The notes below the pieces were generated by a model. The model did no database searches. It had not been told where the DNA came from and was given only the letters and a program-made list of their open reading frames with translations. DNA of 64,000 nt from NCBI GenBank assembly GCA_019054805.1, contig JAHQIY010000008.1, forward strand, positions 605,501-669,500, read 5' to 3'. The translations under genes were made by a program, and so were the position numbers. Numbering within the stretch: position 1 is the first letter of the stretch; each line of letters starts with the position of its first letter. This document shows positions 1 through 64,000 of this stretch, in pieces. This stretch comes from Brachionus manjavacas (taxonomy: Eukaryota; Rotifera; Eurotatoria; Ploima; Brachionidae).

Positions 1-1500
1 TCACTCGAGCTGGCGCCTTCAGAAAAAATTATTCCCCTCCCGAACAAAAACAAATAATTAAATTAACCCACCATTTATTGAGGCAATGAAACCTAAGGCT
101 GTAAAGGCATACGCTAAGTATGACAAATTTGTTCGCAACATTTTATACCATCAATCTATCTAAATTAGAAAAAAAAAATTTTTTAAAAAAAAGTAGCTAA
201 ATCGATTTGTTAAGGCGAAAAAAGTCTTTTATTTGGGAGCATAATGATTACACTTTGAAACTTATTGATTTTCTTGCTTATTTGTTGCTCTGACACAAAA
301 TTACCAGTAGTCAAGCAAAAACGTCGCAATGTTAAAACTTAAATTTTCAAATTTTGCAAATAGAAAAAAAAATTCTTTTTTAGAAGGATAAAATATTTAA
401 TTTCCTTTTGTTTGCATGGAAGTAACATCGATTTTTGCAAGCGAAATTTCTCGTCAACATAATTTATTACTATACGCCAAAAGATATCGATTTTTTGGGC
501 AACGAATCGATTGCTTAGCGTTCGTCAACAAGCATTATTAATTGTTCGTTTAGAGATGAATATCCGAAACATTTAGCATGGATAAACTCGACTCCTTGCT
601 GATTATCTTTTAATGAATTTCAATATTGGTGCATTTTCGAACTCTGTTTCAACACAAAGCAATACACAAACCTACATGGAGATCATCAGATAAAAGAACT
701 TTAAATCAAATTGATCATATTAAAAATTTAATACACTTAATTAAAAAAAGTTAAAACACTGACAATTTTTCGATTGGAAAGATCACAAACCAAACGAAGG
801 GCAAGTGTAAAGTTATGCACACTGGAAATAAAAATGCTCACATTGACTTTAAAATTTTTAATAAACATGGAACAGTAACTTTAAAATATTTGAATTAACA
901 CCGACTCCAGTCAATTTAAATGAAACTAATCTGATGCGTTTAGCAAGTCGCTAGTATTTGACACTGTGTAAAATACTTCTCATTTTGGATTCAGAGTTAT
1001 TTGTCTGGACTAGAAGTGGCCATTTATTAATAAAGTTATTATTTAATTTCTTTCTTTATTATTTTGTGTTATAACCGCGAACAACCAGATCGAAAGATAT
1101 GGCAAATTGAAGTTTATGATCAAATTTTCATGACCATGCTCAAAAATTATCACTAAAAAAGGTTTATTAGATATTTTTGTCCTTAAATTTTACTGCAGAC
1201 GCATATTTTCTAAGTAAACTTTTAATTTCAAACTAAATTTTTATATCTGCAAAGCTCTGCAAGAACTTCATCAATGCAGAATTATGCACAATACTATAGT
1301 ATGATTTATCATGGTTTTCTACACATTAAAATGTATCTCTGCATTTAATTTTTTGATTTAAAATTCTTAAAATTTTTTTTAAAACTGTTTCTCAATAAAT
1401 TAAATCATTTTTGACTTTTTTTATTTTTATCAAAACTAAAATCAAAAGAATACTATAATTAATTAATTTTGATTACAAAATATTTTTTTTTCATGCCCAA
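1..1500. other. AT-rich non-coding stretch
   Basis: No supported gene. The first 160 bases are less AT-rich and keep short open readings on the plus strand, which could be the end of a decayed coding sequence running in from the left, but I recognise no domain. Several ATCGATTTTT-like words recur at about 195-500. The rest is A/T homopolymer-rich intergenic sequence. Confidence 0.5.
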
Positions 1501-1621
1501 AAAAATGTATACATTAAACCCGATTATGAAATATTGTCTTTTTTTTGTAAAATAAATCAAAGACATGGCTAATTACGATTTTAACTTCAATAATTTCTAT
1601 AGCAAATAATAAATTTTCGAA

Positions 1622-2010
1622 GTATGACTGGAAGAAAAGCCGCTTTACTAGCTCTTGAACTTTTTTGAAATGCGGATGATACTCAATCACAAGTCTCTGA
1701 TGATAATAATTATGAGGATAATGATTTCGAAGTAGAAATGGAAACATTGAATTATCCTAATACTGAATATGATTGAGATGAAGAATAAGATAATGAAGAA
1801 CTTGAAGAAAAAGAAGAAACTAACTTTGACAAAACTTCGAAAAATGGAATGATATGGATTAGATTGAATGAAGGAAAAGATACAAGTCTAGCAAAAATGA
1901 TAAATTTTATTGAGAAAATTGAACATATTAAAATTAGCTGGAATAAACAGCTAGATCTTTATAAAACTTATATAGATAGTCTAAGATGTCTCGTCGAATG
2001 TATTTGAGAT
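1622..2010 (+). pseudogene. Decayed transposase N-terminus, possibly piggyBac-like
   Basis: A plus-strand reading beginning at an ATG near 1624 gives a short basic start, an A-L-L-A-L-E-L helix, and then a long acidic Asp/Glu/Asn-rich stretch with several in-frame stops. Around 1840 follows a segment reading S-K-N-G-M-I-W. The same order (A-L-x-A-L-E-L-L followed by S-D acidic repeats) appears at 44574-44790. An acidic N-terminus before a Ser-Lys-x-Gly-x-x-W motif is reminiscent of piggyBac-type transposases, but no catalytic Asp region is readable. Treat it as a broken transposable-element gene. The family call is tentative. Confidence 0.35.
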
Positions 2011-2455
2011 CATTGACTAATGAAATGCTGGAAATGATAAATAAAAGCATAAAGGGGTCCAAAAAAAACCAGAGGGTTTTTATTTTAAAAACGTTACAAA
2101 TAAAAATTTCGGTCTTTGAGTGGTAAGATAGCTTTTGAGTATGATAATGGGAATGTAATCATAAACTACAATTTGCCAAAGATATCAGCTTTAAAAGACA
2201 ATAAAAAATAAAAAGTAACCATAAAAACTCTTTGTTTTCATTTCAAGTCAAAAGAAGTTTTATAAAGACTTCTGTGGTCTTAATAGTTTTGAACTCGAAC
2301 ATTTTTTTATTTATTGTATTTATTATTTTTTGCCTAGATTCAAAATTTTTTAAATTGATTCAATTAATTTTTTAATTATCTATCAAAATCATAAAATTTT
2401 ACAATAAATTATTAAACTAAAAAAAATAATTGTTTTAATTTAATGAGTTTTATTG

Positions 2456-2950
2456 AATTCTCTGGCCTCAACGATTTAAAAAAATGTATCTTCTAGTGTT
2501 AAAAGAAGATAGAGGGAATTAGAAAAAGTGCAACACAGAACAACAGTAAGAATCTTGGGTGTAAAGAAAAATTGTGCAGAAAGAAACTTACGTCTCTAGA
2601 AACAAGAAGAAAAAGAGACTGTTTAAACAAATTTATTAATGATCCAGAATTTTTTTAGTTGGTAAGTGGAATCAGACAAAATTAATTTTTAAGAGGTCAT
2701 GCAAAGATGGTTACAAGAGAGCTGATTAAAAATTTTCTTCCTAATTTCAATTTTTTCACAAATTCTAGATGTCTGGAAGCGTCTACTTTCAAAGCAAGGT
2801 TTGATGAATAGTTATGGTTCAGAAACCGATGTAATTGCAAAAAGGTGCCACAGCCTTACGGTTTAACTCGAGTTGTTTCGAGTTGTTGACGATTTTTCCT
2901 AATACTATTTTATGTTATCAAGTGTTTTAATAAAGCAATAATGTCTTAAT
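2456..2950 (+). pseudogene. LINE reverse transcriptase 3' end, relic
   Basis: Plus-strand translation in shifting frames gives the segment that ends CR1/jockey-type non-LTR retrotransposon ORF2 proteins: L-E-K-V-Q then R-x-T, an R-R-K-R block, and NFNFFTN followed by an F-K-x-R motif. Stops and frameshifts break it many times. It matches, block by block, the better preserved copy at 63770-64000 (RRKRGDL..., PRFNFFTNR). The sequence ends with an AATAAAG-rich tail near 2930. No reverse transcriptase catalytic part is present, so this is a 5'-truncated dead copy. Confidence 0.6.
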
Positions 2951-2959
2951 TTTTTATTT

Positions 2960-5900
2960 TTGCTCTAAAAATTTTTGGCAAAAAGTTAAACAAAAAAATT
3001 GATAAAAAAATTCAAAAAAATTTAAACTTTAACTATTACCAGATTATAAAAGTATAATTTTTTAAAAAAAGTTGTAGTTTTATTAATAAAATCAGGATTT
3101 ATCAATTTTTTATAACTTTTATCGGTAACTTAAGCAAAAAGTTTTTGCTAGCGAATAAAAACAATATGCACATGACAAAAATTTTGGAAGTAAAATAAAT
3201 ACATTTGACTCCAGTAAAAACAATTAATAATTTGATTTAATTGCAAAAAAAATTTCTTGTTTTAATTTTTGGAATTTTAATATTTTAATAAACAAAATAA
3301 ACAATAAAAAAAGATTTTGGATAAAAAGGTAATGAACAGCCCTATTTTATATTGATGCTTAGGATAAATGAAGAGCGACAAAGGGTATTGATAAGTTGGC
3401 GAATCTGAAATTTGCTGAGAGACTTAGAGAGCTAAAATTAATAACATTAGGGATATGAAGGAAGTGAAGAGATCTTATTCAAGTCAAATTTATATAAAAT
3501 TTTTACTACATCTTAATAAATTTGCATCATAATAAAAATTTAAAGAAAAATTTTTTTTTTTCTAAACAATTTTTTCAACTCCTTATAGGTAAAATTTTCT
3601 AGAAAGGTGTGGTTCGTAGTGGTTTCAACAAAAAATATTTGAAAAATGATTTTTTTTTTTAAAGCTCATCACTGAATTAAAAAATAATTAAAAAATCAGA
3701 AATCAGAAATATGCTTAAAGGAACAGCAGCAACTCAAGTGAAAAAGAACTAAATTGCTTATCACATCGATTCTAATCCCGCAAGTTCAACTCCTTTAGGT
3801 ATACTATGAAACTATGGCTCCAAAATTAATTCAAATAAAAATAACGAATTATTTCAATATTTTTTTTATAAAATTTTTAGACTTTTAATAAGCTTCAGAA
3901 TTGCTTAATTTTTATGCTTCGAAAAAAAAGAAAAATTTAAGATTCATTAAAATGTTTATTTTTTAAAGACAATTTAAAGAAAATTGAATAAATTGATAAA
4001 ATAAAAATACAAAAGATGTTTAAATATTTTAAAGCTAAGTAACTGCCTTGACAAATTTAAGCGTAATTATCTGTAAATTTAAAAAAATAGCTAAAAGCTT
4101 ATTCTAAATTTTAAATTGAATTTTTTTTTTTTTTCAAAGATAAAATTCCAAAAATAAAAAAATTATGTTTTAATAAATTTATTGGAATTCATTAATATCC
4201 TAGTTGAAAAATTAATTTTAAAATCTAGCCAAAATTACTGTATTATGTCGAAATCAGGCTTCATTTATTAACCCTGATATTTACCGAATTATAAAAAAAA
4301 ATCCAGTGCTTACGCATTTTCGACGCATGTCCTCAAACATTTTTTTAAAATTAATTTAAAAAATGTGAGATTTCTTACTTTGCCTGAGAGCTAAAATTGA
4401 ATTTTTTTTATTAAAAGGTCAAAGGGTGAGTTAAAAAGTATCGTAAAAAATATCATAAAAATTTTAATAATTTAACCCTAAAAAATACTAATTGAAAAGT
4501 TTCGCAGAATATTTTGAAAATTTTTTTAAAATAATTTCTTTAAATCTCACATTCTTTCTTTTCTGACAAACACTATCATTTCAATATTTTACCTTTCTTG
4601 CTCGGACTCCACCAACTAGACCTTAAGTCTAGTTGAAAATTTTTAAATTTTCTATAAAATTTTTCCATATAATATTTATAATTTAAATTAAAAAAAATCG
4701 GTTTTAAATTAATAGTTTGCTTAAGAACATGTGCTGAGAATTTTTTTTGATTTCAAAAAAAGCCTCAAAATGTTTTGATTTATTTTAGCACTTAAATCAA
4801 GCAGTGAGAATCTACTCGAAGAATAAAATTTGTTGAAGCTATGCTGCCTCTTATAATAAAAGTGAGAAAAATCGAATCGCCTTTTATTTAAGATCTGTAT
4901 AAGAATATTAAAAAAATTACTCATATTTTTTATTTTTTGATTTTTAATAAATCATTTATTTATAAAGTCTCTTTAATATTTGATGATTAAATTCATTGTC
5001 CATAAGGATATCAAATAAAATAATTTTTTAAAATTCTGCTTTAATGATTCAACTAGCTGACTGATTCATTTAAAAAAATAATTCTGATTTTAGTTTATTT
5101 TTTTTTTTCATATAATTTAAATGAAAAGAGAATTTTTTTATAAAAAAAATGAAAAATCTTCTAAAGCTGACTTCTTCTAATTTTATAATTGTGATAAAAT
5201 ATTTTTAAGCTTCATTATTTTTTTTTAATCTTCTTATGAAGCTTTAAAATTTAATTATACAACACAACTATTTTTTTGCTATATCACATTTTTAAGCATG
5301 AAAATTAAATTGATATTTAACTAAATTATAAACATATTTTTAAATTAGAAAAAAAGGCGAATCAATTATAAAATCAATACATTGTCCAAATTTAGCAGGA
5401 ATTGGAGATTTTAAGTAGTGTGGTTATTATTAACAATCACTTAACTTTTTATTTAAGATAAAAGCAAAGAGCAAATTTTTTGTTAATTGCCAAATAGCTT
5501 TAGGGTAAGAATTGATGAAGAACTAATTTAAAATCACCTTTGTTAAATTTTAAACACTATAAATTGGTATCAATAGAACATTTTAAGAATGAAATCCAAT
5601 ATTTTTGAAAAATATTTACTAATTTTTATTAATCATTAATTTAATCAAAATCAAATTTTAAATTCAAGGAGCACTAGCACATGTCATTTAACCATTTCAA
5701 AAAAATAAACTTTCGGATCGAAGCTAAAAATATCAAGCTTGATCAAATGTTCAAATAAAATCTTTTCCGACTGGAAAAAAGTTGTCATTTTATATTATAA
5801 AACATTTATTTGAAAACAAAAATATTAGCAATGCTGAGTTTACACTCTCTTTTCAAGAGTTCAAAATACTTTAGTTATAATACAGAATTTTATTATATAA

Positions 5901-7690
5901 ACTAAACATTTTTTTGAAAGCTTCTCACTTGTTTTAATACAAAAATATTAATTAATGTTCATTTTCAATATCTTAACTTGATTTTATCTTTTTTCTATTC
6001 CATTTAAGATTATTTCTTTGAAAAAACACTGCGATGAAAAGTTTTTATCTTTTATTTTACTTACCTCGACGATGGATGATAACAGAAGTAAGAGTTAATA
6101 TTGTAAAAAAATATAAAACCCAAATCAACAAAATTGAATATATTAGAGCTGCTAAAGAATTTAAAATTTTTTTTCTAAAATATAGAAATGTCTAAAAATC
6201 AAAGATTCTTACCACCGAAAAAATTTAACTAATTTTTTGAGAATCAAATAAATTTAAAAAAAATAAAAAAGTTGCGAATTAATTTTTTTTCTATTTTGAT
6301 TGTGCTTAATTGATCATGCTAATTTATTGATTAGTATTTTAAGATAGAGCCAGCAAAATCTTAGAAGGTTAGATTTATTTTTTAATCTAAATATAATTCA
6401 GACAAATAATAAAAAAATTAAGCATTTTCCTTTTTCGGTGATTCGAATTAAAGAAAATATGTATTTGTTTTTTTAATTTCTTTTATTAAATAAACATCCT
6501 TTTTTTTAAATAAAAATAGATTTGTTAGCTTGAATTGTCTTTGACAAGTCATGTCAAAAAAATTAACAAAATCAATCCAGGATTTTTTTATTTTAAAGGA
6601 AAAGTAATAACATTTCGATTATTTTAGGAAAATTAGTTATCTTTAGTGTCAACTCAATTGTGAAGGATAAATTTTAAAAAATTTATCCAATTTATAATCT
6701 CTCTTTTCTTTTCCTAATCCTTAATAAAGTGAGTAAAAACAAAACAAAATTTTTAATTTTTTTTTCTTTACGGTTCATTGAAATAGATACTACAAGTTAA
6801 AAAATTAATTGAAATAGGTTAAAATAGAGAGCCTAAAATATATTTTTTTAAAAAGAGTAGAGATAAAAAAAAATCGAAATCACTTGAAGATGATCAACTT
6901 TTAAAAAAAGTTAAATAAAAAAAATTTTATTTTTAATTCTTTTTTTTTAATTGCTTCTAAATAAAATATCAGAAAAAATTTTACTTCCACTTTTTAGTTG
7001 ATACCCGAAAAAAAAATTAGATATTATGAACAAATAAAAGCAATTTGAATTTTTTAAATCTGATTTTTTTAAAATTCGATTTTGTTTAATTATTTTCTCG
7101 AAAAAATAGCTTGAAAAATAAATGAGCAAAAATAAAAATAATAACAAGCAACAGCAGGTATCTTTGATTATGATTTTTTTTGAAAAACTTAACAAAAAGT
7201 TATCTTCAACCATTCCATAAAAAAAACCTTTCTTAATCAATATTTTAATTAAAAATTTTAATTGATCTTAATTTTTTGGTTGCAAACCTTTGAAGAAATA
7301 GCATTTCCTGGCAGATAATTACAAAAAAAAATGTTTCGTATTTTAAATTGAAAATTAATCATGCTATTAAACATAAGTAGCTTAAATCTTAATTCTAAGC
7401 GAAAGAATAATCTTCAGAACAGAACTTTTAACTTGGAGAAATTTGACACACAACTCACAATTTTGCTTTCTAAAAAAACACATGAAAAAGCTAAAGATTT
7501 CCTGATTCATGAATTTTCATCACCTATTTCGCAAGCTTTAGACTATAGAAAATTTATTTGTCCTACCCTAGGTACAACTAATTTTTAAAAATATAATATC
7601 TTTAAAACAAAGTAAGTATATATTATTCAAAATATGTTGTATTTAATATTGAAAGTTAATTGTGAAAGCTTTATTTATTTGTTAAAACTT
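2960..7690. other. AT-rich intergenic desert
   Basis: Apart from short chance open readings I see no gene. Only one reading (7361-7588, plus, 75 codons) has a mixed composition, but it matches nothing I know and has no clear promoter, splice site or domain. The stretch is dominated by runs of A and T. Confidence 0.5.
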
Positions 7691-7915
7691 TTATTATAAA
7701 TAAATGAGTAAGACAGCTACGATGAGAGAAGTACATTCTACTCGAATAATATTTTTTTATCCTTGCTTGTGTTATCCATTTATTGGGGTGACAACAAAAT
7801 AGAGGTCATTAATAAGGTTTTATTTAACATTTTAAGGAGCTACCATAGGTGACCTCCTAGTAGGTCATCTCCGCAAGCTAGTCTTGCTGTAGCTTATATA
7901 TATTATTATTATTTC
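7690..7915 (+). repeat. Possible retroelement 3' tail with hairpins
   Basis: A locally less AT-rich patch contains the palindrome GACCTCCTAGTAGGTC, a second stem around GCAAGCTAGTCTTGC, and then a TAT-TAT-TAT run at about 7895-7915. A GC-containing hairpin followed by a short simple repeat is the usual form of non-LTR retrotransposon 3' ends. No reading frame of an element is recognisable upstream, so the assignment is weak. Confidence 0.25.
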
Positions 7916-10900
7916 GATTTAACAAAGAAGTTTATTAAATCAATTGCAAATAAATAATTAAATTTTTATAACTCTACTGTTTTGCCTTTTCCTTTTAATT
8001 AAAAAAAAATTAATTAAAAAAATATTATATAATTAAAAAAAAACTTATAACTATGTTTAAAAAATAATTTTTAATTAAAATTTTATTTTATTAGTTCATC
8101 ATCATCAATTGACTACAAACAACCGTCAGCTTTATTACAGAGCAATTTAGAATACTAATCCTCAATGCGATTACGATACCGTTTTTTATGTTTAAATAAA
8201 AACTTAAAAAGCGAAAAAAAAGCAAATTTTTTTATAATGTAAAAATTAAAAAATATGTATCTTCTTTTTATTGTTGGAACCAAGATAAATTTAATCAATT
8301 AACCTGGTCTTTTAAGGAAAATTTTTTTAAGAATCTCACCCAAAAGGAAGGCTGGTAAATGGTTTGAAGCTGATTGAGTATTAGTTTTTTTATGTAGGAT
8401 TTTCTTAATTGAACATTTTTGGAATATTAAAAAAAATTAAATTCCGTTTATATAAAAATATAATTTTTTTAATATCGGATTCTTTTTTTTTAATTTTTAA
8501 ACTAAATTCATCCTTTTCAGAATCGTGAATTTTTGGAACAAAAATCTTAAATGAAATAATTTTTTATTTTTTAATTAATAACAAAAAAAAATTTCATTTA
8601 ATACAAACTTTGAACCATCCAAATTAAGTCTCTGCAATAACTCTGCAATTTATTTTCAATGATTTTCAAATACATTGAGTGCTTTGCAGACTAGCAGAGT
8701 TTTTGTCAGAACAATTTTTAGACTCAAAGTAAAAAAGTTATTTCATCTTTGATTTTGTTCTTTGTTCCAAAATTCCGGTGGCTGCTTTTTCTTCTTCCCT
8801 CGATTGAATGTCAACAAAAGATGAAAACTAGGAACAAAATTCATTGATTTTTAAGCTAAAAAAAATAATAATTATGAAACCTATCTAATTTTTTACTTCA
8901 AATTTGAAATTTAACAAAAAGTACTTTTTAATTTTTCTAAAAAACAGAATAATTATTTTATCTTGTGAAAAAAGTTGTTTTGTATCCTACTCAGCAATAT
9001 TTTCTAATAAAGCTATAAGGGTTTTAGGTGCAGCTCTTAGATTTTTTATCAAATTTTGTGATTAAATGTTAAGATATTCTATTTAAAACTTGTGTACACA
9101 AAATCTGGACTAAATGCCGCTTTTGTCAACTCAATCCGATTGAAAACCTGATTTTTCTTTTGTCTTATTCTCATTAGGCCATGCTAGATCTATTTGAATG
9201 ATTATTTATTGAAAAGAAAGTCATTAAACGCCTATTTACATGCAGAATCTAAAAAATTGTTTATTAATTTTAATTAATTGCTAAAAATAGAAAGCTTCTA
9301 GCAAGGCTCCAAGCTATGATGTTAGCTTAAAATTCTAGATGAATTTTTTCATGGACGGAATGGAGCTTTTCTGAAATAAATTAAATTTAAAAAAAGAGTG
9401 CCGAGCTCTTCTAAAGTTAGAACATATGGTAAAACTTTAGGAGATCGTGCTCTGAATTAAATATCTAATTTTTCAATTAGCTAATAAAGCTTTATTTGAA
9501 TAAAAACTAGAAAAAAATGCGTTTTTAATGTTTCTCTAGGTGAAACAACTAAAACGAGTTTAGTATAGATAGTTAAATTTATTCAAGCCCTAATCTAACA
9601 TGGCTTGAAACCACGAGCCGTGATCAGATACGCCATAAAAATCAATTGACTAGGGAGATCTAATTTCATGCCTATTTTTACAAATAATCTCATTTTTTTC
9701 AACATCTTGATTTTCTATCTCAGCCCGACTAGCTTACAATTTTCTGATAAATTCTACCCAGGGATATAGACCATCCGAGCTTTTATCACGAAAATAAACT
9801 TGTCCTTAATGCCTTATGCCGGCTAATCTAGATTAGAAGAGATTAGCAAGCAGATTTTTGCTCAGCTCATTAAATAAAAAATAATAAATTCAAATAATAT
9901 TTTTATTTGAGATTTTTATAATCAAAATCAGATTTAAATCAAACAAGCTGTCTTTTCTTTTCAAACATTTTATGCATTTAATTGTTTTTTCTTATACAAG
10001 CTTAGGGTATATATTTATATGAACATACTTAGAAAGAGAAAATTTTATTGATTTTTATATTTTTATTTAGAAATAATTAATAATGTATTTCATGCTATTT
10101 AATTAGGTAAATCTTGTTGTTGGCTTGGGTATGGATGATAATTTTTCAAATGCACTCGAAAAACTGAATTTTATTTGTGAGACCTTGAATTGATTTTTAG
10201 ATCATGGCGGTCATAGAAAAATAATCAATGGGACAAATTAACTAAAAATAGAGATATCATTTAAAAATTAGTTTATTGAACTAAAAAAAATTTTCATATT
10301 ATTTAGAAAAAACTGGATTTCTTGTTACAAGTGCAATTGAGCTTTGGAAAAGTAGTATTTTTTTACGATGACATTTAATGATTCTTAAGAATAAAAAATA
10401 AAATTTAAAATTACTTCTATTTTTGAAAAAGATACACCTGTTTAATATCAAAAAAATACCAAATAGAAGCTTAACAAAAAAAGGAAAAATATTGACGATT
10501 ATAAAATCGAGTCCACAGGAAAATTGAATAAATACCCCAAATTTTTTATTTTGTTTTTCAAATTTTAAATGAAATTATTAAGATTAAACATTAGAAAATT
10601 AGCTCTAAATTAATTAAATTTCATATATTTTAAACTTATTGACGCTTTTTTTTTAAAGAAATGAAAGATATTTTGAGAAAAGTATCCAAATTTTTTTACA
10701 TTTGATATTTTATAGAAAAATTGAAAAATGTTTTTTAATTTTGTAATTGCTATCTTATCATCTCCTCTTATTTTTCAGAACCTATCAATACTTTTTAGTG
10801 TAATTTATTTTTTTATAAATTTTTTTTTTTGATTCGAGCCAATGTTCCTACATATTAAAAAAATATGATAAATCAAAAAATTTAAGATTACATAGAATTT

Positions 10901-11600
10901 CATCAAATGTAGAATGTAATAAAATGTTAGCTTACGTAAAATTATGTAAAATTACGTCAAAATGCTGAAAGCCAAAACAAAGTCTAATTTTTCAGACAAT
11001 AATTTGATTTTTTTAAATTGTTTTAGTTTAAAACAATTGAGCTGAATTTTTTTTTAAATCAAATAAGTCTATATATAACTTTAATGAAAATAACATGAAC
11101 TTTAAAATTAATAAAGAGGCATAAGCATACTTAAACTTTAACTTTTAAATTTAAAAAAAAAAAAACTCAAATTAGCTTTCACAGATTAATTCTCCATCTA
11201 GATCACCAGATTAATCCCAATTGTGATGTTCTGACATGAACTAAAACAATTAATAAAAAAAATTCGAAATGCAAGGAAAATGAATCTGAAGTTGTGGGGA
11301 AAATATGCGAGTTTTAGCGAATTTTTACAAAATGCATAGCATATATCAATCGATTAAAATAGGCAAATAAAAAAAAAATTATCAAAGGAATTTTTTTATG
11401 AAAATTTTTAGGCTTTTATTGTAATTGTCATTAAAAATTGTAGTAGTCTTCGATTTTTTGATGTAAAATTAGGCAAAATAATTTAATATTATACGTTCAT
11501 TTGTGTCTATTTCTTGGTTAGGAGAATATTTTTTAGATCGAATTAATTTAATTAAGAGAGAATTCTTTGTTTGTTTAATTAGCACAAAAAACAACCAAAG
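7916..11600. other. AT-rich intergenic desert
   Basis: Nothing supportable was found on either strand. Open readings are short and made of A/T-rich codons. There is no recognisable domain, RNA gene or clear repeat structure. Confidence 0.5.
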
Positions 11601-11613
11601 GACAAAAAAATAT

Positions 11614-12110
11614 TCAGCTATAAAAATTGTCTTTGTAGCCAGATGCTGCATTATTGTATAAGTATAGTTTTGTATAAGGGTTCCAAGCAGCAACAGCGTA
11701 CTCCAAGTGAGGCTCACGAAAGCCACATTCAGTTGCCTGAAAGTGCTGATTGACCAGCACTTGAATACTTGCTTGATTTGTCCTAAAATAATATTGGCTT
11801 TGTTTGCAGCTTGAAATGCTTGGTGGTTCTATTTTTGGTCGCTTGTCAAATAGATTCCGAGGTCTCGCTCCACACTGGTTTGTTCCGTTGTTCCGTTTGT
11901 TCTTGAAGAACATGAACTTACATTTGTCACCGTTGAAATACATTTTTCTTTCATCAGCCCATTTAATGTGCATATCTATGTCAATTTGCGTTTGCTGCAC
12001 ATCGAGGCGGTTTTTTATCATAGTGAGGAGTTTTGTATCGTCCTCAAAGAGCTTTATCAAGACTGGGAAGTCTTATCTCACTCAGACTTGGCTCTTTCAG
12101 AATAACATTT
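11614..12110 (-). pseudogene. LINE reverse transcriptase relic
   Basis: The minus-strand reading contains the RT palm motif region as F-E-D-D-T-K-L-L, where the first residue of the usual F-A-D-D box is replaced. It continues with D-I-D-M-H-I-K-W, K-M-x-F-N-x-D-K-C-K-x-M, and, after a frame shift, HLEYAVAAWNPYTK. This is the typical order of CR1/jockey-like ORF2: catalytic box, a W-x-M-x-F-N segment, then the H-L-E-Y-A-x-x-x-W-N-P motif. Parts in between are missing or shifted. Neither the endonuclease nor the N-terminal RT motifs are seen, so it is an inactive fragment. Confidence 0.7.
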
Positions 12111-12934
12111 TCGGATCCATGTAGCACTTCCTCAGCAAAAAAGTTATTCAAACTTTAAATCCAAAAAGACATCAGTGAATATTTAACCTTAAAACTAGTC
12201 AGCTTCCACTGAGGGACCAAAAAGATGGGATAGTTGTGTTTCTAGCGAATTAATTTTTTGTTTATGAATAAATTAAGTCTAGAAAAAACGAAAAAAATCA
12301 CGAAACCACCTAATAATTACCTCTAAAAGAAAGGTTGGATTTGAGCTTTATATAAAGAGTACACAACGCGAGTTACACTGACCAAACTGACTCTCCAGTC
12401 TTTGTTTCAACTCCCAGGTTGAATTTATTCGTTCTCGATGTCATGATCGCGTGAATTTAATTATAATTTTGTCACACAGATCGTGGAAGTTAAGTAAAAA
12501 ACCTAAATTGGAATCTATAATGCACTTATAGGTTCTATTTACGACTGTATTTTTTTATCTTATCCCGTGTCTCCCAGACAAACTCTTCTCGAGGACCAAA
12601 AGGTAGATAGAATTGAGTCAAGACTCAGAATTCTGCTTGAAAAGTACACAAAAAAAAAGTTTAATATAAAAACACACTCATTACTTCACCCATGCAGGAT
12701 TATATTGATGATTTTGTTGATTTAGAAAAAAAAATCTCAAATTCAGTAAAAATATTATTTTTTCGATTTTGTATTTAGATTTTTTTCTTTTTTTCTACCC
12801 CTCTTTTTTGTAATCAAGACTTTAAATTTTTAATTTTAAATGGAGTATTTAATTATTTATGAAAATTAATGCGATTTCACAAATAATTTCTTCTTTTTTT
12901 TTTAATTGTAATTTGTATTTTTGTGTTTCTTTTT

Positions 12935-12985
12935 CAATTTGCCTATGAGGCTTTAAATTTTTAAAATAAAAATAAATAAATAGTG
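12935..12985 (+). repeat. Solo LINE 3' tail (hairpin plus A-rich tail)
   Basis: The stem TTTGCCTATGAGGCTTTAA is followed by an A-rich AATAAATAAATA tail. Similar GCCT...AGGC hairpins occur near 21066 and 53770, and a hairpin plus A-rich tail closes the LINE-derived sequences at 37310 and 40320. It is probably the 3' end left by a heavily truncated insertion. Confidence 0.35.
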
Positions 12986-13094
12986 GCAATATTCAGAGTA
13001 ATAAATCTTGTATTTCATTAAACAAAAACTAATTTGGTTTTTTATTCACAAAATCAATAAAACATATCTAATGGAGCGAAACTGTAAAAGTTAA

Positions 13095-13545
13095 TATATT
13101 AATTCACTAATTTGATAAAACTTGGAAAAAATGTCTTCAGAAGCAAAATCAAGAGAGAGTGTATTGCTCGATCCAATCGACGACACGCTAAACGAAGTTT
13201 AGGATATTCCTTATACTCAAATTCTCAAAGAACCAACAACGAAGAGAAAAAGAGGTTAAAAAAATTTCTATGTTAAAAAAAAGGTTTTTATTGTGAAAAT
13301 GGTTGTACAAAAAAAAAATAGGTAATTTTTTTAATTTTTTTATGTAATTTTTTTTTACTGAATTAGTGAAAAAAATTAAAATAAAGTTATGATTTAATTG
13401 AATTAGTGTTTTTTCATCTTTTTTTGTTATATTTTTTTATTTTTTGTGTTCTTTTTCTTAAATAAATGTTATAAACTGAATTGTTTATTGATTTTGTTAT
13501 TTTTTTACTAAATTAGTGAAGATTTTTACTAAATTTGTGGATAGA
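13095..13545 (+). mobile_element. Short non-autonomous element with AT-hook tail remnant
   Basis: The words ACTAAATTAGTGA and its inverse TTCACTAATTT recur at about 13103-13113, 13360-13378, 13398-13410, 13507-13521 and 13529-13541, framing a plus-strand reading that starts at ATG 13132 and is broken by stops. The reading ends in T-K-R-K-R-G, the first half of an AT-hook-like tail seen in other elements here. The inverted ends are partly alike (TTCACTAATTT against TTCACTAATTT in the reverse complement of the right side), but I could not define a target duplication. Likely a deletion remnant of a MULE-like element. Confidence 0.4.
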
Positions 13546-13804
13546 TATTATTTATGCTCTTTTGTTGAAAGCTCAAGAAGTTCTGAATTTGAAACCGTCC
13601 TTTTTAAAGTCTCAAATGAGCTATTCCAATGGAAAACTGTTTTCCTGTAACATTTCTAATTTTTCTTTCAAATTCTAATTAATTTAATAATAATTTTTTA
13701 TGGACACTTTTTTAAAATTTTAAATACCAATGGCGAAAGGAGTTTTACCACTCAAAGCCATTTATTTTAAATATTAAATAAAGGCTTATATTTTCAAAGC
13801 TATC

Positions 13805-14575
13805 TATTTTTTTTATTTATGTATCTAATTTTAGTATCTAATTTGTTTTTATTGTATCAAATAAAATCTTAATTAGTATCTAATTATTTTTTTTAGTATC
13901 AAAAAATAATTCAATTTAATATCTAATTGACAAATATAATCAAGCTCGCAAAATCTGGATGACTACTATTCATTTAGAATGGTCTCAAAGTGAATGCACA
14001 TGCCCATATTGGAGAAAAAAAATATTTGCAAACACATTTTGGTTCTTGCTTGTCGTTATCGAGGATTGGAATGGCATAGAAACGCAAAAGATGTTCCTTT
14101 GGGTGAAAATAGGAAACGCGGTAAACCAGTAACAACAAAAAAAGCTTTAATGATTCAACCAACCGAGTTACAAGTAAGAGATTTCGTGCGAAATCAAAAG
14201 AAATTACCAGAGGCTCTTGTAAATTCAATTTTGAGTCAAGTTGATGTAATGGAAGAAATTGAGGCTCAAGAAGCAGAAATGGAAATTCAAAATGAAGTTG
14301 AAGTTGAAAAAAATTTTAATGAAAATTCAGCTCAGTCTGAGATTCCAAAAAAGAAAAGAGGAAAACCCACTGGATCAAAAAACAAGCCGAAATCAATTCA
14401 AGATCAACCTCAAAACAAAAGAACAAAAAAGATTAATTTTTTTCTTTTTCTTTATTTTTCTTCCTTTTTGTAATAGATACAACAAAAAAAAATATTTATT
14501 CACTATATTTAGATAGCTTATTATTGAGATACAATAAAAAAAGAATTAGATACAATGAAAAAATAACAGTCTTAA
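13805..14575 (+). mobile_element. MULE remnant framed by GTATCTAATT repeats
   Basis: The left flank (13819-13930) carries at least four copies of GTATCTAATT. The right flank (14470-14570) carries the inverse word ATTAGATACAA or close variants. Between them lies the C-terminal part of a MULE transposase (13950-14440, described separately). Reiterated short words inside both ends, in opposite orientation, are what I would expect of transposase binding sites in subterminal regions. Exact termini and a target duplication were not resolved. The transposase core is absent, so the copy is non-autonomous. Confidence 0.5.
13950..14440 (+). pseudogene. MULE transposase C-terminus: SWIM finger and AT-hook tail
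   Basis: The reading begins A-R-K-I-W-M-T-T-I and shows a SWIM zinc finger: C-x-C-P-x-W with cysteines coded at 13995 and 14001, then I-C-K-H-I-L with Cys at 14027. The two halves lie in different frames, separated by a run of A at 14014-14022, so a one-base slip broke the finger. Downstream come a VPLGENRKRGKP segment, an acidic linker rich in Glu, and a terminal KKKRGKPTGSKNK AT-hook-like tail near 14350-14390. SWIM fingers characterise MULE/MuDR transposase C-termini. The DDE domain is missing here. Confidence 0.65.
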
Positions 14576-14649
14576 ATTAACTATTAAAAAAAAGGAGATT
14601 AAACAATTAATGTTTAATAAAGTTTAGTCATTTATTATTAAAAAATAGA

Positions 14650-15230
14650 TAAAAAAATACCTTTTTATTTAAATCAAAAACTAAAAATTTTGATTTGAAA
14701 TTTACATTTGACCATGAACTTCAATTTGCCGTTGACGTTACCATTTTTTTAATCAAAAATAAAAATAACTTATCTTTTAATTGAAATAAATATTTACCAT
14801 TTTTTATAGTTAATTTGCCACAAAAAGAGTCAAACAAACCGACTTGAATGCTTTAACATGACTAGTTTTTTTTTCTCAATCGATTTAATTTTTATATAAA
14901 ATAGCTTGTTACAATTTAATTTCATGATTTAAAAAAGCAACAATTATAAAAAGACAAAATTTATTTTTAAAATTTAGATAAATTATAGAAAACAAGATGT
15001 GATCATTGTTGCCGAAGTGAAAAAAAAATTCAAATAAAATCAAAAACAATTTTTAATAAATGCCATTTTTGGGCACAATTAGTCCATTTTTAAAAATTTG
15101 AATAAAAAATTACCAAAATTTACATTTCCTTCTGCCAATCTCTGTAAGCTTTAGGGCAACTTTATCATAAAAAAAACCTGCTACAAAAACCAAAAAACTA
15201 GACCCATTATTGAAAAAAGAAATCGGAAAA
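14650..15230. other. AT-rich spacer 3' of CEP78
   Basis: Nothing recognisable. It lies downstream of the last CEP78 exon (minus strand) and would contain its 3' UTR. No clear polyadenylation site can be singled out in the A/T-rich sequence. Confidence 0.4.
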
Positions 15231-15240
15231 AATGGCAAAA

Positions 15241-16430
15241 TCATTGGTCTTGGGACACTCGGACCGACTCCTTGCTCTTCAAGTACTGTTTCCCATTGAA
15301 CTGAGACTCATCCTCGCTCAATATTTCACTCACATCCTCGACCTCTATTTCCTTGTCACAGCTCTCGGACAGCGAGTTCTTCATCAGCGAAGTCCTGACA
15401 GCCGCCTTGGGCGCCGAATTGTTTATTATTGTGTTACCAGGCGATATAGACGAACTGGACTTTCTGAATTGTTCGCTCACCTCTTCATCCAAACTAGTAG
15501 TTGTAATTGCCTGTTTTTTGATCTTGCTGGCTTCGCCATTTCGGTTTACTGTGTCCACAAGCACTGCTTGGCTTATCTTGGCCACATCGTTAAAACTGGG
15601 CAGCTCAGACTCGTTCAGATTTGAATTTTCTTTGTTGGTTTCTTCGATCTCACTGAGCATCATTTCGTTATTTCGCCTCTGGTTGTAAATGGTGCTGTTG
15701 TTTATACTTGAGCTGTTGAACCTTCTGTAAGTCCTGGATATTTCGAGCGCATTGCTGAGCAGTGTGTCTATGTCGTGGCTTTCGTTCAGAGTCGAGTCTG
15801 CTTCGATTCTGGACGAATTGTACACCTCTTCGTAATTTCTGCTCATTTTGTTCTTGGTTTTGTTTATTTTGGCCAAAAAGTACTTTTGCTGATCGGTGGG
15901 GGACTTGGAGCGAGGCTTTTTGGGTGATTTGGGTAGCGAGCCGCATCCAATTTTCTCCTTGAACAACTTCTTTTGCTGCTTCATGACCTCGGCTTGTTTT
16001 GACTTTGACTTTTTGTCCTGGTTCATTTCGCCAATGTCAATGAGCTTGCCAAAGCCGGCGTTGCGCAAAAAGTCCAAAAAATTCTGGTACTTGTACAGCG
16101 TGAGCTCGATGATCTCCAGCGCCTTGTCGTCATCGAGCATGGTCCTGTTCATTGTGGCATTCTGTTTGCTGCTGAGTTTGTTCAACTCGTGCTGCTGCTG
16201 TTCTACTCTTGACTTGTACACGCTCAGCTGGGACTTGAGCTTGTTGTTTTCGTCCTGAAATTGCAGCAACAAGTCTTCTAGTTGGGTCTTGGCTTCTTGT
16301 TCTTGTTGCAAAATCACCAGCAAGTCCTTTACTGACACATTTTTAATCTTGTCCAAATTGGAGGCCAAGTCGCCGCTCTCGTTTGCCCATTTTTTTTGCT
16401 TTCCGGCTTTGCTCTGGTGCTCTAGCACTT
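15241..16430 (-). CDS. CEP78: CEP78, last coding exon (coiled coil and low-complexity C-terminus)
   Basis: A long minus-strand open exon of about 396 codons ending in TGA at 15241. It opens with a strongly predicted coiled coil (LLVILQQEQEAKTQLEDLLL and on, roughly the first 85 residues). Next is a short conserved-looking block Y-K-Y-Q-N-F-L-D-F-L-R-N-A-G-F-G-K-L, followed by basic Ser/Lys and acidic Ser/Glu low complexity. A 3' splice site at 16431 (TTAAAAG) leaves phase 1, matching the phase-1 donor of the preceding exon at 26004, so the join gives ...L-N-D-Q-K-V-L-E-H-Q... in frame. CEP78 proteins carry a C-terminal coiled coil after N-terminal leucine-rich repeats, which supports the join across a ~9.6 kb intron. 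An independent coiled-coil gene is the alternative. Confidence 0.65.
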
Positions 16431-16434
16431 CTTT

Positions 16435-17570
16435 TAAGAGATTTTTGGTTAATAAAACAAAAAAAATTGTTTATTCAAAATTTATTTGGTCAAAAGTAAT
16501 TTTTTGGAATCTCTTTATTTTGGCAGACAAATGGCAAATTTTTTTGCTATTGAAATAATTTTTTTTTAAACTTTGGAAAGATTAGCAAAGACTTTGACAT
16601 TCTTTAATAAAAAGAAAAATAATTTTTCACGTTTGGATTTTTAAATTTTTATTTTTTCTAATATTTTTGTGCAATATTTAAAAAAATCTAAAATAAAAAT
16701 TTACTGAGATGTTACACAACAAATAAGAGAAAATATAATAGTGTAAAATTATTGACATCTTGTCAATTAAGATTGAGTTTCTTGGAACAATTGGATTTAA
16801 CAGTGACACCTACTTAAAAATTATCAAGTCTTCAGCAAAGAAAATATTATTATACGATGAAAATTTAATTTTAAGATTTTTTTTTATAGAATAACTACAG
16901 AGATGTTCCGTTTTGTGTTTTTTTTGATAAAAATTTACGTAAATTGTTGTAAATAAAAATATCAAAAATTTTAAAGCTTTATTTAACTGTTTACGTAAAA
17001 TTTTGGAAAATTTTCAATATTTTAGTTCGTTTTCCAGGACAAAAATCACTCGTAATTTATCCTAAAGAATTAATTAACAAAATAGTTTTTAATTTTCTAT
17101 AAAACTACGAAAAAAAAATATAATTAAAAAAAAATTTATTTCATTATCAAAATTAATTAATTTTAAAATTGAGAAAGTTTTAATTTTTTTGCCAGTTATT
17201 AATTCTTGCAAAAATAATTCAAAATTTTTTCTAAATTTTAAACATTTAAAGCACTACAATAATTATTGAGAATTTGGAAGCTTGAAGCTCATGATAATGA
17301 TAATTAAAATTAAATCGAAAAAATTATGAAATAAAATTTAATTTTTTGTTTTTATTTACACATTAATTCTTCAATAAAAAACATTTTTAAGACCTTTATT
17401 TTAAGTGGTATCAAATTATTTATTGTGGCAACATTAAATTAAGAAAATATATTAAAGTGTCATTTATTTAAATTAATTAGACAATTAAATGTATGAATCG
17501 TAATATGAGAAAATATTTTCAAATATTTAAATAAATAAATAAAATAAATAATAATTATTTCATTATTAAT
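16435..17570. other. Intron sequence, no recognisable element
   Basis: AT-rich part of the long CEP78 intron. Plus-strand open readings here are antisense shadows or chance. No repeat structure stands out. Confidence 0.4.
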
Positions 17571-17577
17571 GCTTTTG

Positions 17578-17835
17578 ACTCCTTTTTTGGTCGTCCTACT
17601 CCCTGATCTTTGTATATATCGCTGGCGTTTATTTTGTGCCGGAAACCTCTAGTTCGGGCACAGCCAATTTTAGACCATATTCGAGCCCGTCCCTTAATTT
17701 TCTTAGTAGCTCGTGAGGGACGAGGAGATCCTTACGGAACTTTTGTTTGTCAGTGGGCTGTTAGAAATCAGCATGTTTTTCCACTTACTCTGATAGTGGC
17801 TGGGATAACTGCTTTATTGAAGGTATTTGTATTCT
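17578..17835 (-). pseudogene. MULE C-terminal remnant with AT-hook
   Basis: A patch clearly richer in G+C than its surroundings. Read on the minus strand it gives a G-S-P-R-P-S-R-A-T-K-K segment, comparable to the VPLGENRKRGKPVTTKKA block of the copy at 14095. It ends with G-V-G-R-P-K-K-E-S, an AT-hook-like tail. Stops and shifts occur upstream. The word TTAATTGAC or close forms recurs on the right at 17950-18000. The plus-strand open reading over the same bases looks like a shadow. I read this as another dead MULE derivative lying within the CEP78 intron. Confidence 0.4.
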
Positions 17836-18479
17836 ACCTCAGTTTCAATTAAAGTGTTTCTTAAGTTTCTTGAGCTTCGATTTATTTCTCGGAAGCCTCG
17901 GGAATATCTTCATAACCCCCTGATTCCACAAAAAAATAAAAATTTCCATGTTAATTTTGACTATTAATGACAATTAATACATTTAATTGACTTAAATTTT
18001 ATTGAAGTTTAATCAAAATAAATGACGCTTTAATAAATTAATTACTCGGGTTTTTATTTTTCAATTAAAATGTGGCACCTAGGATATTAAAAAATGAAAT
18101 AATTTAAATATGAAACTTTAATAATTTAATAGCTCTAATTAAGAATAAAATCAAACAATCAAAACTTATAATGTGTCAGTAAATTCAGCGAAGTTCAAAT
18201 CGCTTGATGACTGCTACAGCATTGGTTTTAAAAACCCTAAAAAAAAGAAGAAAAGCTCTAGAATATCTGTTTTTTTTGCAGGCTATATAAATCGCCAAAT
18301 AATTGTAAAATTAATAAATTGTTAGTGTTTAATAGATCCATGTGTAAGTGTTTACCAGAAACATCGAAATCTGTAACTAGAAAGACACACTGGCAAGTCT
18401 CAAAAACGCATCACGTCCAAAATTCTTTCAAATTGTACTTTTTTTTATTTTTTATTTTTTTGTTCGATTAAGGATTATT

Positions 18480-18565
18480 ATTTAGGTAATTTATGAAGTT
18501 GAATAAACTAATTATTTATTTATTTATTTAATTGAATTAACCTCCATTGTGGGGAAGTAAATGTA
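18480..18565 (-). repeat. Solo LINE 3' tail, antisense
   Basis: The reverse complement reads AATGGAGGTTAATTCAATT followed by AAATAAATAAAT. It closely resembles the 3' end of the LINE at 37300-37345 (AATGGAGGTTAATTTGAATT plus an A-rich tail). No coding part of an element is attached, so it is a very short 5'-truncated insertion in the CEP78 intron. Confidence 0.45.
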
Positions 18566-19225
18566 AAAAATTTAAATTTTAAGTAAAAAAAATAAATATT
18601 AAATGAGATACAATAAAAATGTTGTAATAAAGTAACTTTTTTCTTTTATTTAACTAATTAAAAGCCTTTTTTGCAGGCTTATTTCACGAGAGCAATTATT
18701 ATTGATCTGGAGGCAAAGAATATTAACTAAAGAGCCATTCTTTTTTAGATGCCATGTTTAATAATTCTGATACTACAGAAAACTTCCGTATTTTAATTTA
18801 TTCTTCAAAAATATTTAATGAAAGCTATGAAGAAAAATTTCAATTCAAAATAAACCAATTTAATTTTTTATGTTATCTTGAACTTCAATTTGCAGAATAT
18901 ATAATTTAACTTTTAGATTATATATTAGACAGATTTTTTTTATAATTTTTAAAAAAGAATGGAATTTTTAATGGATTTACATTCGATTCCTTTATGTTGA
19001 TCTGATTTAAAAAAAAAATTGAATTTAGTTATTTTTACTCTTCATAAAGTTAATTCATTAGTAATACCGAAATAATAATGTTTGAATTTATATTTTAAAT
19101 ACAAATTTATGATCAATGTTTAGGATTTACTTTAATTTTCTAAGTAAAATAATTAAAATTTTTTTTTAACTTTTGCACAAGTCTGGTAAATTGAGTGTAA
19201 AACAAATGAAATATTTTTTTTCTTA

Positions 19226-19480
19226 ATGATATTGAATTTAATTTTTGTATTTTTTGATCAAAATTCTTCGAATGAACTGAGACAAGGGCCAAGATTTCGT
19301 GACTTTATTTTAGAAAAACAGTTGATGAAAAACTGCGAACAACGTCACAATTTTTTTCTAAACAGAGTGTCAAGTGTTTGGAATCGTCAACCAAAAGAGA
19401 TAATTGACTCAAATACTATCAATAAATTTAAAAATAAAATAGATAAATTAGATTTAGCAAGCTATTACAATGGGTTTTAA
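19226..19480 (+). pseudogene. LINE ORF2 C-terminal fragment
   Basis: The 84-codon reading ends with the typical close of CR1/jockey-like ORF2: R-G-P-R-F-R-D-F, F-x-L-E-K-Q-L-M-K-N, H-N-F-F-L-N-R-V-S-S-V-W-N-R, P-K-E-I-I, then F-K-N-K-I-D-K. The first 14 or so residues are hydrophobic and not part of the family, so the apparent start codon is fortuitous. Everything upstream (endonuclease, RT) is missing, as expected of a 5'-truncated copy. A hairpin-like AAAAACCCATAACGTGTGGG follows the stop. Confidence 0.65.
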
Positions 19481-20024
19481 AAACCCATAACGTGTGGTTT
19501 CCCACATCATTACATATTTTATTGTTAAAATTATAAAATAAAGAAATTATAAATTAAAATTTTTGTAGAGGTCAAAAGGACATTTTAGAATTTTAGATCA
19601 AAAATTTAAAGTTTCAATTTATTTTGTTAAATGTCAAAAATTGATTGTGTAAATTGGCTCAACTGATGCAATCAGTGTATAACCTAAATCTAGGAAGCAA
19701 AAAAATTTCTTATTCAAATTAAGAAAATTAATAAATTTAATATATTATTAAAGATAGAGATTCTGATATTTAAAATCAATTAGAATTCCTATAAAAAAGC
19801 AGACTTTGGAAAAATTAGAATTCAAATTCCATTTTTTTTTTTAATTTTTTGAGTCATCTTTACAATTTGAAATTTAAAAATTGTAATGTTAATTTGGTTT
19901 GATAACCTTTTTTTACTTTTTTCTTTTTAATTAGGCTTGAAATAGTAAAAATTAAAAACGCGAATAATATATTAAAAAAACAAAAATAATATTTTCTAGA
20001 ACAAAAATACTGATGTTAGTGCCA

Positions 20025-20760
20025 ATTATTTTTGTTTGTACAATTAGATTAAATAATGTCAAATATGATTGAGTTAGTAACTATTTTATTTCTTTGATAG
20101 CTAATTTGATCTAATTGAAACAAATATATATCTAAAAAAAGTTTTTATTTCAGAAATTAATTTAGACCATCTAAATCTAATTCCAACAAGATGAGTTTAT
20201 TGGTGTTATACATAAAGGAAATTATTGAGCTAGACAATATTCACTATTCAAAAAATGTCTTTTATCGAAGAAATCCCAAACAACTTAAGCCAAGATGAGT
20301 CCATTGAACCAGAACAAGTGAAAAAAACTAGCGGAAAGGGAAAAATTTACCTCCCTTTCTGTAGTTTTCGTAACTTAGAATCAGCTCAAGGACATCTAGC
20401 TATGAGCTTTGCCGATAACGATTGGACCTGTAAACAGGCCACAGAGAATTTGCCTGGCGATGTTATTATAATGAAACTCAAAATGTAAATGATTTGGGTA
20501 TCAGCGTATATGAAGAATTAGATTCGGACGATCCGCCTGTACAAGAGCCAATATCAAAAAAAATTCGTCTTGAAGAGATCCTAATCGTTACTCCACAACC
20601 CCGAGTTTAAAAAAAACGCGGTAGACCAGTTGGATCAAACAAAAAAAAAAGTAAAATGAATATTATTTTTGTCTATGTTTAATTATTTTTGTTCTAATTT
20701 GATATAAATTGTATTACTTTTTTTATTTATGTACCTTTTTTATTTTAATAGAAATAAAAA
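20025..20760 (+). mobile_element. Internally deleted MULE-like gene with AT-hook end
   Basis: A reading from ATG 20255 gives an acidic leader, then Y-L-P-F-C-S-F-R-N-L-E-S-A and D-N-D-W-T-C-K, resembling the region before the N-terminal zinc ribbon of MULE transposases. After a one-base shift near 20485 it continues N-V-N-D-L-G with an acidic linker (D-S-D-D-P-P-V-Q-E-P), one stop, and KKRGRPVGSNKKK at 20608-20650. N-terminal and C-terminal portions are thus fused and the DDE core is gone. The flanks repeat AATTATTTTTGT and CTAATTTGAT words (20025, 20110, 20680). Termini were not defined. Confidence 0.45.
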
Positions 20761-21039
20761 AATACATTTGTTCCTTAGTTCAGTAATTTTGTTTTTTATT
20801 TCAATATTAATAAAAAAAGAAAATGGAAAAAAAAAAAGAAAACAGAAACTAGAAAATGGAAAAAAAAAGAAAACAGAAACTAGAAAATAGAAACTTTACT
20901 AACTAAAAACTTGAATAATAATTTAGAAAATTAAAGAAAAAAAAAAAAAAAATTATGTATTTATGACCATTTAAAATTCGATATGGAAAAGTACTCTTCA
21001 TTTGTCTTACAATTATTTTTGTCCTAATTGTTTGATTAC

Positions 21040-21110
21040 TTTATTTTATTTTTTTTTTTTTTTTTTACATCGCCTACAAGGCGTTCATTGAATAAATCAT
21101 TCATTAATAA
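21040..21110 (-). repeat. LINE 3' tail (antisense) with GCCTTGTAGGC hairpin
   Basis: A T-run is followed by ACATCGCCTACAAGGCGTTC. On the minus strand this is a hairpin followed by poly(A), a common 3' end of non-LTR elements. No coding region attaches to it on the minus strand. Confidence 0.35.
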
Positions 21111-21284
21111 CATAATTAATTATTACATGCCAATTAAAAATGAATAATAAAACTAAATTTATTTGCAATTCTGCTTTAAAACTTATTTTTCTAGAGTTTG
21201 GTATGAAAAACATTCATTAAATTGTGGGAATAAATTGAATTTAAATCTGACATCAATAAAAATTTATTCTAAAATTTGAGGCGA

Positions 21285-21520
21285 CCTTTTGCCTTATGTT
21301 TTTAATTTTAGTAAAGATCATTTCGGTAAAAAGATTTATTCTCCATCAAATTCAAATGACTTAAATGAGTTAAATAATATCTGCACTATTCAAAAAAATT
21401 ATTTGAATATTTTACATTTAAATGTAAACTCACTTTTTTCAAAAAAGGATGAGTTACTTAAAATTGTTTCGCTTCAGATTTTTGAGTTATGGAACTTTTG
21501 GGTCTATTTTGCATGAGAAA
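21285..21520 (+). pseudogene. LINE endonuclease-region fragment
   Basis: The reading contains Y-L-N-I-L-H-L-N-V-N-S-L-F-S-K-K-D-E-L-L. This is the start of the apurinic-type endonuclease domain of CR1/jockey-like elements (N-x-x-S-L-x-x-K-x-D-E-L motif). It ends abruptly at about 21510, next to a different transposon remnant. Only the first part of the endonuclease remains. It does not pair with any nearby RT fragment in the same orientation. Confidence 0.55.
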
Positions 21521-21524
21521 ATTT

Positions 21525-22065
21525 GCGTAAACTGTCTTCTTTTTTGGGTCCACCATGAAACTGAAAGTCAAAAGAAAAATGGAGTGGAAATTTGTCGAAA
21601 AAACTTGGAATATCTAGTGATTTAGTTATAAGGGATGATGCATGGATAAATCACAGAAAGATTGGGAACATGAGTCTAATTTTAGCTTGGTAGCAGTTTA
21701 GTCAGACTAAATCGATGATATGCGTGTTAATAAAATGCACTCAGTCCCTAAAGGAAATGCCATAAGCAAAATTTATTTTGCAGAAACTGTTAAGACCCTC
21801 TTGTTCGAGTGGTTTTTATTCAAAGACTTGCATCAGATTCCAAAAATTTGAAAAGATTTTCAGACAAAATCAAAATGGCATTTTGAATGAAAATGCTATT
21901 ATTCATCAAAACACTAGCTTGGTATAATCATAATCGATCATGCAGTTTACTGGCAAAATTTAGCTCCATGTGAGTTTGTTTGTTCAGTAAAATAAAAAAG
22001 CACCTACTGGAACGAACAACTGAAGAACAATTGGAACCCCTAGTTACAAAAATTTGTTACGGTGT
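21525..22065 (+). pseudogene. mariner/Tc1-like (IS630) transposase remnant
   Basis: In shifting plus-strand frames one reads I-R-D-D-A-W-I-N-H-R-K, a likely relic of the D-E-x-W-I-x-H segment with the second catalytic Asp. Further on come E-N-A-I-I-H-Q, in place of D-N-A-x-x-H, and L-A-P-C-E-F followed by K-K-H-L-L-E-R. The last matches the S-P-D-L-A-P-C-D-F...K-x-H-L block that closes mariner-type transposases. Many stops occur. No terminal inverted repeats could be assigned. It abuts the endonuclease fragment on its left. Confidence 0.5.
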
Positions 22066-22069
22066 GAAA

Positions 22070-23160
22070 ATAACCGTTTCAAATATTTAAATTAACCTTA
22101 TCAATTTTCACAACCTATCTAGATTTTATCTCTATGCTTTTATGAATCACTAATCATGTGTCATAAATCTTTGTGACCGATTTAATTCACAACTTATATT
22201 TATTTATATTCTTTATGATAAATGACCTTTTTGAGTTACAACTACTGGATTTAAATATAAGTTGTAATTCTTAAAGAAGGAGAGCTTTTTAACTTTGTAT
22301 TTTTCCTATTCACTTTAAATTTATAATAAACGTTTATTAAACTCAATTTTGTTCTTTGTCTTCTCTCTATCTTCTCTGAAGTTAATCGAGGGTATTCAAG
22401 CAAAATTCCCAAGACTAACAAATTTTCTATCTATTACTAATTAGAATTTTTTTTCCTTTTGAGAAGCTTAAGCTTGACATAAATTGCTTTGTCAGAAAAT
22501 CGATTCATTCCAAACTAATACCAAACTAATCTTATACCAAATTTTTATTTTAGAAGTTAATACTATTTGCTTATTTAACGAATTTAATATCATACAGAAA
22601 ATTAAGAAATTAGTACCAAAATATTTTGAAATTAAAAAAAATCAAATACCAACAAGAAATTAATACTTTCAATAAAAATAACAAAAAACTAATTAATCTA
22701 AATAATTGATTTGTTAACTTTTTATTTGAATTCACTTAGTCCAAAAAACGTTTAAAATAATTGAAAAATGTCCAACGCTGTCTTTTTCCAAAGGAATCTT
22801 ATTTTTTTTGACATAAAATTCTCTTAGTAATAGATTCGTTGTATTAGTTAAGTTTGATATTAACTTACTAAAGACCAGAGAATAAAGAAGGTAATTAAAT
22901 TTTAATATTCACTTAGCCATAATGGCTTAAAAGCCTACTATCTTGGCCCAATAGTCTTATCAGTTAAAATTTTTAAATACTGTCAAGTGATTATCAACTA
23001 TAACAAAGAGATGTTGTGTATAATTAAAATAAAATTAAATATGAACATTTTATAAATAAAGAAATTAAAATTAAAAATAATCAATCTTTTTCTTTTAATC
23101 CTATTATTTGTATTTAAAAAAAATCTCTATTTTTAAAAATGTTAATTAAAAAAAATAAAA
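22070..23160. other. Intron sequence without recognisable features
   Basis: Still inside the long CEP78 intron. AT-rich, with only chance open readings. The palindrome TTAGCCATAATGGCTTAA lies near 22914 without an obvious role. Confidence 0.4.
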
Positions 23161-23251
23161 AATTAATGGCATATGTTTTTTCGAGTAGCTAATTTACTTT
23201 TCAAAATAGCTAATTGAATAAAAAAAATATTTTTCGACAGTAGCTAAATTA

Positions 23252-24347
23252 TTTTTTTTTTTTTTTCTGTACCGAGCTAAAACTCCTTCTGAATATATTA
23301 AAAATAAAATAAAAAAATAAAAATAAAATTAAAGTTAATAAAATTAGATAAAAAAAATAATCAAAATAGAGTAAATAAGCTAAAAAAATGAAAGTTGAAA
23401 AGACATAAATTGGAAAAGTTTAAATAGTTCAAGTTTCAGGAAAAAAGAAGAAATAGTAAGGTAGCAATTACACAATGGAGTTGGGTATTCAATATATCTT
23501 GATTCGAAACCTTCTTTGTATTCTTTCACCAGTCTTTCAACCAATGGAATAGAATGACTCAGTCCTGTCCCAACATATTTCTCACTCAACTCAAAAAGAC
23601 GATTCGAGACTGTTAGTAATTTTAGTTTATTAAAAGCTTCATGTTGCACGATGTTGGAGGGAGTATCATATTTTAACTTAAGGATATATCTTACTGGTGT
23701 ATTCTGAATTGCTTGTAGTTTTTTGATATTATTTTCTGAAAATGAATTTAAGCAAGGAAAAGAATAGTCTAAAATCGATCCGACTAAAGATTTATTTAAA
23801 TTTCCTAGTGTGTTTTGATTGAGACCCCATTTTTTGTTTGACAATATCTTAATAATATTTAGCCTTTTGTTGCAGCGTTCTTTAATTTCGTCTACTAGTG
23901 TATTAAAGTTTAACTTAGAATCAAATTTAATACCAAGAAACTTGATTTCTTTTGGCTCACTATTCTGTTTCCATAGATTTTTAAGTTTAGATTATCACCC
24001 TCTTTTTTGTACCTAGAAAAGACTACTGAACACGACTTTTCAACTGATATCTTCATTTTCCATTTAATAAGCCATTGTTCTAGTTCGTTGGTGTATTTAT
24101 TAATCTTATTTTCTAGGTTCCCTTTCTTGTTATAAATGAAGAATGTAACTAGATCATCTGCGAAAAGCAGAGAGTATTCGTTATTTGTTTTGTTTCTTTT
24201 TGGGATGTCATTAATATATATACTAAATAAAAGAGGACAAATTACTGAGCCTTGAGGAACACCTGCAGTTATTATATATTCGTCGCTCAATTGGTCATTC
24301 ACATTTACCTTAAATGTCCTACTATCTAAAAAGGATTATTTGCGATA
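23252..24347 (-). mobile_element. 5'-truncated LINE nested in the MULE
   Basis: Minus-strand ORF2 fragment. It starts at S-R-T-F-K-V-N and shows the RT motifs AGVPQGSVICPLLFSIYIND, L-L-F-A-D-D-L-V-T-F (intact catalytic Asp pair) and W-x-I-K-W-K-M-K-I, then, after a shift near 23900, D-Y-S-F-P-C-L-N and I-Q-N-T-P-V-R-Y-I. The 3' UTR (23270-23390) ends in a hairpin word (TCAGAAGGAGTTTTAGCTCG) and a T-run on the plus strand. TAGCTAAATTATTTTTT on the left and TAGCTAATTTATTTTTT on the right may be the target duplication, but similar words belong to the host MULE. The endonuclease is missing, so it is dead on arrival. Confidence 0.75.
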
Positions 24348-24509
24348 ATAGCTAATTTATTTTTTTAAGTAGCGACTGAAAAAAAAATAATTTTAATCTA
24401 AAATAGCACTTAATTGACATCATATAAGTGACAATTAGATAAGAAGTCAGAATTCTATAATTTTTATAATGGTAATTATAATGTTTAATTATTATGAGTA
24501 TAATTAAAT

Positions 24510-25175
24510 ATGAGCCAAGAAAATTCTGAATCATCAACGACTTCACTTGTACGACGAGAGGATGAATATGATGAAGCGAATCAAACTGACAACGACGCCG
24601 ATAAATTGCCTACCAAAAAGTTTCCTGGCTCTTCTAAACAAATGTTCATTTTGCTCCAAACGTCTATATATTTTGATTCATCGTACAAGTCTTCAAGTAA
24701 ATTTATACAGTCAAGATCAAGAACATGAACATGAAGATAACGATAAAGGCATTCCAACAAGGACCAAAGAAAAAGTGTTGTCGTTGTACTATGATGAAAA
24801 TAAAAAAGCTAAAGACATAGGACGTTGGCTTCGTAAACACATGAATGACGATTATATCGAATTGAGTGACACTCAAATTAACAATTTAATCAATCGAAAC
24901 AAACGTTTACCGGCTCAGCAAGATCCAGGAAAAAGTATTGAAAATTTACAGCTTAGGATTTGAATATTGAGCAAAACGCGAAATGAGGTAGACGCAAAAA
25001 AGCTTCTTCTGCACTACAGAGAAACTCAACTGGCCCTTTGAATCGGGACGCATTCAATATGCCAACACAATTAGTCTCAAATAGTGAAACAAATGATTCT
25101 CAGCCAGTCATAAATGAATTGACAAATCAATCAGCCCCAACAAAGCGCCCAAGAGGTCACCCAAGAAAAAATAAA
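24510..25175 (+). pseudogene. Deleted MULE gene: N-terminal region fused to AT-hook tail
   Basis: From ATG 24510 the reading has an acidic leader, shifts frame near 24620, and then shows I-P-T-R-T-K-E-K-V-L-S-L-Y-Y with D-T-Q-I-N-N-L-I-N-R-N. This is the linker that follows the N-terminal zinc ribbon in MULE transposases, and is alignable with V-K-E-K-I-L-Y-F...D-N-Q-I-K-H-V-I in the copy at 40433. Straight after a stop at 24961 comes G-R-R-K-K-A-S-S-A-L-Q-R-N, the C-terminal block, and then K-R-P-R-G-H-P-R-K-N-K, an AT-hook-like tail near 25150. The catalytic domain and SWIM finger were deleted. Confidence 0.55.
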
Positions 25176-25384
25176 ATTAATTTTTATGTATTTTTTTGTT
25201 TTTTTTTCGAGTTTTTGTTTTCTTTTTTTGCTACTGACAAAAGTATTTTTGCTACTTTTTTGAATATTTTAGCTACGAAAAAAAATTATTTTTGCTACTT
25301 TTACAATCTATTTTTCAAAAATAAATTAGCTACTGGAAAAAACTAAAATTAGCTACTCAAAAAAATATATGCCAAAATTAATTT

Positions 25385-26000
25385 TTAGAAACAAAAAGAA
25401 ATTGTTATCTTTATTTAAATATAACTTATAAAAGTGAAATGTTTTTTGCCATTAAGTTTCAAAATAAAATTAGAAAATGTGAATTTTTGTAATTTTTTTA
25501 ATATTTATTTTTATTTGAATTATTTATCATCAAAATAAAATTCAAAAGTGAATAATTTAAGCAACGCAATAAATTCATCATGGAAAAAATACCGAAATAC
25601 TTATTCTTCTTATTTCAATTTTAAAATATTATTTTTATTAAATTAAGAAAAAAAATTGAATATCTATTTGACCAAATCTGTTTGTTAATCTTCAATCCAT
25701 TATTATTAGCATTCCTAAAGAAGAGTATCAAAAGACCTTTTATAAGTGTTTTGAAAGGATGAAATTACTTGAAACATTTGAAAAAATAAAGGTTTAAATT
25801 TCGTTTTTTTACCTTTTTTTTCTAGAAAAGTCAAAACTTCTGGATTTTCCAAAGTATTATCTGATACAATTTACAGTATAAATTTAGACATTTAGAAAAA
25901 AAAAATTTAAAATTTTCTTCTTTAAGAAAAATCTTAATAATGAATTCAAATCCTTAATCTTTTTTATCTAAAAATAATTTTTCTGTAAGTAATCAGGTGC
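25385..26000. other. CEP78 intron, 5' end
   Basis: AT-rich sequence immediately downstream (minus strand) of the exon ending at 26005. No element recognised. Confidence 0.4.
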
Positions 26001-26004
26001 TTAC

Positions 26005-29000
26005 TTTGGTCATTGAGCTTGTCGAAATCAAGAGTCGAGCTGGCTATGTAGTTTCGACTTTGTCGGTACAAACTTGAATTGTTTCGAAGCTCTTCAATTT
26101 GGTCTTGGTCTTCGTCTAGCATTTCCTCTTCATATTCTTCATCGTTGTCCTCATCGCACTGATTGTTGGATGAAGAAAGACCGATGGCTTTGCGATAGGC
26201 GGAGCTGCCCGTGGCTCTGAACCGGCTGGCTCGGGCAGCAGTGCGCCACGGTATACCACTCTTGGACTGCTGGCCGCTGGACGTGCTTGCAATGGGCGAT
26301 TTGTTGCACAAGACCGAGCCGGTCGATTTGCACCGCTTCATTTTGTTGAACGAGTTGGAGATTGTGTTCACCTGTGACTTTTTGGTAAAGCTAATGTTGG
26401 TGTTTCTTCGTTTTTTGTTTTTTTTGTGGTTGGATGGAGAGAGGGAAGTGGACTTGTGGTTGTTTTGTTGGGTGAGCGCCAGCCATTCGTATTCAGTGTT
26501 GTTGCCACTGCTGTTTATCATGACTTGTTCCATTATTTTCTGCAGGGTTTCGCGGTCAATGCCGACATTGAGGCGCACATCTAGCACGTGCATCATAGCG
26601 TTGAATTTTAGACCGTCAAGAAGGTAGTTGGCGCCCTGGGTGGTGATGCCACAGTCCTGGAGGTCGAGGGCCTTCAGCCACAGATCACTTTTGAACGCGT
26701 CCGCCAAATACTGGACCCCTTTGTCACCGATCAGCTCGTTTGAGTTGATGGTTATGCGGCGGATGCCGAACATGCTGTCCAGGTCGGGCCGGCCGTAGCG
26801 CAAGCTGTCCTTCCATGCCTCGTTGTGACGCTTCAGGGCCTGGACTTTGATCAGGGTGGCCAGAATATTTGCCCCTTCGCTAGACAAGCTACAGCAGGAA
26901 AAGTCAACTCGGTTCAAGCTGCTTGTATTCTGGATTTCTTTGCATATTACTTAAATGATGAAATTTTTTTGTTATTGAGGTTAAAATTGGAACCAAAGTT
27001 AAGATTTACTTATTTTTTTTTAATTTTATGTCTCTTTGAGATTAAAAAAAGAAAAAATTAGAATCGAAGAAAAGCAACTAAAAGAATATTTTGGTAGCTT
27101 TTTGAAATAGTTTGACCGGATAATTGACGCGGAAGATTTGGATTTAAATAAAGATGTTCAGCTTGATATCAAGACCAGAGCCAAAATAAATGAGATTACA
27201 TCACAAGAAGTACCACATAGTTCAAGTGAACCTTTGGATGCAATCAAAAAGTGTTAAGCACCAAAAAAATCCGATTGTATGCCAATACTGTAGAGAGTAT
27301 GTGAAAGGTGAACCAAGGTACATTTGAGAAAAAAGCATAAAAAGATAAAAAGAAAAAAGAAATTTATTTTTATAATTTTTGGAAGATTTTTATGAAAATT
27401 CACAATGCTTTTTGCCAAGCCTTTGATTTAAATTTTCAATTTTTTTCACTATTTCTTGGTTCAGCTATCTAAATATTATACTTTTCAGACTAAAATTAGA
27501 ATAATTGAGAACTATGGGCTATTTGGTAAATCAAAATTAAAAAAATTAATAAGAAAATTGAAAAATTTCCTTTCAATTTTTTAAAATGCAAAAATTTAAA
27601 TTAAAAAAATATTTATAAAAAAATTAACTTAACTAAAAAAGGAGATGAGCGCCTCCCCATTATCCACTAGGATAGAAAAGAGACAATTATTAGCTTTATT
27701 TACTTTAAGTGGAAAATTAAATTGATATTTAATTTTTATAATTCTAATAATCATGATCTGATGAATAGAAAAATTAGGTAGCTAAGCTACAAAATGGAAT
27801 TAAAAAAAAATTAAAGTGAATCCAAAGGCTTGGAAATAATCAATTCAATTAAAATTGATTTCAATCAAAAAAGCTTTCACTCTTTTTTAAGCAATCCATT
27901 GGTAACCAAAATTAAGGCTTCCAAATTTGTTCACTTAATTCAAACCTTGGTCAGATATAAATAATTATTATATATTTGATTAATTAATAAATTTAAAAAA
28001 AATAATAAGAATAAAACGAAATTAAAAAAGGTGACTAAAAAATATAAAGGCAGATAGTTTACCATAAATTAGACGTAATAAAAGCTCATTCTAAAACAAA
28101 GAGTCCTTGATTTTTTCATTTAGAAAATGACACTTTTATCTTTTCTTTTAGTTATTAAAATCATTTTTTACTTAATCTTTAAATTATTTTTCTTTAAAAA
28201 TTTAATTGTATAATTAAAAAATTCTCATTAAATTAAACATTTCTTTAAACGGAAAACGTCAAAAAATAAAAATAAAATAAAGAGATGCTTAGCGATCAGA
28301 TTTAAAGGTACAATTTAAGTATTATTAAAAAATTTTTTTTATTTTATAGAAATTATTTTAGCTTGGAAATTAAGACAATAAAATTTTTAGTTACCTGCAA
28401 GACCCTCGTCTCCAATTAAGCACCGATCCAAGCTTAAAAATTTGACTGTCTTGTTCGCTCTTAAGCCCTTAAATAATTTTTCTTAAATTAATTCAAATAA
28501 ATTTTGAAAATTACTTTAGAAATTTGACCACAATCTTTGACTGTTAGCGGAATATTAAACAATTCTAGCTTATTTAGAGCTGTTGAAACGGATAGACAGT
28601 CTTTGAGGCTTCGACAAAGCCGGTTTGTTTTTTCTTTGTTGCGGATAGCTGGTGGTTTTTTAAGTTTTGCATAACCTTTTACTTTAGATTCTTAATTTAA
28701 AATTTAGTCATTCAATTGACCAAAAAGTGGTCAAGTTTACCACTTGGATCATTTTCCGTGTTGTAATTTGATTGAAAAGAAATTGCTCTAAAGTGTTTGG
28801 ACACTCTTAAGGCATTTAAAAAAGGATCCCAGTCAGCATTCCTAACAAAAAAAATTTTTATTTTTTTTTATTATAAAAAATTTATTCTACTTCAATTTAT
28901 CTGCTAAAATGTTCAAGTTGCTTCCTGCATCAACAGATAGAGATTGTTTAATTGATTGCAATGGTGTGACGTTTTGAAGCGCGCACAAGTGCTCGTAATT

Positions 29001-29156
29001 GTCCCAGAAATTGTTCGACAGTTGACCATTGTAGCGGGAGCTGGAGCTGCCGTTGGCCGACAAATTGGACGGGAGAACAGTCGAGCTTATGATCGAAGGT
29101 ACAGAATTTTGCTTAAATTGGTGGTCCATTATGTTTGAAGCTAAAATATGCGACAT
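26005..29156 (-). CDS. CEP78: CEP78 (centrosomal protein of 78 kDa), five 5' coding exons
   Basis: Exons on the minus strand: 29156-28891, 28841-28741, 28681-28515, 28467-28395 and 26949-26005. All have GT..AG borders and matching phases (2, 1, 0, 1, 1), and continue to 16430-15241, giving about 913 codons. The leucine-rich-repeat part reads L-S-L-D-R-C-L-I-G-D-E-G-L, N-R-V-D-F-S-C-C-S-L-S-S-E-G-A, RHNEAWKDSLRYGRPDLDSM, R-R-I-T-I-N-S-N and WLKALDLQDCGITTQGANYL, the hallmark order of CEP78. The last exon portion is basic and then acidic low complexity. CEP78 is a distal centriole/basal-body protein needed for normal cilia. The start could also be the ATG at 29129, since TATTTTAG at 29136 may be a 3' splice site for a 5' UTR exon. 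Confidence 0.85.
27060..27370 (+). pseudogene. C2H2-finger fragment inside a CEP78 intron
   Basis: Plus-strand readings in two frames give E-D-L-D-L-N-K-D-V-Q-L-D-I, then a C-Q-Y-C pair at about 27280 and, after a one-base shift, H-L-R-K-K-H. Together these would make a C-x2-C...H-x3-H zinc finger. A Lys-rich end follows. It is antisense to CEP78, broken by stops, and sits in the 1.4 kb intron between 28395 and 26949. Probably a transposon-derived scrap; the family is unknown. Confidence 0.3.
27375..28390. other. CEP78 intron, remaining part
   Basis: AT-rich. A GGAGATGAGCGCCTCC hairpin word at about 27641 resembles the LINE tails seen elsewhere in the window. Otherwise nothing is recognisable. 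Confidence 0.35.
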
Positions 29157-29159
29157 TCA

Positions 29160-29875
29160 AAATATTCGTTTGTTAAACGAAAATTTTCTTAAATCGAAAT
29201 AGATTTTTAAAAATGACCGCGACCTCCAAGCTCAGTTGTCTAGCAATTTGTAGCCAAAACGGTAACCATAGAATAAAATTTTAAATTTTAGATAAATGCT
29301 TTTTAATTCAAGATTAGAAAAAATATTGTTTCAACTAAGTAATAAGTCAAAACATTAATTTTTCAAAATTTTAAAGTAAAAAAAAATTAAATTTTATTTT
29401 ATAATGTTTTCAAAATAAAGCAAACATTTTAATTGTATTTTTTTCTCATTGATTTTCAGCATTTTATTAAATCGAAAAAACATTCTGTATCAGCAGATTA
29501 AAAACTATTGCAGAAGATGGGGTCTTTTAATTAACATTTACAATTTTTTGAATAAATTTTAACTTTAAAAGGCTACAGATCAAAGCATCAGCCCAATTTT
29601 TCCTGTTCCATGCTATCATTTGCATCAGGCTTGATCCAATGCTCACTTTCAAAAAACTCTTTGAAAATGCAAAACCTAATTTTAAGACACATTAAGTTGT
29701 TTAGACAGAAGACGAGGATAATTACCATGCACAATAATTGAAATGTCCTCAACAACATCTAGATCTTTTAAATATTAAGTCAAGTCAAGTCTTTTAAAAT
29801 TTAGAGAAAATCTAAAATTTGAATAAATATGGAAAAAGTAAACTCTTTTTTTTTCTAAAAATGGAATATTATTTA
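29160..29875. other. Upstream region of CEP78
   Basis: It should contain the CEP78 promoter and 5' UTR (minus strand). A locally less AT-rich patch (29215-29270) lies just upstream. No TATA-like element is convincing in such AT-rich DNA. Confidence 0.3.
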
Positions 29876-29879
29876 AAAA

Positions 29880-30960
29880 TTATAAAAAATTTATGCATTT
29901 GGTTCTCAAGTGCTTCCTTAAAAGACATTGGAAAAACACTCAATCGAGCAACAAACATCATCTCCACTTACTGCAAAAAATGGGGTTTAGTCATCAATTC
30001 AAGCAAAACAATTCATACCGTGTTCACAACAGCAGGTCATTGTTCTAACTATGAATCGAAATACGGACTTAAACTTATCCTAGACAAAACTTTAATTCCA
30101 CTTGAACCATACCCGACTTTTCTAGATATCCAATTTGATCCGAAGCTCTTGTGGTGTCTTGACAAAGACAACACAAAAAGTCACCATCTGATTCAATCAG
30201 TTTCTTTTTATTGTGACTGACTAACGCGCATACGCAAATATTGCTGCAACCAAGCAGTTATGTCTGCTATCTCAGTATTTACATTTTTATTCGCATGCGT
30301 TAGTCAACCACAATATTAATTCAATTTTATATCTGATTCGAACCACATTTTGTACACTTTTCTATTTTTACGGAATGAACAATTTTATTTACTTCGGCCT
30401 AATCTTTTTATTCTAATTTTAGAACGGCCGTTTTCATACTTTTTAAAATAAAGAATCTCTTAACAATAAAACCTTTTATTTGTTAACTGATTTATAAACG
30501 TGGAACACCACAGCTCTGCTTTAAAAAACCATTTGAAAGCCTCACCTCAAGAGCCACGTCCAAAATAAACTTAATCAGTAGAGTTAGAGGTTTAAAACTA
30601 AAAAATGACATTGAACTTAGCAGAATTATCTACAAGAATTTTATTTGTTCAATTTTGATTACGCTTTTATTCCTCTGTCTAGTGCAACTCAAAAAATTTT
30701 ACCAGAAGTTCAAAAACTTCAAACCAAAGCCCTCAGACACATTAAGTTCTTTTCGATCAGGACAAGAATAACCCACATTCACGAAAAGTTACGGATCGAG
30801 CTAACATCAAATAGACTTCAATCGCTTCTCAAAAGTTTTTTCATCAGACGCGAAAACCATGCAAAGCTAAACTTGGATCTTAACGAATTCTTGCTGCACG
30901 AAACGAATAACAATCCCAAATTTAATTCATTTTTTAAAACTTTAAAATTTTCCTAAATGA
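29880..30960 (+). pseudogene. LINE ORF2 relic split by a MITE
   Basis: The left part (29900-30210) reads L-N-R-A-T-N-I-I-S-T-Y-C-K-K-W-G-L-V-I-N-S-S-K-T, the region directly after the RT catalytic box. The right part (30540-30960) reads S-R-V-R-G-L-K-L-K-N-D, Y-A-F-I-P-L-S-S-A, VQKLQTKALRHIKFFSIRTR and R-L-Q-S-L-L-K, the C-terminal thumb-like segment of CR1/jockey-type elements. A 103-bp palindromic element (30211-30313) lies between them, and another ~200 bp of unassigned sequence follows it. One frame shift near 30645 breaks the right half. The endonuclease and RT core are absent. Confidence 0.6.
30211..30313. mobile_element. 103-bp palindromic MITE with TA target
   Basis: The left end TTGTGACTGACTAACGCGCA and the reverse complement of the right end (TTGTGGTTGACTAACGCATG) are imperfect inverted repeats of about 25 bp. 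A TA dinucleotide flanks both sides (30209-30210 and 30314-30315), the mark of Tc1/mariner-type insertions. It interrupts the LINE relic, so it is younger than that copy. No coding capacity. Confidence 0.6.
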
Positions 30961-31169
30961 AAAATAGTTCTAGATCAATACGCTTATCCAACAACAACCG
31001 CTAATCTTTATATTTACTTATGTTTTTTATTTTATTTTTGATTTTTAGAAACAGATTTTAACAATTTTTGATCCTATTAAATAATCAAAAATTTAGTCCC
31101 AATTGCAAAAATTAAGGGCTCAGCTCAGTAATAAAATTTCTCCGAAATTCTCAATTTTTATATTTTATG

Positions 31170-31315
31170 CAAAAGAGAAAAAAATGGAAGCGTTAAGTCA
31201 GGTATACATAAAGTTTGTCAATATTAGTAAAACAATTCCATTTAATTCTCATCTTAGCACCTGAAGAAACGATTTTTGGTCGAATTTACTGTTTTAATTC
31301 ATCAGACATCAAACG
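31170..31315 (+). repeat. Left arm of ~125-bp inverted repeat flanking the LRAT gene
   Basis: From GAGAAAAA (about 31174) to GACATCAA (about 31312) this is identical, apart from one A-run, to the reverse complement of 33287-33427. Inside is a gene-like start: ATG GAA GCG TTA AGT CAG, followed directly by GTATAC and, 62 bases later, CATCTTAG and an open exon (H-L-K-K-R-F-L-V-E-F). The arm therefore seems to be the 5' end of some gene with its first intron. The open frame ends soon after the repeat stops matching. Confidence 0.65.
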
Positions 31316-31845
31316 ATTTGCTTTTTTTTTAATTATTTATTTAAAAATAAAAATTCGGATTTATTTTAGGATTTACGAATTCTATTATATTCTATATTTT
31401 TTGGATTGTGAGATGTGTTTAAAAGTCCTCTTTAAATTAAAAATTAAATTTAATGCGTCATGAAAGCTAAATATTTTTACGAAAGATATAAATGTTGTCT
31501 TTTATATTTAATCCAGCAAACACATTGAATACAGTTAATAAATAAGAAAAGCGATTTTTCAATTTATCTAAGTGATAAAAACTGTTAAGTTAATATTATC
31601 TATTCAAAAGGTTTTTTATCACTTTTTCTAAAAAAAATAGGCTCTAGCTATAAAATTATCTTAGACTTAAATGAAATTAATCAATCTTCAGATAATTTAA
31701 ACTTAAGGAAAAAATTATTTGATGAAAAACAATAATGGGTTTTTATCCCAAACTTTAAGAATAATAATTTTAATTGAAAAATTAAAACTTTTATTTTTAA
31801 AAGTCTAGATTATCTTGCAAGTATTAAGAATACTACATCAAAAAA

Positions 31846-32643
31846 ATGGATGATACAGAATTTTCGAGAATTTTGTCAAATTCTCTTCCAATTAATGTAA
31901 TCAAGAAAATATCTGATACAACTATTATGGGTCAGAAATATGTGATTGTTGTGAATAAAATTTTGTGGTACAAAATAAGAGTTTTTTTGAAAGAAGATCA
32001 CTTGGATAAAAGACAAAAATTAACTGAGTACCATTGGTCGCAGCATTTAACAGAAGAAAGTGTTGAAAATCACATCAAATGGATAAAAGAACGTCTCAAA
32101 AGAACTCCTTTGCTTTATTTTGAACAATTCGATCATTTGCGCCAAAATCTAAATTATTATTTTTCTTACATTAAAATTGACGATGAATGTAAACTAAATC
32201 CAGACAAATATTTTAATCCAGGTGATCACTTGGCTATAACACGAAAAGGTGGTATTTATACCCATGACTGTATTTATATGGGCAATAAGAAAGTTGTTCA
32301 CATTTTTGGTGAAGACATTTCTTTGTCCAAAACTTATGCAAAAGCCAAAGAAGATTCTTGGGAAAATTATATTGGAATTGACAACAATGGGAGTGTTCCA
32401 TTTTGGGGAACTGTTTTTGTAGTCGTTTATAGACTAAGAATTAAGAAGCCAGATGATATTGTAAAAGCAGCCAAAGAACTTTCTGCTAAAGAATATGCAA
32501 AAGGCCAATTCAATTTTGTCTTAAAAAATTGTCAACACTTTGCAGCAAAATGCTGCATCGGTATAGAATTTTCACTTGGAACATTGGGTCTTTTTAACAA
32601 AATGCTAATTAGTCATCCTTTTTCTCCATTGGAAGTCAATTAA
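31846..32643 (+). CDS. LRAT-domain protein, single exon
   Basis: An intact 265-codon gene with no introns. The N-terminal ~115 residues are unlike anything I recognise (charged, helical). Residues about 122-240 form an LRAT/H-rev107-type domain: F-N-P-G-D-H-L-A-I, G-I-Y-T-H-D-C-I-Y-M-G with His140, V-V-H-I-F-G with His152, and N-F-V-L-K-N-C-Q-H-F-A with Cys229. The family's catalytic machinery is a His and a Cys, the latter within the N-C-x-H-F box, so an active thiol acyltransferase or phospholipase is plausible. Members act on phospholipids or retinol. There is no membrane helix at the C-terminus, unlike PLAAT-type enzymes. AATAAA lies at 32696. The gene is bracketed by an inverted repeat. 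Confidence 0.8.
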   Translation: MDDTEFSRILSNSLPINVIKKISDTTIMGQKYVIVVNKILWYKIRVFLKEDHLDKRQKLTEYHWSQHLTEESVENHIKWIKERLKRTPLLYFEQFDHLRQNLNYYFSYIKIDDECKLNPDKYFNPGDHLAITRKGGIYTHDCIYMGNKKVVHIFGEDISLSKTYAKAKEDSWENYIGIDNNGSVPFWGTVFVVVYRLRIKKPDDIVKAAKELSAKEYAKGQFNFVLKNCQHFAAKCCIGIEFSLGTLGLFNKMLISHPFSPLEVN

Positions 32644-32649
32644 CACTAT

Positions 32650-33280
32650 ACTAAAGCATGTTTAAATTTAAAATTTTATTACGTAAATATTACGAAATAA
32701 ATAAAATTGAAAGAAAATTAATAAATGGCTTATTTTTTTTTAAATCTATTTAGTTTTTTTCTTTATTTTTTTACAATGTAAAAATTAAGAATGTTTAAAT
32801 TTTGGATGTTAGGTACAAAGACAAATTTGTTATTAGCCTGAACGACTTGAAAGCTTCTCCAAGATTCGCGTTGTAAATTCATGTTTTGCGAGTCAAGTAA
32901 AGTTAAAAAAATGTTTTTTTGGATTTTTTTCTAATATTTTGAACCTATGAATATTTAATTTTAATAAATTAAGTGTTTTTAAACTGTAAAACTCTAAGGA
33001 TTTTCAAGTTAATGAAAATTCCTTTTTCATTGAATTCGAAAAATATGATTAAATAAATAAAAAAAAATCAAAAGTAAAAATAAATGCTAGAATCTTTTTT
33101 ATTAAAAGCCAGAATCTTATTTCACGGTTATTATATTGAGTAAAAATAATAAACGTATTTAATGAATCTGAATATTAATTTCTTTTTCTTTTAAAATTTA
33201 AAAATTGCAGAGGGGTAGAATTTTTTCCCCAAAAAGCGCTCCCTAATTTTGTTATTATTTAGATTTTTTTAAAGTAAAGC
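32650..33280. other. 3' flank of the LRAT gene
   Basis: AT-rich. Contains the polyadenylation signal at 32696-32701. No other feature recognised. Confidence 0.4.
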
Positions 33281-33284
33281 AATT

Positions 33285-33430
33285 CATTGATGTCTGATGA
33301 ATTAAAACAGTAAATTCGACCAAAAATCGTTTCTTCAGGTGCTAAGATGAGAATTAAATGGAATTGTTTTACTAATATTGACAAACTTTATGTATACCTG
33401 ACTTAACGCTTCCATTTTTTCTCTATTTCA
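33285..33430 (-). repeat. Right arm of the inverted repeat flanking the LRAT gene
   Basis: Reverse-complement copy of 31174-31312. It carries the same ATG-exon/GTATAC...CTTAG/exon arrangement on the minus strand. Beyond the repeat the two copies diverge at once, and the frame on this side ends within about 15 codons. No target duplication flanks the outer ends. Confidence 0.65.
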
Positions 33431-33544
33431 TCTAATGTAAAAATTTAGATTTTCGATTTTAGTAATTTTAAAGTGCAAGGTAGCATGAATACAAATTCTT
33501 TTAGAAAATAATATTTTAAGTAAAAGACAGACATTTTTATGTTA

Positions 33545-33775
33545 TTTGACTTCAGCTTTCATTTGAAAAAAAAATTAGTCCAACCTGTAAGCCACCTCGT
33601 GGTTCCCCAGGGCCCCCAATCATAGAGGTCAATTTCGATATTTTGGACGATGAAACTTCCAAAAGATTATTTAAACCCTTTCTGAGTAATCGAGGATGCT
33701 CGATAAAAATATCTGCAAAATTGAGCTTTAGAAATAGCATATTCTCTGACCTGGCGTTAAGATAGATTCTTTTAA
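33545..33775 (+). other. Unassigned open reading, better-than-background composition
   Basis: Plus strand reads P-R-G-S-P-G-P-P-I-I-E-V-N-F-D-I-L-D-D-E-T-S, continues open for about 60 codons and ends at a TAG near 33770. The G+C content is raised. No start codon or partner exon is evident, and the minus strand is also open across part of it. It might be an exon or gene fragment. Family unknown. Confidence 0.2.
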
Positions 33776-34404
33776 AAATTTCAAAATATTACCTACCCTC
33801 CCGACTTTAAATTTTTTATCTAATTGTTTTTTTTTCTATCTCAATTATATTCAGCTTTTATCTAAGTGTATGAAAAAACTCAACAGAAATGTTTTCGAAA
33901 ACTTTGATTTTTTCTTTATAAAAGTTGAATTTAGTGATAATTGACGTTTGTTTGATGCATTTTAACAAAAACTCAATTGATAAAAAATGGAAAACACAGC
34001 GTAGATAGTTATGAAAGAAATAAATGAAGCATCGCACTTTTTCAATGTAATTTCATCATTGGATACATTTTGCAATTCAAACACAAAAAATAAAACCATA
34101 TCGATTAAAGTTTTTATTTATGAGACCAAAATGCTTCATTTTACTATTTTATAAAATAAATTCAAATTTTAAGATCTGATTTTAAATTACAAATTTTTCT
34201 TAAATTTTTATAATCTATTTGACTAACATATTATGTGACTCCTCTGGTCACATAAGAGGCAAAACCCAAATTTTAAATATACCAAATAAAATTAACAATT
34301 TAATATAAAACAAGTGTTAGATGCTAAATTGCTGAATGGTTCAGCAAAGAAAAAAGAGAAAGTAATGAATCAATATAAAAATATTGAAAAAACAAATTAA
34401 AATT

Positions 34405-34640
34405 TTTTTCATTTATTTGTTTTTAAGTGACGAGCTAAGGCTCCTTTAGTTTTATAAAATAATAAAAATTTGAAGTAAAAATAAAATAAAAGTAAAAATT
34501 ATATAATAAAATATAAAAGAAAATTATAATAAAAATATTAAAAAAGATTTTTTTTTATTTTTAATTATTTATTTATTTGTATATCTGTACCGAGCTTAAG
34601 CTCCTTCAGATTAAAAAAAAATAAAAATAAGGTTAAATAG
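34405..34640 (-). repeat. Two antisense LINE 3' tails
   Basis: GACGAGCTAAGGCTCCTTTAG at about 34429 and GTACCGAGCTTAAGCTCCTT at about 34586 are the reverse complement of the GAAGGAGCTTTAGCT(C/G)GGTAC tail of the LINE family seen at 23257-24347 and 40318. Each is preceded, in plus orientation, by an ATTTATTTATTTG-like run corresponding to the poly(A)-like end. Two independent, heavily truncated insertions or one partial duplication. Confidence 0.5.
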
Positions 34641-34929
34641 AATAAAATAAGAAAAAAAATAGTATTAGTTATTTTAAAATTTTGAATTTGCTTTGACGGT
34701 ACAATAGTTGAAGATAACAGCTTGATTATTACCTCTAAATCGGTTATTAGGATTAACAAAGAAAATTATTGTTTGATTGATTGATTTCAATTTGCACGAA
34801 ATGTGTCTTGATTGCAAAGTTTGGGCTAGAAAAGCAAACTTTCAAATTATTGCTTATCTATTTAAGGAACAAAAATTGATTCCAAATTTATTCAATCAAT
34901 CAGTTCAAATTTAAATAATAAAGATAAAA

Positions 34930-35607
34930 ATGTATTATTACGACAACACAAGCAATCAACCATACCATCAGGCTGAATATCCTTTGGTCACCCCAAACTT
35001 TACTGAATCATTCATTCCTCAAAATGTTAACGGTTCTAGTTATGATTACAGCATTTATTACAATCATGAATACCAATACCAATATGATGGTGAGTATGCC
35101 TTTTTAAAGCCTTGTCAAAATTCACAGTCGAGCTACATCAAAAACTGGACATTTATGGACAATTCTTCTCTCCATTCAAGCTACACTCTTGATTCAACAG
35201 GTAACAGTTTAAATAATAGTAAAATTAATTCTTCTTTTTCTCCAGATAAATATGTCACCACCGAGGTAAGTAATCAAAAGCTAAACTTTTCTAGATGTCA
35301 TAAAAGTAGGAAGCAGTTATTACCAGATGATGCAGTTGACATAATGAATGATTGGTTCCAGGGTCATATTCATAATCCGTATCCAACTATGGAAGAAAAA
35401 GAAAAATTGGCCAGACAAGGAAAAATTACGGTGAAGCAAGTAAATGCATGGTTCAGCAATCGTCGCAATCGAAGCCAAAACACAAAGCCAAAGAGAATTA
35501 AAAGAGCAATCGAACAAGAAATGAATGAAATGATCAATCAACTTTCTTACAATTCAAATAAGACCGAAATAATAGAGAAGTTTCGGCGATCATTTATGTC
35601 AAACTAA
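34930..35607 (+). CDS. TALE-class homeobox transcription factor
   Basis: An intact 225-codon single-exon gene. The N-terminal half is rich in Tyr, Asn, Ser and Gln. The homeodomain occupies residues ~124-186 and carries the three-residue loop extension typical of TALE proteins (G-H-I-H-N-P-Y-P-T, with N-P-Y-P at 149-152). The recognition helix is T-V-K-Q-V-N-A-W-F-S-N-R-R-N-R, with Asn51 and Arg53 kept and Ser at homeodomain position 50, which is unusual for PBX (Gly), MEIS (Ile) or IRX (Ala). There is no MEIS or PBC domain. It may belong to the expanded lineage-specific TALE genes of spiralians (SPILE-like), an inference without alignment. A short basic helix follows. AATAAA is at 35672. Confidence 0.85.
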   Translation: MYYYDNTSNQPYHQAEYPLVTPNFTESFIPQNVNGSSYDYSIYYNHEYQYQYDGEYAFLKPCQNSQSSYIKNWTFMDNSSLHSSYTLDSTGNSLNNSKINSSFSPDKYVTTEVSNQKLNFSRCHKSRKQLLPDDAVDIMNDWFQGHIHNPYPTMEEKEKLARQGKITVKQVNAWFSNRRNRSQNTKPKRIKRAIEQEMNEMINQLSYNSNKTEIIEKFRRSFMSN

Positions 35608-35609
35608 AA

Positions 35610-36035
35610 ATTTTTTTTTTTCTCCATATGTAAATAGTATTTATTGTTATCTAAAATTAAATTATAGATCAAATAAATTTCTAAATTTTTAATTAAAAAT
35701 TCTCTTCAATCTTTTAAAATAGAAAAGAGCTAATATTTTGGAATTAAAGTATTATCAGTCGAGATAAAAACTAAAATTTGTCTTGACAAAAAATAAACTT
35801 TAATTTAAGTTTATTTCCTTGGTAATTATTTTAATTCGAGGATAAAATTAAATACCTTGATTTTAATTTAAAAAAATTAACAACATTCACAAAAATATTC
35901 TTTTATGAATTTTGTAAGTCGAATCAAAGCGATAAATTGGAAAAAAAAATAATTTGATTTTAAATTAAAAAAAATAAAGACAAATTTAGACAATTTTGAT
36001 ATAAATATAAAATAGGAGACCAGACTCAACTATGT
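35610..36035. other. 3' flank of the TALE gene
   Basis: AT-rich. Polyadenylation signal at 35672-35677. No further gene seen before the LINE relic. Confidence 0.4.
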
Positions 36036-36039
36036 TTCG

Positions 36040-37345
36040 AAAGGATCGGGTGTCAAAATAGCTACACTTGATGCTGAAAAAACCTTCGACAAAGTTTGGA
36101 GAGATGTTCTTTTTTCAAGCTACTTTCAAGGATGAATTTTAGCTTTGGATACTTTTAAAAAAGTACTATTACTCAGCCAAAGCTATAGTCTGTCTAAACG
36201 ATAATCTTTCGGATCTATTCAAAGTTGAATGTGGTGTGAAGCAAGGGGGAATCTTATCACCTTTCCTTTTCAATATTTTTATAAACGATTTAATTGAAGA
36301 ATGTTTAGAAAAGAATCTGGAAAGGATTTTTAATAATCTAAATATTTCAATAATTGTTAATGCAGATGACATAATCCTTGTTAGTCCAGTAGACAGTCAT
36401 CTTCAAGTCTTACTTGATATTTGCAGTAACTATGGTCCAAAATGGAGATTAAAATTCAACTCAACCAAATCTAAAATTATTACTTTCGGTCCTATCCTCT
36501 TTAACTGTGACTTCTTTTTAAGTGGTAAAAAGCTGAATATAGTTCTTAGTATAGAATATTTAGGACTTGTTATCAATTCAAATTTAGAATTTAATTCATT
36601 TGCAATTGACAAATTTAAGCTGGTTCAGAAATCTTTCTTCTCTGCGTCGTTTTTGTTAAATAAGATGAGTCATACTTCCCTTTCTCTGGAAAGTTTCATT
36701 TACAAAACATTTTGCCTTTCTCAATTCACATTTGGTCTTTAAAACCTAACACTGGACAACAAAACCCTCACAATTCTTCACATTGATCAAAAAAACCTTG
36801 TTAGACAAATGTTTAACCTAAAATCTAATTGTCACATGTCTGGGATCCTAAAAGTTCTTAGACTTTTTAAAATTGAGCAACTTTATCTTTTTTCCAAGAT
36901 GCCTTTAATCAGTTCTATTGGGTTCAATCATGTGTTATCACAAATATTTAAGTCTTTATGCTTTAAAATTTATAACAATTTTCATTGCTCCCCCTTTCCT
37001 TTGGAAATGATCTCAAGCGATTGTTGCAGTTCACTAAAAAAAGTCTTGACTCAGTAATAAAGAATATTAGTCAGCTGAAGTTGGATCCTAAGCGGCACTT
37101 TTATATTCGTGACGGCATCTAGGACTCTATAAAGCTTTGTTTGAATAGCTTAAGATTCAAATCTTATAAAAACCCTCTAAATGAATTAACCAAATTAAAT
37201 CAGTTCTGGTCCAGATGAGGTTTTATCAATAACTGTATCTTTTTCTTTTTCAGCATTTTATCTGTTTTTAATTTAACTCTCTTTTTATTTTAATTCTATT
37301 TCTCCTAATGGAGGTTAATTTGAATTAAATATATAAATAAATAGG
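36040..37345 (+). mobile_element. LINE with RT core and 3' end, frameshifted
   Basis: It begins with I-A-T-L-D-A-E-K-T-F-D-K-V-W (RT motif A with its catalytic Asp), breaks, and resumes at 36225 with G-V-K-Q-G-G-I-L-S-P-F-L-F-N-I-F-I-N-D-L. The catalytic box is V-N-A-D-D-I-I-L at about 36356, where Asn replaces the usual Tyr or Phe. Further segments reach about 37220 through two more shifts (Q-F-T-F-G-L; F-N-L-K-S-N-C-H-M-S). The 3' end carries AATGGAGGTTAATTTGAATT followed by an A-rich tail at 37343. It is the longest RT in the window but has no endonuclease and is inactive. Its 3' end recurs at 18480-18565. Confidence 0.7.
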
Positions 37346-37349
37346 AAAA

Positions 37350-38110
37350 GTAATTCAATTTTAATATTCATTTATTCCTTAAGGATGATTTCAGTCATTA
37401 TATAAAAAAAGAAACCCTAAATGAGTTAAGGTATAAAACAAATATCTAAAATATTCACTTGTGTTCAAAAAATAAAATTCACATATTCAAAATTTGGAAT
37501 TTTGGAGTTTATGATCATGATCATATGATGATCAAACTTGATAGTTTAAAATCTTAATTAAAATGATGCAAGCTTATTTAAAATATTTTTTTATTTAAAC
37601 ACTGAATGTTTATTATCTTAATTTAATAAAAAAAATTCCAAATTGATTTTTAATTTATTTTTATAAAATATTAATTTGAAAATTTTAAAGACATTAAAGC
37701 ATCCAAATTATGGTTTTAAATGATATTTTAATATTAAGTAAAATACCAACAGCGAAACAAAGTTTGAGGCACCAAAATTCGTGCCTAATTTTCAACTACG
37801 GTCAAAGCATTTTTTCCAGTCATTGCTTAACATGATCGAGAGATTTTTTTTGCAATCAATGAATGTGAAAACTTTTTAACTAAAATTGCAAGAAAATCTT
37901 GAAATATGGCAAATCTATATTCTTTAAACAACCCACTAGTATAAAAATGTTTACAAATAAAGCCTGATATAGCAAATTTTAAAGAAAAAAATTAAAAGTC
38001 CGCACTTGAACTTTAATTTGGGACTTCAGAATTTTAAAAAATTAATGCTCTATCAGCTATCCACTTGACTTTTTTCATTTTCAAAATGCATTTATATACT
38101 TTTTAATTCA
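37350..38110. other. AT-rich spacer
   Basis: Contains a TGATCATGATCATATGATGATCA palindromic patch at about 37511-37533 with no evident role. No gene. Confidence 0.35.
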
Positions 38111-38112
38111 TA

Positions 38113-39198
38113 CCGTAATTCCGTGTTGGGGAACGCGTGCATTAATACCCAAAGTCATATGTGAAGTGCATGCACAGACATTAACCCCTTCCATGTTAAA
38201 AAATACTATTAAAGGTTCGGCGCACTACATGTGCAACTTTGGGTATTAATGTGTGATACTAATAAAAAAACCAAGTTTAAATGTCGAGTTAATAATCAAA
38301 AAATCTTTTTTAGAGCATCATCTTTATTTGAAATTTTCTGAAATATTAAAAAATTAATTTTTTATATTTCAACTTTTAGTGCGACCATTCAAACAAAATT
38401 ATGAAAATGTTTTTTAATATTAAAAATTATTTTTTTTATGCTTTTCTAGTTATAGATGCAGCTTTTTTAAAATAATATAAAAATTAAAATATTAAAATAA
38501 TATGACAAAGTCTTGAATTAATTATACGAGCGGCGTTTAAAGACAAAATTAAAATGAAAAAAAAATACTATTTGAAAATCTTATTTTGATGATTTGTTTT
38601 GTTGAGCCCTTTTTCCTACCAAGAGGCTTTCGAACACTCCCATCTTTGTTTAAAACTAAAACTGGAGTAATATCAACTCTATTCAAGTTTAAACTTTGAA
38701 GAGGTCGACGCATAACTTCCTCATTCTGGTTTGAAATTGTAATGTTTGAACAATTTGTTTCTTTTTGTACTGGATTATTATTTTCATCATTGAACAATGG
38801 TGAAAAAAGAAAAAAAATATCGTATGATTTTTTAAATCTTTAAAAAAAAGCTGCATCTATAAATAGAAAAGCATAAAAAAATAATTTTTAATATTAAAAA
38901 ACATTTTCATAATTTTGTTTGAATGGTCGCACTAAAAGTTGAAATATAAAAAATTATTTTTTTAATATTTCAGAAAATTTCAAATAAAAATGATGCTCTA
39001 AAAAAGATTTTTTGATTATTAACTCGACATTTAAACTTGGTTTTTTTATTAGTATCACACATTAATACCCAAAGTTGCACATGTAGTGCGCCGAACCTTT
39101 AATAGTATTTTTTAACATGGAAGGGGTTAATGTCTGTGCATGCACTTCACATATGACTTTGGGTATTAATGCACGCGTTCCCCAACACGGAATTACGG
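38113..39198. mobile_element. 1.1-kb element with ~360-bp terminal inverted repeats
   Basis: The outer ends read CCGTAATTCCGTGTTGGGGA and its exact complement, flanked on both sides by TA (38111-38112, 39199-39200). The two arms (38113-38470 and 38840-39198) are almost identical for about 360 bp. Within each arm lies a smaller palindrome bounded by ATTAATACCCAAAGT and ACTTTGGGTATTAAT (about 110 bp apart). The ~370-bp centre carries a short minus-strand gene (38549-38797). TA flanks fit a Tc1/mariner-type insertion, while long TIRs are common in MULEs. No 8-9 bp duplication is visible, so the superfamily is open. Confidence 0.7.
38549..38797 (-). CDS. Short AT-hook-like protein inside the long-TIR element
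   Basis: 82 codons, intact as read. Polar N-terminus (Asn, Gln, Glu), then P-L-Q-S-L-N-L-N-R-V and near the C-terminus D-G-S-V-R-K-P-L-G-R-K-K-G-S-T-K, an AT-hook-like basic motif. It compares well with the tails at 14360, 20615 and 25150. It could be the last piece of a transposase left in a non-autonomous element, or a small DNA-binding protein in its own right. The final hydrophobic residues probably read past the original end. Confidence 0.4.
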   Translation of the reverse strand: MFNDENNNPVQKETNCSNITISNQNEEVMRRPLQSLNLNRVDITPVLVLNKDGSVRKPLGRKKGSTKQIIKIRFSNSIFFSF

Positions 39199-39199
39199 T

Positions 39200-39915
39200 A
39201 TTTTATTCAAGATAAGAGAAATTTTTGTAAATTTTTTTTGTGCTGAAAAGTTTTTTAAAAAATTATTGAAATTGTATTGATAAGACTTTTAATTCTGGGG
39301 AATAGGAAGACTCACTTAGGGCTTACGAAAAATGGTAATTATGGGTTAATAATTATTAGACAAATATTTTTAGCATGAACGTTTTAAAATAACTCTTGAT
39401 GAATTATTATATATTTTTAAAATTTATTTTTAAAGCTTTTAGTTGACTAGAAGTCGATTAATTGAAAATTAGTCGAGTTTGGTCGAGACTAGGGTTGTGA
39501 ATCGACTAAGCGTTAATCGATTAAATCGGTTAAATTTACATTCGATGAAATTTTAACTTTATCGAAAATGTCTTATTTTTATCGATCAAAAAATCATTGT
39601 TAGAATTTTAATTTACTTAATTTGATAAATTTTACAAAAATCTATGGAACAAATTTTGGACAATAGTATCCCTTTGTTTTCGAATAGTTAGTCGAATAGT
39701 TAAATCGATTAAATTGTTCGATTTTATAAATCAAATTCAAAAGTGCAAAAAAAAATGTATTCGATATTTTTAAAAGATAATTAATTTATGAAACCAAACA
39801 AAACTTGAAAAATCATTTTAAAAAATTATTAAATAAGTTACGAAATTAAATAAAAATTAAAAAATTGTTTAAAAATTTTTAAAATTATTTTTTGTTTTCT
39901 AAAACGATTGAATTA
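39200..39915. other. Spacer with TCGATTAA-rich repeat patch
   Basis: At 39440-39730 there are many TCGATTAA, CGACTAA and AGTCGA words around GACTAGGGTTGTGAATCGAC. This looks like the end of a DNA transposon with iterated subterminal motifs (hAT-like ends often read TAGGGTTG...), but only one end is recognisable. Confidence 0.3.
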
Positions 39916-40034
39916 AAGCTCTTTAATTTCGATACCCCAAACTTTCAATAAAATACCCCAAATAATTAATATTTTACCCTTATTTAATAAAATTCCCCTT
40001 TTAATCAAATAATCGGTAAAAATAAGGACTGAAT

Positions 40035-40135
40035 TAAATAAAACGGCACTATTTTTTTAATTTTGACAACTAATTAATTAAAACGGCCATTAATTTCTTA
40101 TAATGACACCATTTTTTATTGACACATACCTAAAA
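40035..40135. repeat. Subterminal repeat cluster, probable left end of a MULE
   Basis: TAAAACGGCACTATTT, TTAAAACGGCCATTAATTT and ATAATGACACCATTTTT follow each other at ~40-base spacing. They lie upstream of the MULE gene remnant at 40433-41145, from which they are separated by a LINE tail (40145-40365). I take them to be that element's subterminal binding-site region. Confidence 0.3.
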
Positions 40136-40144
40136 AAAACTATA

Positions 40145-40365
40145 TAATAAAATGAAGTTTTTCAACTTTCATTTTTTTAGCCTATTTACTCTATTTTGAT
40201 TCTTTTTTTTTTATCTAATTTTATTAACTTTAATTTTATTTTAATTTAATTTTTTTATTTTATTTTGAACTCAGTAAAAAATAAAATAAAAACCTCCTTC
40301 AGAATAATATTCTGAAGGAGCTTTAGCTGGGTACAGAAAACAAATAAATAAATAATAATAAACTT
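40145..40365 (+). repeat. Solo LINE 3' end, same family as 23252-24347
   Basis: About 190 bp (TTTTTCAACTTTCATTTTTT through TCTGAAGGAGCTTTAGCTGG and an AAATAAATAAATA tail) match the reverse complement of 23255-23390 nearly base for base, including the T-rich body. Only the 3' UTR is present. It contains its own hairpin AGGAGCT...; a preceding CTCCTTCAGAATA/TATTCTGAAGGAG palindrome at 40293-40320 sharpens the family signature. Confidence 0.65.
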
Positions 40366-40432
40366 CATTTCATTTCATCAAATCAAAATCTCTAGTTCTG
40401 CGAGTATTCTCGAAAATAATTTCAACGATACA

Positions 40433-41145
40433 GTGAATAACGCTGAAGAATTCCCAAAAACCAAACGAAGCAAAGCTAAAGCCTACGATTTTGTTGAAGA
40501 CTGTGAATCTTTGGAAGAATTAAAAAAATTGATCAAAAATTTACATTTCGACAACGTATCATGGAACTTTCATAGCACAAATAAATTAGCCGATTGCGAT
40601 AAGCATACATTCGATTGTAAATTTCAAAAGAAAGGTTGCAAAAAATCAATTTATTTGAAAATTAAAAACGATGAGATTAATGGATCATTTTATATTTCCT
40701 ACAATGAACATTCAAATCATTCAAACGACGAAACTGTGACTTCAGTGGCCCCACAAGTAAAAGAAAAAATTTTATATTTTCGTTCACTCGGACAAGCAAA
40801 AAAAGAAATCAAGCGAAGTTTAATAAAAGAAAATATTCAACCACCTACGGACAATCAAATTAAACATGTAATCAATTCAGTGAAAAAAGACAAATGATTT
40901 CGTCGATTTTCAGTATAATAAAAGTTAAATACAATGAAAACAGTTGGACCATGAGTAGCTGCAATTGCTGGTATTGGTTGAAAAATTATAAATGTTATCA
41001 TATAACTACATTTGCCGCACGTAAAAAAGTGTAGTTTCGACTCAGTTGGGATGGATTTACCGATACAAGCTAATAGAAAAAGAGGACCAAAAGGTACAGC
41101 TGGAGCCCTAATAGAATTTTTAGTTTTTTGAACCTCTAGATTCAA
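40433..41145 (+). pseudogene. Internally deleted MULE transposase: zinc ribbon joined to SWIM finger
   Basis: The first 154 codons (40433-40897) hold a basic leader and a WRKY/GCM1-like zinc ribbon: C-D-K-H-T-F-D-C, G-C-K-K-S, then N-E-H-S-N-H. The usual linker follows (V-K-E-K-I-L-Y-F, D-N-Q-I-K-H-V-I). After a stop comes S-C-N-C-W-Y-W-L-K-N-Y-K-C-Y-H-I at 40957-41001, a complete SWIM finger (C-x-C...C-x-H in one frame), then after a shift A-N-R-K-R-G-P-K-G-T at about 41070-41100. The DDE domain between ribbon and SWIM is absent. Together with 24510 and 20255 this is a third N+C fusion. Confidence 0.6.
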
Positions 41146-41149
41146 AATT

Positions 41150-41838
41150 CCGAACCATAACCAACACGCATTTTGAAGTTAATAATCAAATTTTGATGCT
41201 CAATATGATCAAATCAGTTTTAAATTATTAAATAAATTTTTTTTATTTAAAATAATAATTGCAGAGGTATATTTTAGGATTTAAAAAAGTATGTTATATT
41301 CAAAAATGTACCTCTGGGGTCTACAAGTGAACATGAAAATTTAAAAAAATTTTAGTTAAAAAATTTAGGTGAACAATTTTATAAATTGGCGAACATTTGA
41401 AAAAAGTATAATTTAAAAAAATTTAAGTTTTCGAATAAAGAATTTTATGTCTTGTGTCTTGTTAAATTAAAAACTTTTACTTATGACTCCGAGTTTTATG
41501 GCTTTTTATACCACGCTCACCTTCAAATAAGCGTAATTCATATTCTTCAGATTCAAAAACTTTATTCATTTTTTTCTAATAAATTTCCAACAAATTGTGA
41601 TTTCTAAAAAAGAATATTTATTTAAAATTTAAATTTGCAACATTATTCTTACAAATTTGTATTCGAAAATTTTTTTTCCTATTTTAAAAAAAATTTTACA
41701 AGGAACAGTTAAAAATTGTCTTTTGGCAAATTATTAAGATAGGTGAACATTGTTAAATTTAGGTGAACAAAAGTTGTTCATTAACTTCGAAATGCCAGCC
41801 ATCACACATTATTTATTAAAGATACAATTACAAAAATT
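41150..41838. other. Spacer with AGGTGAACA words
   Basis: Copies or variants of AGGTGAACA occur at 41329, 41370, 41393, 41743 and 41760. Iterated words like these mark subterminal regions of MULE-like elements elsewhere in the window, but no matching other end or gene was found. This sequence lies 3' of the proline-rich gene. Confidence 0.3.
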
Positions 41839-41841
41839 ATT

Positions 41842-43095
41842 TTATTTTATAAAGTTAATATTTAAAAAAAGTCTTTTCAATTCATTTAGATCAAACGAAC
41901 TTTTGGGCTCCAATTTAGAGAATTCGAGCAAATATCTGAAGTCATTGTCATTAAATTTTCTGCCATGTTTAGTCGAATATTTGGCAAAAATATTACGAGC
42001 ATCTTGGTAGGCAATTTTTCTGCAACTATTAAACGACTCAAATACCTGATCTATAAAAAACTCTACTGAATTTGATGTTTTCAAAGAAGATAGGTCACAT
42101 CTTAAAAGACTTTTTAAAAAATGATTAGTGTCCAAACTTTTTGAGCAAATACTTTTTTTATCATAATTATAAACAAAATCTTTATAATGACCAAGACCTT
42201 CTTTGTCTAAATCGACCAATTTCAGGGCATCTATGTCCCCCTCTAGTTCAGGAACCTCTATTTCTTCTTCAGCTTCTTCCAACAATTTATCCGAATTTTT
42301 CAGATGCTCTCTTAATTCCGGATAATCTTTCAAATTTTTGAGATTTAGACCAAATTTTTTCCTATATTCACCAGGGTCCGCTTTTAGTACTCCTAGAAAA
42401 TTGAACCTCTTTTCGACCTCAACTTCTGGTGTTTGCCAATCAACAATTACATTCTTTGGGTCTTTCACTATCGTTTGGGGACTGGATGATTTTTGGTAGA
42501 TTACTCGGCACTTTCTTTTTGAGTAGGGCAGCCATCTTTCAATTATGATGGTAGGTGGTTTTGGCGGAATAGGTGGCAAGCGTTCAATGACAACTTTTCG
42601 AGGAGGTGGAGGCAAATTTTTTCCTCTAACAACAATTACTTTTTTATCAAGTTTGGCTGGTGGTGGTGGAGGATTTTCGCGAATTACCAAAGGCTCAGGA
42701 GTCTTTGGTTCTGGAGGTTTTTGACGTATGACCAAAGGTGGCGCTGGTGGTGGGCATACATCAGGATTTTGTTGGATAACTATAGGAGATGGGCTTTTAG
42801 GAGTCGGTGGCTTTAGATATCTAATGGCCAATTTTTGCACATAGTCAAGTGTGTTGGTCGGCTTCTTATTTATTACCAATGGATGAGAATCTTTATTAAG
42901 TGGATGCTGTTCTAAACCAGCATTTCCGCGCCAATTTTCAATCTCATTTTGGTTTAAGAGGAGACAGTTTTGATTTTCAAAAGAGATGTGTTCGGTGTTG
43001 TCAAATTCTAAAGGAACACTAGATCTGAGGATCTTTAATTCTATGTCTGATAAAAATTGACTATGACCAGATGAGTTTGGTTGAGTGCTGTTCAT
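41842..43095 (-). CDS. Proline-rich repeat protein, unknown function
   Basis: Single exon, 417 codons, intact. Residues 1-90 are polar. Residues ~93-205 form a series of Pro-rich repeats with a Val/Ile-rich register: P-x-P-x-V-I-(Q/R)-x-x-P, L-V-I-R-x-x-P-P, K-V-V-I-E-R-L-P-P-I-P-P-K-P-P-T-I-I-I-E-R-W. Residues ~235-300 are acidic and coiled-coil-like. The last ~110 residues are helical and could hold degenerate EF-hand-like helices (D-A-R-N-I-F-A-K-Y...). Proteins with VIERLPP-type repeats occur in cytoskeletal or cortical proteins of various eukaryotes. I cannot name an orthologue. No signal peptide or membrane segment. Confidence 0.7.
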   Translation of the reverse strand: MNSTQPNSSGHSQFLSDIELKILRSSVPLEFDNTEHISFENQNCLLLNQNEIENWRGNAGLEQHPLNKDSHPLVINKKPTNTLDYVQKLAIRYLKPPTPKSPSPIVIQQNPDVCPPPAPPLVIRQKPPEPKTPEPLVIRENPPPPPAKLDKKVIVVRGKNLPPPPRKVVIERLPPIPPKPPTIIIERWLPYSKRKCRVIYQKSSSPQTIVKDPKNVIVDWQTPEVEVEKRFNFLGVLKADPGEYRKKFGLNLKNLKDYPELREHLKNSDKLLEEAEEEIEVPELEGDIDALKLVDLDKEGLGHYKDFVYNYDKKSICSKSLDTNHFLKSLLRCDLSSLKTSNSVEFFIDQVFESFNSCRKIAYQDARNIFAKYSTKHGRKFNDNDFRYLLEFSKLEPKSSFDLNELKRLFLNINFIK

Positions 43096-43289
43096 GCTAG
43101 GCTTTAAGATGAATTTTTGCTTTCCACTTTAATTAAACTAGAAATGAGAATTTTTGTTGAAAAAAAGTGAACATTATTAAAAAATATGTTTGTTTTCAAT
43201 TAATTTGGGAAAAGATCGAAAGACTACCAAAAACAAAGATACACTTGGGAACTAGAAATTAGAATCTTCTAATTGTTCATTAATTAATG

Positions 43290-43530
43290 GTAATTTCTTT
43301 TTCAGTAACAAAGAGCTTCGTAGATATTTAATTAGGAGTTGGGTTGTTTTCATTAAAAAAATATTTAATTACCCGAATACCCTTCATAATAAGCTTTTTA
43401 GACAAGTTTGTTTTAATTTGGACCAATTTGTCACAAATAATCTAACAGCAGAGCCCTGAAAAATTGAAACCGGTGTAAAACAAGGAGCTTTTATTTCAAA
43501 TTATCTATTTTAATGTTCTTTTTTTTAATT
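43290..43530 (+). pseudogene. LINE RT fragment
   Basis: Reads L-H-N-K-L-F-R-Q-V-C-F, one stop, then I-E-T-G-V-K-Q-G-A-F-I-S, the R/K-Q-G box of RT motif B with its preceding segment. It stops before the catalytic Asp box. A short dead fragment upstream of the proline-rich gene. Confidence 0.5.
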
Positions 43531-43889
43531 TTTATTATATTTCCCATTTAAAATTTTTTTTGGAGGATTTTTGAAGATTTTTGGAAATTCTTCATAAGTT
43601 CTCCATTATTTCAAAGGAAATCTAGAGGTCTCTTAAACACTAGAAGACCATTTGATTTTTAAAAGATTTTTTGTTTCAATTAAAAAGTTAATTGTTCAGA
43701 TAGGTTAATTGTTAAATTTCAATAATATTAACATTTAATGCAACAAAATATTATACTTAAAGTGGTCGGTTTTTTAAACCCAGTTCAATTTTTGGACTAT
43801 TAAACATTAAAATATCAAAATAAATTTGACTTAAAAATAAAATTCCAGAAAAAATAATAAACAAAACAATCCTAAAAATTTAATTTTTA

Positions 43890-44440
43890 ATAATCCGATG
43901 ACGAATTCTTATTTAAGAAATTAATGACAAAATTTAATCAATAATTAAAGGGAGGTATTTAATCGATCTCTAAAATTACTTAATCGATCTCTAATATTTT
44001 TCTATCTCTTATTTTACTAAATACCCTTAACTTATAATTTTTAATCTGTCTCCTAAATTAAATAAAACAGCAACTAATTTTACTTAAAGTATCTCTTATT
44101 TTTATTTATTAAATTGATTAAAAAAAAAAGAATTATAAAAAATTTCAAATAATTTCAAATAAAATAATATCTTATAAGTTTTTTCCTGGTCTACCTCTAC
44201 CTCTCTCTAGTGGAGCTTCTATTTTCTTACTTATATCACTGCTGGTTGATGCTTGCACTACTTTTTCAGCTTCCTTATCAATTGTTTTTTTGTTCTTTTT
44301 TGTTGGTATAACTGTTTCTTGTGGAGTTTCTTCCTCTACTTGAAAATTGTAAGAAATTTTCTATGGAACCAGCAGTCTCACTAAAGTTGTGGACAAAAGC
44401 ATACTAATGAGACAAAAAATCTAATGACAAAGGTTTTCAT
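43890..44440 (-). mobile_element. Probable MULE derivative with AT-hook gene remnant
   Basis: Words TTAATCGATCTCTAA, ATCTCTTATTTTA and GTCTCCTAAATTAAA recur at 43963-44105 as a subterminal cluster. Between 44350 and 44185 the minus strand reads E-E-E-T-P-Q-E-T-V-I-P, a Lys-rich linker, then LERGRGRPGKN and a stop, a canonical AT-hook core (R-G-R-P). The upstream part of the gene and the other end are not clear. Same tail type as at 14360, 20615 and 25150. Confidence 0.4.
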
Positions 44441-44573
44441 ATAGTTGGTAACAAATTTTACATTTTTGTTGGCGAGCTCAGGGTGATTTTGCTAAAAAAT
44501 TTTCAATCAAAAATTTTTTCAATGAAAAGAATCTAAACAGCATTATTCTGTTTTGGCTTTAATTTATTAATTA

Positions 44574-44795
44574 CTGCCAAAAAAGAGCTTCAGCCTTACG
44601 TGCACTGGAACTGCTTTCCAATGTCAACGATATCGAATCAGGTTTTTCAGACCATTCTGATGTTGACAATGGCGTCGATGTTTTTAACTGTGAGGATTTT
44701 TTTTTTGGTCTTGAATATTCATTAGAAGATAAAAATGAAGAGAAAATTGATGAATCAGTTGACTGTAGCAGCGACAAATGCCAAAAGAAACTAAA
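44574..44795 (+). pseudogene. Acidic N-terminal transposase fragment, possibly piggyBac-like
   Basis: The plus strand reads A-L-R-A-L-E-L-L-S-N-V-N-D-I-E-S-G-F-S-D-H-S-D-V-D-N, then acidic and Ser-rich residues, ending K-C-Q-K-K-L-K and a stop. It parallels the relic at 1624. Both combine a short amphipathic helix with Ser-Asp repeats, as in N-termini of piggyBac-type transposases. The opposite strand is also open but has the Ser/Thr-rich composition of an antisense shadow. No catalytic part is present. Confidence 0.3.
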
Positions 44796-45058
44796 ATGAA
44801 GATAAAACTTCAAAAATTGGTGTTATAAAAAAATATCAAAAAAAGTATTTTATCAAAAATGAAATACTAAATATAAATTTTTTATTTTTTTTTTTTTAAA
44901 AGATAAATCTTTCAATGTCAAAAATTGGAAAATTTTAAAAGACTTGGTGTTTATGATTAATGTGTTGTCAAATAAATAAGAACCCTATCAAACGCTTTAC
45001 TATGTTTTGAACGAATTTGTAAAAATAATAAATTAAAAAAATATGTCTACTAGTTAAT

Positions 45059-45753
45059 TTATTTCGATGTTGAGAACAATGCCAACAAACCCGAAGCGAT
45101 TGACATTGACAAAAAATAATTAAAAAGTGGAGAAAAATTCTTGAAGATCACGAATGAAGCTACCAGCAAAATGAACAAGAACAGGCTGTTGTTGTAAAAA
45201 ATGGAATAAGTAGTTGATTCGAATTCAGCGATCTCATTTCTCTTCCTCAATGATCTATTTAAAATGGAACATTGTCAAAGAAATTGTCTTTTATCTAATC
45301 ATCTAAACCACTTACCGATCTTCAGTCTTCTTGTCTTTATCGTCTTGAACCACTGATTCCAAATTTTGAAAAATTCTTTTAAATCAATTAATTTTTAATT
45401 ATTTTTTTTTGGATCCAAATTTACTTGTGCTTGAGAACAAATTTGACATTTTTGTAAGCCAAACTGATCAAGTAGGATGTGACCAAAGTTCCAAGTAAAA
45501 AATAAATGAAATTGTTTGCAGGTTCCATTTGGTGAATTTTCCAACACAGCCCTTAAATTAAATGAATGGGTTAAGGACTCCTTTTGAATATTAAATTTTT
45601 GGGTTTATTATTACATATGGGCACTGCTGCCACAATGGCAGCGTTTCCGTAGAATAGAGCCGAGGATTTGGTGGATAAATCGCGGCTGTAATCCTGAAGA
45701 AGTTTTTCTTCTTCTCTGCTTAAAGTCTTTGGTTTTGTCGACTTGGCGGACAT
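45059..45753 (-). CDS. SSR3: Translocon-associated protein subunit gamma (TRAP-gamma)
   Basis: Four minus-strand exons with GT..AG borders: 45753-45615, 45551-45425, 45375-45316 and 45254-45059. They join to 173 codons, close to the ~185 of vertebrate SSR3. Recognisable blocks are [21 protein letters not shown], then [17 protein letters not shown], and [17 protein letters not shown] in the last exon. Four hydrophobic helices are expected in this multi-pass ER membrane protein, two around exons 1-2 and two in exon 4. The TRAP complex sits beside the Sec61 channel and helps translocate certain proteins. Exon 3 is short, acidic and less conserved; its 3' splice site (TTTAAAAG) is the least certain border. 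Confidence 0.92.
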
Positions 45754-45754
45754 T

Positions 45755-47430
45755 TTAATTTATTTCAAATTAATTTTTTTTTTAAATAGTTAAATCTTTC
45801 AACGTCAAAAATTGAAAATTTTTAAAAGGCTTGGTATTTATGATTGAAGTGCTGTATTTAAAAAAAATTAAAAAATTGTGTCAAGACATTAAAATTGGGT
45901 GATCTTTTGCTGCCAAAATTTTTTTATTATTCTCAAAATAATTAGATTAAAAAAATTAAATTTTTATAAATTTTTTTGACTTAGCTGTAAACAAAAAAAA
46001 ATAATTAGGAAAAAATGCGAAATAAAAATAATTATTCTTGCATAATCATATAAAATCAACTAAAAAGAAAAGTAAGTTGAACAAACATTAAAGTGTCATT
46101 ATTTGAAACAAGATTTATTTAAAATTATTGTGTCCGTTAATTTTAATAAAAAAGTTAAAAGTAAAAGGCAAGTTATTTTATTTTAATTTTACATTTTTTT
46201 AAAGTGAAGATCAATGTCCTTTTTCTTCAATTAGCATAGTATTAAAATTTTATCGTTTTGATTAAATTTTGAATTTTTTCTGGTCACACTTGCAGCTGAA
46301 TTTTTCAATAGCTTGGTTAATTTTAAATTCTATTTTTTAGTTGACACATACCGCATTACCTAAATAAAATTGCGGTGAAAAAATTTTTTCCAAAAATAGA
46401 ACTCAAATAGCGAAAATTAATCTAAAATCAGGTGAATTTGCAAAATTCTTTAAGCTACCAAAAAATAAATAAATAAAATAAATTTTAAATTTTTTAATAA
46501 ATTTCCGAAAAACACTTATAAAAGAAAAACTGCAAAATTTCATCAAGTTAGAAAAATTAAGTCTTCAATTGTAATAGATTAGAATTGAATTTTTTCAGAA
46601 TTTCTTTTTTAACAAAATTTCATCGAAAAATCTATCTAACAGTTAAATTAATTTTATATTTTGATATTTTTAAAATTTTTTTATTTTCTAAAAGGATTAT
46701 ATAAAAAAGCAGTTCTTTTTAATAGAATTTTTTCCTTTAAATTGTCATTTAATAAAAATCTAAATAGGAAGATGTAGAATAAATTAAAAATCAAGGCTTA
46801 AAGTCACATGGCTGTATAGGACCAAAAACTGAGACTTGAGGAGCACATTCAGTTGTCGCATTTTGATCTCTGATTCAAAGTCCATAGGTCAATTTTCAAT
46901 TTTTTCAGATAATGTCAATTAATGCTTTACCTTGTTTAATTTTTATAAAATGTCACAAAAGTTTCTTTTAACAACTTGTCACTATGCCTTGTATAAAAAA
47001 ACTACTTGATTTTCGACCTGAAACTCAAGTCCGATTCGGTTCATATTTTAAAATTTTTAATTAATTTAAAAAATAAAATTCCAAAATAATTTATTCGAAA
47101 GAAAATTTTTTTAGAGTTCATTTTCCATTCAATTTGTACTCTAGAAGAGTAATTCAAAGTGATAAAGTTTACCAAGCTAAAATTTCGACATATAATCAGA
47201 TAAACAAGAATTGAAAAAACATTTTAGGACTTAACTTGATAGCTAAAATTATATAATTAATTTATTTTTAGATAAAGAAATGTTTAGCTTGTAATTCCAT
47301 TTGCTTTGATAAACCACCTATTCTTCAAGATTCTTACTTTTTCGAGTCTAGAATCAGCGTTGAGAAACAACATCTGAATTGTACACATTTAAATTAAACA
47401 AAGGCACTCCTTCTAAGATAAGCCAAATTT
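45755..47430. other. Intergenic between SSR3 and amylase (divergent promoters)
   Basis: AT-rich, about 1.7 kb between divergently transcribed genes. AAAGGCTTGGTATTTATGATT-like sequence at 45820 repeats a stretch near 44940 (AAAGACTTGGTGTTTATGATT), including the preceding ATCTTTCAACGTCAAAAATTG, so SSR3 is flanked by a direct ~90-bp imperfect repeat. No other gene. Confidence 0.45.
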
Positions 47431-47436
47431 TATTAA

Positions 47437-47446
47437 TATAAAAAAG
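47437..47446 (+). promoter_or_regulatory. TATA box of the amylase gene
   Basis: TATAAAAAAG, 38 bases before the start codon at 47484. With a start site about 30 bases downstream (near 47467) the 5' leader would be under 20 bases. The match is good, but TATA-like words are common in this AT-rich DNA. Confidence 0.45.
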
Positions 47447-47483
47447 CATCGACTAGTTCAAATCACTTAAGAATATTAATAAA

Positions 47484-49463
<1,980 letters not shown>

Positions 49464-49660
49464 ATCTAGGAAATTAATTATTTATTCTATTTATTTATTT
49501 ATTTATTGAATAAAATTTATTTTTAAATTTTATTTTTATTTTTGAAGAAAAAGCGAAATAAAAATTACTTTTGAATAGTTATTAGCATTTATTAAAAATT
49601 TTAAATAATTATTCTTTATCTTTAGAAATTATTTTCAGTAAAATTAGTTTTAATAGAAAG

Positions 49661-50239
49661 ATGCAATTGATTGTCAAAATATTGAATGGTGCCGAGCATG
49701 TAGTCCAAGTTTGAGTTAATAAATAATTTTCATGCATTTGGTTCATTGGAAATAATTTGTTTAAGGTCGTCCCAGAAATGAGTGTTGAAGAACTTAAAAC
49801 AGTCCTTGACCAAATGTTGAGCGTTCCCAAATATCAGCAACGATTAATGTTTAGAGGAAAAGCATTGTCAGGTAAGCAAACATATCTGGTTTTTCGAAAA
49901 GATAAGATTTTTGATCACAGATAGTCAAAAATTGGGCGATTACTCTCTAGCAGACGGGACCAAAATTCATCTAAGCATTAATAAAAATGCCGAACCACCC
50001 TTGCTGGAGTCGAAATTTACCAAAGAACTTAAGTTGATCGCCGCCAATTATGTCAAAGATGTGGACAAATTTAGCTCTTTGTTCAACAAGGTAAAAGTTA
50101 AATGAGAAAATTAGTTTTTTTTACTAAGCTAAACATTTCTTGTTGCCAGGAATTAAAGAATTTAGTAAACGAAATGAGCTTAGATGACATTGAACGATAC
50201 GAGGAAGAACGAGAAGCAAAGAGACAACAAAATAAATGA
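49661..50239 (+). CDS. UBL4A: Ubiquitin-like protein 4 (Get5/UBL4A orthologue)
   Basis: Four exons, 49661-49708, 49766-49871, 49921-50090 and 50150-50239, join to 137 aa. The N-terminal ubiquitin fold reads M-Q-L-I-V-K-I-L-N-G, Q-Q-R-L-M-F-R-G-K-A-L-S and L-G-D-Y-S-L-A-D-G-T-K-I-H-L. The C-terminus shows the Tugs-type helix N-E-M-S-L-D-D-I-E-R-Y, which in UBL4A binds BAG6. With SGTA and GET4, UBL4A hands tail-anchored membrane proteins to GET3. There is no terminal Gly-Gly, as expected for this non-conjugated family. The first donor (CAA/GTTTGA) is weak; the other borders are good. It starts ~200 bp after the amylase stop. Polyadenylation signal at 50284. Confidence 0.9.
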
Positions 50240-50244
50240 TCTGT

Positions 50245-51060
50245 ATTTGTGTTATTTTTTTGTAATTGATTAATCTAAACTCTAATAAAAAATTCTGTTT
50301 TATAAAAAAAAATTTAAATTTAAATTTGGAAAATTGAAGCAGCTTACTCAATTTATTTAATTTATTTTAAATCATAAAAAGGAAAAATTTTTTTTTTGAT
50401 CAATTAAAAAAATTACTCAGAAAAAATAATTTAAACATTTTAGATGTTCGATTTAAATTTAAAAGCTTAAATTATAAGGTGCGATTTATCTAAATTTGAA
50501 AATTATAATATATTTTGAAATTTGGTAAAAGATTAGCATTTATTTTTACAAAGAAAATTTATGATTTTTAAAATTGTTGGTTCCATTCTGTTTCTTATTT
50601 TATCCTGTCCAAGACAGCTGATCTGAAAAGGTTTTCGGCAGTAAATGAAGTTAATGCTACAGCATATATAAACCCAAAAATTTATGTCAATATTGACGAT
50701 ATGAATACGAACCGGCAAACTTAAACTGTTTTTTTTTAAAACAGATTCAAATTAGACCATATTTATTAGCCTAATAATAAAATCTTTATACTTTGTTATT
50801 GTAAAAGGATTTTTGAAGAAATGAATAATGAAAGAAATTTTTGGTAAAATAATCAAGTTTGAAAATATAAAAATTTTTGAAGGCAAAGATTCGATTTTTA
50901 TTTTTCTTCAAACAAATAAAGATTAAAATTAAAATACAAAAATAAGTTATAATAAAAAAAAAAAAAGTAGCAAAAATTTAACAAAAGATGCAAATTAATT
51001 ATTTTAATAGCAAAAAATTAAAACAAAAAAATCACATTTAAGTAAAAGAATATTATAACT
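50245..51060. other. Intergenic, with one possible small secreted-peptide fragment
   Basis: From ATG 50560 the plus strand encodes K-I-V-G-S-I-L-F-L-I-L-S-C, a signal-peptide-like stretch, then hits a stop. Another frame stays open to 50725 (N-E-V-N-A-T-A-Y-I-N-P-K-I-Y-V). This could be a broken small gene or chance. The rest is AT-rich. Confidence 0.25.
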
Positions 51061-51064
51061 ATTT

Positions 51065-51290
51065 ATTTTTTTGGTTGGCCTCTTGGTCTAGGCACATGAT
51101 CTGAAACAATTTTAGTTATTGTGATTGAAGATGAAGTTGGTCGAGTTGGTTTAAAAATTTTATTATTTTGACTCTTGCGGTTGCTTTAAATTATTAATGT
51201 TTTGAACTTCGGTTTATTATTCATCAGAGCCAGTACTTCCAAGATAAATACTCTGAAAAGCAAGATTATTTATACTTGTAAAAGCTCCGG
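51065..51290 (-). pseudogene. AT-hook tail remnant of a MULE derivative
   Basis: Minus strand, right to left: K-L-R-E-V-A-G-A-F-T-S-I-N-N, later P-T-R-P-T-S-S-S-I-T-I-T-K-I, ending H-V-P-R-P-R-G-Q-P-K-K and a stop. The last block is an AT-hook-like tail as in the other elements. Stops and shifts lie in between. Flanking iterated words are not obvious. Confidence 0.35.
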
Positions 51291-51299
51291 CCACTTCTC

Positions 51300-52255
51300 T
51301 TAGTTTTTTTAGGCATCTTTAATTTTGAAAAGAGAAACAGACTCGTTCAAATTATTTTTTTCTTCCTTGTTTTTTAAGAATTCAGCAGTCGTTTGTGATA
51401 TTTCACAATTTTCCTCTGATCGAGCAAAATCGAAATGAAGACTAAAAGTTTTTTACAAGATATTTTAACATATTGTTATCAAATGTTTTCCCTTTATCTA
51501 TTTCTGAATTAAACTTGTTTCCATTTATAAATAGTGATGGTATTTATCTTGAACATTTTCTTATCTGAACTTTTGGGTGTAAAGCGGAGTACTTTTTTTA
51601 GAGAAGCATCAAATATCTTTCCGGATATATTTTCATTAAGCTCATCAATTTTTGTTATAGAAACAATGCGGTGTGAAAATGATGTATGATGACCTTAGAA
51701 TGTCACGGTTAAGTTAAGACAATAGACGAATTTAACCAAGTTTTAAAAAAATAAACAGACTTGAACCAAAGTCAGAAGCTTTAAAGTAAAATAATTAACT
51801 TAACTAGAGAGAATTTATCAGAAAATTGGCCGTAGAAAAATTTAAAACTTAATTAAAAAAAAGTCAAAGAAATAAATTCAATTAATAAAATTTATTTAAT
51901 TTTCGGAATTGTTATCTTTTATTTATTATTTTCTTGAACTTTAAATAGAAGCACCTTTCATAACTTGCAGTTTATTTTTAATTTTTTTTAATCTGAAGGA
52001 AAATTAGCTACAGACAGATATAAAAAAAACTGTTTAATATTCAAATCTTTAGCATTTCGATTTTGATTATTTTTATTTATCCTTTTATTAAATTTGAAAA
52101 TAACAGTCGTTTAGTTTTTTTGTCAGAATAATTAGTTTTTTATTGTCAGCTAAAATTGACTAAATTAGTCACCACTTTTAGTTATTTTTGTCATCTTAAA
52201 AAAATTAAATTTGTCACCCCCAAAAAATTTAACCCTTTTTATTATTTGACTCAGT
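51300..52255. other. AT-rich spacer
   Basis: Words such as ACTAAATTAGTCACC and TTGTCACCCCC around 52155-52220 may be the end of a DNA element, with no partner seen. No gene. Confidence 0.35.
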
Positions 52256-52259
52256 TCAA

Positions 52260-52475
52260 TTAGAGAAAACTCGTGTTGATGAGTCTAAGAGTAAATCCTA
52301 AATCCAACCTTTGTTCTAAAAAAAATTGTCTCTACTCTCATAAAAAAAGAGCGAATTTCGAAATAGAAAAAAAGTCAAATTTAAGCTTTTTTTATTGAGA
52401 GTAAAGACAATTTTATTGTTAAAGTAAAAGTTAAATTTGAGCTTTATTTTTGGAAAATATCCCATATTTTTATTA
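52260..52475. repeat. MITE-like repeat, copies also at 62945 and 63490
   Basis: Contains GAGTCTAAGAGTAAATCCTAAATCCAACCTTTG, then ATTGTCTCTACTCTCA inverted against TGAGAGTAAAGACAAT, and ends AAATTTGAGCTTTATTTTTGGAAAATATCCC. The left part recurs at 62960-63010 (GAGTAAATCTTAAATCCAATC). The right part recurs inverted at 63497-63640 (GGGAAATTTTCCAAAAATAAAGC). A dispersed palindromic element without coding capacity. Confidence 0.5.
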
Positions 52476-52704
52476 AATAATAAATAAATCTGTAGAATGT
52501 TATATTTGACTCTTAATATTTTGGCACAATATTTTTAGTAAAAATTCCACAGAAATAGTAAAAAACCCATAAATATATAAAAAAGTAATAATATTAATTT
52601 TGTGTCAATTTTTTTATATAAAATTAATAAAAATAGTAAGAATACCCAAAAAAAAATAATTTTGCCATTTAATCAAAAATAAAAAATATTTTTAGTAAAT
52701 AAAA

Positions 52705-53035
52705 AAAAAAAAAAATATCAAAAAATTTAATTTTTTTTCCTAGTACAAACATTTGGGCAATAAAAACCTCTTTTTTCTTCATTGGGGCATTACAAGTTTT
52801 ACAAATATTCTCTATTGATAAAGCTGGATCATTCGGCTTGTGTCTTTTATATGATGTTGGAGCTTGTTCAAGTTCTTTATCCGAATCTTCTTCAGATTCA
52901 AGTATGGCATTCTTTTCGTTCTAAATACAGTCCGCTGGTTGATGTTGTAGGCACGACCTTGTTTTCTTTTTTGATCCTCGCTTTGGCTTGTATATCCAAG
53001 CCAATATCATTGAAGTTCATCAATTCTAAAAAAAT
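52705..53035 (-). pseudogene. Unidentified transposon-gene C-terminal fragment
   Basis: The minus strand reads D-I-G-L-D-I-Q-A-K-A-R-I-K-K-E-N-K, a frame shift, then an acidic stretch (E-S-E-E-D-S-D-K-E-L-E-Q-A-P) and N-I-C-K-T-C-N-A-P-M-K-K-K near the end, with a second Cys pair (C-P-N-V-C-T) in a neighbouring frame. A Cys-rich end after an acidic linker suggests a transposase tail. No family assigned. Confidence 0.25.
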
Positions 53036-53159
53036 TAATATTAATAAATTTAAAGAAAATTTTATGTATTATGTTTTCATGAATTTAATCGTTTTATTTA
53101 TAATAAGTTGGGAAAAAAAGAAAGAGATAAAAATTTATAACTTTTGTTGATTTTCTATA

Positions 53160-53955
53160 TAAATTTGTGGTAATTTTACTAATTTTATTGCGGTAAATAC
53201 TAATGAATTCCTTTTGTGTATATTTTCCGGGGGAAATTACATATAAAAACTTAAAAGTATTTTTATTTTAATTTGATTTTATAATTAATCCAAAGCAAAT
53301 TTAAGTTTTTAACTTAAAAACTTTTGATAAGCTGTAATTTTTTTATAAAGTAATGCTGATAAAAAACAACGACAAATTTAGCTAAATAAAAAATAATTTT
53401 TTTTGACAAGAGTCGAAATTAAGGAATTTTCCAAAGTTTATTATTTCACTTTTAGAAGCCGTTTAAATTGTCAGAAATTTGGATTTTTTAGACACAAAAA
53501 AAACGGACTAAACTGTCATAAAAAAGAAGCTAGCTATTTAACAATTAAAAATTAAAAATCTTCAACGATTATTATTATAAAAAAATTTGAAATAAAAATT
53601 TACTTACTAAAAACAATACAAAGAGACTTAATCTTTAACTACCAAGGCATCGTTTTCATTGGAAACTCTAGATTTTTTTATGCAACTGTAGATAGATTTT
53701 ACTTTTTTTATAAGCTTTTTATCATTTTTTTTTAAATTTAAAATTTTAAAATTTAATTAAATGTAATTGCCTATGAAGCTTAGATATTGAGGTTAGGGGT
53801 TAGAGTTTTTTTTGATAGATTAAAAAAAATTGTTAAATGATATCAAATCAATATTTTTATTTTAGAAATTTAAAAAAGCTCTGTCTGGAGGAATGATTTT
53901 ATTTTTAAAAAATGAAAGAAAATAAAAAAGTCGATTTAAAATCAAAATAGAAAAA
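53160..53955. other. 3' flank of TBCB
   Basis: AT-rich, with a GCCTATGAAGC hairpin word near 53770 like the LINE tails. No gene. Confidence 0.35.
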
Positions 53956-53959
53956 ACTA

Positions 53960-54703
53960 TTACAACTCGTCTAAATCTTCTTCTGGAAAATCGCCCACCT
54001 CAATATTTTCTGGCTTGACAAATCCACCATAATTAAGTGCACACTCAAAATATCTTTTTCCATCTACGGAGCCATCATTTTTACCCAAAGGTTCATCATA
54101 TTTTACACCAACAAAATATCCAGGTTTTCCACTAAGCTCGCCAGTGTACATCACTGTTCCGAGTCTGGTCGGATGTCCGGCCACTGATACTTTGCACCTT
54201 GATCCAACGGCCATGGCATCAATTAATTTTTTTTCGTTTTCAAGCTTTTCTCTGGCTTGCTTTTCTTTCTGAGCTAGTACCTCTGAATGTTGGTTCGAGT
54301 ATTGACCGAGCTTCATTTTCTGTTTGAATTCTTTGACTGTGCCTCTTTTTTTGGCATATTCCTCTTCGGTTAGTTCAAATTTTTTAACTGTTGGGTCAAT
54401 TTCACCAATGGGTACTCCCATGACTGTGTTCGAGCCTTTGACTTCTATGAAATAGCCATCTTCACATGGATAGTAGCCCAGCATGCGATCATCATCGTTC
54501 ATTTCACAAATGAATTCCTTTTGTTTATTCAAAAGGCGCAGAGTCATTCCAGCGGCGACAAAGCCGGTCATCATTTCAAGTTTGTTTTTTAGATCGACAA
54601 TTTTGATGTCTTTGGGATATCGCTTTTCTACGCCAAACTCTCTTCCTTCCGACACAGTGGTCAAGTTTACAAAGCTCTGAGTGATAACTTGATATTCGGT
54701 CAT
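53960..54703 (-). CDS. TBCB: Tubulin-binding cofactor B
   Basis: Intronless, 247 codons, full family length. Residues ~5-95 are the ubiquitin-like domain (I-V-D-L-K-N-K-L-E-M-M-T-G, then L-G-Y-Y-P-C-E-D-G-Y). Residues ~110-165 are a helical linker (L-T-E-E-E-Y-A-K-K-R-G-T-V). Residues ~166-235 are the CAP-Gly domain with G-T-V-M-Y-T-G-E, P-G-Y-F-V-G-V-K-Y-D-E-P-L-G-K-N-D-G-S and G-K-R-Y-F-E-C. The protein ends in acidic E-E-D-L-D-E-L, matching the family's D-E-(I/L/M) tail that contacts TBCE. TBCB captures alpha-tubulin from the CCT chaperonin and, with TBCE, helps fold or recycle it. It carries no transposon insertions and its codons look ordinary. Confidence 0.95.
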   Translation of the reverse strand: MTEYQVITQSFVNLTTVSEGREFGVEKRYPKDIKIVDLKNKLEMMTGFVAAGMTLRLLNKQKEFICEMNDDDRMLGYYPCEDGYFIEVKGSNTVMGVPIGEIDPTVKKFELTEEEYAKKRGTVKEFKQKMKLGQYSNQHSEVLAQKEKQAREKLENEKKLIDAMAVGSRCKVSVAGHPTRLGTVMYTGELSGKPGYFVGVKYDEPLGKNDGSVDGKRYFECALNYGGFVKPENIEVGDFPEEDLDEL

Positions 54704-54704
54704 T

Positions 54705-55185
54705 TTTTTTTATGAAGAATTTTTTTTTATGAATTTTTTGATCCTGTATTGAGTTGAATTTTATTTTTTTAATTTCAATTTTATTATTCAGAAAAATGTA
54801 AATATCACAAAGCATATTTTTATTCAGATTAAAGCTGTTTTTTTTCCGTATTTTTGAATCAGGTCAGTGAATGTTGCTATGCTACAGTCTTCGGGTTTAG
54901 CTATGAAAATTTTTTTTTTTAACTTAAGAGAATAAACTATGAAATTTTATAAAATAAGAAGGTAAATTTTTAATTTTTTTTTTCAATAAAAAACAACTGT
55001 ATTTTAAAACTAAGTTAATTTTGTTCAGAAGGAATCAAAAAAATAAAACACAAATAAATTCTTTAATGATAAAAACGATTAAGTAAATTAATTCTTAAAT
55101 TTACATCTTTAGAATAATTTTGTTTTATTTATGATCTTCACTTTTTATAATCGTTACAAAAATTGTGATTTTTTAGTGAAATCTT
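54705..55185. other. Upstream region of TBCB
   Basis: AT-rich. Should hold the TBCB promoter (minus strand). Nothing else recognised. Confidence 0.35.
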
Positions 55186-55719
55186 TTTCAGCTATTTACA
55201 GACACTTTCAAAAATGTAATATTTACAATAATTTTCTTTTTTAGTTAAGCCGTAATCTTGCATGTGTTTCGATTTAGCTAAATGAAACCAACGGTCTAAA
55301 ATTATACGATCTGGAAAATTAAGCTCTAAAACATTAATAATAGCTAATTCAAAATCACAACTAAATGATTTCTGATCTTTTAGAAAAGTCTTTAGCATTT
55401 TAAATACAGTCGAGTCTTGTTATAACCATGCTGATTAATACGATACTCGCTTTATAACGATATTTTTTTTCATAATTTACAATCCACAATATTATTACAT
55501 GTTAAATTTATTTGTTAATACGATGTTTCTTTAATACGATATCTTATTAATACGATAGGTTTATTCAGAAAAAAACAAACAAATCAGTGCTAATTCATCG
55601 TTTTTAAAACGATATTGATCTTTTAAACAAAAAAACTTGAAATTTCGAATGATTTTAATAAAAATAATCTCACTGTCACAGAACTTGTAAAAAAATATAA
55701 TAGACCTCAGAGTACTGTT

Positions 55720-56760
55720 TCTTCTTTTCATAAGGCAGAGAATCAGGAAATGATAAAAAACTTATATGAAAATAATTTAATCAATCCTAGCCCTAAAAGA
55801 ATGAGAGGTTCTAATTATGTCAAAATTGAAGAGGCCCTTGATCACTGGTTAAAATCAGTTTTGTCATTTAAAAATATTACTCTTAACGGTTCATTGATTC
55901 AAGTCCAGGCTATTAAATATGCAACTATGATAAATCAAACTGATTTTAAAGCTAGCAATGGATGGTTAAACGGATTTAAAAAAGGCATTATGATTTTCTG
56001 TAAATTAATTTTTCAAAAATCAATTAATTTAAAAAAAAAAAACGTCAATAAATAAGTCGTCAATTAAAAAAACAAAAGTCCATTAATTTTTATTTTATCA
56101 ATTAAAATTTTATTTATCAATAAAAAAAAAGTTTAATCAGATTAAAAAAAACAGCATTTATTAGAGAAAAATTTAACAAAAAATTAATTGAGCATTAAAG
56201 CACTTGGCCTATTATTTTTTTATTTATTTGTGGTTTATTTTTTTTGGTCATCCGACAGGTCTTGTTTTTCTTAAAGGAACGTCTATAGCTTAGTCTGGAT
56301 AATCCTCAAACTCGATTATATCTGAAACTAGGTTCATTTTAGATTTTTTTTAGATTTTTGAGTGTTGAAAAAAAAGGTTTTAATATAATTCAAAATGAGA
56401 TTAAAAGTTCCATGTAAATTTTATTTACATTAATATTATTTTTATTGATTCCATAATATAATTAATTGACAATAATTTATTAAATTGACATAAGAATATT
56501 CTATTGACAAATCTTCAATTTTATGTATTTCTTTTATTTAAAATTGACTCTTGTTTAATTAATTGATTTTTGAACTATTTTATTGATTTTTGTTTTTTTA
56601 ATGGACATTCAAATTATCAATTGATTTTTATTTATTTTAATTGACGTTTTGAATAAAATATTAATTGATTTTTGTAAAATTAATTGACAGAAAAACATAG
56701 AGCCTTTAAAAAAAGGCATAATATTACCTTTAAAACTATTGCATTGATAAACTACGATTG
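55720..56760 (+). pseudogene. CENP-B-like DNA-binding domain of the Tigger transposase, split
   Basis: Segment 1 (to 55988) contains the tandem helix-turn-helix domains that bind pogo/Tigger ends. Segment 2 (from 56705) resumes at F-K-K-R-H-N-I, the expected continuation after G-W-L-N-G-F-K-K. The word TTTAAAAAA(A)GGCAT sits at both break points (55975-55988 and 56705-56719), marking the insertion of the nested element. Nothing of the catalytic D-D-D domain is readable after 56760. Confidence 0.65.
55989..56704 (-). mobile_element. 716-bp AT-hook element nested in the Tigger copy
   Basis: The left end TCTGTAAATTAATTTTTCAA and the reverse complement of the right end TCTGTCAATTAATTTTACAA match and stay alike through AAATCAATTAAT and AACGTCAAT. 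ATTAATTGAC/GTCAATTAAT words recur inside both ends. The target word TTTAAAAAA(A)GGCAT is duplicated outside (14-15 bp, longer than the usual 9 bp of MULEs). The centre (56235-56335, minus) reads I-I-E-F-E-D-Y-P-D, a stop, then P-L-R-K-T-R-P-V-G, stop, P-K-K, a decayed AT-hook tail. No transposase remains. Confidence 0.65.
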
Positions 56761-57319
56761 TATTTTTCCCAAAAGAACAAAGACTGTTCTTTATTCATTG
56801 ATCAGTTGCCTAAAATGGATCAATTTTGTAGCGTCGATCAGTCTTTTCAAAGTAAAATTGATAAATCTTTTCTTTATAATCTATTTATTATTTTTAATTA
56901 AACAATAATTCCTTAAAAAAAATTTATTTTCAATTTTTTTCTTCCAATCCTTTAACATGCAAATTTGATTAGTACGATATTGGTTAATACGTGTCCATTT
57001 TTTCCGCCCAAACACATCGTATTATCCAGACTCGACTGTAGTTTCACATATAAAAACTGTTCTTTATTTGGTATAATTACATATAATAATGAAACAACTT
57101 TTCCATTAATAGCAGCTTGAATTCTAAAAATTTGTTTAATAAAAGAAGGCGAAACGTTCATACTCAATTTATTTATGAAAATTTTTAAATTTAAATTTTT
57201 TTTTCGAATCTTTATTTGATTTATTTATGTTTTTAATTACTAAATCGAAAATTTTTGTGTTCATTTTGATTCAAAAAATTTTCTATATTTAAATTTTAAT
57301 TATATTATTGATGAAGTGA

Positions 57320-57611
57320 CATCTCATAGAAAACAATATTCATAGAATGTAAACTCATAGAAGACAAAAATCATTGAATGATGTTTTAATAGAAAAAAAT
57401 TCTCATAGAATTAAACTCGTAGTATTTTTTTCATAGAATATTTCTCTTTTATGATTTTCTCACTTCAAATTTATATTGCAAACACTTGAAATTGAAAAAT
57501 GAATTTGAAATCACCAATTGTTAATAGGCTTAGTTCAAACAAAAGCTATAATGTTAGTAACTTAGCAACATCTAAGTTAAAAATAAAATAAAAGAATACG
57601 GTAGTAGGCGA
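57320..57611 (+). repeat. Left end of the FLYWCH MULE: TCATAGAAT subterminal repeats
   Basis: Eight or so variants of TCATAGAA occur between 57322 and 57445, then an ATG at 57499 opens a reading (M-N-L-K-S-P-I-V-N-R) that ends K-N-T-V-V-G at the insertion point. If the 2.94 kb element and one target copy are excised, the frame runs on into D-F-Q-S-V-V-E-Q at 60560. One stop already lies upstream of the junction. The matching right end was not found; that side is lost after 61863. Confidence 0.5.
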
Positions 57612-57829
57612 GGAGATAGTCAAAATTGTCATAAAAAAAAAAGTCATAAAAAAAAAAAAGCAAAATTGTCATAAGAAAATTGTCATGTGTTGTCATTTGT
57701 CATATATGACAAAATAAACAAGGAAAAATGAAAAAACAAATGATTGGTTGATTGTTAGAATTTTTTATTTAAAAAAGAATTTTAGAAAAAGAATTTAAAT
57801 CAATGACAAAACAGTTTTAATTGTTTATT

Positions 57830-58690
57830 CTAAATCAATACAAAGTTTAGAAAATTTTGGGGAATAATTTTGAACAGAATAATGAGTAAACAAAAAAAAA
57901 AAGTACATTTTATTATAGTATTAAACTCATCTCTGATTTTTGTTTGATCAAAGACTAATTTACCAGGATCTAGATTCATAGCTAAAGATAATGCATATCC
58001 AAGGGCAAATAAGCCACAGTCTTTGTTACCTTTTTGTTTTGTAACATTGACATGGACAACGTCAAAAAATCTAGAGCCACCCGAGAATCTTTTTAAGACC
58101 GTTTTAATAAGATTGAGATAGTGTTTAGGGTTATTAAGACTATCATAAATGAACCAATTATTAAAACTGTCAGGATCTTCGTATGAAGGATGCAAATTAG
58201 CCAAAACAATCCAGTGGTTTTCAGCATGTAAAACTTGAATAAAAACTGACTCGTGTATTGTTTCAGGATTAAAAGGTGCATTTTTGAGAGTATAATAATC
58301 AGGCCTGAATAATCCTTGGACATCATATTTCTTGTAAATCAAATTCTGGAACTCAGTAATATGAAAATTGGTCAACTCTTGATTTTTTTCTAGTTTTAAA
58401 AATTGTAAAGAAATAGGCACTCTCTCGTAATTAGTATATGAGCGGACTTCCAAGAATTGAACTTCAGATGAATCTTCTAATTTTTGTCTCTTCTTGCACG
58501 GCTCTGATACTAATATTGGCTCTGTTTTGACTAAACGTTCACTTGAAAAATTGATAAGAGCGTCGAATAGATCTTGACGAACCGGTTGATTATTAAGAAC
58601 AAATGTTTTGTAAATGTGAATCTGACTCTTAAGTATTGTGAAGAGTTCTTTTGAAAATAATTCACTTGCTTGTTCATTATTTGGTTGATC
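57830..58690 (-). pseudogene. Ulp1/C48-type cysteine protease domain of the MULE
   Basis: Open from about 58690 to 57830 on the minus strand. After a charged linker (K-K-R-Q-K-L-E-D-S-S) the domain shows the C48 catalytic layout: A-E-N-H-W-I-V-L-A-N with His coded at 58214-58216, W-F-I-Y-D-S-L-N-N with Asp at 58143-58145, and V-T-K-Q-K-G-N-K-D-C-G-L-F-A with oxyanion Gln and Cys at 58016-58018. All four residues are present, so this part looks functional. Ulp1 proteases cleave SUMO or related modifiers from proteins. The last ~25 residues after I-I-K are hydrophobic and follow an A-run, probably out of the true frame. It is joined to the transposase by a one-base slip near 58690. Confidence 0.8.
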
Positions 58691-60221
58691 TAGCTTTGAT
58701 TGTTAGATTCACAAAATCGATTGTTTTTAAAAAATCTAAGTTTTTTAGAGGGTTATCGAAAGCGATCTTCCTTTTTCTCTTTTTACCAACTTTCTCGACA
58801 TTCAGTTCTTCTTCATCTTGGTCAAATTTCATCAGACTTGTACCATATGGTTCCATAATGTGTGCAGATAATTTGTCAAAATATTGTTCAAATGTGAGAA
58901 TCAGCTTACTGAATTGTTCCTGTAATGTAACAAAAACTTGATCTTTTTTTTTGTTTTTTGATAATTGCTTTGGCTCTGCGATTGGATTACGCTCGTTTGC
59001 ATGGAATTCGCTGTGAACTTGAGACGCCGACTTTTTGATCATATTGATAAATGTTAACACATTATTTGATTTTGATGATGGAATTGACGATAATTTTGAA
59101 TGATAACCTTCGAGGTGGTTATTTGTTCGTGGACCATTGTTGTCGAAATGATTCCATGAAAATCAATACTTGCCTTGTAACCAAGTATTGACAAAATACT
59201 TAATAAATTTTAATATATCACTGTCAAGAATAACTGGAACTGTGCTCAAAATAATGTTCCAGCCAGTTTGGACATCATTGAGTGGGACAAGTGCTAATGC
59301 GCTAAATTTTCGTATCCATTATTTAAAATTGTAATCGTTGTAATAAAGTGCTTGTTTATTACATTTATTGAATAGATAACGTATAATGGCTTGATTAAAG
59401 TGAAACCAACATCCATAAATTTTTACATTTTCGAATTCGACGCTGATTGCTTGAATCATGTCTAGCTCGAAATCAGAAAGCGTTTCTTGTAAAACGATTG
59501 AACAATTATTACGAGTGAAAATTTCTTTAAGGTTAGATAAAGCTTCGACATAAGTCTCACGCTCTTTGTTCTGTAAAAGAATATAACATGCTGGGTACAT
59601 TTGGTTCTGATAATAACCATGAACGGAGAAAATTTGGAGAAAATGAGTTGGGCACGTTTTGAAAGTCCCGTCAAAATGCCATCTTACTGAATTACACAAT
59701 ATTTTCATTCCAATAGGAGACATGAAGATCAATATTCGATTTTTATTGTCTTTGTTATCAAATTGTAAAAATTGTTCGCAGTTAATGGTTGAGTATATTT
59801 CGTTGATTTGTATATCTTTTGTTTGTTTTGGATTGTTTGGTTTAGTCTGGTTCCTGTGATATCTCAAATTTGACTTAACAGTGGTGAATGGTTTCCAATA
59901 TTCGGCTATTTCATTATATGAATATTTCTCGGTTAGTTTTTGGTACTGACGGTTGTATGCATCCATGAGAGGAACGTCATGATCTTTTATGACATTTTGG
60001 ATAAGTTGCTTGAAAAACATAATGCAATCAATTTCACAGTTGGATAAAGGTGTATGGTAATGTTCTACATTATTTCTTTTTCTTGCCTCTAAGTTATAAA
60101 GTGCACTGCATTTTCTATTGACGCATCTGTACCAACTTGATTTTTTCGTTTTTTGATAACGGTGCTTTTCGAAAATAATTTGTTTGTATTCGGTGTCAAG
60201 ATATAATATTTCTTGTTCCAT
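58677..60221 (-). pseudogene. MULE transposase with zinc-finger N-terminus
   Basis: One frame from ATG 60221 to 58677 with two stops (TAA at 59319, TGA near 59170). The N-terminus has a FLYWCH/GCM1-like ribbon (S-W-Y-R-C-V-N-R-K-C-S-A...E-H-Y-H). The catalytic region reads W-H-F-D-G-T-F-K-T-C (first Asp), T-L-S-D-F-E-L-D-M (second Asp), and I-Y-G-C-W-F-H-F-N-Q-A (C-x-x-H). Between the stops and beyond comes G-P-R-T-N-N-H-L-E-G-Y-H-S-K-L, the R-T-N-N-x-x-E-x-x-H motif with the third acidic residue. The end is a Lys-rich, coiled segment (K-K-R-K-R-K) that leads into the protease. No SWIM finger was seen; the protease occupies that place. Confidence 0.8.
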
Positions 60222-60553
60222 TTTTTGATTTTAAGATTTTGATTAACAGTATGAGTAGATAAGTTATTTATTTTCATTTTCAATTTATATTTATATGACT
60301 CAACGACTTTTTAAATTAATTAATTAAAATTTTTCTTCTAATTGTTTCATTTTTATCTTAGCTTCTTTTAATATTCTTCTTATTTAATTCAAAGATAAAT
60401 TTTCTTTGAAATTAATCGCCAATCAGATTTGACATTCAATTTATTTTTTAATTGGTTTGACAATTTTACGATGACTATTTTGTTTTTTTTTCCTATGACA
60501 ATTTTTTATGACAATTTTGCACTGCACTGATACTGACAATTTTGACCCTAACC

Positions 60554-61863
60554 GTAGGCGATTTTCAATCAGTCGTCGAACAACTTTGTTTTAAAGAACC
60601 TGTAGAAACTTGTGATTTTTTAAACAATTTTGATTTTGACGATGATGACTTGTATAATTATGAAACATCATTTATTAAAGTTCAAGTTCAAGACAGTCTA
60701 GCTGACCAAATAAATAATTTAATTTGAATAGCGAGTTTGATTCTAATGAAGAAGCTTGGTACTTGTATGGTACTGGTACACAACGTAAAGGTTATAAATT
60801 GTATTCTTTTGGTTGTCGTTATACTGGCAAAAAACCGAAAATGTGTGAAGTAGAAATGGCTGAAACTGTTTATTGGCGTTGTGAAAAATATCCTAATTGT
60901 AAAGGACGTGGTACATCTCAAAGATTATTACCACTCTTTAAAGTAACACAATGTCATAATCATGAATTTAAACTAGAACTTAAAGAAGAGTTAAAAGCAA
61001 TAAATGAGTTAAAAGTGAATGCTATTCAATCCAATGATCAACCGAGGGTTTTAATTCAAAAATTACAAAGTAAAATGAGTGATCAGTGCATTGTTTCATT
61101 GCCAAAAAAAGAATCGATTCGTAGACTTATAATTCAAGAAACACTAATACTGGTCCAGGTTATAATGCACAAAGTCTAGCAGAACTAGACATTCCCGGAA
61201 GTTTACAAACCACTGAGAAAGGGAAAAGTTTTATTACGGTAACAGTGGTAAAAGCGACAAAAATCGTGTGATTTTTTTTCCTACCGATGAAAATTTAAAA
61301 CTATAGAGTACAAACAATGATTTGTATATGGATGGTACATTTGACATAGCACCGGCCATCTTTAAGCAAGTGTACACAATTCACATACTTTTCCGTGGGA
61401 CAACATTGCCAATGTTGTATGCACTTTTGCCTAACAAAAAACCGACAACGTACAAAAAGTTATTTCGTATGATTGACAATTTAATTTCTAAACGGCCCAA
61501 GTCTGTCAATTGTGACTTTGAACTAGCTGCTATCAATGCGGCAAAGTTAGTATTTGGTTGTGATATATATGGATGTTATTTTCATCTTTCACAGTCGTTT
61601 TCGAAACGAATTCAACAAGGAGGTTTAAAAAGTTGGTACAAAGACGAGAAGTTAAGACTTACTTTCAGAAAACTCAAGCGTTAGCATTTGTTAAAGAAGA
61701 AGATGTAAGAGCTTGTTTTCAATTGATCAAAGATGAAGCTCCTGATTCAGCCAAAAGTTTTCTTACTTATATTGAGAATAACTATATCGGTAGTGAATCA
61801 AAGAAGCCAAGATTTCAAATTGATTTTAAATTGACCCGGTTTAGGGAACAGGGGCTTATGTGA
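60554..61863 (+). pseudogene. FLYWCH-finger MULE transposase, truncated
   Basis: Plus-strand readings in three frames. An acidic leader (D-F-D-D-D-D-L-Y-N-Y) is followed, after a shift at 60722, by a FLYWCH-type finger: Y-W-R-C-E-K-Y-P-N-C-K-G-R and Q-C-H-N-H-E-F. Two more breaks (61160, 61260) lead to D-G-T-F-D-I-A-P at 61332 with the first catalytic Asp, N-C-D-F-E-L-A-A with the second, and Y-G-C-Y-F-H-L-S-Q-S. Another shift near 61680 precedes S-F-L-T-Y-I-E-N-N-Y-I-G. The protein stops at 61860 before the R-T-N-N-E motif and C-terminus, so the right third of the element is missing. Its left end is at 57320. Confidence 0.7.
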
Positions 61864-61869
61864 AAGGGG

Positions 61870-62365
61870 TCCGAGGCGAAGCCGAAGTGAGCAGAAGTTT
61901 AGGATCTTTTTAATTAATTAGTCTTTATTCTAATTTACCGCCTTATTTTTATTAAAATAGCGATTTTATTATTAAAATTATTAGATATGAAAATTATGAG
62001 CTTTTATATTATCAAACCAAAATTTGTTTCAAATACAATTTAAAACTAAATTTTGCATTTAGTTAAATTAAAAAATGAACAATTTAAAAATTTAAATGTC
62101 TTAATATGACTCAGATCAGATTGCGGGTATTTTGAATAGTTATTTTATTCATTTTTTTAAAAAAATGAATTATTAGAAAAGGTTTAAGAATAATTAACTA
62201 AACTCAACAGCAACAAATCCATTCATGTGCAATAATTTGTATTATACAACTCTAATATCTTCTAATTTAATATCGTCATTTTTTCAATTAATCAAATTTT
62301 CATTTATTCAATTTATCAACTTTTCAATTATTCATTTTTAATAAATTCAAATTAAACAAAAGATA
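61870..62365. other. AT-rich spacer
   Basis: GGGGTCCGAGGCGAAGCCGA at 61866 is unusually G+C-rich and resembles GGGGACCGCGGCGTAACCCT at 62648. These could be ends of one unrecognised element in direct orientation. Otherwise nothing. Confidence 0.3.
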
Positions 62366-62376
62366 TATAATAAAAC

Positions 62377-62458
62377 CAGACTTATTTTTAAGTCACAAGT
62401 CTTAAGTCAAGTCAAGTCAATGACTTTGACTTAAAACTGTGACTTAAAAACAAGTCTG
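62377..62458. mobile_element. 82-bp fold-back MITE with near-perfect 8-bp target duplication
   Basis: CAGACTTATTTTTAAGTCAC at the left is the complement of GTGACTTAAAAACAAGTCTG at the right, with one mismatch. The centre repeats AAGTC/GACTT. AATAAAAC (62369-62376) and AATGAAAC (62459-62466) flank it, an 8-bp duplication with one difference. A CAG start plus an 8-bp duplication suggests hAT-type mobilisation. Confidence 0.6.
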
Positions 62459-62469
62459 AATGAAACGTA

Positions 62470-63755
62470 TGAATAAGATAAAATATAAAGCGAATTATGA
62501 TGTAGGGCAATTTTTGTTTTTTGAAACAATCAAAATAAACACAGAATTTTTACAAAAAATTTTAAAATAAAATAAACCATAAATAAACAATATTTAGGGT
62601 TTTTTTTGAAATTAGATTAATTATAACAAAATTTTAGATAAAATAAAGGGGACCGCGGCGTAACCCTGGTTTAGGGAGTTCAATTTAGCAATAGAATGGG
62701 TTTTTTTTCTTAAATACTGCTAAAATTTTTTTATAATTAATATCTCATTGATTGATTTAGAAAATACATAAATACTGATAATTTTCTTTATTTTAATTTA
62801 ATATTTCAGTGCCAAATATCCGAATCTTTATAAATAAAATTCATTATATAAAATTGTTCATGGGTTTTAAAAAATTTTTTCAATTATAAGCGTCTATAAT
62901 AAATTAGTTTTAATTTTTGTTAATTTTCCTAATTAAAAATTTTAACGTACACTCGTTTTCACGACTTTAAGAGTAAATCTTAAATCCAATCTTTTTTCTT
63001 TTAGAGTTAATTACATTGTTTCTATGTTTATTTATATTTATTTAAAAAATAATTTTGGACAAAATCCCTTGTCTGTTTGGAATGAATATTAATTCGCCCT
63101 TTCAGCCACGTTAGCGTTAATTTTGAGATTTGTGGATACTATTTTTGGTTTTTTAAAAAATTGAAAAAACACATAAATTAGAGCAAAAAGTAAATGTAAT
63201 ACAAAAAATTGAATAATTTTGAGTTAATCAAGAAAAATATTCTTGAAAAATCGCTTGAACAATAAAAATTGTAAAAACATAAAAGATTGTTTATTTTATT
63301 TTAATTTTTTTTTAAATAGGTCGAAAGGGGTTTTCCATTTTTGATACTCTTCTGTTTTTTTTACGATAAGTGTGTGTGTTAATTTGCTTTCCACAAATTT
63401 GTCGAATAATTTATTAGCTCTAACTAATACTTTGTCTACTTTTATGTTTCTATGTTAGAACAATTAAAATTTAATTTGCTAGAAAATACCCTGAGTATGG
63501 GAAATTTTCCAAAAATAAAGCCCAAATTTAACTTTTACTCTAACAAAAAAATTGTCTTTACTATCGTAAACAAAATTAAAAATTAAAAAAATTGTAGAGT
63601 TAAGAAATAGGAAAAAAGTCAAATTTAAGCTTTTTTCTATATCTGAACTTAACTCTAATATCATTTTTAATATTTTTAACCAAGAAATATTTTCATTATG
63701 CGTTACATTATTTTAAATTTGTAATTTACATTTGAAACTTTTTTCATAACAAAAT
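62470..63755. other. AT-rich region with two MITE-like copies
   Basis: 62945-63060 and 63490-63650 resemble parts of the repeat at 52260-52475 (see there), in direct and inverted orientation. The rest shows no gene. Confidence 0.4.
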
Positions 63756-63769
63756 TGATTTATCGAATC

Positions 63770-64000
63770 TAGAGTATCCAGAACGACTAAGAAGGCTAAA
63801 ACTTACAACACTTAAAACAAGAAGAAAGAGAGGTGATTTAATACAAATGTTTAAGTTGCTCAATAATTACGATCAAGTCAACTGGTATAAACAACCAGAC
63901 AAGGTTTTTGGTGTAAATAAAACAAGAGGCAACAACTACAGGTTAAGAAGAGAAATTGTCAAAAACTGTGCACCAAGATTCAACTTTTTCACCAACAGAA
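63770..64000 (+). mobile_element. LINE ORF2 C-terminal part, continues past the window
   Basis: Open in one frame to the edge: L-E-Y-P-E-R-L-R-R-L-K-L-T-T-L-K-T-R-R-K-R-G-D-L, then I-Q-M-F-K-L-L-N-N-Y, Y-R-L-R-R-E-I-V-K-N-C-A-P-R-F-N-F-F-T-N-R. This is the segment after the RT of CR1/jockey-type elements. It is better preserved than the relic at 2456 of the same or a closely related family. The RT domain is not found upstream, so the copy appears 5'-truncated at about 63770. Confidence 0.75.

What the first reader, a model, noticed from the sequence alone, without database searches (positions are those of the whole stretch)
57612..60553. MULE transposon whose transposase is followed by a complete Ulp1-type protease
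Seen: TIRs, iterated AATTGTCATAA subterminal words, an exact 8-bp target duplication (GTAGGCGA), and a single minus-strand gene order of zinc finger, DDE transposase with R-T-N-N-x-x-E motif, Lys-rich linker, and C48 protease with His, Asp, Gln and Cys all present. Known: in plants, the Kaonashi MULEs carry ULP-like protease genes. I know of no well-described animal counterpart with this order. Inference: the two halves were one polyprotein separated now only by a one-base slip, and the protease may remove SUMO-like modifiers from the transposase or host factors. The protease takes the place usually held by the SWIM finger.
Basis: partly seen in the sequence, partly recalled or inferred. Interest (0 to 1): 0.85.

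Follow-up and report, generated by a model that had tools for sequence, protein, structure and literature searches.

The report
Decayed MULE transposon with Ulp1 protease
This is a broken copy of a jumping gene whose transposase gene is followed by a SUMO-protease-like gene; the pairing is real, but the same kind of pairing has already been reported in transposons of animals and plants.

Summary
The element is real. At 57612-60553, with imperfect inverted ends and an exact 8-bp duplication (GTAGGCGA), lies a minus-strand MULE transposase (PF10551, E 7.6e-13) followed by a Peptidase_C48/Ulp1 domain (PF02902, 22.7 bits, cut-off 20.7). The protease frame's only ATG is codon 242, so it was probably read together with the transposase; whether a base was lost or an intron joins the parts cannot be settled from one copy. 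No second copy was found in what could be searched. The claim that no animal counterpart is known fails: Bao et al. 2010 (PMC2836005) list Ulp1 domains in Mutator transposons of hydra and lancelet besides plants, and in Ginger1 transposases. It is not a Kaonashi element, which lacks TIRs and carries ULP in reverse orientation. Most likely the protease trims SUMO-like modifiers from transposase or host factors, an idea already close to print. New member of a known kind; modest interest.

The parts
57604..57611 (.). target site duplication, left copy, GTAGGCGA
   Evidence: exact 8-bp match to 60554-60561
57612..57711 (+). left terminal and subterminal region: GGAGATAGTCAAAATTGTCA... with iterated AAATTGTCA(T) words
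   Evidence: alignment with the reverse complement of the right end and word counts; inverted arms 57621-57685 and 60458-60519, 62.6 bits
57830..58702 (-). open frame of 290 codons with Peptidase_C48 (Ulp1) domain; His 58214-58216, Asp (by motif) 58142-58144, Gln 58034-58036, Cys 58016-58018; only ATG at codon 242
   Evidence: PF02902 E 1e-4, 22.7 bits over cut-off 20.7, residues 158-261; positions; non-significant SENP5 alignment with His-Trp and Gln-x5-Cys in register, Asp not
58680..58702 (-). stretch open in both frames where the change from transposase to protease frame must have happened, if by a single indel
   Evidence: three-frame translation of the junction; transposase-frame stop at 58677-58679
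58680..59162 (-). C-terminal transposase piece with G-P-R-T-N-N-H-L-E and a Lys/Arg-rich KKRKRK stretch; no Cys
   Evidence: translation; no significant Pfam hit of its own
59163..59321 (-). transposase segment bounded by two in-frame nonsense codons, TGA 59163-59165 and TAA 59319-59321
59322..60230 (-). N-terminal transposase piece: C-x4-C-x15-H-x-H zinc-finger-like motif and MULE DDE domain (D at 59670-59672 and D at 59472-59474)
   Evidence: PF10551 E 7.6e-13, residues 184-280; alignment to the neighbouring MULE; motif
60454..60553 (-). right terminal and subterminal region: GGTTAGGGTCAAAATTGTCAG... (read on the minus strand)
60554..60561 (.). target site duplication, right copy, GTAGGCGA

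Best explanation
A degenerate, once autonomous MULE (Mutator superfamily) DNA transposon. Its minus-strand gene encoded a zinc-finger-like N terminus, a DDE transposase and a C-terminal Ulp1-type cysteine protease, most likely read as one unit (fused frame or joined by an intron). The transposase bound the iterated terminal words, cut the element out and inserted it with an 8-bp duplication upstream of or within an older, oppositely oriented MULE. The protease most likely removed SUMO or another ubiquitin-like tag from the transposase itself or from host repair or silencing factors near the element, helping transposition. The copy here is dead: two nonsense codons plus a frame change. Shown: element boundaries, both domains, His/Gln/Cys and the DDE motifs, and the lesions. 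Inferred: the catalytic Asp, the fusion, DNA binding, and everything about the protease's substrate. Confidence is about 0.9 for identity and about 0.4 for the de-SUMOylation step.
For: TSD and inverted ends; PF10551 and PF02902 hits; His-Trp, Tyr-Asp-Ser and Gln-x5-Cys motifs present, with His, Gln and Cys in register with SENP5 (E 0.16); protease frame open for 290 codons whose only ATG is at 242; the neighbouring MULE transposase is 31% identical with both D motifs shared; published precedent for Ulp1 in Mutator elements of hydra, lancelet and plants, and at the C terminus of Ginger1 transposases.
Against: Only one copy was seen, so the protease could be peculiar to it. Pfam support for C48 is only 2 bits above cut-off. 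No PDB hit is significant, and an unrelated chain (MioC, E 0.052) outranks SENP5 (E 0.16); SENP5's Asp aligns with Asp176, not Asp187. Single-sequence AlphaFold gave no usable model (pLDDT 37.5). 56 GT-AG pairs would also join the frames, so a plain fused frame is not established. No evidence bears on the protease's activity or substrate.
Confidence: 0.65

Rival explanations
1. Chance capture (Pack-MULE type transduplication): this copy picked up a host or other-transposon Ulp1 gene fragment that is not part of the family and has no role in transposition.
For: MULEs capture gene fragments, and ULP capture is discussed as transduplication in plants (PMC2528002, passages). No second copy with the protease could be shown. 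tblastn of the protease finds only itself in the window.
Against: Same strand, abutting the transposase frame with a 23-nt overlap of open frames; long open frame with its motifs kept while the transposase has two nonsense codons; repeated occurrence of Ulp1 domains in animal and plant Mutators in print.
Confidence: 0.2
2. Two separate genes in one element: a transposase gene and an independent downstream protease gene.
For: The frames differ now; some MULEs carry a second ORF (PMC6446971, passages).
Against: The protease frame's only ATG is at residue 242, beyond the catalytic motifs, and the ATG overlapping the transposase stop is in the third frame.
Confidence: 0.1
3. The frame change is natural: an intron (for example 58786 to 58690, 97 nt, donor TTG|GTAAAA, acceptor GCTAG|ATC) or programmed frameshifting joins the two parts, and only the two nonsense codons are lesions.
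For: In-frame GT-AG pairs exist (56 candidates), one of 97 nt with a fair donor; Ginger1-Ulp1 families of hydra have 0-4 introns (PMC2836005 table).
Against: 56 candidates show that such pairs are cheap in this sequence; no slippery site was seen at the overlap (by eye); one random indel is at least as simple in a copy that is already broken.
Confidence: 0.25

Closest known systems
Mutator (MuDR) transposons with Ulp1 domain in hydra and lancelet (Repbase Reports cited in PMC2836005)
   Same: MULE-type transposon with an Ulp1 domain in an animal
   Different: Their sequences, TIRs and domain order were not available here, so order and relatedness could not be compared; the original reports were not seen
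Kaonashi (KI) MULEs of Arabidopsis
   Same: MULE carrying a ULP-type cysteine protease
   Different: KI is a non-TIR MULE with ULP in reverse orientation to mudrA (PMC2528002); here there are inverted ends and the same orientation
ULP1-containing MULEs of melon, rice and grapevine
   Same: direct orientation reported in melon and rice, TIR-MULEs with ULP in melon, and a symbol for same-orientation ULP1 in the grapevine figure legend
   Different: plant hosts; many plant MULE groups have a SWIM finger (PMC6446971 table), absent here
Ginger1 transposons of Hydra
   Same: transposase with C-terminal Ulp1 domain, the same overall logic
   Different: Gypsy-integrase-type transposase with CCGG/CCGT TSD, unlike the MULE domain and 8-bp GTAGGCGA TSD here
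Phantom MULEs of invertebrates (group 20 of PMC6446971)
   Same: animal hosts, 8-10 bp TSD, FLYWCH in some
   Different: no Ulp1 listed in the table; phylogenetic placement not tested

Membership tests
MULE / Mutator superfamily | MULE transposase domain (PF10551) | tested here: met
   E 7.6e-13, 49.2 bits over 27.6
MULE / Mutator superfamily | TSD of 8-11 bp | tested here: met
   exact 8 bp; range from PMC6446971
MULE / Mutator superfamily | terminal inverted repeats | tested here: met
   imperfect, about 20 nt terminal plus subterminal repeats
MULE / Mutator superfamily | zinc finger of a known type (FLYWCH, SWIM, CCHC) | tested here: inconclusive
   C-x4-C-x15-H-x-H motif but no Pfam zinc-finger hit at E up to 1; alignment to the neighbour's FLYWCH no better than shuffles; no SWIM, as there is no Cys in 58680-59162
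Peptidase C48 / Ulp1 | PF02902 domain | tested here: met
   22.7 bits over cut-off 20.7
Peptidase C48 / Ulp1 | catalytic His and Gln-x5-Cys | tested here: met
   H163, Q223, C229, in register with SENP5
Peptidase C48 / Ulp1 | catalytic Asp | tested here: inconclusive
   D187 in a Y-D-S motif, but the SENP5 alignment puts its Asp opposite D176
Peptidase C48 / Ulp1 | de-SUMOylating or related isopeptidase activity | not testable with these tools
   needs biochemistry
Kaonashi MULE | non-TIR element with ULP in reverse orientation | tested here: not met
   inverted ends present, same orientation (definition)
Ginger1 | CCGG/CCGT-specific TSD and Gypsy-integrase-like transposase | tested here: not met
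   TSD GTAGGCGA; transposase pieces hit MULE and no integrase family at E up to 1
Phantom | placement in the Phantom clade of the transposase tree | not tested
   no reference transposases were held
Hydra/lancelet Mutator-Ulp1 families | sequence homology of transposase and protease | not testable with these tools
   Repbase sequences not held

The most novel reading that the evidence does not exclude
A MULE lineage not yet described in this host group in which transposase and Ulp1 protease are one polypeptide, the protease replacing the SWIM finger as a fixed functional domain that de-modifies the transposase at the transposition site.
Probability: 0.25. Interest if true: 0.5.

Novelty: new member of a known kind. 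Interest (0 to 1): 0.25.

Why it matters
Ulp1/OTU-type proteases recur beside unrelated transposition enzymes (MULE, CACTA, Ginger, Crypton, NeSL/Utopia), which hints that SUMO or ubiquitin control is a general hurdle for transposons. A further MULE case adds one data point; on its own, from one broken copy, it does not settle the function.

Tried and rejected
Relatives: the search for related loci with the protease and with the N-terminal transposase in viral contigs and genome contigs, and with a two-row MULE alignment in viral contigs, gave no confirmed relative: 0 of 4, 6, 31, 6 and 55 pattern stretches. tblastn of the protease against phages gave no match at E up to 0.01. A 16-base TIR pattern in viral-contig hit 25 stretches, of which 0 of 25 held a match to the element's four protein pieces at E up to 0.1: chance. 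Structure: AlphaFold without an alignment gave pLDDT 37.5, so no fold search was made. NCBIfam: 0 hits for 3 of 3 proteins. Rfam: 0 matches in the window at gathering score. tRNA scan: 0.

FLYWCH: local alignment of the first 120 residues with the neighbouring MULE's FLYWCH region scored 26, reached by 260 of 300 shuffles, so homology of that finger is not shown.

Termination-reinitiation was considered and rejected: the ATG overlapping the transposase stop lies in neither the transposase nor the protease frame.

Literature: 9 searches. Seen as passages: PMC2836005 (with the Discussion in full), PMC6446971 (with abstract), PMC2528002, PMC3212892, PMC13359780, PMC6555955, PMC4640811; all others only as search listings. 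Hoen 2006, van Leeuwen 2007 and the Repbase Reports were not seen; they are cited through those papers. In the main texts of PMC6446971 ('ulp' 0 occurrences) and PMC13359780 ('ulp1', 'protease' and 'peptidase' 0 occurrences) the protease is not mentioned, which tempers how well known the animal cases are. MEROPS could not be searched.

Full report
What is there. The window is AT-rich (G+C 26.7%). At 57612-60553 lies a 2942-bp element bounded by an exact 8-bp repeat, GTAGGCGA. Drawing pairs of sites 2.5-3.5 kb apart at random gave an exact 8-bp match in 53 of 200000 draws. The ends read GGAGATAGTCAAAATTGTCAT and, on the other strand, GGTTAGGGTCAAAATTGTCAG, and are followed by iterated AAATTGTCA words, 3 on the left and 4 on the right in inverted orientation, out of 13 in the window on both strands. 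Among the 13 inverted pairs with arms less than 10 kb apart found in the window at E up to 0.01, this pair ranks fifth by score (62.6 bits); one of the other 12 is a second register of the same ends. Three of the 13 have an exact 8-bp word repeated in their flanks; only here does it contain G or C.

Coding content. On the minus strand, 59322-60230 holds a MULE transposase domain (PF10551, E 7.6e-13) and 57833-58702 a Peptidase_C48 domain (PF02902, E 1e-4, 22.7 bits against a curated 20.7). The transposase shows D-G-T-F, D-F-E and, in a later piece, R-T-N-N-x-x-E. The protease frame has His163-Trp, Tyr-Asp187-Ser and Gln223-x5-Cys229. A non-significant alignment to SENP5 (E 0.16, outranked by the unrelated MioC at 0.052) puts His, Gln and Cys in register but sets SENP5's Asp opposite Asp176, not Asp187; the Asp is therefore assigned by motif only. 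The piece with R-T-N-N has no cysteine, so there is no SWIM finger. The N terminus has a C-x4-C-x15-H-x-H pattern without a Pfam zinc-finger hit.

Damage. The transposase frame has two nonsense codons, TAA 59319-59321 and TGA 59163-59165, besides the frame change within 58680-58702 where both frames are open. The copy cannot make an intact transposase as it stands.

One unit or two. The protease frame is open for 290 codons (chance about 3e-11 at this composition) yet its only ATG is at residue 242, past the catalytic motifs. That argues that it was translated together with the transposase. Whether the frames were continuous and later shifted, or were joined by splicing, is open: 56 GT-AG pairs of 30-399 nt with donors at 58681-58960 would restore the frame. 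One copy cannot decide it.

Surroundings. The element sits at the 5' side of an older, opposite-strand MULE at about 60600-61860 (FLYWCH-like 23.0 bits, just under its cut-off of 23.6; MULE domain 29.7 bits over 27.6), 31% identical in the shared transposase columns. To the left lie minus-strand frames resembling MULE fragments (weak tblastn, E 0.012 and 0.22; no Pfam hit at E up to 0.01) and a Tc5-type transposase DNA-binding frame (PF03221, E 1.1e-11). No other copy of the element or of the protease was found in the window.

Relatives. The genome is not held. Scans of viral and prokaryotic collections found none, as expected for a eukaryotic element, so absence there says little. The host was not identified; an AT-rich animal such as a monogonont rotifer would fit from memory, but this was not tested.

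What is known. Bao, Kapitonov and Jurka 2010 (authors recalled; [quoted passage not shown] a figure legend describes an alignment of Ulp1 domains of Ginger1 and Mutator transposases; and they suggest a role in transposition through ubiquitin/SUMO control of repair. Kaonashi elements are non-TIR and carry ULP in reverse orientation; melon and rice have both orientations (PMC2528002). C48 proteases also occur with Cryptons of oomycetes (PMC3212892) and Ulp1-like proteases with nematode NeSL/Utopia retrotransposons (PMC4640811); an OTU domain is listed for MuDR-6_HM of hydra (PMC6446971). The central novelty claim therefore fails, although the main texts of two surveys of MULEs do not mention the protease.

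Mechanism. Best supported: a standard MULE cut-and-paste cycle. The protease's role is inferred: removal of SUMO-like tags from transposase or from repair or silencing proteins. Chance capture is the main rival and cannot be excluded with one copy.

Verdict. Observation largely sound, interpretation half right, novelty low: a new member of a known kind.

Noticed in passing
31143-31332 and 33268-33455, enclosing 31828-32643 (+): 190-nt inverted repeats, 92.6% alike, flank an LRAT-domain open frame (PF04970, E 4.4e-11); no clear target duplication was found. Possibly a mobile element carrying an LRAT-like gene.
   Followed up: partly
38110-38483 and 38829-39201: 374-nt inverted arms, 97.6% alike, 346 nt apart: a foldback-like or palindromic structure without a clear target duplication.
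   Followed up: partly
60600-61860 (+): An older, decayed FLYWCH-like MULE in opposite orientation into or next to which the element inserted.
   Followed up: partly
55627-56052 (+): Tc5-type transposase DNA-binding frame (PF03221) lying between minus-strand MULE-like fragments.
   Followed up: no
53963-54709 (-): Intact frame with Ubiquitin_2 and CAP-Gly domains, like tubulin-folding cofactor B (the name is recalled).
   Followed up: no
34915-35604 (+): Homeobox_KN homeodomain frame.
   Followed up: no
13994-14470 (+) and 40352-40894 (+): Frames that look by eye like the C-terminal SWIM part and the N-terminal part of other MULEs; Pfam gives no hit at E up to 0.01.
   Followed up: no
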